Positions 1 to 40,575 of a stretch of DNA of 40,575 nt are shown in pieces. Positions within the stretch are counted from its first letter, which is position 1, and the number at the start of each line of letters is the position of its first letter. The stretch spans positions 770,931-811,505 of the forward strand of contig NZ_CXSU01000012.1 of assembly GCF_001403795.1 (NCBI RefSeq). Direction: 5' to 3'. This stretch comes from Jannaschia donghaensis. GTDB lineage: Bacteria; Pseudomonadota; Alphaproteobacteria; Rhodobacterales; Rhodobacteraceae. A program made the translations under genes and the position numbers. A model generated the notes under the pieces. It was given only the letters and a program-made list of their open reading frames with translations, made no database searches and was not told where the DNA came from.

Positions 1-2606
<2,606 letters not shown>

Positions 2607-2618
2607 TATCAGTCAGAA

Positions 2619-2673
2619 GAACAAATCAGGTTTGTTCACGAATGTTCTAATAAAGTTCTTTACAGACGGGTTC
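2619..2673 (+). promoter_or_regulatory. LexA (SOS) operator region upstream of the small membrane-protein gene
   Basis: GTTCTAATAAAGTTC at 2644-2658 is an exact GTTC-N7-GTTC direct repeat, the LexA box used by alphaproteobacteria. Further GTTC half-sites lie at 2634 and 2670, and GAAC half-sites at 2619, 2682 and 2690, seven in about 75 bases. Bases 2619-2637 also form a perfect inverted repeat, GAACAAA-TCAGG-TTTGTTC. The region lies between the recG stop and a short gene whose start is 67 bases past the box, so SOS control of that gene is inferred. Which half-sites LexA uses cannot be told from sequence. Confidence 0.72.
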
Positions 2674-2724
2674 CGATATGAGAACAAAAGAACAACAAGA
2701 GCAGCAGCACAGGAGGTCCCAACG

Positions 2725-2850
2725 ATGGCCCGCAAGATCAAGAACACTCTGACCCGCATCGAAAACGCCCCTCTGACCGACATCCTTGGCGGTATTTGGC
2801 TGGTGACCCTGATGCTGAGCTTGCTGCACCTTCCCACACTCGTCGCCTGA
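2725..2850 (+). CDS. 41-residue single-pass membrane peptide, probably SOS-induced
   Basis: A short open frame with an excellent ribosome site (AGGAGG at 2711-2716, eight bases before ATG). The peptide has a basic start (MARKIKNTLTR), an amphipathic middle and one hydrophobic helix (about residues 20-38, GGIWLVTLMLSLLHLPTL), consistent with an inner-membrane peptide. I do not recognise the family. LexA-type operators upstream and an intrinsic terminator downstream make it a self-contained transcription unit. By analogy with LexA-controlled small membrane proteins that block division, such as SidA of Caulobacter, a role as a damage-induced division inhibitor is possible, but this rests only on size, topology and promoter, not on sequence similarity. 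About 200 bases of untranslated RNA follow before the terminator. Confidence 0.65.
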   Translation: MARKIKNTLTRIENAPLTDILGGIWLVTLMLSLLHLPTLVA

Positions 2851-3050
2851 TCGGCGCGACCGTTACAGCGGCGTTGGCCGCAGTGTTTCCACCGTTACTG
2901 CCTGCATATTTCTGTTTCGTCATGCCACTCCGCGCCTCCCCCTCGCGCAGATGTGGCGGTCCACGCCTTCGTCCCCTTGGCGTGTGACCCGACCGTCCCG
3001 TTCTTCCCCGGACGCCGGTCACTGCCCGACGAGGCAAATATGCCACTTCG

Positions 3051-3087
3051 CCGCCGCCTCCGCCCAACGGAGTGCGGCGGTTTTTTT
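3051..3087 (+). terminator. Rho-independent terminator
   Basis: CCGCCGC-CTCCG pairs with CGGAG-T-GCGGCGG around a CCCAA loop (12 base pairs with a single bulged T), followed by seven T residues at 3081-3087. The T run lies on the + strand side, so it ends the transcript of the 41-residue peptide gene. The run abuts the stop codon of the convergent chemotaxis-type gene. Confidence 0.85.
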
Positions 3088-4507
3088 ATGTCGCCGGTTC
3101 GTTACGATAGCCCATGCGCAAACCGCCCCAATGACGCCCGCGCACGACGATTGGGGCGGAGATATCCTTCATCATCACCATCCCCTGCTGTCCCATGTCG
3201 CGTCGATAGACCTGCATCAGAAACGGCGCGCGGTTTGCCCCCGCCTGCCGCCCCGTGCGATCGTCGAAGATGCGGCGATTGCGCGAAAACGCCGCATTCG
3301 CCTCTGCGTCCAAACCTTGGGGGCGGGAAAACTTGCGATTGTGCGTACCGATATAGCCCGTCCGGTCGCACGGGCAGGTGAAGACGATCCGTTCGTCCAT
3401 ATCCAGCGCCGCTTCGATGATCGGGGGTACGACCCGATCGGTGAATTGCAGGTGTTTGGCCATGTGCTGCTGCGGGTTGGTGCCGGGCAGGGGGCGGTGA
3501 TCGGTGTCGAACAAGGCCTCCATCGTAATCGCGCCCGAAGTCAGACCGTTCTCGAAAGCCTCCGCTATGCTTTGAGCCACGGCCTGGGCATGGGCGATCA
3601 TCGGGGCGTCGGGTCCGTCCTGTTCCACCTCGGCACTGCGCTGCAACAGCCTCTCGCACCGGTCCATCATGTGCGCGGCGCGGGTCCGCGCGTCGCCCAC
3701 GCCGCGTGCGGTCTGCCTGGCTCCGCCCTCGATAACGTCGCAAATGCCGCCGACTTCCGTATCGGCCTGGGCCAAGATTCTCACCGCGCCGTCCATCGCG
3801 TCGATCCGCTTGCGTGCGGCGGCCATCTCCGCCGCAATGGTTCCGACGGTCGTGCTGGTCATCGTCGCCGTCTCAAGCCCCCGTTCGAATTCCGGGGCCA
3901 GTCGTCGGCTGTCGTCGCGCATGGTCCTGGTCCAGTTGCCGAGCGATTCGATCGCCGTCCGTATGCCGTTGGCCGCAGTCGACGTCTTGCGCGACAAGTC
4001 GTTCACCGCCTCCGCCACGACGGCGAATCCCTTACCGGCCTCGCCCGCGCGCGCCGCTTCGATGGATGCATTCACCGCCAAGATGTTAACCTGCCGAGCA
4101 ATCCGCGCGATGTCCGTATTGGACGCCACGATTTCCTTGAGCACACCTTCCAGAACTTCGGTGCGCGGTCCGATCCCGGCCCCCCATTCGGAGAGGTTTT
4201 GATAGCGGGCTCCGTTCTCGCGGATAGAGTCCAATCGTGCCGCAGCTGAATCTTCGGTCGCGCGGGCCGTCTTGCTCAGGTCACCGAACCCGTCGCGCAA
4301 GGCGGCAATCGCGTTGGAGAAATCGTCGGACACCGACCGCAACGTCGCGATCTGATCCAGGTTGGCCTGCGCGTTGCCGTCGATCCCGTCCACGAAGGCC
4401 GCAAGATCGGCCACTAGATACCCCAACGGCGCGATATCTTCTGCAAGGCTGCGTCGTGGCGGGGTCGATCTGGTTGGTATCGGGCGGGTGTGAGCGGTCA
4501 TGTCCAT
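3086..4507 (-). CDS. Soluble methyl-accepting chemotaxis-type protein
   Basis: About 473 residues without a membrane segment. The middle third is a chemoreceptor signalling coiled coil: the hairpin region reads [20 protein letters not shown] followed by [20 protein letters not shown], the conserved MCP tip that binds CheA/CheW. The C-terminal 150 residues form a separate domain with [25 protein letters not shown] and [20 protein letters not shown], a sensory-like module I have seen attached to cytosolic MCP-type proteins, with Cys, His and Asp residues that could bind metal, heme or a small ligand. The ATG at 4507 is chosen; a GTG at 4528 and an ATG at 4501 are alternatives, none with a strong ribosome site. 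It lies 38 bases behind the scaffold-protein gene on the same strand. No che or flagellar gene is nearby, so the pathway is unknown. Confidence 0.8.
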
Positions 4508-4545
4508 TCCGAAAGCGCGGGCCCCCACGGCTTACGACGAACAGA

Positions 4546-5001
4546 TTACCCGCCCGTTAATTCCGACGCGCCCACCTGTTCCATCGCGTCCACCGTCGCG
4601 TCCAGCGCCAACAGGATGGAGGCGTGACGGTTCTTGAATTCGCGCGCGGGCGTCAGCACCTCAAGCGCCTCGAACGGCGCATCCGGGACGGGACCGTCCG
4701 CCTTCAGCATCGCGCGCAACTGGTCGCGCGCGACGCGCACCTCGGTCATGTCGCGCCCGGTCATGGCGGCCCCCGATACTGCGGCCGACGCTTGGCCCAA
4801 GGCGCAGGCCTTCACGTCCTGCGAATACCGCACGATCCGTCCGTCCTCCAGATCCAGCGAAACCGTGACCGTCGATCCGCACAGCGGCGACCGTTTCTTG
4901 ACCGTGACCTGCGGCGCGGCAAGCGGGTCGGTCATCGGCATGTCGGCGGCCAGCGCCAGGATGCGTCCGGAATAGAGCTTGATCAGGTCGCTGTCGGACA
5001 T
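4546..5001 (-). CDS. IscU/SufU-like iron-sulfur scaffold family protein with third Cys replaced
   Basis: The 151-residue product matches the NifU N-terminal/IscU fold. Family members assemble [2Fe-2S] clusters on three cysteines. Cys41 (SPLCGS) and Cys66 (VKACALGQASAA) sit at the first two positions. Where IscU has HCSIL, this protein has HASIL (Ala127), so the third ligand is missing. It may use another ligand, act in delivery rather than assembly, or have a different role. The ATG at 5001 has GAGGAA seven bases upstream. It is divergent from hisI, and no isc or suf genes are visible here. Confidence 0.78.
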   Translation of the reverse strand: MSDSDLIKLYSGRILALAADMPMTDPLAAPQVTVKKRSPLCGSTVTVSLDLEDGRIVRYSQDVKACALGQASAAVSGAAMTGRDMTEVRVARDQLRAMLKADGPVPDAPFEALEVLTPAREFKNRHASILLALDATVDAMEQVGASELTGG

Positions 5002-5068
5002 CGGGCTTTCCTCGTCACCGTCTGATCCTTAGGTAGCGTTCGCAACCCCGGATGCAAAGGTGCGCCTG

Positions 5069-5428
5069 ATGAGCTTTGACCCTGCGACCCTGCGATATGA
5101 CGCCGCTGGCTTGATCCCCTGCATCGCACAGGATTATGCCACGGGGGAGGTGTTGATGATGGCTTGGATGAACGCCGACGCCGTCGCGCGCACCCTGAAG
5201 TCGGGCCGCGTCACATATTGGTCGCGCTCACGTCAGGCGTTCTGGATCAAGGGGGAGACGTCGGGCCATGTCCAAAAACTGATCGATCTGCGCGTCGATT
5301 GCGACCGGGATTGCCTGCTGGCGCGTGTCGATCAGACGGGACCGGCGTGCCACACCAACCGGCGCAGCTGTTTTTATATTGCCGTGCGGAACGGGGACGA
5401 GGTCGAATTGTCCAAACCGATGATATGA
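5069..5428 (+). CDS. hisI: Phosphoribosyl-AMP cyclohydrolase
   Basis: Opens the adenine ring of phosphoribosyl-AMP in the third step of histidine synthesis. The 119-residue product is the HisI-only form, without the HisE pyrophosphohydrolase domain. Conserved motifs are WMNADAVARTLKSGRVTYWSRSR (in two blocks), metal-binding VDCDRDCLL, and ACHTNRRSCFY, whose cysteines bind zinc. The ATG at 5069 is preferred over a GTG at 5060 because AAAGG lies eight bases before it. The gene stands apart from other his genes and converges on the acetyltransferase gene with six bases between the stops. Confidence 0.93.
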   Translation: MSFDPATLRYDAAGLIPCIAQDYATGEVLMMAWMNADAVARTLKSGRVTYWSRSRQAFWIKGETSGHVQKLIDLRVDCDRDCLLARVDQTGPACHTNRRSCFYIAVRNGDEVELSKPMI

Positions 5429-5434
5429 CGCCCG

Positions 5435-5866
5435 TCAAAGCCGTTTGCGGAAGCGCCAAAATGTCGGGGCAGTCCACGCGTAGTCGAGTGCAACATAGGT
5501 GTCTCGGGCGGCCTCGTTGCCGACATGTGCGCCGATGACGACATAGGCGCATCCCCGATCTCGTGCGTCCGCTTCCGCCGCGGCGATCAGGCGGCGGGCA
5601 AGACCCTGCCGGCGGGCGCGCGGTCGCACGAAGACATGATGGAGATCTGCGCCGCGTACGCCTTGCTGGGCCTGCGCGTGCGGGATCAGCAGGACATACC
5701 CGTCCATCGGATCGCCCGCGCCGAACCCCCAGATCCAACCGTCGGCCAGATCGCGGGCAAGGGTATGCGCCGTGGCCGCCGGGACGTCGTCATGATGCGC
5801 TGCCAGGGATTGAACCAGCGGCAACAACGCATCGGCGTCAGAGGGACGGATGGCAAAAATCTTCAT
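5435..5866 (-). CDS. GNAT-family N-acetyltransferase
   Basis: About 143 residues with the GNAT fold. The acetyl-CoA pyrophosphate loop is visible in HHVFVRPRARRQGLARRLI (R-R-Q-G-L-A), followed by the helix AAAEADARDRGCAYVVIGA and the C-terminal N-x-A-x-x-x-Y motif (NEAARDTYVALDY). The acceptor cannot be predicted. The ATG at 5866 is chosen because MKIFAIRPSDADALLPLV is the usual first strand and helix of the fold; an upstream in-frame ATG at 5923 would add 19 atypical residues. The ribosome site is weak. Confidence 0.85.
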   Translation of the reverse strand: MKIFAIRPSDADALLPLVQSLAAHHDDVPAATAHTLARDLADGWIWGFGAGDPMDGYVLLIPHAQAQQGVRGADLHHVFVRPRARRQGLARRLIAAAEADARDRGCAYVVIGAHVGNEAARDTYVALDYAWTAPTFWRFRKRL

Positions 5867-5966
5867 CGTTTCAATTTCGCCCGCGACGGCCTCGTCTGTC
5901 CGCCTCAGGGGGCCACGGTTCAAAAAGTTCCGGGCGCAACCCGTTCCGTCGTGATCTGCTCTTGAA

Positions 5967-5982
5967 CCGTTAGCGCTAACGG
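5967..5982. promoter_or_regulatory. Perfect 16-bp palindrome, probable LacI-family operator for edd-eda
   Basis: CCGTTAGCGCTAACGG is a perfect palindrome centred on the CG of TTAGCGCTAA, the core typical of LacI/GalR-family operators. It lies 28 bases before the edd start and 15 bases before its AGGAGG ribosome site, so a bound repressor would block the promoter or early elongation. A gluconate or 6-phosphogluconate-responsive regulator is the natural guess, but no regulator gene is in the window. Confidence 0.7.
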
Positions 5983-6010
5983 GTCATGTAGTGCACTAGG
6001 AGGATCAGAT

Positions 6011-7816
<1,806 letters not shown>

Positions 7817-7867
7817 CGCTCGTCGTTCCATAAATATCGAAATCCGACACTCGCCAGAGGCACCGCC

Positions 7868-8500
7868 ATGACCCCCAACGACCAATCCAAGGCCGCCCGC
7901 GATCTTGCGGCTTTGGCTCCCGTCATCCCCGTTCTCGTGCTCGAAGACGTGGCTCATGCCGCACCGTTGGCCGAGGCACTGGTCGCCGGGGGGCTGCCCG
8001 CGCTGGAAGTCACGCTGCGCACGCCCGCGGCGCTCGATTGTATCCGCGCGATGGCCGAAGTGCGCGGGGGCCACGTCGGGGCGGGAACGCTCCTGACGCC
8101 CGCCGACGTCAAGGCCGCCAAGGCCGCCGGGGCCACTTTCGGCGTCTCGCCCGGTGCGACCGACACGCTTATCCAGGCCTGCATCGACGAAGACCTGCCG
8201 CTGTTGCCCGGTGCCGCGACGGCGACCGAGGCGATGATCCTGCTGGAAAAGGGCTACGACATGCTCAAGTTCTTTCCCGCCGAAGCAAGCGGCGGCGCGC
8301 CGGCGCTCAAAGGCATCGGCGCGCCGATCCCGCAGATCACATTCTGCCCGACGGGTGGCGTGAGCATGTCGAACAAGGACGACTATTTGAAGTTGCCGAA
8401 TGTCATCTGCGTCGGCGGCAGCTGGGTCGCGCCCAAGGACATGATGCAGGCGGGCGACTGGGCCGGGATCGAGCAACTGGCGCGCGACGCCCGCGCCTAG
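7868..8500 (+). CDS. eda: 2-keto-3-deoxy-6-phosphogluconate aldolase
   Basis: Splits KDPG to pyruvate and glyceraldehyde 3-phosphate, completing the Entner-Doudoroff pathway started by the gene upstream. The 210-residue product has the class I aldolase barrel: Glu in LEVTLRTPAAL, GAGTLLTPADVKAAKAAGA, the Schiff-base lysine in MLKFFPAEASGG, phosphate-binding FCPTGGVS, and VICVGGSWVAPKDM. AGAGG lies seven bases before the ATG. Edd and Eda together supply the main glucose route in many Roseobacter-group bacteria. Confidence 0.96.
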   Translation: MTPNDQSKAARDLAALAPVIPVLVLEDVAHAAPLAEALVAGGLPALEVTLRTPAALDCIRAMAEVRGGHVGAGTLLTPADVKAAKAAGATFGVSPGATDTLIQACIDEDLPLLPGAATATEAMILLEKGYDMLKFFPAEASGGAPALKGIGAPIPQITFCPTGGVSMSNKDDYLKLPNVICVGGSWVAPKDMMQAGDWAGIEQLARDARA

Positions 8501-8582
8501 ACCGGAACTTCGGTGCTCGATGCGGAGAGGAGCGTAGCGCTGCCTCGCGTACTGAGGTCTTTGAGACCAGAAGACTCCGCGC

Positions 8583-9386
8583 CTATTTCGCGCCGTCCTC
8601 CAGGTAGCCGTCAACTTCGCCGCTGCCGATTCCGCCAAGATTGGTGAAGTCTCCGGACCCGAACATCGCTTGGCCCGCATCGCGGATCGTCTGGTGCGTC
8701 GCCCGTGCCAGGGCCGACCCGAGCGAGATGCGCGCGACACCGGCCTCGGCGAATTCGGCGCGCGTCGTCTGGGTCCAGGGACCGGCGGCCAGCGCATTGA
8801 CCGGCGCGTCCACGCTGGCGCAGATGCGCGCCAGGCCTTCGATCGTCTCTGGCATCGGAACATACAGGACGTCGGCCCCGGCGGCGGCGAAGGCGCGGAT
8901 GCGCGCGATTGCTTCCTCCAGATCATAGGCACCGGTCATCACGCCGTCGGCGCGGGCGGTGAAGACGAAATCGTGGCTGGCCCGGCGCGCCTCGGCCACC
9001 GCCGCCGCCACCCGCGCGACACTGACCTCCAGCCCATAAGCGCTGCCATCGGCCGCCACATCCTCGATGCAGCATCCGGCCAGACCGGCCCGCGCCGCCT
9101 CCGCCACCGTATCGCCCGCGTCCGACGGCTCGGGGCCGTATCCGTCTTCCAGATCGGCGGACACGGGGCACTTCAGGTGATGGGCCAGGTCTTTCGCATG
9201 GGCAATCGCCTCGGAGCGTGGAACGCGACCGCCGTCGGGCAGACCCCTAGTAAAGGCATACCCGGCAGAGGATGTGGCGATGGCCTGCGCCCCGAGGGCC
9301 CGGAGCATCCGGGCCGATCCGACGTCCCAGGCATTGGCCAGGATGAACGGCGAGCCGGGGCGGTGCAGGGCGCGAAAGTCGGTCAT
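8583..9386 (-). CDS. Isocitrate lyase/PEP mutase-family enzyme
   Basis: A 267-residue barrel protein of the superfamily that makes or breaks C-C or C-P bonds next to a carboxylate (oxaloacetate decarboxylase, 2-methylisocitrate lyase, PEP mutase). Visible are ILANAWDVGSARMLRALGAQ, the substrate loop TSSAGYAFTRGLPDG, metal-binding SADLEDGYG, CCIEDVAADGSAYG, FVFTARADGVMTG and GADVLYVPMPE. The catalytic KKCGH loop of true isocitrate lyases is absent, so the substrate is open. The ATG at 9386 has AAGGAA eight bases upstream; the frame runs further upstream without coding character. It is convergent with eda. Confidence 0.85.
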   Translation of the reverse strand: MTDFRALHRPGSPFILANAWDVGSARMLRALGAQAIATSSAGYAFTRGLPDGGRVPRSEAIAHAKDLAHHLKCPVSADLEDGYGPEPSDAGDTVAEAARAGLAGCCIEDVAADGSAYGLEVSVARVAAAVAEARRASHDFVFTARADGVMTGAYDLEEAIARIRAFAAAGADVLYVPMPETIEGLARICASVDAPVNALAAGPWTQTTRAEFAEAGVARISLGSALARATHQTIRDAGQAMFGSGDFTNLGGIGSGEVDGYLEDGAK

Positions 9387-9477
9387 GGGTCGATTCCTTC
9401 GAATGTGTCGGGCGCAGTCAGTCGTCCGGCGGATCCCGGTGTCAACCAAGCGCGCCCTTGGCAGGGACAATCCGCCA

Positions 9478-9614
9478 TGCTACGCCGCCGCCATGGGTAC
9501 CGCGATCTGCATTATCTGCACGAACCCGACCCGCTGAATGAATTTCGGCGGGCCTGGAGCCTGCCGTGCCTTGCCGCAGCCTCCTCCCGCCACCGACAGG
9601 AGATGCGCCCATGA
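9478..9614 (+). promoter_or_regulatory. cysS leader with two short overlapping ORFs and a hairpin
   Basis: Two short frames precede cysS. ATG 9493 to TGA 9537 encodes MGTAICIICTNPTR, with two cysteines close together. ATG 9478 to TGA 9614 encodes 45 residues and overlaps the cysS start as ATGA. Between them, 9546-9566 can fold into an 8-bp stem (CGGCGGGC with GCCTGCCG, one G-T pair, loop CTGGA). A Cys-containing leader next to a cysteinyl-tRNA synthetase suggests control by charged tRNA-Cys. Neither ORF has a convincing ribosome site and the hairpin has no T run, so this is a candidate only. Confidence 0.3.
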
Positions 9615-10972
9615 CCCAATCCGCACCCACGCTGCGCCTGCGCAACTCCCTGACCCGCGGGGTCGAGGATGTCACGCCGCTGGATCCGACGAACATCCGT
9701 CTCTACCTCTGCGGCCCGACCGTCTATGACCGCGCGCATCTTGGCAACGCGCGCAACGTGATCCTGTTCGATCTGCTGTTCCGACTGCTGCGCCACGACC
9801 ACGGGGCGGATCACGTGACCTACGTTCGCAATTTCACCGATGTGGACGACAAGATCATCGCCCGCGCTGCCGAAAGTGGCGAAGACATCGCCGATCTCAC
9901 GGCGCGCACGACAAAGTGGTTCCTCGACGATATGGCCGCTCTCGGGACGCTCACGCCGACCCGTATGCCCCGCGCGACCGATTACATCGCCCAGATGGTC
10001 GAGATGATCGAGGGGCTGATCGCGTCCGGTCATGCCTACCGCGCCGACGGTCACGCGCTGTTTTCCGTTTCGTCCTACGACGGTTACGGCGCGCTGTCGG
10101 GGCGCAGCACCGACGACATGATCGCGGGCGCACGGGTGGAGGTCGCGCCTTACAAGCGCGATCCGATGGATTTCGTCCTCTGGAAGCCGTCGGACGAGGA
10201 TGAACCGGGGTGGGAGACGAGCCTGGGCTACGGTCGCCCCGGCTGGCACATCGAATGCTCGGCCATGGCCAAGGCGCTGTTGGGCCCATCTTTCGATATC
10301 CACGGCGGCGGCAACGACCTGATGTTCCCGCATCACGAGAACGAGCGGGCGCAAAGCTGCTGCGCGGACCCCGACGCCGGTTTCGCATCGGTCTGGCTGC
10401 ACAACGAAATGCTGCTGGTCGAAGGGCGCAAGATGTCCAAGTCCCTGGGCAACTTCTTCACCGTGCGCGACGTGTTGGACAAAGGGGTGCCGGGCGAGGT
10501 CATCCGCTTCGTGTTTCTATCGACGCATTATTCCAAACCGATGGACTGGACCGATCGGAAGGCGGCGGAGGCGGTGGCGACCTTGCGCAAATGGCGCAGC
10601 ATCGCCGCGGACGGAGGCGCGCCGGATCAAGCCGTGCTCGACGCACTTCGCGACGATCTGAATGCGCCGGGTGCCATCGCGGAGCTGCACCGCATCGCCA
10701 AGGCCGGCGACGGCGCGACGCTCAAGGCGTCCGCGGCTCTGCTGGGCCTTCTGGAAGACGACATGGGGGCCTGGGCGGACGGCGGCGATGAGGCTGTGGT
10801 CGAAGCCGTTTTGGCCGCCCGCGTGACCGCGCGCGCCGACAAGGACTGGGCGCGCGCCGATGCATTGCGTGACGGGCTGGTGGCGGCGGGCGTCGTGGTG
10901 ACGGATGGCAAGGGCAGGGGGTGGGAAGCCGGTCCCGGTTTCGACCCCGCCAAGCTGGAGGGGTTGGTGTGA
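9611..10972 (+). CDS. cysS: Cysteinyl-tRNA synthetase
   Basis: Charges tRNA-Cys with cysteine. The 453-residue product is a class I synthetase: zinc-binding Cys34 in YLCGPTVYD, the HIGH-box variant HLGN at 43-46, [10 protein letters not shown] and HHENERAQS supplying further zinc ligands, and KMSKS at 274-278, followed by the DALR-type anticodon-binding domain. The ATG at 9611 has AGGAGA eight bases upstream and gives the usual family start (LRLRNSLTR). A leader region with short ORFs precedes it. Confidence 0.96.
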
Positions 10973-11028
10973 TCACAAACGCGTCCGACGTAGATCACCC
11001 ATGGATCACCCGTAGATCACCCATGGAT
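10971..11028 (+). repeat. GATCACCC repeats in 11-bp phase upstream of cimA
   Basis: GATCACCC occurs at 10993, 11004 and 11015, exactly 11 bases apart, and GATCACA at 10971 (over the cysS stop) is in the same phase at two periods. The 17-base unit GTAGATCACCCATGGAT is repeated perfectly at 10990-11006 and 11012-11028. The array fills the short gap before cimA and ends 12 bases before its ATG, where a ribosome site would be expected but none is evident. Phased repeats fit a protein binding one face of the helix, or an RNA-level site. ATG 11023 to TGA 11043 also encodes a six-residue peptide overlapping the cimA start. Confidence 0.6.
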
Positions 11029-11039
11029 AGTACGTCCAC

Positions 11040-12641
11040 ATGACCGAACGCCTCTACCTCTACGACACGACGCTGCGCGACGGGCAGCAGACGCAGGGCG
11101 TGCTGTTTTCGGCCGCCGAGAAGGTGGAAATCGCGCGGATGCTCGACGATCTGGGCGTCGATCATATCGAAGGCGGCTGGCCCGGCGCCAACCCGACGGA
11201 CAGTGATTTCTTCGCTGCGGCACCCAAGACGTCGGCGACGATGACGGCGTTCGGAATGACGAAACGGACGGGCCGGTCGGCCGAAAACGATGATGTGCTC
11301 GCCGCCGTCGTCAACGCGGGCACACCGGCCGTTTGTCTGGTTGGCAAAACCCATCCGTTCCATGTGCGCACAGCGTTGGGCGTGACGCTGGAAGCCAACC
11401 TCGATAACATCAAGGTCTCCGTCGAACACCTTGTGAAACAAGGAAAAGAGGCTTTGTTCGACTGCGAACATTTCTTCGATGGCTACGACGAAGATCCCGC
11501 TTATGCGCTGGCCTGTGCCCACGCGGCGCGAGACGCCGGGGCCCGCTGGATTGTCCTGTGCGACACCAACGGCGGCACCATGCCGACCCGCATCGCCGAA
11601 ATCGTACGGGCGGTCATCGCATCTGGCGTCCCCGGCGACCACCTTGGAATCCACACGCATAACGACACTGAACAAGCCGTCGCCGGATCGCTGGCCGCCG
11701 TCGATGCCGGGGCCCGGCAGATCCAGGGTACGCTCAACGGTCTGGGGGAACGTTGCGGCAACGCGAACCTGACGGCCCTGATTCCGACTTTGCTGCTCAA
11801 GGAGCCGTATGCCAGCCGATATGCGACCGGGATCGATGCGGAAAACCTGCCGTCGCTTATGAAGGTCTCCCGACGTCTGGACGACATTCTGAACCGCGTG
11901 CCGCGCCGAGAGGCCGCCTATGTCGGCGCTTCGGCTTTTGCGCATAAGGCCGGGTTGCACGCCAGCGCGATCCTCAAGGACCCGACGACCTATGAACACG
12001 TGCCGCCCGACGCGGTGGGCAACGCCCGGATCGTCCCGATGAGCAATCAGGCCGGTCTGTCGAACCTGCGAAAACGGTTGGACGATCTGGGGCTGACAGG
12101 ATCGGACGCGCAGCTGCGTCGCATCCTGGATATCGTCAAAGAACGGGAGGATGCGGGCTATGCCTACGACGTGGCCGCCGCCAGCTTCGAATTGATTGCG
12201 CGGGCCGAATTGGGTCTGTTGACGGAGCCGTTCGAGGTCAAGCGCTACCGCGTCACGGTGGAGCGGCGGAAGAACAAATACGACCGGATGGTCACCGTGT
12301 CCGAGGCGGTCGTGGTCGTGAAGGTCGACGGCGAAAAACGGCTGTCCGTCTCAGAAAGCATGGACGAGACCGGGTCCGATCGCGGGCCGGTCAACGCGCT
12401 GTCCAAGGCGCTTGCCAAGGATCTGGGGCCGTTGCAGGACCGCATTTCCGACATGCGGCTCAAGGATTTCCGCGTACGCATCATGCAGGGAGGGACCGAG
12501 GCCGTGACCCGCGTCATCATCGACCACGAAGACGATGCGGGCCGCCGTTGGTCCACCGTCGGGGTCAGCCCGAACATCGTCGATGCAAGTTTCGAGGCCC
12601 TTCTGGACGCCGTGCGCTGGAAGCTGTGTCAGGCGGACTAG
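11040..12641 (+). CDS. cimA: (R)-citramalate synthase
   Basis: Condenses pyruvate with acetyl-CoA to citramalate, the threonine-independent entry to isoleucine synthesis. The 533-residue product has the catalytic barrel (LYLYDTTLRDGQQTQGVLFS, IEGGWPGANPTD, HTHNDTEQAVAGSLAAVDAG, LNGLGERCGNANL), the linker HKAGLHASAILKD and a C-terminal LeuA-type regulatory domain (about 400-530) for feedback control, presumably by isoleucine. The length and the Gln-Gln after LRDG match the CimA branch rather than 2-isopropylmalate or homocitrate synthase. The ATG at 11040 lacks a clear ribosome site and sits just after the phased repeats. Confidence 0.92.
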   Translation: MTERLYLYDTTLRDGQQTQGVLFSAAEKVEIARMLDDLGVDHIEGGWPGANPTDSDFFAAAPKTSATMTAFGMTKRTGRSAENDDVLAAVVNAGTPAVCLVGKTHPFHVRTALGVTLEANLDNIKVSVEHLVKQGKEALFDCEHFFDGYDEDPAYALACAHAARDAGARWIVLCDTNGGTMPTRIAEIVRAVIASGVPGDHLGIHTHNDTEQAVAGSLAAVDAGARQIQGTLNGLGERCGNANLTALIPTLLLKEPYASRYATGIDAENLPSLMKVSRRLDDILNRVPRREAAYVGASAFAHKAGLHASAILKDPTTYEHVPPDAVGNARIVPMSNQAGLSNLRKRLDDLGLTGSDAQLRRILDIVKEREDAGYAYDVAAASFELIARAELGLLTEPFEVKRYRVTVERRKNKYDRMVTVSEAVVVVKVDGEKRLSVSESMDETGSDRGPVNALSKALAKDLGPLQDRISDMRLKDFRVRIMQGGTEAVTRVIIDHEDDAGRRWSTVGVSPNIVDASFEALLDAVRWKLCQAD

Positions 12642-12651
12642 GTTGCCCGTC

Positions 12652-13407
12652 ATGGAAATGCACGACGATATCACGGCCTGCGCCGCACAGGTGCAACGCG
12701 GCGACCCGGAGCGGTTTCGCGCCGTCATGGCGACCCCTGTGGCGCTGCGCCGCATGCTCTTCCCGCTCTATGCTTTCAACCTGGAAGTCGCCCGCGCGCC
12801 ATGGGTCACGAAGGAGCCGTTGATCGCCGAGATGCGCCTGCAATGGTGGCGCGACGCGTTGGGTGAAATCGCGAATGGCGGCCAGGTTCGGCGGCATGAA
12901 GTCGTGACGCCCCTTGCCGCGATCCTGGATGGGCGGGGCGCACGCGACCTTGATGACCTGGTGGAGGCGCGACGGGCCGATATCGAAGGGACGCCGCCCG
13001 CGTCCACGGATGATCTGACCCGCTACATCGACCGGACGGCAGGCACGCTTTTGTGGACGGCGGCGCGATTGGCGGGGGCGACCGACGCGCCTGCAATCCG
13101 GGATGCCGGTCTGGCGCAGGGGCTGGCTAGCTTCCTTTCGGCCGTGCCCGACCTTGTAGACAAGGCGCGCAATCCTCTTCCGCCCGGTGAGCCGCATGAC
13201 ATGATTTCGGGCTTGGCGACCATCGGGCTGGCGGCGCTGGACCGGGCCAAAGCCGCCGGGATCGCGAAATCCGCACGGCCCGTCCTTCTGGTGCTGAGCG
13301 ATACGCGCGTTCGACTGCGCGCCTTTGCCGATCACCCGGGCCAGACACCGCAGATCAACCCCGCGCTCAGCCGTCTGCGCCTTGGGTGGAACGCCCTGCG
13401 CGCGTGA
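12652..13407 (+). CDS. Squalene/phytoene synthase-fold protein, NDUFAF6-like
   Basis: A 251-residue all-helical protein of the squalene/phytoene synthase superfamily. Active members have two Asp-rich motifs binding diphosphate through magnesium. Here the region of the first motif reads YAFNLEVARAP, with no Asp pair, followed by EMRLQWWRDALGEI. That pattern is close to mitochondrial NDUFAF6, a complex I assembly factor whose catalytic residues are lost. I therefore call it a non-enzymatic superfamily member, possibly an assembly factor, rather than a carotenoid or squalene enzyme. It starts ten bases after cimA, probably in the same transcript. Confidence 0.7.
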   Translation: MEMHDDITACAAQVQRGDPERFRAVMATPVALRRMLFPLYAFNLEVARAPWVTKEPLIAEMRLQWWRDALGEIANGGQVRRHEVVTPLAAILDGRGARDLDDLVEARRADIEGTPPASTDDLTRYIDRTAGTLLWTAARLAGATDAPAIRDAGLAQGLASFLSAVPDLVDKARNPLPPGEPHDMISGLATIGLAALDRAKAAGIAKSARPVLLVLSDTRVRLRAFADHPGQTPQINPALSRLRLGWNALRA

Positions 13408-13409
13408 TG

Positions 13410-13910
13410 TCAGGCGGGATGGGTCCGCAGATACGCGCGCATCCCATAGATCAGCGGCGTGCCGTCTTCTGAAACCTGCACCGCGCGCACCGACCCGATT
13501 ATGACGTGATGCGTGCCCACAAGTTCGGCCGATTGCACGTCGCAATCGAACGACGCCAGCGCCTCCAGCACCGGGGCACCCGTCGCGAGTGTGCCCCAGG
13601 ACCCGACCGCGAACCTGTCGCCGCCCGGCGCCTCGGCACGGCTGGCGAAGACATCCGCCACATCCTGCTGATGCTGGCCCAACACATTCACGGCAAAATG
13701 CCCGTTCGACAGGATCGGGTCTGACGCGGACGCACCCTTGTTGACGCAGATCAGGATCGTCGGTGCATCGCCGTCGGCAGACACGCTGGTCATCGCAGAT
13801 ACGGTCACGCCAGCGCGGCCCGCGGGCCCATCGGTGGTGACGACGCTGACAGTCGCGGCGGCGCGGCTCATGGCGTGAACGAAATCGGTGCGAAGCTGGG
13901 GATCGGACAT
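13410..13910 (-). CDS. Flavin reductase family protein
   Basis: The 166-residue product has the FMN-binding split barrel of the short-chain flavin reductase family, which supplies reduced flavin to two-component monooxygenases. Motifs include AATVSVVTTDGPAGRAGVTVSA (flavin-binding strand; two blocks), ILICVNKGASASDPI, HFAVNVLGQHQQDVADVFAS and the NAD(P)H-side GTHHVIIGSV. No partner monooxygenase gene is nearby, so the client is unknown. Its stop is adjacent to the end of the convergent NDUFAF6-like gene, and its start faces the agmatinase-family gene. Confidence 0.88.
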   Translation of the reverse strand: MSDPQLRTDFVHAMSRAAATVSVVTTDGPAGRAGVTVSAMTSVSADGDAPTILICVNKGASASDPILSNGHFAVNVLGQHQQDVADVFASRAEAPGGDRFAVGSWGTLATGAPVLEALASFDCDVQSAELVGTHHVIIGSVRAVQVSEDGTPLIYGMRAYLRTHPA

Positions 13911-14004
13911 GGCGCTTGACCTAACCTATGCGGGGCCGGTGTCGAGGGGTTTCGCATCGACCGCCGTCGTGGTCAGGTCGCGGCACAAGACACGGGAGGG
14001 GCCG

Positions 14005-14973
14005 ATGGCACTAAAGGATGCACGCGATCAGGTGGACGGCGCGATCACGCGCGACGACCCGCGCGGATTGACCTTCGAAAACGCGTTCGGCGGCGCGACA
14101 TCCGCGTTCCGGCGCAAATACACCAAGGACCTGACGGGCTTCGATCTGGCGATCACCGGCGTGCCGTTCGATCAGGCCGTCACGCATCGCCCCGGCACCC
14201 GCTTCGGCCCCCGCGCCATCCGGGAGGCGAGCAGCCTTCAGGTCTTCGATCCGCCCTACTACTGGGATTTTTCCCCGTTGGAGGAATTCGCGATCGCCGA
14301 CTACGGCGACGTCGGTTTCGATTATGCCAAGGTGGCGGAATTTCCGATTGCCCTGCGCGCCCATGTTGCGGGCATTCTTGCGCAGGATGCGGGCTGCATC
14401 GCGATGGGTGGCGACCATTACGTCAGCTTTCCGATCCTCCAGGCCCATGCCGAAAAATATGGACCGCTCAGCCTGATCCAGTTCGACGCCCATTCCGACA
14501 CCTGGCCCGACGACGACATGGCGCGGGTGGATCACGGCACGATGTTCTACAAGGCGGTGAAGACGGGGGTGATCGACCCGGCCAGCTCCGTGCAGGTCGG
14601 CATCCGCACGGTGAATCCCGACACCCTGGGTGTGACGACGATCGACGCGCGCGCCGTTCACGAAGCCGCACCTGGGGACGTCGCGCGGCGCATCAAGGCC
14701 GTCGTCGGCGACCGGCCCTGCTATGTCACCTTCGACATCGACGCATTGGACCCGGCCTTTGCCCCCGGGACCGGCACCCCGGTCTGGGGCGGGCTGTCGA
14801 GCGGGCAGGCGGCCGCGATCCTGCGTGATCTGGCGGGGATCAATATGATCGGGGGGGACGTGGTCGAGGTTTCACCCCCCTATGACACGACGGGGGCAAC
14901 GGCGATCGCCGGCGCGCATGTCCTGATGGAGTTGATTTGTCTTTGGGGCTGGAACCGCAGGGCGTCGACCTAG
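14005..14973 (+). CDS. speB: Agmatinase/ureohydrolase family enzyme
   Basis: A 322-residue manganese ureohydrolase. Agmatinases release urea from agmatine to give putrescine, while relatives act on guanidinobutyrate or other guanidino compounds. The dinuclear metal site is complete: GGDHYV (His138), DAHSDTW (Asp161, His163, Asp165) and FDIDALDPAFAPGTGTP; the C-terminal GGDVVEVSPPYD also fits. The ATG at 14005 is preceded by GGGAGG at 13994-13999 and gives a normal family N-terminus. The long N-terminal segment (about 45 residues) is as in alphaproteobacterial members. The exact substrate cannot be read from sequence. Confidence 0.88.
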   Translation: MALKDARDQVDGAITRDDPRGLTFENAFGGATSAFRRKYTKDLTGFDLAITGVPFDQAVTHRPGTRFGPRAIREASSLQVFDPPYYWDFSPLEEFAIADYGDVGFDYAKVAEFPIALRAHVAGILAQDAGCIAMGGDHYVSFPILQAHAEKYGPLSLIQFDAHSDTWPDDDMARVDHGTMFYKAVKTGVIDPASSVQVGIRTVNPDTLGVTTIDARAVHEAAPGDVARRIKAVVGDRPCYVTFDIDALDPAFAPGTGTPVWGGLSSGQAAAILRDLAGINMIGGDVVEVSPPYDTTGATAIAGAHVLMELICLWGWNRRAST

Positions 14974-15010
14974 TCATCCGAGCTGGGGACGGCCGACCCC
15001 GCCCTGTGGG

Positions 15011-15430
15011 TCAGGCCAGACCTTCGGTGGGGCAGGCATCGAACCGGGCCACCTGCGGTGCCGCGCCGGTCAGGTCGAACACCTCGGCCACGTCACCCAG
15101 AACGACGGTCGCCGTGCCGCCCGCCGCCAACCCCGACAGCACGTTTCCGAACCCCCGATCCGTCACCGAGACCCGTTGACCCGCGATTTGGTGTCGGGTG
15201 GTGGTGATCGTGAACGTGGCCGCCCCGGCGAAGGTGACCGAAAGCGTCCGCGCCTCCGGCCAGCCGCCCGCACGATCGACATGCATTGAATAGAGCGTCG
15301 TATTGGGATCGTAGGTCACTTGGATCGAGGCCGTCGATCCGGCGTGGTCCAGCGTACAGATCGGGACCGGGGAAAAAGTCCACGCGAAGGCGGGCAGGGG
15401 CAGAAGGCACAGGATCAGGACGCGCAGCAT
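15011..15430 (-). CDS. Secreted hypothetical protein
   Basis: A 139-residue protein with a clear signal peptide (MLRVLILCLLPLPAFA, cleavage after Ala16). The mature part is beta-rich with two cysteines (PICTLDH near the start and FDACPTEG at the end) that could form a disulfide. I recall similar short periplasmic proteins in Rhodobacteraceae, sometimes mislabelled as an excinuclease subunit; nothing here resembles UvrB. Function unknown. Divergent from the DUF4342 gene. Confidence 0.75.
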   Translation of the reverse strand: MLRVLILCLLPLPAFAWTFSPVPICTLDHAGSTASIQVTYDPNTTLYSMHVDRAGGWPEARTLSVTFAGAATFTITTTRHQIAGQRVSVTDRGFGNVLSGLAAGGTATVVLGDVAEVFDLTGAAPQVARFDACPTEGLA

Positions 15431-15563
15431 CAGTCGAAGTTAGGCCACGCCGGACGCCCGCCAACCCCGGCGATTGCGCGCGCCGCGTTGATCGTCGTCA
15501 AGGCGCGGGTCCCGCCCGCCTGTCATCCTTCGCGAAGATGGCACTGACACGGAGGACGCGACG

Positions 15564-15884
15564 ATGACGAATGACATGGACAGCTCTGAACTGGACCCGC
15601 CGGGCGCGGCGCGCACGTGGTCCAAGAGGATCGAGGTGAAAGGCGACGAACTGGTCGCCCGCGTCAGGGAAATGGCCGCTGACAGCAAGGTCAAGCGCAT
15701 CCGCGTAACGGAACCCGACGGGGACATCGCGCTGGAAATACCGCTGACATATGGCGCGATCGCCGGCGGGGCCGTCGTGATCGCCGCTCCCGTGCTGGCC
15801 GTTATCGGCGCCCTTGCCGCCCTGGTCAGCAAGGTCACGGTCGAAATCGTGGAGGACGGGGCGACGAAGAAGGACGACGGCTGA
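15564..15884 (+). CDS. DUF4342-type small membrane-associated protein
   Basis: A 106-residue protein: a charged N-terminal half (WSKRIEVKGDELVARVREMA, then KVKRIRVTEPDGDIALEIPL) and a hydrophobic segment at about residues 63-92 (GAIAGGAVVIAAPVLAVIGA onward), ending in a charged tail. This arrangement of VKGDELV, R-I-R-V and LEIPLTYG fits the DUF4342 family, which has no established function. GGAGG at 15551-15555 lies eight bases before the ATG. Confidence 0.78.
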   Translation: MTNDMDSSELDPPGAARTWSKRIEVKGDELVARVREMAADSKVKRIRVTEPDGDIALEIPLTYGAIAGGAVVIAAPVLAVIGALAALVSKVTVEIVEDGATKKDDG

Positions 15885-15980
15885 CGCCGCGACGATCGGC
15901 GCATCGAAGGCACCGGGCGGCAGGTGGACTTCCCGCGCCCGAATGCCTACGTCGATAGGGCGAATAACGTCGGAGCGACC

Positions 15981-16940
15981 ATGAGCCCCCGCGACCTGAA
16001 AATACCCGCCGAACGTCATCCCGAAAAGGCGCGCCGCCCGGACAACCCGCAGCCGAAGAAGCCGTCGTGGATCCGGGTGAAGGCTCCCGTTGGCGAAGGC
16101 TACAAGAAGACCGCCAAGATCATGCGCGAGCATAAGCTGGTCACGGTCTGCGAGGAGGCGGGCTGCCCGAACGTGGGCGAATGCTGGTCGCAAGGTCACG
16201 CCACCATGATGATCATGGGTGAGGTCTGCACCCGCGCCTGCACCTTCTGCAACATCGCGACCGGCAAGCCGCCCGAAGCGCTCGACGTGTTCGAGCCGGG
16301 GCGCGTGGCGGATGCGGTCGCGAAGCTGGGTCTCAATCACGTGGTCGTCACCAGCGTGGACCGCGACGATGTGGACGATGGCGGGGCGGAGCATTTTGCC
16401 CAGACGATCCGCGCGATCCGCAAGCGGGCACCCGACACCACAATCGAGATTCTGACCCCCGATTTCATCCGCTGCGACGCATCGGCGTTGGAGGTTGTGG
16501 TTGCGGCCCGACCGGATGTCTTCAACCACAACCTTGAAACCGTGCCGGGGCTGTACCCCGAAGTGCGGCCTGGGGCGCGATACTTTCATTCCCTGCGCCT
16601 GCTGCAACGGGTCAAGGAGCTGGATCAGACGATGTTCACCAAATCGGGCATCATGGTTGGCCTGGGCGAGGACAAGCAGTCGGTCATGCAGGTGATGGAC
16701 GACATGCGCGCCGCCGACATCGATTTCTTGACCATCGGGCAGTACTTGCAACCGACGCCCAAGCACCACGCCGTGGACCGGTTCGTGACCCCCGAGGAAT
16801 TTGCGGCCTACGAAAAGGCGGCCTACGGCAAGGGGTTCCTGATGGTGTCCGCTACGCCGCTGACCCGGTCGTCGTATCACGCGGGCGATGATTTCGCCCG
16901 GTTGCGGGACGCGCGCCTGAAAAAACTGGGACGCGGCTGA
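15981..16940 (+). CDS. lipA: Lipoyl synthase
   Basis: A radical SAM enzyme that inserts two sulfur atoms into protein-bound octanoyl groups to make lipoyl cofactors of the 2-oxoacid dehydrogenases. The 319-residue product carries the auxiliary cluster motif [12 protein letters not shown] and the radical SAM motif CTRACTFC, plus [27 protein letters not shown] and the C-terminal auxiliary ligand region [15 protein letters not shown] (RSSYH). The ATG at 15981 with GGAG five bases upstream gives the usual start; the frame opens earlier. It converges on the cytochrome operon with four bases between the stops. Confidence 0.95.
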
Positions 16941-16944
16941 CGCG

Positions 16945-17832
16945 TTACCCGGCGGGCGGCAACGCTTTGAGATAGGCCGCGATGGCGTCGCGATCGGCGT
17001 CAGGCAGAAGCGCGATGTTGGCGATCACTTCGACCATCGATCCTCCGGCGCTGTCGTAGTCGGGGGTGAAGCCGGTTTTCAGATAGGAGGCGATATCGCC
17101 CGCGCTCCACTCCAGCTTGTCGGGTGTCAGCGCGGGGATCGTGCCTTTTCCCGACGGGTTGGGCGCACCGGCCATCCACGCGTCACGATTCAACCCGCCC
17201 AGGGCATCGCGTGGCGTATGGCATTCGGCGCAATGCCCCAGAGCTTCGACTAGGTACTGTCCGCGTGCGATCTGCGGGTCGGTCGTGTCCATCGTGCGCA
17301 TCAGGTCGGGCACGTAGCGCGCCTTCCACAGGCCCAGGCCCCGCCGGACGGAATATGGAAATCCGATATCGTGCGGCAAGCTTGCGGCATCGGACGGCGG
17401 TAGTGTTTGCCAGAACGCCCAGAGGTCGGCGATGTCCTGTGGTTCGGCCAGCGCATAGGACGAATAGGGGAACACCGGATAGTAATGCGCCCCGTTCGGC
17501 GCAATTCCGCGCTGGGTCGCGTTGGCGAAATCCGACAGGGACCAGCCGCCGATGCCGGCATCCGAAGGGGACACGTTGGGCGCCACGAAGGTCCCGAATT
17601 CAGTCGCGAAACGCTGTCCCCCCGCCAGCACCAGTCGGGCGTCGCCGTCTGTTTCGGGTGCGGAATGACAGCCCGCGCAGCCCGCCGCGTTGAACACGAG
17701 TTCCCCCGCTGCCGCCTCTCCCGCCACCCCGGCAAAGGTGTCCGCCGGGAGGGGGTCGGGCCGGGTCGCCCAGACGCCGGTCACAACGGCGATCGCCAAG
17801 ATCGCGCCTGCGCTGAGCAGAAGACGCCGCAT
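16945..17832 (-). CDS. Membrane-anchored or secreted diheme cytochrome c
   Basis: A 295-residue protein with an N-terminal hydrophobic segment (residues 3-22) serving as signal or anchor. Two heme c sites are present: CAGCH (Cys52, Cys55, His56) and CAECH (Cys201, Cys204, His205), each in a class I cytochrome c domain. The spacing, with HYYPVFPYSSYALAEPQDIADLWAF after the first heme (read in blocks), resembles electron-transfer subunits of periplasmic dehydrogenases such as the alcohol dehydrogenase cytochrome. No dehydrogenase subunit is adjacent. It lies three bases behind the cytochrome c' gene in one operon. Confidence 0.87.
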   Translation of the reverse strand: MRRLLLSAGAILAIAVVTGVWATRPDPLPADTFAGVAGEAAAGELVFNAAGCAGCHSAPETDGDARLVLAGGQRFATEFGTFVAPNVSPSDAGIGGWSLSDFANATQRGIAPNGAHYYPVFPYSSYALAEPQDIADLWAFWQTLPPSDAASLPHDIGFPYSVRRGLGLWKARYVPDLMRTMDTTDPQIARGQYLVEALGHCAECHTPRDALGGLNRDAWMAGAPNPSGKGTIPALTPDKLEWSAGDIASYLKTGFTPDYDSAGGSMVEVIANIALLPDADRDAIAAYLKALPPAG

Positions 17833-17835
17833 GGA

Positions 17836-18297
17836 TCAGCGCGAGACGCGGTAGTCGTCGTGGCACGCCTTGCAGGTCTTGCCCAACTCCCCAAGTGCTG
17901 CGCCCAACCCTTCCGGTCCGTCTGCAGCGACCGCCTGAAGCGATGCGGCCGCCGCATCGAAATCATCCCAGATCGCAAGGAACCCGGCGCGATCCTCTCC
18001 GATCTTGCCCAGGGCGCGATTGCTTTGCGTCCCGAGCGTCGCATCGGGCCAAAGGCCGGTCTGATCGACAAGGGCCACGCCCATCAGGCTGTCTGCGGCC
18101 ATTTCGGCCGCCTCGGCGTCGTACTCGGTCTCGCCCTTCGCCATGTCGCCGACCACGGCGAGGTTCAGAGAAATGACATTCATCAGGCCTTGGCGGGCCT
18201 TCACCTCGCGCGGGGTTTGGGCGTGTTCCTCGGCAAACGCGACCGATGTTGCGGCAAAGGCGCCGACCAAGGCGAGGATGGTAAGGGGGCGGTGCAT
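17836..18297 (-). CDS. Cytochrome c' (class II) family protein
   Basis: A 153-residue protein with a signal peptide (about residues 1-22, ending SVAFA) and one C-terminal heme motif CKACH (Cys142, Cys145, His146) followed by DDYR, the class II cytochrome c arrangement of a four-helix bundle with heme near the C-terminus. Family members bind NO or transfer electrons in the periplasm. The ATG at 18297 is preferred because GGAG lies about seven bases before it and the signal peptide then starts correctly; in-frame starts at 18309 and 18357 are weaker. It is the first gene of a pair with the diheme cytochrome. Confidence 0.87.
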   Translation of the reverse strand: MHRPLTILALVGAFAATSVAFAEEHAQTPREVKARQGLMNVISLNLAVVGDMAKGETEYDAEAAEMAADSLMGVALVDQTGLWPDATLGTQSNRALGKIGEDRAGFLAIWDDFDAAAASLQAVAADGPEGLGAALGELGKTCKACHDDYRVSR

Positions 18298-18399
18298 GAG
18301 ATTCTCCATCAGCTGAGCGATCGGGTCAGCTTGACGTAGGGTCGCGCTTACGGTCAACAGCGCACGGGCCGGGGCGAAAAACGTGATCGTGGCGTTGGG

Positions 18400-18984
18400 T
18401 CAGCGACTGGGATTGGCCGCGCGCCAGGCTGCCCAAGCTTCGGGCGTATCCAGATCGGTCGTTGCGGCGCGCCCAATCAACGCGCAGGTGTCGACACCGT
18501 GCCGCGCGATGACGTCGCGTGCGCCCGTATCTCCCGCAAGATCGGTCAACTCGGCAAATAGGTTGCGATCGAAGACGACGGGCTGACCTGGCGCGCCGTC
18601 GGCATCCGTTGCCCGCAGAACCGGTGCATGACCGGCCATCCATGCGGAAGAAACGGTGGCAAGGGCCGTCGCGTCGATTTCGGGCATGTCGGCCAGATGG
18701 ATCAGCAGGGCATCCGCCGTGCAGGCGGCCACGCCGGCGCGGATGCTGGCGGACATCGCGCGGTCCCCGACCTCTACCAATGTCGCTGCCGTATCGCCAA
18801 GCCAGGCGCGGCGGTGGGATGCGGGGGGCAATGCGACGATGACCTGATCGGCGACGCCCAAGGCGGCCCGCGTGGCCCGCAGGATCAGCGGCGTGCCGTC
18901 CACCTCCTCCAGCAGTTTATCGCTGCCGCGCATGCGAGTGGACGCACCGGCGGCGAGGATCAGGATCGCGGGTGGACTGCGCAT
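18400..18984 (-). CDS. MocA/MobA-like nucleotidyltransferase
   Basis: A 194-residue NTP-transferase of the family that includes molybdenum cofactor cytidylyltransferase (MocA) and guanylyltransferase (MobA). The N-terminal nucleotide-binding signature is LILAAGASTRMRGSDKLLEEV, seen in two parts, followed by IHLADMPEID (metal-binding Asp) and DGAPGQPVVF. The LADMP and GQPV motifs favour the MocA branch. Its ATG shares one base with the stop of the fructose-bisphosphatase gene (TAATG), so translation is coupled. No molybdoenzyme gene is in the window, so the cofactor role is an inference from the family. Confidence 0.78.
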   Translation of the reverse strand: MRSPPAILILAAGASTRMRGSDKLLEEVDGTPLILRATRAALGVADQVIVALPPASHRRAWLGDTAATLVEVGDRAMSASIRAGVAACTADALLIHLADMPEIDATALATVSSAWMAGHAPVLRATDADGAPGQPVVFDRNLFAELTDLAGDTGARDVIARHGVDTCALIGRAATTDLDTPEAWAAWRAANPSR

Positions 18985-19976
18985 TACACGCCCCTCAGAT
19001 AATCGGCGATCCGCGCGACTTCGTTCCGGGACCCGAAGACAAGCGGGGTCTTTGCATGAATATCGTTCGGTGTGCGGTCGAGGATGTAACCTGTTCCGTC
19101 CGTCGCGGACCCGCCCGCCTGCGCCATCAGGAACGCGACCGGAAATGCCTCGTAGAGGAGGCGCAGATGGCCATCGGCGTAGCCGGGCCGTGTGTCCGAC
19201 GGATAGAGAAAGACGCCGCCCTGCATCAAGATACGGTGCAAATCGCCCACTGCGGCGGCGATCCACCGCATGTTGGTGTTGCTGCCCCGCGGCCCGTCCG
19301 CGCCCTGCTGCGTATGTTTGAGATATTCTTGCAGGCGCGGGTCCATGTTGCGTGTGTTGGACGCGTTGAAGGCGATGAATTTGGTTGTCGGCGGCACCTG
19401 CACGCCCTCGCGCGCGACGCGCCAGGTTTCATCGCGCGCATCGAACGTCAGGATCGTGACGCCGTTTCCCAGCGAAACCCCCATGTCGATGCTGTGCCCG
19501 AAACTGACGTATCCGGCCGCGACGACATCCGACCCGGCGTGCCGCTGATCGGTGGCCGCGGGGAACAGCGCGAACAAAAGGCCAAGGGGCGCACCGATGC
19601 CGATGCTGCCCGACCCATCGATCGGGTCGATGGCCAGGTCGTAGGGCGCGCCGGGCGTCATGGCGACCGGCTCTGCCGCCTCCTCCGAGACGAGGGTGGC
19701 GATGGCGCAGCTGCGCAGGGCGGTCAGCATGTGATCGTGCGCGGCAAGGTCCAACGCCTTCTGCCTGTCACCGCTGTCGTTGGTACCCACGATGGCCGCC
19801 GGATCGCCGGGCAACGCGGCAAGGGCAAGCCTGCGGGCAAGGGGCAGGCCGGCGGCGGCGATGGTCTGCACGATTTTCGTGAGCGCGGGATCTGCCCTTT
19901 GCGTCGCCGCCCAATCGGCGAGTGTCGGCGTCCGGGCTTCGGGGTCGTCGCCGGGCAGAGAGAGCGTGTCGGGCAT
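18984..19976 (-). CDS. fbp: Class I fructose-1,6-bisphosphatase
   Basis: Hydrolyses fructose 1,6-bisphosphate in gluconeogenesis, which is needed with Entner-Doudoroff metabolism to recycle triose phosphate. The 330-residue length fits class I. Visible are the metal site SEEAAEP, YDLAIDPIDGSGSIG (the family DPLDGSSNI motif), SNTNMRWIAAAVGDLHRIL with the active-site Arg/Tyr region, GGVFLYPSDTRPGYADGHLRLLYEA split over two strands, and GSATDGTGYILDRTPNDIHAKTPLVFGS. AGGA lies seven bases before the ATG at 19976. Divergent from kynureninase across 129 bases. Confidence 0.9.
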   Translation of the reverse strand: MPDTLSLPGDDPEARTPTLADWAATQRADPALTKIVQTIAAAGLPLARRLALAALPGDPAAIVGTNDSGDRQKALDLAAHDHMLTALRSCAIATLVSEEAAEPVAMTPGAPYDLAIDPIDGSGSIGIGAPLGLLFALFPAATDQRHAGSDVVAAGYVSFGHSIDMGVSLGNGVTILTFDARDETWRVAREGVQVPPTTKFIAFNASNTRNMDPRLQEYLKHTQQGADGPRGSNTNMRWIAAAVGDLHRILMQGGVFLYPSDTRPGYADGHLRLLYEAFPVAFLMAQAGGSATDGTGYILDRTPNDIHAKTPLVFGSRNEVARIADYLRGV

Positions 19977-20105
19977 GACTGGTCCTTTGGGGGGCGACGG
20001 TGCCGTCGGTGTAGGGCCGGATCGGCGCGACGACAACCGAAGCGATCGATCGTGCACCGGGCGTCGCAAGACGCTAGAGCGGAGCGACTCTTGTTGGAGA
20101 CGCCG

Positions 20106-21293
20106 ATGACCCTGCCCTTGAAAGACCGCTTCGATCTGCCCGAAGGGATGATCTATCTTGACGGCAATTCCCTCGGTCCGCTGCCCAAGGGCGTGGGCGC
20201 GGCCGTGCAAAGCGTGATCGCGAAAGAATGGGGTGCGCACCTTATCAAGGGTTGGAACGATTGCGACTGGATGGATCAACCTGCGCGTGTCGGCACGCGG
20301 GTCGGGCGATTGATCGGGGCACCCGCCGGGTCGGTCGTGATGGGTGACACGCTGTCGATCAAGGTGTTTCAAGCGGTGTCGGCGGCCCTGGCACTGCGCC
20401 CCGATCGCCGCGTGATCCTGTCGGACAGCGGAAATTTCCCGTCCGATCTGTACATGGCGGAAGGTCTGATTGCGCTGAAAGACGCAGGATACGAGTTGCG
20501 CATCGTAGAGCCGGAGGCGGTGGCCGATGCCATCGACCGGGAAGTCGCGGTCGTGATGCTGACCGAAGTGGATTACCGGACCGGCCGGATGCACGACATG
20601 GCCGCGGTCACCGACACCGCGCAGAACGCCGGCGCGGTCATGGTCTGGGACTTGGCCCATTCCGCCGGCGCGGTGGAGGTCGATCTGACCGCGTCGGGGT
20701 GCGAGATGGCGGTCGGCTGCACCTATAAATACCTCAACGGCGGTCCGGGCGCGCCAGCGTTCATCTATGTCCGACCCGATCTGGTCGATACCGTCACACC
20801 CTTCCTTTCGGGCTGGCTGGGACATGCCGCGCCCTTTGCCTTCGACCGCAGCTATACCCCCGGCAAGGGGATCGAGCGGATGCGCGTCGGCACGCCCCCC
20901 GTCCTGCAGCTTGCCGCGCTGGAGCAGGCGATGACCGTATGGGACGGCGTCACCATGGCCGAAGTTCGCGCCGCGTCGCTCATCCTTTCCGAACGGTTCA
21001 TCGCTGAAGTGGAGGCGCGGTGTTCGCAACTGACCCTGCTCAGCCCGCGGGACGCGGCGCGGCGGGGCAGCCAGGTCAGCTTCGGATTCGACAACGGCTA
21101 CGCCGCGATGCAGGCCCTGATCGCGCGGGGTGTCATCGGCGATTTTCGTGCGCCGAACGTCATGCGGTTCGGGTTCACGCCGCTGTATCTGGACGTGGGC
21201 GATGTTATCGCGGCGGTTGATACCCTGCAGGACGTGTTGGACCGTCGTCTGTGGGATAAACCCGAATACCGCGCCGTCGGCCGGGTGACCTGA
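20106..21293 (+). CDS. kynU: Kynureninase
   Basis: A PLP enzyme that cleaves kynurenine to anthranilate and alanine (or 3-hydroxykynurenine to 3-hydroxyanthranilate) in tryptophan breakdown. The 395-residue product starts with YLDGNSLGPLP, a kynureninase hallmark; the PLP lysine is in CTYKYLNGGPGAPA (Lys208), the PLP-binding Asp in VWDLAHSAGA (Asp182), and the C-terminal substrate Arg region is MRFGFTPLYLDVGDV. GGAG lies six bases before the ATG at 20106; the much longer upstream frame lies opposite fbp and is not coding. Other kyn genes are not nearby. Confidence 0.94.
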   Translation: MTLPLKDRFDLPEGMIYLDGNSLGPLPKGVGAAVQSVIAKEWGAHLIKGWNDCDWMDQPARVGTRVGRLIGAPAGSVVMGDTLSIKVFQAVSAALALRPDRRVILSDSGNFPSDLYMAEGLIALKDAGYELRIVEPEAVADAIDREVAVVMLTEVDYRTGRMHDMAAVTDTAQNAGAVMVWDLAHSAGAVEVDLTASGCEMAVGCTYKYLNGGPGAPAFIYVRPDLVDTVTPFLSGWLGHAAPFAFDRSYTPGKGIERMRVGTPPVLQLAALEQAMTVWDGVTMAEVRAASLILSERFIAEVEARCSQLTLLSPRDAARRGSQVSFGFDNGYAAMQALIARGVIGDFRAPNVMRFGFTPLYLDVGDVIAAVDTLQDVLDRRLWDKPEYRAVGRVT

Positions 21294-21548
21294 CCAAGCC
21301 CCAGTCCGGATCATTGCGGTAAGACACTGGTCCACCGCATCGCTCGAATTTAGGACGATGCCGCGGCGTAGTTGTTTGCAATGCGCGTGCCGGTTGCGGC
21401 ACAGCGTATCGTCCGACGTCGCTGGCAGTTCGACCGAAAACCCGGAACACGCGCGATCCCATGCAACGATAAACGTAGTTTCCGAGCCCACGGACCTGAG
21501 CACGGAACGACAGATGTCCGAACGCATCTACATCGAAGAGATTCAATC

Positions 21549-23939
21549 CTATGCCGGACTAAACGGAGACCTCTCCGCGTGCTTTCCGCTGAGCGATGAC
21601 TGAAGCGACCGCACGATTTCAGCGACATCAATTTGCGTCGATCTGGACTTCGTAAGCGAGGCGATCACGCGTTCGGATGGGGCGAGATTGGTGTCTGTGC
21701 CAGCAAACACGATGACTTTCGTAACTGGCGGCAGTGAGGGCAACAGATCGAAGCCGGACCCGTCCGGCATTTCGATGTCGAGGATGACCAGATCGAATGT
21801 CTGGCGCGCGAGCGAGTCTCGCGCTTCGGCCAGCGATCGCGACCGGACGATCGACGCGGAATATCCGACCGCTTCACCGACAAGCTCCAGCGTGTCGCTG
21901 TCATCGTCGATATGAAGGATTCTAAGGCGATCATCCTCGACCTTTCCGATCGCCCGACGCAACGCATCGACTGCGCTTTGCCCGTCCCCGACTTGCTCGA
22001 TCCATTCTGTTCCTTCTGACCCCCTAAGGCATTCAGGGACCGCTCCGGCCGGGGACACGACCGTTACAGGCAGGGAAAGTTCGGACAGCTGATCGACCGT
22101 TCCATCTAGGGCCGCCGCATCGACCAGGACGGCGCTGTGCCAGCCCCGCTCCGCGATCCTTGCGGCAGATCTGAAATCCGGTGAGAGATCGCTCGCAAAT
22201 CCTTCCTTCTCGAGGGCCCGTCCAATCCATTTCGTCACGTCCGAGTCGTCGCTGCAGATCAGGACGCGGGATCGGTCGATGCGGCAGTCGGGCGTGGCAG
22301 TGTGGGACCCGGCCTGAAACTCGGGCAAGCTGACATGGAAGCGGGCTCCGAAATCCCTGGCACGATCGAACCCGATCGTGCCTCCCAACTGAGTTACGAT
22401 TTCGCGCGAGATGTGCAGGCCAAGTCCCGTGCCCCCCTTTGCGCGCTTATCGGACGAATCCGATTGTTCGAACCTGCCAAAGATTCGATCTTCAAAATCG
22501 ACTGGAATGCCAGGACCGTCATCCTGTACGAAGATGAGCACGTCATCACCGACACGATATGTTCCCACAACGACGGTTCCGTTGTCCGGCGAGAATTTGA
22601 CGGCATTCGACAACAGGTTCCGCAAGACTTGAAGGAAACGGCCGGCATCCACGTTGATCGTCGCTTCCGGCAGATCGTCGACAAGGACGAGCGATACGTT
22701 CTTTTCTCTCATGAAGTTGACGTTCGATGAGATGACTTGTTCGAGAAGCGGGCGCAGGGGTTGGACTTCGAATTTGAAGGCGATGGCACCGGACGAAATC
22801 TTCTCGATGTCCAGAATGTCGTTGATCAGCTCGACAAGCCGATCACAGTTCGATTGGGCAATCGTCAGGAGCCGTGAGACATTGGCCGGGAAATCGTACA
22901 ATTTTCCCGAATTTATCAGGCCCAGAGATCCTTTGATCGACGTCAGGGGGGTGCGAAGTTCATGGCTGACGGTCGATATGAAGCGGTTCTTCGCCTCTGC
23001 CGCGGCTCTTTCTTCGGTTATGTCGTGAGCGGAGGTGATGATACCGACGAACTGACCGTGTTTGTCGCGGAGCGGTGTCTGAAGGACTGACAGCCATTTC
23101 TGCAGGCCTTCGGTTGTCGTTCTCGGCTGATAAAACGTCACCGATCTCCCGGAGCGAAGATCTTCGAGTGTCTGATGCCACGGAATTGGCCCGTCATCGA
23201 CGGGTTGCTTCTCCAGCGTGTCGAGCGAAGCGCTTGTGTCCGCTTCATTTATCAGCGCGTCAGTCGCCGGGTTTGCGACCAGATATTTACCTTCGAAATC
23301 CCTGACATTGAGCGCGTAGGGCAGCTGTTGGACGACCTGCCGGTAGATCCGGTTGTCGCGCATCAACCGTATGCGATTGTCCGCCCGGATAAGAAGAAAA
23401 CCGATGACAAGTGTCGATACTGTCAGCGCGGCGATCAGGGACGGTGCCGTCTCGACCAATAGGTTCCATCGCATCTCCGCTGGGATCGCCATGTAACTCG
23501 CCAAGTTTGCGACGACCACGCCGATCACGCACAAAACAAGGCTGTTGAGGGTTGTCTGTTCCTCGCGGGCGCGGAAGTGAATGAAGAGGCCGACGACCGT
23601 CGACAGGATGATTGAAACCACGCCGGGCGACACGCCCGAGCCGCCCATGTCCAGTCGAATGAAAACAGCCGTGCTCGCCGCTATCACCGCAGCCGGGAGA
23701 CCGCCGAAGAGGGCGGCGAGCGCCACGAGCGACGCCCTGAGGTCGAAGCGAAACCCGGGAGACGTCTCCATCGCCATCTGCATCGAAAAGGCGGTTGCGA
23801 TCGCCAGAACCGCTCCGATGAGGATAGACCTATGGATTGCCGCAAGCGACTGGGTCCACTCGGATATCGTGTCCCAGAGCATTGCCAAGATCGCGACCAA
23901 TGCGAAGTTGGTAATCAGGGACCGCATCAGTTCAGTCAT
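21549..23939 (-). CDS. Hybrid sensor histidine kinase with multi-span membrane sensor
   Basis: A 796-residue membrane kinase. Residues 6-185 contain five or six transmembrane helices resembling 5TM-LYT sensors (LytS/YhcK type). Then come a PAS domain (about 195-310), HisKA with His326 in STVSHELRTPLTS, an ATPase domain (N445 in NLLSNAVKF, DDGPG 473-477, GTGLGL 503-508), and two receivers. The first (about 558-665) retains an Asp at 607 but lacks the conserved Lys. The second (about 672-785) is intact, with Asp721 in DLVILDIEMPDG and Lys764. Phosphate would pass from His326 to Asp721 and then need an Hpt protein, which is encoded at 28831-29181. AGGT lies seven bases before the ATG. The lone receiver gene is 70 bases upstream on the same strand. 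Confidence 0.88.
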   Translation of the reverse strand: MTELMRSLITNFALVAILAMLWDTISEWTQSLAAIHRSILIGAVLAIATAFSMQMAMETSPGFRFDLRASLVALAALFGGLPAAVIAASTAVFIRLDMGGSGVSPGVVSIILSTVVGLFIHFRAREEQTTLNSLVLCVIGVVVANLASYMAIPAEMRWNLLVETAPSLIAALTVSTLVIGFLLIRADNRIRLMRDNRIYRQVVQQLPYALNVRDFEGKYLVANPATDALINEADTSASLDTLEKQPVDDGPIPWHQTLEDLRSGRSVTFYQPRTTTEGLQKWLSVLQTPLRDKHGQFVGIITSAHDITEERAAAEAKNRFISTVSHELRTPLTSIKGSLGLINSGKLYDFPANVSRLLTIAQSNCDRLVELINDILDIEKISSGAIAFKFEVQPLRPLLEQVISSNVNFMREKNVSLVLVDDLPEATINVDAGRFLQVLRNLLSNAVKFSPDNGTVVVGTYRVGDDVLIFVQDDGPGIPVDFEDRIFGRFEQSDSSDKRAKGGTGLGLHISREIVTQLGGTIGFDRARDFGARFHVSLPEFQAGSHTATPDCRIDRSRVLICSDDSDVTKWIGRALEKEGFASDLSPDFRSAARIAERGWHSAVLVDAAALDGTVDQLSELSLPVTVVSPAGAVPECLRGSEGTEWIEQVGDGQSAVDALRRAIGKVEDDRLRILHIDDDSDTLELVGEAVGYSASIVRSRSLAEARDSLARQTFDLVILDIEMPDGSGFDLLPSLPPVTKVIVFAGTDTNLAPSERVIASLTKSRSTQIDVAEIVRSLQSSLSGKHAERSPFSPA

Positions 23940-24009
23940 AATGTACCTCGATATTCTTTCGACTGAAATTGGCCCCGCGCTCTGATCCGTGGCACAAAAA
24001 GGTGTGGGA

Positions 24010-24405
24010 TCAAGCGGCGTGCGCCGTACTTTTCCAGAGGTCCAGAACCTGGGAGGAGAGCGTCATTGGGTCGAATGGTTTCGCGATGACACCAACGGCC
24101 CCGATCGCGATCAAGCCCTCGATCTCGTCTCGCCGGGCCTTCGCGGTCATGAAAGCCTTTGGTACAGGCCGGATGGCATCGATCCTGTTCAACCGCTCGA
24201 ACACCTCGGGGCCGTCCATTTCGGGCATCATGACGTCGAGGAGAACCATATCGGGCTGGAAGGCGGTGATCCGGGCCAAGGCTTCCGGTCCGGACGCATA
24301 GACGGCCACGTCGTAGCCACCGATCTGCGTCAAGGCCAACTCTGTTAGCTCGCGGATGTCCGCGTCATCCTCGACATAGGCGATACGCTTCAGCTGGCCG
24401 TCCAT
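24010..24405 (-). CDS. Single-domain response regulator (CheY-like)
   Basis: A 131-residue lone receiver without an output domain. The acidic pocket is VEDDAD, the phosphoacceptor is Asp57 (MVLLDVMMPEMDG), followed by the Thr switch (FMTAKA) and Lys in VIAKPFDP. Such proteins work by protein contact or as phosphate shuttles. GAGGAG lies seven bases before the ATG at 24405; an in-frame start at 24420 is less likely. It sits between the polysaccharide operon (161 bases upstream) and the hybrid kinase gene, so it is a likely intermediate of the same relay. Confidence 0.9.
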   Translation of the reverse strand: MDGQLKRIAYVEDDADIRELTELALTQIGGYDVAVYASGPEALARITAFQPDMVLLDVMMPEMDGPEVFERLNRIDAIRPVPKAFMTAKARRDEIEGLIAIGAVGVIAKPFDPMTLSSQVLDLWKSTAHAA

Positions 24406-24566
24406 CCGCGTGCTCCTCAACCCGACTTCGAAGATCGGCCTAGCAGACAGGTGTGACCAAACCTTTTACGGGCGGACCGGATCGAGGGTCTCAACACCAT
24501 GAATATGAGGAGTTTCGATGATTTGGCGAAGCCCAATCATGCCCGCAAGCTGGAAGGAACGACACG

Positions 24567-25667
24567 TTATTTCTCCGGCAGTCCGGCGAGATCTTGTGGT
24601 GACCCTGGATCGTCGCCGGACAGGCCGGGAATATATCGGGCGGCGGCAACGATGGCTTCGCGCCAATCCGGCAGTCGAGACTCCCGGGCCACGCGGACGG
24701 CGGAAAACGTGGGAAACCCGCCGTCTTCGTCCAACGCGATGCGTGCCAGTTGGCGGCGCTCATCCACGCGAAATGCGTTGCGGAATTCGTCGGGAATGGA
24801 CTGCGACACCGACAGGATGCGGTCGATGGTCCCAACTTGCGTCAGCGTCCCGGCGGACACGGTGATCCGGTCACCTTGCCGGATGCGGAACAGGTAATTC
24901 GTCGGAAGATAGGCGAGGACGTAAGGTTTACCGGATAGGACCGTCAGAATGGGTTCCCCCGGATTGAAAACTTCTCCGGGTGCCGGCACGCTGTCCCCGA
25001 TCACTCCGGAAGTGCCCGCGCGGTGAAAGCCGCCGTCATAGAGCGTCGCAAGATCGTCGAGAGCATCCCGCGCCTGCTGGCGGGCCACGCCGAGCGCCTC
25101 CAATTCCTGTCCGAGGCCTTCGGCGCGCGACACCAAGGTGACGAGCTCGACGTTCGCAAGATGCGCCTGATCGACGACACCCTCCCGCCGGGTTGCTGTG
25201 ACAAGGCCGGAAGTGATCGAAGCGTCGAGCGTGTCGCGGGTGCGATCCAGTGCCTCCGCCCTGTCGCGCGCAAGAGGCATGAGACGTTCCGAAAGATCCT
25301 TCCGAGAGCGAAGCTCAGCTTCGCGCTCGGCCAGTTCGGCGTCGCGCATCGACAAATCGGCCAGACGGTCGAGCACCTCGACCGATGACGCCTGCAGCAG
25401 CGGATCGCCTTCCCGCACGGATTGTCCGGCGACGATATCGACGCTGTTCACCCGGATCAGGGTCGTCGCGGCGACCACGCTTCGATCCCGAAGGACCAGT
25501 CCGTCGGCCCGCAGGAAAACCAGGTCGCCGGCCACGTAGTCCAGCATCGCAGCCGCAAACATCGCCAGAAGAGCGAGGTAGATTCCGCGGTCCCATCTGC
25601 GGCGGGGGCGGGTCGCTTCGCGGTCGAAGCTGTCGGAGCGCGGGCGGCGTTTCAGTTTCGTGATCAT
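24567..25667 (-). CDS. HlyD-like periplasmic adaptor of a polysaccharide synthase
   Basis: A 366-residue protein: a basic cytosolic tail, one transmembrane helix (about 28-46, GIYLALLAMFAAAMLDYVAG), a biotinyl-lipoyl-like strand pair (VNSVDIVAGQSVREGDPLLQ), a long coiled-coil hairpin (about 100-205) and a beta-barrel region (NPGEPILTVLSGKPYVLAYL and after). This is the membrane-fusion-protein layout. Similar proteins pair with glycosyltransferases for polymer export (Alg44 in alginate, BgsB in rhizobial mixed-linkage glucan). Its ATG is four bases after the glycosyltransferase stop, strong evidence that they work together. The ATG at 25667 is chosen over one at 25757, which lies inside the upstream gene. 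Confidence 0.82.
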   Translation of the reverse strand: MITKLKRRPRSDSFDREATRPRRRWDRGIYLALLAMFAAAMLDYVAGDLVFLRADGLVLRDRSVVAATTLIRVNSVDIVAGQSVREGDPLLQASSVEVLDRLADLSMRDAELAEREAELRSRKDLSERLMPLARDRAEALDRTRDTLDASITSGLVTATRREGVVDQAHLANVELVTLVSRAEGLGQELEALGVARQQARDALDDLATLYDGGFHRAGTSGVIGDSVPAPGEVFNPGEPILTVLSGKPYVLAYLPTNYLFRIRQGDRITVSAGTLTQVGTIDRILSVSQSIPDEFRNAFRVDERRQLARIALDEDGGFPTFSAVRVARESRLPDWREAIVAAARYIPGLSGDDPGSPQDLAGLPEK

Positions 25668-25671
25668 CTTG

Positions 25672-26925
25672 TCACCCTCTGACTTTGTGGACTTTGTCGG
25701 GAACGTAGCTGTCTGCGTAGGACGATCTGAAAATCCACTCGTCCAGATAGGCGACAAGTCGGACGAACCTCATGTAGACCCCGTAGAAAACGCTGTATCC
25801 CAAGAGATACGGCAACAGCGCTACGCCACTGATTTTCGGCGTCGCGGATGCGGCCAGAAGGAAGACGAGGAGGTCCAGCATCAGCAAGCCCAGTTGCGCC
25901 GCCAGCAGAACCGTGAAGGCAAAGCTGCCGTAGGTGTGAAACAGCCAGATCAAGTAGAATGGCATCGCGGCGGCGGCGATCACGTTGAATAGCAGGAATT
26001 CCAGCTCGTGGAGCAGCTCGCTCCAGCGGAATCGCCGCGAAAAAGGGTTAAGCATGTCGGCATGCTTGCGATAGCGCAGCCGGACCGCATCGCGTTCCCA
26101 GCGGAACCTTTGCCGCACCAGAACGGCGCGGGTTTCGGGAACATCTGTATAGCATTGGGCATCGGCGGCGAACCGCACCTTCCAGCCCGACCTGCGCAGG
26201 CGGATCGTGAGGTCCAGATCTTCACCGCCGCCCGCGTCCAGACCGCCGGTCATTTCATAGGCATCCCGGCGAAAGGCCCCGAATGCGCCCGAAATGCAGG
26301 TCACCTGGCCCACGCGGTCCGCCGCCTGCTTTCCAAGCGAAATCGAGATCATGTATTCGATTCCCTGGAAGGCCGCGATCAGACTGCGGTGCATGTTGCG
26401 TGGAAGGATGGATCCGCACACCGCAGCGACACGATCGTCGGCGAAGGGACGCAACAGATTTCGGATCGCGTGTCGATCGAACGAGCAGTCGCAATCCACG
26501 TTCACGATCACGTCGCCCGTGCATAGGCGGGCGGCCATGTTCGTGCCGGCGGATTTGCCGGATCGCAACTCGGTGGTGTGCGCCGCGTCGATAAGGTTGG
26601 CGCGCAGCATCCGGGATATCGTTGCAGGCATCCCGTCGGTCGAGCCGTCGCTGACGACCACGATCTCGTCCGGAACGCGGCTTTGTTCGCGCAGGGCGGC
26701 GACGCATTTCTCGATCGAGGTTTCCTCGCTGTGGCCCGCGATGACGACGCTGACACGGCCTGGGTAGGGACGCTCGTCCTCGCGAATTCGCGGAAGGAAA
26801 GCCGTTGCGGCGAACAGCAGCAGGTAGCGCGGAACCTCGAAAATCATGACGAACCAGTAAAGGCGCAGAAGGCTCTCACCGCTTTGCGCAAAAAGATAGT
26901 CCGCCGCTTCGCTGAACGGGCTCAT
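25672..26925 (-). CDS. Processive family 2 glycosyltransferase (exopolysaccharide synthase)
   Basis: A 417-residue membrane protein with one N-terminal helix (about 20-45) and three or four C-terminal helices (about 305-390). The GT-A catalytic set of processive beta-glycan synthases is complete: Asp93 (VSDGSTDG), D144-C-D146 (VNVDCDCS), the acceptor-site Glu235-Asp236 (AGGGEDLDL) and Q272-R-F-R-W276. This is the signature of cellulose, hyaluronan, alginate and mixed-linkage glucan synthases. There is no PilZ domain, so any nucleotide control would come from partners or the short C-terminal tail (SSYADSYVPDKVHKVRG). The ATG overlaps the stop of the upstream receiver/zinc-ribbon gene (ATGA). 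The product is a bacterial glycan of unknown type. Confidence 0.87.
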   Translation of the reverse strand: MSPFSEAADYLFAQSGESLLRLYWFVMIFEVPRYLLLFAATAFLPRIREDERPYPGRVSVVIAGHSEETSIEKCVAALREQSRVPDEIVVVSDGSTDGMPATISRMLRANLIDAAHTTELRSGKSAGTNMAARLCTGDVIVNVDCDCSFDRHAIRNLLRPFADDRVAAVCGSILPRNMHRSLIAAFQGIEYMISISLGKQAADRVGQVTCISGAFGAFRRDAYEMTGGLDAGGGEDLDLTIRLRRSGWKVRFAADAQCYTDVPETRAVLVRQRFRWERDAVRLRYRKHADMLNPFSRRFRWSELLHELEFLLFNVIAAAAMPFYLIWLFHTYGSFAFTVLLAAQLGLLMLDLLVFLLAASATPKISGVALLPYLLGYSVFYGVYMRFVRLVAYLDEWIFRSSYADSYVPDKVHKVRG

Positions 26926-28634
26926 CCGGCCAGATCCTCGGGCCCGAACAGATCGAACCGCGCGCCCACGTCCAGACGCAGAGATCCGTCGGCCCCTTGC
27001 CTGGCGGTTTTGAGAACGGGTTGAATGGATGCCTTGTCGGCATTCGGCATCAGGACGAAATCATGCGTCGAGCCAGCCGTCACGATTGTCCCGGAGGGAA
27101 GGTTCTGCTGAAAGGTCTCCAACCAGAGACGCCGGGTGTCGCGGGCCTGCCGTGCGCCGTGGTCGGCTTGGACAGCTCCGAGATTGTCGTAAGTCACATA
27201 GCCCAGAACGAACGGTGTTCGATCGTCGTTGAAGCGGCTTGCCGCCCTGTTCAGGGCGACGACAAGGTCGAGCGGCAGGTCAGCAAGGCGCAGCGATTGC
27301 CGTGTCAGCCCGAGAAAGGAACGCCCGGCCTTCAAATAGGCGAGCCCCTGATCCGTGATCCGGCCTGAGAGGATGTCGCGTGTCGGAACCGCGTCCGCCA
27401 TCGTTCGGGTCGAACAGTCGACGCAGACGAACGCGACATTCGGTTCGGACGTCGTCTTGGAGCAACCTCGACAGCTTACCATAAGGCCTGGCCGGTCATA
27501 ATCGCGACCGAAGTGCGCCAGCGTCCGACGGCATTTCGGGCAGGTCAGTTCATCCCCGTGTCGGAAGTCGCTTTCCGGGCCCTGATAAGCGCATCGGAAG
27601 TGATGAAGGTAGCTCTCCTCTTCAAGATGCGGGGACTGGCAGTCTGGACATTCCTCGCGCACGAGAAGTCGGGCCGATTGACACGACGGGCAATGATGCA
27701 CGCGTTCCGAAAACTCCGTCGCCAGGAACCCTTCCGCGACAAGTTTGGTCATGGGTTGAAGAAGGTCGTCGGTGTGGGCGAGGAGGTTCCACGCGATCAG
27801 GCTCCGGTCCGCTCCACTCCGCCTGGGGTCGATCGTCCCTCCGGCCAAGTGGATACGGGCGAGAAGCCGGTCCGCCGGGTCAGTGCTCCGCACGATGTCG
27901 GAGTGAAGCTCGGCCCGGCGATCGTGGAAGTGATCTATGATCTGGGCGATACGGTCCGTATCGCCCAGACGCAAGGCCGTGCCGTCCATGTCGGCTGACG
28001 GGCCCATCGCGCCCGTCATGTCGATAATGGGCAGAAGGTTCGCACCGGGCGTGCGCCACAGTGCGGGCAAATCGTCGGTCGAATTCACCAAGACGGCGTC
28101 GATGCCCTGCAGTCCCGAAAGCCGTGTCTGCGATTGGACGTCGGGCCAATTGAAGTAGGCGAACGGCAGATCCTCGATCACGCTGGTTCTCTCGCCTGGC
28201 GCGCGTACCATCCGTGCGGGGGCCGATGGCTTGGCCCGTGGCGTCTCGACCAATTCGCAGATCAAATCGATGTCGAGCGGCTTGGGTACGATGCGGTCGA
28301 ACACCTCGCAGTTGGCCTTGTCCGCCAGCAACCCGCGCACGTCGCCGGTAATCGCGACGAAGGTGGGCCGAGCACCGCCGGGATGATCGGAAAGATACTG
28401 TTTCACGACCTCCAAACCGGTGATGTCCGGAAGATGGAAATCCGTCAGGACGATATCGAATGTCCGATCCCGAAGTTGTGCAAGCGCGGAGGCACCGTCG
28501 TCCGCAATGGCAACGGAATGACCGGCCTGTGTCAGCATGAGTTCGACGATATCCTGTGTCACCGAACTGTCTTCTACCAACAGAACGCTGCGGGCGTTGA
28601 CGTGATTCTTTTCTGTCGTTTCCAAGGTGTCCAA
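26922..28634 (-). CDS. Receiver protein with CxxC zinc-ribbon cluster (TackOD1-like) and degenerate GGDEF-like end
   Basis: About 570 residues. An N-terminal receiver is intact (Asp in IVLTDFHLPDITG near residue 65, Lys in IVPKPLD near 118). A middle region (about 150-310) is followed by five CxxC pairs (CPSC, CPDC, CPKC, CRGC, CVDC; about 315-407) with YLHHFRCAYQG and LAHFGRDYDRPG between them, which I recognise as like the TackOD1 output domain. The last 100 residues (LGYVTYDNLGAVQADHGARQ, TAGSTHDFVLMP) look like a nucleotidyl-cyclase fold in which STHDF replaces GGDEF, so no diguanylate cyclase activity is expected. There is no ATG: TTG at 28634 has GGAG six bases upstream, while TTG at 28646 is possible. 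It heads the operon with the glycosyltransferase (ATGA overlap) and is probably its regulator. Confidence 0.78.
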   Translation of the reverse strand: MDTLETTEKNHVNARSVLLVEDSSVTQDIVELMLTQAGHSVAIADDGASALAQLRDRTFDIVLTDFHLPDITGLEVVKQYLSDHPGGARPTFVAITGDVRGLLADKANCEVFDRIVPKPLDIDLICELVETPRAKPSAPARMVRAPGERTSVIEDLPFAYFNWPDVQSQTRLSGLQGIDAVLVNSTDDLPALWRTPGANLLPIIDMTGAMGPSADMDGTALRLGDTDRIAQIIDHFHDRRAELHSDIVRSTDPADRLLARIHLAGGTIDPRRSGADRSLIAWNLLAHTDDLLQPMTKLVAEGFLATEFSERVHHCPSCQSARLLVREECPDCQSPHLEEESYLHHFRCAYQGPESDFRHGDELTCPKCRRTLAHFGRDYDRPGLMVSCRGCSKTTSEPNVAFVCVDCSTRTMADAVPTRDILSGRITDQGLAYLKAGRSFLGLTRQSLRLADLPLDLVVALNRAASRFNDDRTPFVLGYVTYDNLGAVQADHGARQARDTRRLWLETFQQNLPSGTIVTAGSTHDFVLMPNADKASIQPVLKTARQGADGSLRLDVGARFDLFGPEDLAG

Positions 28635-28717
28635 ACCGGTCTCCAACGATGCGTCCGGTTGGGCCTAGAATAAATTCGTTAATGGATCGTTGTTCAGGAG
28701 CGGTCCAACACAGGCCG

Positions 28718-28751
28718 CCGGTCGTTTTCGGCGGGCCTTCGATACGACCGG
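28718..28751. promoter_or_regulatory. Gapped inverted repeat in the divergent promoter of the polysaccharide locus
   Basis: CCGGTCGT (28718-28725) and ACGACCGG (28744-28751) are perfect inverted copies separated by 18 bases, in the middle of the 184-base gap between the divergent receiver/zinc-ribbon gene and the Hpt-galE pair. The position fits an operator serving both directions. A hairpin in the leader of the Hpt transcript is the alternative. No convincing -10/-35 pair was identified in this gap. Confidence 0.4.
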
Positions 28752-28830
28752 TTATCTTCACCAAGTCTTAGGGACTGGCCACCTATAGCCATCGGACGGG
28801 AACGCCCGTGTCGATTGGGGGGAAGAGAGC

Positions 28831-29181
28831 GTGCGGGAACAGATCATCGCCCTTCTGGAACGTCATTGCCGCACGATCACCCAAGAGGCCGCCTTGATCG
28901 GCCAGAGCATCGGCAAGGTGACGATTGGAATGGAGCGTGAAGATTTGGAGCCCAGCGTGAGACATGTACATAAGATCAAGGGAAGCAGCGGCTCTCTCGG
29001 ATTTCCGTCCGTCAGCCGCGCTGCGCAGGCGTTGGAGGACCGGTTGCGCGGCATCGGCCGCGTCGACGGGACCGCATTGGCCCAGATCGAAGATATGAAC
29101 GCGCGCCTTCAGGAGGCCGTCTGCCGCATCACGCCGGAAACATCGACGCTTCACCAGAAATTCAAGGAGGCGGACAAATGA
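28831..29181 (+). CDS. Hpt-domain phosphotransfer protein
   Basis: A 116-residue helical protein with the Hpt signature around His47 (HVHKIKGSSGSLGF), the histidine that carries phosphate between receivers. There is no other domain. The GTG start at 28831 is the only reasonable one, with GGAAGAG a few bases upstream; no in-frame ATG precedes the fold. Its stop overlaps the galE start (ATGA). Because the neighbouring kinase ends in a receiver and two further receivers are encoded nearby, this protein supplies the missing step of a kinase-receiver-Hpt-receiver relay. Confidence 0.88.
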   Translation: MREQIIALLERHCRTITQEAALIGQSIGKVTIGMEREDLEPSVRHVHKIKGSSGSLGFPSVSRAAQALEDRLRGIGRVDGTALAQIEDMNARLQEAVCRITPETSTLHQKFKEADK

Positions 29182-30170
29182 TCCTCGTAACCGGTGGCGC
29201 AGGGTATATCGGCAGCCATTTCGTCCTGGCTTGCATTGAGGATGGCCGGGAGATCGTCGTTCTAGACGATCTGTCGACGGGGTTCCGCGACGCAGTTCCG
29301 CCGGGCGTCCCTTTTGTTCGGGGCGATTTCGGCGACTGGGCGGTCCTGCAACGGATCATCTGGCAATATGACATTTCCAGCGTCGTCCACTTTGCCGGAT
29401 CTGTCGTCGTCTCCGATTCGATAGCCGATCCCCTTGGCTACTATGAGACGAATACGACCAAGACACGCACGCTTCTGGCACATTGCGTCGCCTCCGGGAT
29501 CAATGAGGTCGTCTTTTCCTCGACGGCCGCTGTTTACGGCCCGCCCGTGACCGAGACCGTCATGGAACTCGCACCGACTAATCCGATCAGTCCTTACGGC
29601 CGATCCAAGCTCATGGTCGAATGGATGCTGGCCGACGCAGCCGCTGCGACGGATCTTCGGTATGTCGCGTTGCGTTATTTCAACGTCGCAGGGGCCGACC
29701 CCTTGGGACGCGCAGGTTTGCGCTCAAGAAACGCGACCCATCTTCTCAAGCGGATCTGCGAAGTCGCTGTCGGCGACCGCAGCCATCTCGACATCTACGG
29801 AAACGACTATCACACGCCGGACGGCAGCTGCATTCGGGACTTCATCCACGTCAGCGATCTGGCGCAGGCTCATCTGAGTGCTCTCGACCACCTTCGGGTG
29901 ACGGATCACAGTGTGATCCTGAACTGCGGCTACGGCCAGGGCGTGTCGGTTCTGGAAGCAGTCCAGGCCATATCCGGGCTGATCGGAAGGGACCTTCCGA
30001 TCAGGATCTGCGATCGCAGGCCGGGGGACATACCCGCCATCGTCTCGGATACGACCCTGATGCAGAAAACGCTGGATTGGTCGCCGCGGTTCAAGGATCT
30101 GACGCACCTGCTCGATACCGCTCTGAGCTATGAACGTCAGGAGTCCGCGAGCCGTCTTTCGGTCGCTTGA
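29178..30170 (+). CDS. galE: UDP-glucose 4-epimerase
   Basis: Interconverts UDP-glucose and UDP-galactose with bound NAD+. The 330-residue product is an extended short-chain dehydrogenase: NAD-binding GGAGYIGSH at 6-14, LDDLSTG, VVHFAGS, FSSTAAVYG, catalytic Tyr-Lys in SPYGRSK, RYFNVAGADP and RDFIHVSDLAQAH. AAGGAGG at 29164-29170 lies seven bases before the ATG. Coupling with the Hpt gene and divergence from the glycosyltransferase operon suggest it supplies sugar nucleotide for the polysaccharide. A housekeeping copy may exist elsewhere. Confidence 0.92.
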   Translation: MILVTGGAGYIGSHFVLACIEDGREIVVLDDLSTGFRDAVPPGVPFVRGDFGDWAVLQRIIWQYDISSVVHFAGSVVVSDSIADPLGYYETNTTKTRTLLAHCVASGINEVVFSSTAAVYGPPVTETVMELAPTNPISPYGRSKLMVEWMLADAAAATDLRYVALRYFNVAGADPLGRAGLRSRNATHLLKRICEVAVGDRSHLDIYGNDYHTPDGSCIRDFIHVSDLAQAHLSALDHLRVTDHSVILNCGYGQGVSVLEAVQAISGLIGRDLPIRICDRRPGDIPAIVSDTTLMQKTLDWSPRFKDLTHLLDTALSYERQESASRLSVA

Positions 30171-30310
30171 CCCGCACCGTACTCGTGGCGTGTCCGGTCC
30201 CGGTGAACGGGGTGGCAAGAATCCGTCCGACGGCGAAGGCTCACCACAATCGATAGAAATGGTGGAAAAGGTGCAGGTCCGTCTGGCGCATGCCCGGGCG
30301 CCGTAAAGAA

Positions 30311-30324
30311 GGTTCTTGTGAACC
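30311..30324. repeat. Short inverted repeat upstream of the L,D-transpeptidase gene
   Basis: GGTTC-TTGT-GAACC is a perfect 5-bp inverted repeat with a four-base centre, 25 bases before the candidate ATG. It could be a small operator or hairpin. It does not match the GTTC-N7-GTTC LexA spacing. The rest of the 178-base gap after galE shows no terminator that I can support. Confidence 0.25.
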
Positions 30325-30348
30325 GAACAGGAGACCCAGGCGTTCAAT

Positions 30349-31323
30349 ATGACACAACCTGAGGTTTTTACTGTGCGCGCTATCCTTCCATGTATCCTGA
30401 TTTTCGCATCGAGCCCTGCCCTCGCGATATCTCCCGAAGACATCGAAACCGCGACATATGACGGCGGGGCGATGCCCGAAGGCCAATCGGGGCTGACTGT
30501 AAAGCTGCAGGTGCTGTTGGACCGCGCCGGCATTTCTCCGGGGATCATCGACGGCTACAAAGGTGGGATGAGCGAAAGCGCCTTGCGCGGGTTCGAGGCA
30601 CGCGAAGGGTTCGACGTCGATGGTCTGCTCGACAGCGAAGTCTGGGCTGCCTTGGGCGGCGAGGCCGATACCACCGTTCTTCTGTCGCACAAGATCTCGG
30701 GCGAAGACGTGACCGGGCTGACAGACAGCATCCCCGACAACGTGGCCGAAAAAGCCAAGATGAAGCGTCTCGGCTATGTCTCGGTAACCGAACGGCTGGC
30801 CGAACGTTTTCACATGGACGAGGATTTCCTGAAGGCGCTCAACCCCGATGCGGGATTCGAAGCTGGGGAGACGATTACCGTTGTCGATCCGGGGCCGAGG
30901 TTGGAAGGCGAGGTTCGGCGTATCGAGATCCGCAAGGGCGAACAACGCGCGGTCGTCTTCGACGCCGGCGACCGGATGATCGCAAATTATCCCGTCGCCA
31001 TCGGGTCCGACGAAACGCCGTCGCCCGAGGGCCAAGTGGAAGTCACCGCCGTCGCCATGGACCCCACCTACAGCTATAGACCGAACGTCAATTTCGAAGC
31101 CGACGGCGTGACCGAAGCGCTGACTCTGCCGCCCGGTCCCAATGGGCCGGTCGGATCGGTCTGGATCGATCTGTCCAAGCCGACATACGGATTGCACGGA
31201 ACCGATACACCCGCGGCGCTGTTCCAGAACAGCAGTCATGGCTGCGTCCGGTTCACCAACTGGGACGTGGAGGAACTTGCTTTCATGGTCGGGCAGGGTG
31301 TGAAGGTCGAGTTTATCGAATGA
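30349..31323 (+). CDS. L,D-transpeptidase (YkuD family), secreted
   Basis: A 324-residue periplasmic enzyme that forms peptidoglycan cross-links or attaches proteins to peptidoglycan. It has a signal peptide (RAILPCILIFASSPALA), a peptidoglycan-binding-like repeat (about 48-103, LQVLLDRAGISPGIIDGYKG), a LysM-like segment (about 139-180, GYVSVTERLAERFHMDEDFL) and a YkuD domain with His283 (YGLHGTD) and catalytic Cys299 in SSHGCVRFTN. GTG at 30373 is a credible alternative start, with GAGG eight bases upstream and a shorter signal peptide. Its stop overlaps the start of the extensin-like gene (ATGA). Confidence 0.9.
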   Translation: MTQPEVFTVRAILPCILIFASSPALAISPEDIETATYDGGAMPEGQSGLTVKLQVLLDRAGISPGIIDGYKGGMSESALRGFEAREGFDVDGLLDSEVWAALGGEADTTVLLSHKISGEDVTGLTDSIPDNVAEKAKMKRLGYVSVTERLAERFHMDEDFLKALNPDAGFEAGETITVVDPGPRLEGEVRRIEIRKGEQRAVVFDAGDRMIANYPVAIGSDETPSPEGQVEVTAVAMDPTYSYRPNVNFEADGVTEALTLPPGPNGPVGSVWIDLSKPTYGLHGTDTPAALFQNSSHGCVRFTNWDVEELAFMVGQGVKVEFIE

Positions 31324-32120
31324 TCCGTCTTGTGGTCCTGATGTTCGCGATGGGCGGGGCGGCGATGGCGCAGGACCTGGCGCCGACCGTCTCCTCCGAA
31401 CCGATTCAGCGATCTGAAGCGTCGGTGCCATCTGCACCCGTGCCGGACCGACCCGCTTCGGACTCCGCCGAAGCTGCAACTGATGCGCCGGACGCAGTTT
31501 CGACGAAACTCGGCGCACGAGATCTTCTCCGGCTGAACGACGCAGACTACGGGACGTGTCTTGCGGCCTTGGACGATCTGGGCGTCGTCTATACGGAGGC
31601 TGCGCCAATCATTCCCGCAGACGACGTCGATTGCGGAATTGTCCGACCCCTCACCGTGTCCGAAATCGCCCCAGGGGTATCGTTGATTCCGGAGGCAACG
31701 CTTCGGTGTCCGGCGGTGCGCGCCGTCGCTGAATGGACACGGGATTTCGTCTTGCCGGCTGCGCAACGCCTGGGGCCGGACACGACACTGGCAGCAATGG
31801 AGACCGCATCGGGCTACACCTGTCGCCGCCGCAACAATCGACCGGACGGCAAGCTGTCCGAACATGCCTTCGGCAACGCGATCGACATCCTCGGGTTTCG
31901 CTTCGCCGATCGGAACCCGATCACGGTGGAGCCACGAGAAGGCGAAGGATCGATTGAGGAGTCGTTTCAGGATGCGGTGCGCGCAGCGGCCTGTCTTGAT
32001 TTCTCGACTGTCCTTGGTCCGGGGTCGAACGCCTCCCATGACGACCACCTTCATCTGGACATCATCGAACGGTCCAGCGGCTATCGGCTGTGTGAGCAGG
32101 GCGGTGCCGCGCCAGAATGA
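31320..32120 (+). CDS. Extensin-like C-terminal domain protein, secreted
   Basis: A 266-residue secreted protein: signal peptide (1-17), a Ser/Ala/Pro-rich linker (about 18-62), then the extensin-like C domain, whose motifs resemble M15-type metallopeptidases: SEHAFGNAIDILGF (His182, Asp189), VLGPGSNASHDDHLHLD (His240, His243, His245). Six cysteines (80, 105, 130, 168, 225, 258) could form three disulfides. By motif it may be a zinc peptidoglycan peptidase, but I know of no firm assignment for the family. It is coupled by ATGA to the L,D-transpeptidase, so a joint cell-wall role is likely. Confidence 0.85.
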   Translation: MIRLVVLMFAMGGAAMAQDLAPTVSSEPIQRSEASVPSAPVPDRPASDSAEAATDAPDAVSTKLGARDLLRLNDADYGTCLAALDDLGVVYTEAAPIIPADDVDCGIVRPLTVSEIAPGVSLIPEATLRCPAVRAVAEWTRDFVLPAAQRLGPDTTLAAMETASGYTCRRRNNRPDGKLSEHAFGNAIDILGFRFADRNPITVEPREGEGSIEESFQDAVRAAACLDFSTVLGPGSNASHDDHLHLDIIERSSGYRLCEQGGAAPE

Positions 32121-32290
32121 CTGGACTGTGGTGGCTGCCATGCCTGGCGGAACGTGTGAGACCGCCGTCCCCCGCGCCGGTCCCCGTTTCCCGGCAAAGC
32201 TGCAGCTGAGCGGAACGTCTTAGATCGCCAGTTCGGGGCGCTTTCCGAAACAGCTGCGCGTCTGCGATGGCTGGACAGGCCCCACCGCTC

Positions 32291-32308
32291 TTGTCATCGT
32301 GGCGTCAC
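32291..32308 (+). promoter_or_regulatory. Candidate Pho box upstream of phnD
   Basis: TTGTCAT-CGTG-GCGTCAC has the 7-4-7 layout of the PhoB box (consensus CTGTCAT-N4-CTGTCAT/C), matching six of seven and five of seven positions. It lies 103 bases before the phosphonate-type transporter operon, which is typically induced by phosphate limitation. A possible -10 element (TTGATAG) follows at the right distance. The other bases of the 291-base gap between the extensin-like gene and phnD show no further supported feature. Confidence 0.5.
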
Positions 32309-32411
32309 GGAGTGTTGATAGGGCGGGGAGGGGCCGTTCCACGACAAATGTCATGCACCGGCTATCGAAAATTCGAGCGCGCCCGCGCTCGCTCCAAGGG
32401 GGAAAGACTGA

Positions 32412-33380
32412 ATGATTTACAAGGATCTTCTGGCCGCGACCGCGCTGGCCACCGTGGCGCTGGCGCTGCCGGCGAGCGCGCAGGATTGTCCGCGCGGCGA
32501 TCTAGACGCACGCTATTGCGATGCCGACGGTGACCTGATCGCCGACGTGCCGACCGATGCGGCCGACCAGATCGACCCCGATACCCTCGTGTTCGCCTAT
32601 ACCCCGGTCGAAGATCCGGCCGTCTATGCGACAGCTTGGGAGGATTTCCTTGCCTACCTGTCGGACGTGACCGGCAAGGAAGTCGTGTTCTTCCCCGTGC
32701 AGAACAATGCCGCCCAGATCGAAGCGATGCGTTCGGGCCGTCTGCACATCGCAGGTTTCAACACCGGGTCGAACCCGCTGGCCGTGAATTGCGCTGGCTT
32801 CCGCCCGTTCACGATCATGGCGGGTGAAGACGGGTCGTTCGGCTATGAGATGGAAATCATCACCCATCCCGACTCGGGCATTTCCGAGGTCGAGGGCATT
32901 CGCGGCGGTCAGCTGGCCTTCACCTCCGAGACGTCCAATTCGGGTTTCAAGGCCCCCTCGGCCATTCTCAAGGCCGATTTCGACATGGTCGCCGGTGAAG
33001 ACTTCGAGCCTGTCTTCTCGGGCAAGCACGACAACTCGATCCTTGGTGTTGCCAACAAGGATTACCCGGCCGCCGCAGTCGCCAATTCGGTGATGCAGCG
33101 GATGGTGGAGCGGGAGGTCGTCACACCCGACCAGATCGTCAGCATCTATACCTCGCAGACCTTCCCCACGACCGCCTACGGCACGGCCTACAACCTGACG
33201 CCCGCGTTGCAGGAAAGCATCCGTCAGGCGTTCTTCGACTTCGATTGGGAAGGCTCGTCTTTGCAGGAGGAGTTCGAGAAGAACGGCGAAGCGCAGTTCA
33301 TCGAGATCACCTACGAGGACAAGTGGGATGTGATCCGCAAGATCGACGCGGCCAACGAGGTCAGCTACAGCTGCCAGTAA
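32412..33380 (+). CDS. phnD: Phosphonate-type ABC transporter substrate-binding protein
   Basis: A 322-residue periplasmic protein with signal peptide (about 1-23, ending LALPASA). The mature protein shows PhnD-family features: FAYTPVEDPAVYATAWEDFL, a hinge with VQNNAAQIEAMRSGRLHIAGFN (in blocks), TSETSNSGFKAPSAIL for the anion-binding loop, FSGKHDNSILGVANKDYPAA and a long C-terminal helix. The N-terminal Cys-flanked insert (DCPRGDLDARYCDADGD) could be disulfide-linked. Ligands of the family are phosphonates, phosphite or phosphate esters; sequence alone does not decide. First gene of the operon. Confidence 0.88.
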   Translation: MIYKDLLAATALATVALALPASAQDCPRGDLDARYCDADGDLIADVPTDAADQIDPDTLVFAYTPVEDPAVYATAWEDFLAYLSDVTGKEVVFFPVQNNAAQIEAMRSGRLHIAGFNTGSNPLAVNCAGFRPFTIMAGEDGSFGYEMEIITHPDSGISEVEGIRGGQLAFTSETSNSGFKAPSAILKADFDMVAGEDFEPVFSGKHDNSILGVANKDYPAAAVANSVMQRMVEREVVTPDQIVSIYTSQTFPTTAYGTAYNLTPALQESIRQAFFDFDWEGSSLQEEFEKNGEAQFIEITYEDKWDVIRKIDAANEVSYSCQ

Positions 33381-33399
33381 CCGCGACTACATGACATTG

Positions 33400-33429
33400 C
33401 ACGCGGCGGCCCCCCGGGGTCGCCGCGTG
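33400..33429 (+). other. Intercistronic hairpin between phnD and phnC
   Basis: CACGCGGCG pairs perfectly with CGCCGCGTG (9 bp), and the 12-base loop holds a further CCCC/GGGG pairing. There is no T run, so it is not a classical terminator. Such hairpins after binding-protein genes commonly protect the upstream message and lower expression of the downstream membrane components, giving excess binding protein. Confidence 0.7.
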
Positions 33430-33446
33430 GCATATGGGGGGAAGAT

Positions 33447-34241
33447 ATGCTTCGGCTCGACGCGCTGACCAAGACATACAAGACCGGTGATCAGGCCCTG
33501 AAGGCCGTGACACTGGCGGTGCCGTCCGGGCAGGTTCTGGCCCTGATCGGGCCATCGGGGGCCGGCAAGTCCACGCTGATCCGCTGCATAAACCGGTTGG
33601 TGGAACCGTCGTCCGGCGCGGTGATGCTGGGCGATGTCGACTTGACCAAACTGGGGGCAGGGGCGCTGCGCCGGGAACGGCGGCGGATGGGCATGATCTT
33701 TCAGGAATATGCCCTCGTCGAACGGTTGACCGTGATGGAGAATGTCTTGTCCGGTCGGCTGGGTTACGTCGGTTTCTGGCGGTCGCTCACCCGCCGCTTT
33801 CCGCAATCCGATGTGGACGAGGCGTTTCGCCTGTTGGACCGGGTGGGCCTTTTGCACATGGCCGACAAGCGGGCAGACGAGCTATCGGGCGGGCAGCGTC
33901 AGCGCGTCGGAATCTGCCGCGCCCTGATACAGAATCCCGCGCTTCTTCTGGTGGACGAACCCACCGCATCGCTGGACCCCAAGACCTCGCGCCAGATTAT
34001 GCGCCTGATTTGCGAGCTGTGCGCCGAACGGGGGTTGGCGGCGATCATCAACATCCATGATGTGGCGCTGGCCCAGATGTTCGTGGCACGCGTGATCGGG
34101 CTACGTCTGGGCGAAGTTGTGTTCGACGGCCCCCCGGATGGGCTGACCCCCGATCGCCTGACTGAAATCTATGGCGAAGAAGATTGGGAGGCGACCATCG
34201 ACGCGCTGGACGAGGAAGACGAGATCGAGGCCGCCGAATGA
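33447..34241 (+). CDS. phnC: Phosphonate-type ABC transporter ATP-binding protein
   Basis: A 264-residue ABC ATPase: Walker [11 protein letters not shown]-loop in [14 protein letters not shown], signature [11 protein letters not shown], Walker [13 protein letters not shown] and a switch His in NIHDVALA. Length and sequence ([20 protein letters not shown]) fit PhnC. An unusually acidic tail ([21 protein letters not shown]) ends the protein. GGGGGAAG lies just before the ATG. Its stop overlaps the first permease gene (ATGA). Confidence 0.92.
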
Positions 34242-35062
34242 GTGTCGCCACGCACCGCGAACTCGACGACATGCTGGGTACGAAATGGCGCAAGCCGGCC
34301 ATGGTCAAGCGAACGTGGCTGCGCTGGGCGCTCGTCATCGGGTTCGTCGCCTATCTCATTGCCGCCGTTTTGTCGGTGGAGGTCAACTGGCTGCGGGTCT
34401 GGGAGGGCCTTGACCGGGGCGCGGCCTTCGTCGCGGCCTTCGCGTCCCCCGATTTCGTCTCGCGCGGATCGGACATCTGGGCCGGAATGCTGGAATCCAT
34501 CGTGATGACGGTCGCGTCGTCGGTTGTGGGCATTCTGATTTCGATTCCCATCGCGCTTGGGGCCGCGCGCAATATAGCGCCGCTTCCCGTCTACATGGTC
34601 TGCCGCGGTATCATCGCCGTATCGCGCGCCCTGCAGGAGATCATCGTAGCGATCCTTCTGGTTGCGATCTTTGGCTTTGGCCCGCTGGCCGGCTTTCTCA
34701 CGCTATCCTTCGCCACCATCGGTTTCCTGTCGAAACTTCTGGCCGAGGATATCGAGAGCATGGACCGTAGCCAGGCCGAAGCCGTGCGCGCCACGGGATC
34801 GAAATGGGCGCAATGGATCGACTATGGCGTCACGCCGCAGGTTCTGCCGCGTCTCGTGGGCCTGTCGATCTACCGCGTGGACATCAACTTCCGCGAAAGC
34901 GCGATCCTTGGTCTGGTGGGGGCGGGCGGTATCGGAGCCACCCTGAACACCGCATTCGATCGTTATGAATACGACACCGCAGCGGCGATCCTGTTGATCA
35001 TCATCGCGATCGTCATGGCGCTCGAATACATCTCGGGCGTGGTCCGGGCGAGGGTGCAATAG
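34238..35062 (+). CDS. phnE: Phosphonate-type ABC transporter permease, first subunit
   Basis: A 274-residue inner-membrane protein with about six transmembrane helices. The MetI-like coupling loop reads [14 protein letters not shown], followed by [20 protein letters not shown], a PhnE hallmark. The start overlaps phnC as ATGA and the stop directly abuts the second permease ATG. The two different PhnE proteins would form a heterodimeric channel with PhnC. Confidence 0.9.
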
Positions 35063-35878
35063 ATGCCCGTTCTCGAAAGTGACGCTGGCCCCGTTTGGCG
35101 CAAGCGCACAAAAGGCCAAGCGTTGGCCCGCTGGTTCGGCTGGCTGCTGGGCGTCGCCATCTTCCTGTGGTGCTGGCAACGGATCAGCGACAAGACAACG
35201 TGGTTCTTCGTCTGGGACGCGCCCGATATCGCGGCAGATGTCCTGAGCCGGGCAACGCCGCCCCGCTGGGAATATATCGACCGTCTTTGGTGGCCGATCT
35301 GGGACACGATCAACATCGCCACACTTGGAACCATCGCCGCCCTGATCATGGCTGTGCCGGTGGCCTTCCTCGCGGCGCGCAACACCACGCCGTCGGCCAT
35401 TTTCATACGTCCCATCGCCCTGCTGATCATCGTCGCCACGCGGTCGATCAACTCCTTGATTTGGGCGCTTCTGCTGATCGCGATCATCGGGCCGGGGGTA
35501 TTCGCGGGCATCGTAGCCATTGCGATCCGCTCCATCGGGTTCTGCGCCAAGCTGCTCTATGAAGCGATCGAGGAAATCGACGCCACCCAGGTCGAGGCGA
35601 TCACGGCCACCGGCGCGTCCCGCTGGCAGGTCATGGCCTATGGCATCGTGCCCCAGATCGCTCCGGCCTTCGCGGGCATCGCTGTCTTTCGCTGGGACAT
35701 CAACATCCGCGAATCCACGGTGCTCGGGCTGGTTGGTGCGGGTGGCATCGGGTTGCAGTTGCAGGGGTCTCTCAACACATTGGCCTGGCCGCAGGTGTCG
35801 TTGATCCTGCTTGTAATCCTGCTGGCCGTCGTCATTTCGGAATGGGTGTCGGCAAAGGTCCGGGGCGCAATCATCTGA
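35063..35878 (+). CDS. phnE: Phosphonate-type ABC transporter permease, second subunit
   Basis: A 271-residue PhnE paralogue with about six helices. The coupling loop is VEAITATGASRWQV, followed by [20 protein letters not shown]. It begins immediately after the stop of the first permease (TAGATG). Two tandem phnE genes are common in alphaproteobacterial phosphonate operons. Its last 37 bases overlap the start of the HAD protein frame. Confidence 0.9.
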   Translation: MPVLESDAGPVWRKRTKGQALARWFGWLLGVAIFLWCWQRISDKTTWFFVWDAPDIAADVLSRATPPRWEYIDRLWWPIWDTINIATLGTIAALIMAVPVAFLAARNTTPSAIFIRPIALLIIVATRSINSLIWALLLIAIIGPGVFAGIVAIAIRSIGFCAKLLYEAIEEIDATQVEAITATGASRWQVMAYGIVPQIAPAFAGIAVFRWDINIRESTVLGLVGAGGIGLQLQGSLNTLAWPQVSLILLVILLAVVISEWVSAKVRGAII

Positions 35879-36762
35879 ACCAGCTGGACGCGATATTCGA
35901 CGGCTACGAGGCCGTGCGCGACCGCCTGCCGGCCGCCGGGCCCGGCGGTGCCTGCGCCCCCGCGGCCACGTTGGCGGACATCGCGGACCGGTACGACGTG
36001 TTCCTGCTGGATGCCTTCGGTGTGCTCAACGTCGGAGAGACGGCGATTTCCGGCGCGGTCGATCGAGTGCATGATCTGCGCGCGGCGGGCAAACGGGTTC
36101 TGGTGGTGTCGAACGCGGCCGGCCTCCCGCACGAGGCGTTGATGGCGAAATACGGTGCGATGGGCTTCGGCTTCGCGTCCGATGACGTCATCACAAGCCG
36201 GATGGCGCTGTTCGATGGCCTGACGTTGCAGCCGCAAGTCGGTTGGGCCGCCATGGCGACCACCGGGCAGGGGCTGGAGGCGCTATCGCCTGCTTTGCTG
36301 CGCGACGATCCTGCGGCATACGACGCAGCGGAAGGATTCCTGCTGATCGGTTCGGCCAAATGGACGCAAAGTCGGCAGGACATGCTCGAAGACAGTTTGC
36401 GCCGCGCCCCGCGTCCGGTCCACGTCGGCAACCCCGACCTTGCGGCCCCGCGTGAAATCGGTCCCAGCCGGGAACCGGGATACTGGGCGCACCGTCTGGC
36501 CGACCGCACCGAGGTGGTCCCCGTTTTCCACGGCAAGCCGTATTCGGGCATCTACGATCTGGCCTTCGCCCGGCTGGGCGGTCATCCGGGACGCCGCGCG
36601 GTGATGGTCGGGGATAGTCTGCACACCGATATCCTGGGGGCGCAGACGGCGGGTATCGCCTCGGCGTTGATCACGGGGCACGGAGTGCTGCGGGGCCGGG
36701 ATGTGCGTCGCGCAATCGACCTGTCGGGGATCCGCCCCGATCATGTTATTGCCGATCCGTGA
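35842..36762 (+). CDS. HAD-superfamily class IIA hydrolase-like protein
   Basis: About 306 residues with HAD class IIA layout: motif [16 protein letters not shown] (nucleophile Asp57), motif II VVSNAAG, motif III Lys in [14 protein letters not shown] and motif [15 protein letters not shown]. The usual second Asp of motif I (DxD) is Phe59, removing the general acid of ordinary phosphatases. That variation occurs in a class IIA subfamily of unknown function; phosphonatases of another HAD class also lack it (DxA). The gene overlaps the second permease by 37 bases, so it belongs to the transport operon. The ATG at 35842 has a weak ribosome site; GTG at 35914 is an alternative. Confidence 0.8.
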
Positions 36763-36846
36763 TCGCGGGCACGGTGCGATTGTTCAGCAAAGCTTGCGCT
36801 GCGCTCCGCCAAGGCGGTCGGGTCGAATTCAACAAGATCGGGATTG

Positions 36847-36936
36847 TGGCGGACAGACAGGGATTCGAACCCTGGAGACGGTCTCCCGCCTACACACTTT
36901 CCAGGCGTGCGCCTTCGACCACTCGGCCACCTGTCC
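36847..36936 (-). tRNA. tRNA-Ser (anticodon GGA)
   Basis: Read on the minus strand, the gene starts GGACAGGTGGCCGAGTGGTC, has the long variable arm of a serine tRNA, an anticodon loop CTGGAAA with anticodon GGA (reads UCC and UCU), a T arm CAGGG-TTCGAAT-CCCTG, and a seven-pair acceptor stem (one G-U). The discriminator is G and CCA is encoded. Total length is 90 bases with CCA. No integrase or attachment-site duplication is seen near it. Confidence 0.95.
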
Positions 36937-36944
36937 GTTGGGGC

Positions 36945-36973
36945 GGTCTAAGACAGCAGGATACGCCGTGCAA
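36945..36973 (-). promoter_or_regulatory. Promoter of tRNA-Ser
   Basis: On the minus strand, TTGCAC (36973-36968) and TAGACC (36950-36945) are separated by exactly 17 bases and lie eight bases before the tRNA 5' end. The elements match sigma-70 -35 and -10 boxes moderately and are well placed for a short tRNA leader. Confidence 0.5.
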
Positions 36974-37064
36974 GTCGCAAACTGACCGAAGTGTGAACGG
37001 GGTGTCGTTGTCGTGTCGGGCGGGTCATGGTCTGACAAGGCGACAGTTTTCGAAAGGCCCGCCC

Positions 37065-37538
37065 ATGTTGCTCCGCTACCTGACGTTTGCCGCGATATTT
37101 GCATGGCCCGCTGCAGCGCAGGACGTGGCCGACATGGCCCCGCGCGATGGATGGGTCGTTGCCGCGACCCCGAAACCCTTCGACGCCCTTGTCGAACAAA
37201 CGCGTGCGTCCGCGCAGGTGGGTGGACTGGCGGTGGTGACGGTGGCCGGGCCGACGGGTGCGGCCGCCGGACGGGGCATCGATATCCCCGGCAATCGGAT
37301 CATCGGCCTGTTCAACAACGATTTCGCGGTCCGCATTCTGCGGCTGAGTACGGCGGCAATGATCGAGGCCCCGATCCGTGTCTATGTAACCGAAAACACT
37401 GACGGGACCGCGACGCTAAGCTACAAGCTCCCGTCGGCGGTGCTGGCCCCCTACGTCACAGAAGCGCCCGCTCTGTCCGATATCGCGGAGGAGCTGGACG
37501 CGGCCTTTGCCGCCGTCGCCCAAGCCGCAACGCAGTAG
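37065..37538 (+). CDS. Secreted DUF302-domain protein
   Basis: A 157-residue protein with signal peptide (MLLRYLTFAAIFAWPAAAQ). The mature part matches DUF302: FDALVEQTRASAQVGGLAVV, then NRIIGLFNNDFAVRIL and APIRVYVTENTDGTATLSYK in the usual order, ending in a helix (ALSDIAEELDAAFAAV). Family function is not established. GAAAGG lies seven bases before the ATG at 37065; the frame extends upstream across the tRNA gene on the other strand and is not coding there. Confidence 0.85.
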   Translation: MLLRYLTFAAIFAWPAAAQDVADMAPRDGWVVAATPKPFDALVEQTRASAQVGGLAVVTVAGPTGAAAGRGIDIPGNRIIGLFNNDFAVRILRLSTAAMIEAPIRVYVTENTDGTATLSYKLPSAVLAPYVTEAPALSDIAEELDAAFAAVAQAATQ

Positions 37539-37575
37539 CCATTTGCCCCCGTCCCCCGAAGTGGTATCCGACCCC

Positions 37576-39183
37576 ATGACCGCAATTCGCGCTGCCGACG
37601 CCCTTGCCCGCCGTCTCTACCATGCCGGGTGCCGCCGCGCGTTCGGGATGCCCGGCGGCGAAGTCCTGACCCTGATCGACGCGCTGGAATCGGTGGGGAT
37701 CGAATTCATTCTGTGTCACCACGAGAACGCCGCCGGCTTCATGGCCGAGGGTGCCCACCATGTCGACGGCGCGCCCGCGATCCTGGTGGCGACCGTCGGA
37801 CCGGGGGCGATGAACGGTGTGAACGTCGTTGCCAACGCCGATCAGGACCGTGTGCCGATGATCGTGCTGACTGGTTGCGTCGATCCGGACGAAGCGGAGA
37901 CGTATACCCATCAGGTCCTGGACCACCGCGCCGTGTTCGCGCCGATCACCAAGGCGACTTTCACCCTGTCGCCGGGTGCCGCCGCCGTTCAGGCCGACAA
38001 GGCCGTTCGCATCGCGACGGGCGGCGCGGGCGGGCGGGCCGGGCCGGTGCATGTCGACGTGCCGATTTCCGTCGCCGACGCGCAGGTGCCCGGTGAAATG
38101 ATCCTGCGGGCCGATAGCGCGGCAGGGTGCATCGGGGCAAATGCGCTCGAGACTGCGGGCGGATGGCTGGCCGGGGCCAGACGGCCGATCATGTTGGCCG
38201 GCCTGGATGCGGTTAATGACGGGGCCGGCACCGCGATCAAGGCCTTTTGCGAAGCGCGTGGCGTGCCGCTGGTCACGTCGTACAAGGGCAAGGGCCTGAT
38301 GGACGAAGGGCACCGGCTGGCCCTGGGCGGGGCCGGGTTGTCGCCAAGGGCAGACGCACATCTGTTGCCGCTGTTCCGCGACGCGGATCTCATCATTCTT
38401 GCGGGCTATGACCCGATCGAGATGCGGCCCGGCTGGCGCAATGTTTGGGACCCCACCACGCAGAACGTGATCGACATCGTTCCACAGGCGAACCTGCACG
38501 GGATGCACGGCGCGACGCTGGAAGTCGTCGCACCCGTGGGGGATACGCTGGATGCCATCCGCGAAGGGATCGCGCCGAACCAGGTCTGGGACTGCGGCGA
38601 GACTCGCGCCGCCTTGAAAACCGCTTTCGCCGCCGAAGACTGGGGTCCGGGGGCCATCGTGGAGGTGTGTCGCGCCGTCTGTCCGACCGAAACCATCGCT
38701 ACAGCGGATTCGGGGGCGCATCGCATCCTATTAAGCCAGATGTGGGATTGCGATGTGCCACGATCGTTGCTGCAATCCTCGGGGCTTTGCACCATGGGAT
38801 GCGCCTTGCCGCTGGCCATCGGGGCCAAGCGCGCCGCGCCTAACCGCGCGGTCGTCGGCTTCATGGGCGATGCCGGCTTCCTAATGGTCGCCGGAGAGTT
38901 GGCGTCCGCGGCTGCACTGGGTCTGCCGGTGGTCTTCGTCGTCTTCGTCGATCGGAGCCTTGCCCTGATCGAACTCAAGCAGCGGCAACGCCAGATGAAA
39001 AACGCTGGCGTCGACTTTGGCGTAACGGACCACGCGGCCGTGGCGCGGGCCTTCGGCGGCAACGGCGTGACGGTGCGCGACCGCAACGGATTGCGCAAGG
39101 CGATGAAAGCGGGATTGAAGGCCGAGACCTTCACGTTGATCGCCTGCGAGATAGACAGGAAGGCGTACGATGGCCGCATCTGA
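37576..39183 (+). CDS. Thiamine-diphosphate-dependent enzyme, acetolactate synthase-like
   Basis: A 535-residue enzyme with the three-domain layout of the acetolactate synthase/pyruvate oxidase family: cofactor-activating Glu in CHHENAAGFMAEGAH, the central domain (about 185-330) and a C-terminal ThDP site MGDAGFLMVAGELASAAALG with FVDRSLALIELKQRQ, where Asp stands for the usual Asn and Ala for the usual third Gly. It is therefore a diverged member; a decarboxylase or carboligase acting on a 2-oxo acid or acyl-CoA is plausible. The ATG at 37576 gives the normal family start. Its end overlaps the CoA-transferase gene by 14 bases, so substrate linkage is likely. Confidence 0.82.
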   Translation: MTAIRAADALARRLYHAGCRRAFGMPGGEVLTLIDALESVGIEFILCHHENAAGFMAEGAHHVDGAPAILVATVGPGAMNGVNVVANADQDRVPMIVLTGCVDPDEAETYTHQVLDHRAVFAPITKATFTLSPGAAAVQADKAVRIATGGAGGRAGPVHVDVPISVADAQVPGEMILRADSAAGCIGANALETAGGWLAGARRPIMLAGLDAVNDGAGTAIKAFCEARGVPLVTSYKGKGLMDEGHRLALGGAGLSPRADAHLLPLFRDADLIILAGYDPIEMRPGWRNVWDPTTQNVIDIVPQANLHGMHGATLEVVAPVGDTLDAIREGIAPNQVWDCGETRAALKTAFAAEDWGPGAIVEVCRAVCPTETIATADSGAHRILLSQMWDCDVPRSLLQSSGLCTMGCALPLAIGAKRAAPNRAVVGFMGDAGFLMVAGELASAAALGLPVVFVVFVDRSLALIELKQRQRQMKNAGVDFGVTDHAAVARAFGGNGVTVRDRNGLRKAMKAGLKAETFTLIACEIDRKAYDGRI

Positions 39184-40372
39184 AACCGCGAAGGGCCCGC
39201 TGGCCGGTGTTCGCGTTCTTGACCTGAGCCGTATTCTGGCCGGGCCGACGTGCACGCAATTGCTGGGCGATCTGGGGGCAACGGTGCTGAAGATCGAAAA
39301 TCCCACGACGGGTGGTGACGACACGCGGCAATGGGGCCCTCCTTACGTGAAGGATGGGGCGCAAGACACTGACCTGTCGGCTTATTTCATGTCCGCCAAC
39401 CGTAACAAACTGTCGTTGGCCGTCGACATCTCTACCGAAGCCGGGCAGGCCGATATCAGGCGTCTGGCTGGTATGGCGGACATCCTGCTGGAGAATTTCA
39501 AGCCCGGGGGTCTGACGAAGTATGGCTTGGACTACGCCAGTCTGAGGGCCGTGAACCCCAGGCTCGTCTATGGGTCCATTTCGGGCTATGGGCAGACGGG
39601 GCCCAACGCGTCCAAGCCGGGGTACGATCTGATGGCGCAGGGCTATGGCGGCATCATGTCGATCACCGGCGATCCGGACGGCGCGCCGATGAAAGTCGGT
39701 GTTGGCATCGCGGACGTCATGTGTGGCATGTACGCGACCGTCGGCATCCTGGCTGCGTTGCGCCATGCGGAGGCGACGGGCGAGGGGCAGCAGGTGGACG
39801 TTGCCCTTGTCGACAGCCAAATCGCCTGGATGATCAACGAAGGCGTCAACACGCGGCTGTCGGGCAAGGCCCCGCAACGCCGCGGCAACGGCCATCCGAA
39901 CATCGTGCCCTACGGCGTTTATGAAACAAGCGACGGACATGTGATCGTCGCGGTCGGGAATGATAGCCAGTTCAGTCGGTTCTGCGGCGTTCTTGATCTG
40001 GAAACGCTCCCCGACGATCCGCGGTATGCGACCAACCCCGCACGGCTGGAAAACCGGAACGGACTTGCCGCTTATCTTATCCCGGCGATCCGGGCGCGTA
40101 CGACCAACGACATCATTGGCGCGCTGGAAGGGGTGAAGGTGCCCGTCGGTCCGGTGCAGAACCTGCCGCAGGTCTTTGCGTCCGATCAGGCAGCGGCGCG
40201 CGGGCTGACGCTCGATATGACGACGCCGGGTCTCGCCGGCGATTTGGTCCTGCCGCTGATCGGCAATCCGCTTCACCTGTCCGCCACGCCGGTCACTTAT
40301 CGTGCACCGCCGCCGCGTTTCGGGGCAGATACGGAACGCCTCACGGCGGACGATCCATTCGATCCGGATTGA
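39170..40372 (+). CDS. CaiB/BaiF (class III) CoA-transferase
   Basis: A 400-residue enzyme of the formyl-CoA/carnitine CoA-transferase family, moving CoA between carboxylic acids. Motifs are GVRVLDLSRILAGPTCTQLL, GDLGATVLKIENP, LLENFKPGGLTKYGLDY, YGSISGYGQTGPNASKPGYD with the catalytic Asp following in GYDLMAQ, and VGVGIADVMCGMYATVG. The acceptor is not predictable. AGGAAGG lies a few bases before the ATG. The pairing with a ThDP enzyme resembles the oxalate system (formyl-CoA transferase with oxalyl-CoA decarboxylase), but the ThDP protein does not clearly match that decarboxylase; an acyl-CoA dehydrogenase may follow outside the window. Confidence 0.88.
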   Translation: MAASETAKGPLAGVRVLDLSRILAGPTCTQLLGDLGATVLKIENPTTGGDDTRQWGPPYVKDGAQDTDLSAYFMSANRNKLSLAVDISTEAGQADIRRLAGMADILLENFKPGGLTKYGLDYASLRAVNPRLVYGSISGYGQTGPNASKPGYDLMAQGYGGIMSITGDPDGAPMKVGVGIADVMCGMYATVGILAALRHAEATGEGQQVDVALVDSQIAWMINEGVNTRLSGKAPQRRGNGHPNIVPYGVYETSDGHVIVAVGNDSQFSRFCGVLDLETLPDDPRYATNPARLENRNGLAAYLIPAIRARTTNDIIGALEGVKVPVGPVQNLPQVFASDQAAARGLTLDMTTPGLAGDLVLPLIGNPLHLSATPVTYRAPPPRFGADTERLTADDPFDPD

Positions 40373-40575
40373 TCGGCGAAAATCGGCGCGAATTTCAAGC
40401 AGAGCGACGGGATCCCGCTCATATCGGATGACATACAGTCACGACTCCGTCATGCCGCTCCGTCTGCTATAGGCGGGCGCGGACCCCGCCGATAGGGATC
40501 GGACGACGCAGAAATCTTCCGTATCCGGAGCCGCCCCCTGTCCCGCCACGATATCTTTGACCAACCCGTTACTTT
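40373..40575. other. Non-coding end of the window
   Basis: No open frame with coding character is seen. GGCGGG near 40472 can pair with a following CCCGCC across about seven bases, but there is no T run, so a terminator is not claimed. A further gene probably begins beyond the window. Confidence 0.3.

Follow-up and report, generated by a model that had tools for sequence, protein, structure and literature searches.

A Mxd-type exopolysaccharide locus of Jannaschia donghaensis with an activator probably rewired from c-di-GMP to a phosphorelay

The locus described here lies in a 40,575-nucleotide stretch of the Jannaschia donghaensis genome (contig NZ_CXSU01000012.1), referred to below as the window. 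It encodes a regulator with a receiver domain, a membrane GT2 synthase, an HlyD-like adaptor, a stand-alone receiver, and a hybrid histidine kinase on one strand, with an Hpt phosphotransfer protein and galE on the other (Table 1). A sequence-only reading of the window had listed all of these genes as present with intact catalytic residues, and this was borne out: His326 and Asp721 of the kinase are intact, as are the phospho-residues of the Hpt protein and of both receivers given in Table 1. The parts needed for a His-Asp-His-Asp relay, namely a hybrid kinase, an Hpt protein, and an output receiver, are thus all encoded. That each relay part occurs once holds for the locus; the genome as a whole contains three other Hpt matches, one of them under the cut-off.

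Table 1. Genes and domains of the locus, with positions in the window
Feature	Position	Strand	Details
MxdA-like regulator: REC, linker region, TackOD1, degenerate GGDEF fold	26922..28646	-	574 aa; TTG start uncertain
REC of MxdA-like protein (residues 17-140)	28227..28598	-	PF00072; phospho-acceptor Asp69
TackOD1 (Thaumarchaeal output domain 1), cysteine-rich (residues 253-429)	27360..27890	-	PF18551, E 3.3e-56
C-terminal domain with predicted GGDEF fold (residues 458-574)	26925..27275	-	Without GGDEF motif and without RxxD
Membrane GT2 polysaccharide synthase, MxdB/PgaC-like	25672..26925	-	PF13641, E 2.2e-25
HlyD-like periplasmic adaptor, MxdC-like	24567..25667	-	PF13437, E 5.6e-7; operon position of MxdC
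Stand-alone receiver	24010..24420	-	PF00072, E 4.9e-23; Asp62
Hybrid histidine kinase: 5TM-LYT sensor, PAS, HisKA, HATPase, receiver-like stretch, receiver	21549..23939	-	Pfam
Hpt phosphotransfer protein	28831..29181	+	PF01627, E 3.9e-13; His47
galE, UDP-glucose 4-epimerase	29178..30170	+	TIGR01179, 384 bits (cut-off 262)

The regulator, synthase, and adaptor genes had been described as one overlapping operon. An overlap, of 4 bases, is found for the regulator/GT2 pair only; the GT2 and HlyD genes are spaced 4 bases apart, the HlyD gene most probably starting at ATG 25667, as it does in relatives. The Hpt gene likewise overlaps galE by 4 bases on the plus strand. The product of galE likely supplies precursor for the polymer, and 10 of 63 mapped loci have a galE gene no more than 6 kb from TackOD1. 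Ahead of its terminal receiver, the kinase carries an additional receiver-like stretch (approximately residues 558-668) in which no clear Lys was seen by eye and for which a Pfam search returned no match. The synthase retains the GT2 motifs DCD (144), GGEDLD (233), and RQRFRW (271). Its best NCBIfam match is the poly-N-acetylglucosamine synthase PgaC/IcaA (TIGR03937), yet the score of 124.7 bits lies far under the equivalog cut-off of 422.3 bits, and a Pga-type operon was rejected on this ground. Among solved structures it gave 18 matches to several kinds of glycosyltransferase, which do not settle the polymer, and the HlyD-like protein gave no match at E 0.1.

The segment of the regulator that had been called a zinc ribbon, next to a correctly recognized receiver, is a TackOD1 domain, scoring 190.3 bits against a Pfam gathering score of 32 and constituting the sole PF18551 match in the genome. 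A C-terminal domain had been missed. In a search of solved structures with profile A1, the best 60 of 277 matches covered the receiver stretch only. A structure search with a model of the whole protein (pLDDT 86.9, pTM 0.50) returned receivers alone and nothing on the COOH-terminus; given that receivers swamped this search, the C-terminal domain was folded on its own, and the resulting model matched the GGDEF fold. No PF00990 match was obtained for the regulator at E up to 1, despite this predicted fold. The hairpin reads GSTHDF instead of GGDEF or GGEEF, and an active diguanylate cyclase is ruled out by this missing active-site motif. At the I-site, where the motif RxxD would be expected, P and T occupy the R and D columns.

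Shewanella builds biofilms with the Mxd polysaccharide machine. All five parts of published mxd promoter primers have perfect matches in one genome, upstream of its TackOD1 gene, so that MxdA of S. oneidensis MR-1 is itself a TackOD1 protein and the core of our locus is homologous to mxdABC. The regulator aligns with MxdA of MR-1 at 34% identity over 134 amino acids (E 7e-22) and the synthase with MxdB at 31% over 439 amino acids (E 8e-47). As in mxdABCD of MR-1, the gene for an MxdA homologue with TackOD1 and a degenerate GGDEF fold precedes the GT2 and HlyD genes on the same strand. In the portions of the Shewanella study on which we draw (PMC7666153), MxdA is reported as a c-di-GMP effector that interacts with the receiver CheY3, and phosphorylated CheY3 is required for biofilm formation; a requirement for phosphorylation is not demonstrated there for the contact itself. 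Further accounts of Mxd are PMC3691769, PMC11395469, and PMC3409153. The activator is therefore tied to a receiver in both systems. They differ in that J. donghaensis has the receiver and the MxdA homologue in a single protein, in that RxxD (RVTD in MxdA) is absent, and in that Hpt, hybrid kinase, and lone receiver genes adjoin the synthase genes. The arrangement had been proposed to be of a new kind, with the relay controlling the synthase after translation through the receiver protein. Control after translation is made likelier by the homology to MxdA, given its reported interaction with CheY3, but the system is not of a new kind. It is best read as a rewired form of Mxd, and the relative that has been studied responds as an effector to c-di-GMP, a point that had been overlooked.

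Related loci were found in other genomes, and a locus unique to this one is thus ruled out. A same-strand GT2 gene neighbours the TackOD1 gene in 40 of 41 named loci, and in 24 of the 28 loci over the cut-off in the taxonomic samples with the own genome excluded (order, 5/5; class, 4/8; phylum, 15/15). TackOD1-GT2-HlyD is a conserved module; one locus, L026, has no GT2 gene adjoining. For comparison we assembled 69 rows, 13 with a receiver-fused regulator and 56 without a receiver. Proteins of 330 amino acids or less (L033, L053) were left out, as were identical copies (L037 of L013, L040 of L039; L015 is the same protein as L023), and L094, L096, L097, and L099 were replaced by the longer stretches L132-L135. 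From the genus search only L136 and L137 were used (longer stretches, two genomes), in addition to L104 and L107, which came from the phylum sample. Sub-cut-off Pfam matches were not counted as loci (two in the order sample, six and three in further samples). Two records (L023/L015 and L037/L013) occur both in the named scan and in the order sample, and the unnamed samples may have more in common with the named ones. Neighbour stretches differ in length, with contigs ending early in L027, L053, L112, L133, and L134.

The 13 receiver-fused rows form one group in the tree (support 98/91), indicating a single origin. RxxD was found in 0 of the 12 readable members, L024 being frame-broken ahead of the I-site, versus 48 of the 56 receiver-less homologues, the other eight of which also lack it. 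All 13 receiver-fused loci have an Hpt gene at most approximately 6 kb from TackOD1, whereas the count for receiver-less loci is 0/56. Given that the receiver-fused set is one clade, receiver gain, RxxD loss, and Hpt gain count as about one event and not as 13. A first Hpt model, built on Hpt proteins of the clade itself, gave no match in any of the 56 receiver-less loci but also missed that of L024 and was therefore uneven. A broader model of 26 sequences, 20 from elsewhere and 6 of the clade, gave matches at E<1 in all 13 receiver-fused loci and in none of the 56 others; L024 was matched by a small protein (0.0018) and by its kinase (5.9e-7). The small candidate is weak, scoring 22.6 bits against a Pfam cut-off of 24.6, and the usual Lys is absent from it. 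A histidine kinase is found near 11 of the 13 loci, the stretches of L014 and L020 containing none, and a separate small receiver also near 11; kinases are present in 14/56 receiver-less loci as well. The sequence-only reading had staked its proposal on the conservation of kinase, Hpt, and receiver genes with the synthase genes, and these counts speak for it; because the cluster recurs in related genomes, it is more than a chance assembly.

We consider it probable that the locus encodes a Mxd-type exopolysaccharide machine in which a phosphorelay has taken over from c-di-GMP as the input to the activator. The MxdA-like control protein has apparently lost the site at which c-di-GMP usually docks and acquired a domain that receives phosphate, with a signalling chain of its own encoded alongside, so that one biofilm switch seems to have given way to another. 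Our best reading is that the phosphorelay, instead of or besides c-di-GMP, gates the synthase after translation. The membrane hybrid kinase would autophosphorylate at His326 and pass the phosphate to its own Asp721, from which it would reach His47 of the Hpt protein and then Asp69 in the regulator's own receiver; the lone receiver would serve as a branch, a sink, or an alternative carrier. Phosphorylation of Asp69 would alter the TackOD1/dead-GGDEF body, which at the membrane would contact the synthase and so switch polymer synthesis, with galE providing the sugar donor. We infer this direction of phosphate flow and the contact with the synthase, as well as the polymer and the idea that c-di-GMP no longer matters. 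The fullest form of the proposal we put forward tentatively, as somewhat less than an even prospect: within a single clade of Alphaproteobacteria, a c-di-GMP effector of the MxdA type may have become a response regulator by losing its I-site, gaining a receiver, and drawing in an Hpt/hybrid-kinase relay, so that phosphorylation gates the synthase directly, independently of c-di-GMP and of transcription, with TackOD1 linking the signalling proteins to the GT2 enzyme in the membrane.

Rather unlikely, yet the strongest competitor, is dual control, in which relay and c-di-GMP both act and the MxdA-like protein serves as an AND gate; the nucleotide would then bind either to an altered site of the GGDEF fold or else to the TackOD1 body or the synthase. 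The absence of the known I-site motif from every readable receiver-fused protein speaks against it, as does the lack of any PilZ match among the locus proteins (Pfam, E up to 1); such a loss would nevertheless be compatible with c-di-GMP binding elsewhere in the protein, and the GGDEF fold is kept in our model of the regulator. Four GGDEF matches elsewhere in the genome also speak for dual control, as do GGDEF proteins within the stretches of L021, L022, L024, and L116. MxdA, as portrayed in the Shewanella passages cited above, itself joins c-di-GMP and CheY3, and the portions of the Sinorhizobium work used here describe BgsA as c-di-GMP-responsive without a predictable binding domain (PMC5567048).

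It is improbable that the relay serves another output, with the lone receiver or other regulators in the cell as the main recipients of phosphate from Hpt, and the fused receiver being fed by a different kinase or acting as a sink. Relay parts of this kind also occur apart from the synthase. The lone receiver has matches at E 1e-15 or better in 4/5 genomes with REC-TackOD1 and in 9/21 without it, and so is no exclusive part of the synthase loci; sets of kinase, receiver, and Hpt genes with a different receiver protein occur in L138 and L139; and Hpt/receiver pairs elsewhere in genomes without REC-TackOD1 (G002, G011, G071) make crosstalk possible. The three further Hpt matches in the genome and the two stretches without a kinase also fit such a relay. 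The Hpt protein itself does not: a search with it gave a match in 5/5 genomes with REC-TackOD1 versus 1/21 others, in addition to its constant proximity to the TackOD1 gene. Among the matches listed, the own Hpt appears in 5/5 receiver-fused genomes, and no Hpt lies less than 10 kb from the TackOD1 gene in 25 receiver-less genomes, the nearest being approximately 47 kb away (G787). For the kinase's sensor part, the best identity in 25 other genomes is 30%, so that none of them has a close relative.

The rewired reading also accommodates the way in which relay genes stay near the synthase in Rhodobacterales and Hyphomicrobiales while their order changes and parts become fused, as in L025, where Hpt is joined to a relative of the lone receiver (REC-Hpt), and in L024, with an HK-REC-Hpt kinase. 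This persistence, together with the 0/56 count for Hpt, makes it very improbable that a mobile block was simply inherited as a neighbourhood with relay and synthase functionally unlinked, despite a sporadic distribution (TackOD1 over the cut-off in 6/390 genomes of the order, own included) and two plasmid-borne copies. The plasmid search yielded 113 records, and many of the best 40 match through the receiver alone.

The mixed-linkage glucan synthase BgsA/BgsB of Sinorhizobium is, as here, a GT2 enzyme, its partner is HlyD-like, and its regulation includes partner switching besides activation by c-di-GMP; we know of no TackOD1 protein in that operon. In PelD and other degenerate-GGDEF receptors, a catalytically dead GGDEF fold regulates a polysaccharide synthase; PelD, unlike the MxdA-like protein here, keeps its I-site. 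Our locus points to the conversion of a c-di-GMP effector into a phosphorelay output with the synthase kept, and offers a natural experiment on switch replacement in biofilm synthases. The receiver-MxdA fusion fits the interaction of a free CheY with MxdA in Shewanella and makes that interaction testable in one protein. In the open-access literature searched, we found no account of a receiver-fused MxdA, none on mxdA in alphaproteobacteria, and none joining degenerate GGDEF, exopolysaccharide, glycosyltransferase, and HlyD; the phrase "exopolysaccharide synthase" together with phosphorelay, Hpt, or receiver domain was not found among the best 15 of 197 matches. TackOD1, the core of MxdA, gains a working context, given that in the sampled Pseudomonadota loci it occurs mostly with a GT2-HlyD pair; if the proposal is true, its assigned role would be to couple signalling proteins with a membrane GT2 synthase. 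The REC-TackOD1 pair is also known from Thaumarchaeota, where the sections of the report drawn on here (PMC5847659) state its function to be obscure and place TackOD1 proteins in type IV pilus loci.

The genes of the locus are listed in the table below. The phospho-accepting residues named in the sequence-only reading (His326 of the hybrid kinase, Asp721 of its receiver and His47 of the Hpt protein) were confirmed by checking the sequences, and two further acceptors were found: Asp62 of the lone receiver and Asp69 of the 574-amino-acid MxdA-like protein. Read by eye, the kinase contains an additional receiver-like stretch ahead of its end receiver. The proposed overlap of the HlyD and GT2 genes probably does not hold: the likeliest start of the HlyD gene is the ATG at 25667, which would leave it clear of the GT2 gene.

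Genes of the Mxd-type locus, in window coordinates
Gene product	Position	Strand	Remark
MxdA-like protein, 574 aa	26922-28646	-	first in transcription order
GT2 synthase	25672-26925	-	second in transcription order
HlyD-like adaptor	24567-25667	-	third in transcription order
Lone receiver	24010-24420	-	fourth in transcription order
Hybrid histidine kinase	21549-23939	-	fifth in transcription order
Hpt protein	28831-29181	+	overlaps galE
GalE	29178-30170	+	overlapped by Hpt gene

The mxdABC operon of Shewanella encodes GGDEF-like, GT2 and HlyD proteins. Of 97 genomes searched in one gammaproteobacterial genus, 15 had TackOD1 above the cut-off. Primers for the mxd promoter of S. oneidensis MR-1 are printed in PMC3691769; all five primer parts had exact matches beside the TackOD1 gene of genome G1163, and L118, alone among the 14 remaining loci scanned, also gave matches (two of five parts, within one mismatch). 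Given these matches, MxdA of MR-1 is a TackOD1 protein with a degenerate GGDEF domain, followed by GT2 and HlyD. The window proteins resembled those of MR-1 for GT2 (31% identity over 439 amino acids, E = 8e-47) and TackOD1 (34% over 134, E = 7e-22); the HlyD proteins gave no direct BLAST match at 1e-3 and were linked by profile and position. In MxdA (L136:9879-11267, in G1163), an NVDEF string, taken in the literature as the GGDEF-like motif, belongs to the first strand of the fold (QMLNVDEFLRAEG) rather than to the active-site hairpin. MxdA keeps its I-site, RVTD, whereas none of the readable proteins of the window clade has both R and D in the I-site columns. Published work describes the GGDEF domain of MxdA as degenerated (PMC3409153), reports c-di-GMP binding by MxdA, its interaction with CheY3 and a requirement of phosphorylated CheY3 for surface biofilm (PMC7666153; PMC11395469), and records loss of aggregation in mxdA and mxdB mutants (PMC3691769). 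Whereas MxdA is thus described as interacting with CheY3, a receiver is fused to the MxdA homologue in the window clade.

Such an NH2-terminal receiver was present on 13 of 69 TackOD1 proteins, all with the receiver Asp and Lys as judged by eye. The 13 clustered together (support 98/91; 98% of bootstrap trees) across Rhodobacterales and Hyphomicrobiales, so that what they share should be counted as roughly one evolutionary change; the neighbours in the tree were receiver-less alphaproteobacterial proteins, mostly with RxxD. Both I-site residues were found in 48 of 56 receiver-less proteins (all but L013, L031, L041, L046, L056, L058, L060 and L101) versus 0 of 13 receiver-fused ones, a count that includes L024, frame-broken at that site. 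Since the I-site was lost, the sequences suggest that phosphorylation replaced c-di-GMP as the input to the MxdA-like protein. Relay and c-di-GMP may instead act together, given that the genome has four further GGDEF matches and that some related loci have GGDEF proteins close by, but the loss of RxxD in the 12 readable proteins of the clade speaks against such dual control.

The gene-neighbourhood check proposed in the sequence-only reading bore out the association of relay parts with the synthase. All 13 receiver-fused loci had an Hpt gene at most about 6 kb from the TackOD1 gene, although that of L024 was weak (22.6 bits against a Pfam cut-off of 24.6, usual Lys absent; the adjoining kinase bears its own Hpt domain). 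None of the 56 receiver-less loci showed an Hpt in its stretch, either with a clade-seeded model or with a broader model at E under 1. A histidine kinase was present in 11 of 13 receiver-fused (absent in L014 and L020) versus 14 of 56 receiver-less stretches. Small receivers encoded separately occurred in all receiver-fused loci but L020 and L024 (11 of 13); L025 has its lone-receiver relative fused to Hpt, with more receivers after it. Layouts differ (REC-Hpt in L025, HK-REC-Hpt in L024, Hpt after HlyD in L116, kinase upstream or downstream), and because order, strand and fusions vary while the parts remain near, the linkage is independently supported. The locus is thus a real, recurrent, rewired Mxd-type system. 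Most likely, phosphate would pass from the hybrid kinase to its own receiver, on to Hpt and finally to Asp69, after which the MxdA-like protein would act on the GT2 synthase. Direct action is favored because the Pfam matches of the locus proteins include no DNA-binding output domain, in line with the sequence-only reading, and CheY3 with MxdA provides a precedent; we infer this relay-to-synthase step as the best account of the predicted control. Of 63 loci, 10 have galE no more than 6 kb from the TackOD1 gene, a mild hint of a galactose- or N-acetylgalactosamine-containing polymer.

To assess how dedicated the relay is, 26 genomes from the family were compared, of which 5 have REC-TackOD1 and 21 lack it. 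A match to the window Hpt was present in 5/5 versus 1/21, and one to the lone receiver (E 1e-15) in 4/5 versus 9/21; Hpt therefore follows the synthase and the lone receiver does not. The kinase sensor part gave weak matches only, in genomes of both kinds. Sensors have been swapped: the window, L016, L017 and L115 have the 5TM-LYT type, whereas L022, L024 and L116 have CHASE or MASE1 sensors. In L016, from the same genus, a bacteriophytochrome-type HWE kinase (3708-6410; receiver match below cut-off) adjoins the locus, hinting at light input there. Other kinds of Hpt genes occurred in all 30 genomes searched. In G002 and G011, both without REC-TackOD1, a kinase, lone receiver and Hpt adjoin a 329-350-amino-acid receiver protein, and in G071 an adjoining Hpt/receiver pair is distant from its TackOD1 gene; such sets can therefore serve other outputs. 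The COOH-terminus of the 329-350-amino-acid protein (L138:7641-9599; L139:4238-10645) resembles another degenerate GGDEF domain by eye, with no Pfam hit, and may point to a wider relay-to-dead-GGDEF theme.

A scan of named genomes, seeded by the window's relatives and thus biased toward its type, yielded 41 TackOD1 loci, 40 with GT2 directly alongside and 39 with HlyD (the L027 and L053 contigs being just 3.7 and 3.0 kb). In the exception for GT2, Rhodomicrobium L026 (9899-12814), HlyD comes directly after REC-TackOD1, and no GT2 was found within the stretch. TackOD1 is uncommon: family-model matches exceeded the cut-off in 6/390 genomes of the order, 9/385 of the class and 15/398 of the phylum sample, the window's own genome counted in each. 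Excluding that genome, GT2 and HlyD were present at 5/5 order loci, and GT2 at 4/8 class and 15/15 phylum loci (14 genomes). The class loci lacking GT2 (L098, L133, L134 and L135, the absence being uncertain for L134, whose contig stops 1.1 kb past the TackOD1 gene) form their own alphaproteobacterial branch, with RxxD kept and no same-strand GT2 gene adjoining TackOD1.

In Pseudomonas-type loci, a single gene separates GT2 and HlyD: a 711-amino-acid ORF with a weak, sub-cut-off outer-membrane efflux match (18.1 bits) in L035 (12570-14705), and a 326-amino-acid ORF with no Pfam match in L055 (12078-13058). The Rhodobacterales records L013, L037 and L033 carry a TackOD1-GT2-HlyD-galE operon of gammaproteobacterial type with no relay, which suggests horizontal transfer; the tree, which did not include L033, places L013 on a long branch. 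The L013 GT2 is 60% identical to MxdB, and a transposase-like ORF, recognized by eye, lies ~1 kb from the operon. Plasmid TackOD1 proteins of Plesiomonas and Aeromonas (H10, H14 and H15) are annotated as "diguanylate cyclase," a label that is probably wrong if the degenerate motif is common to them.
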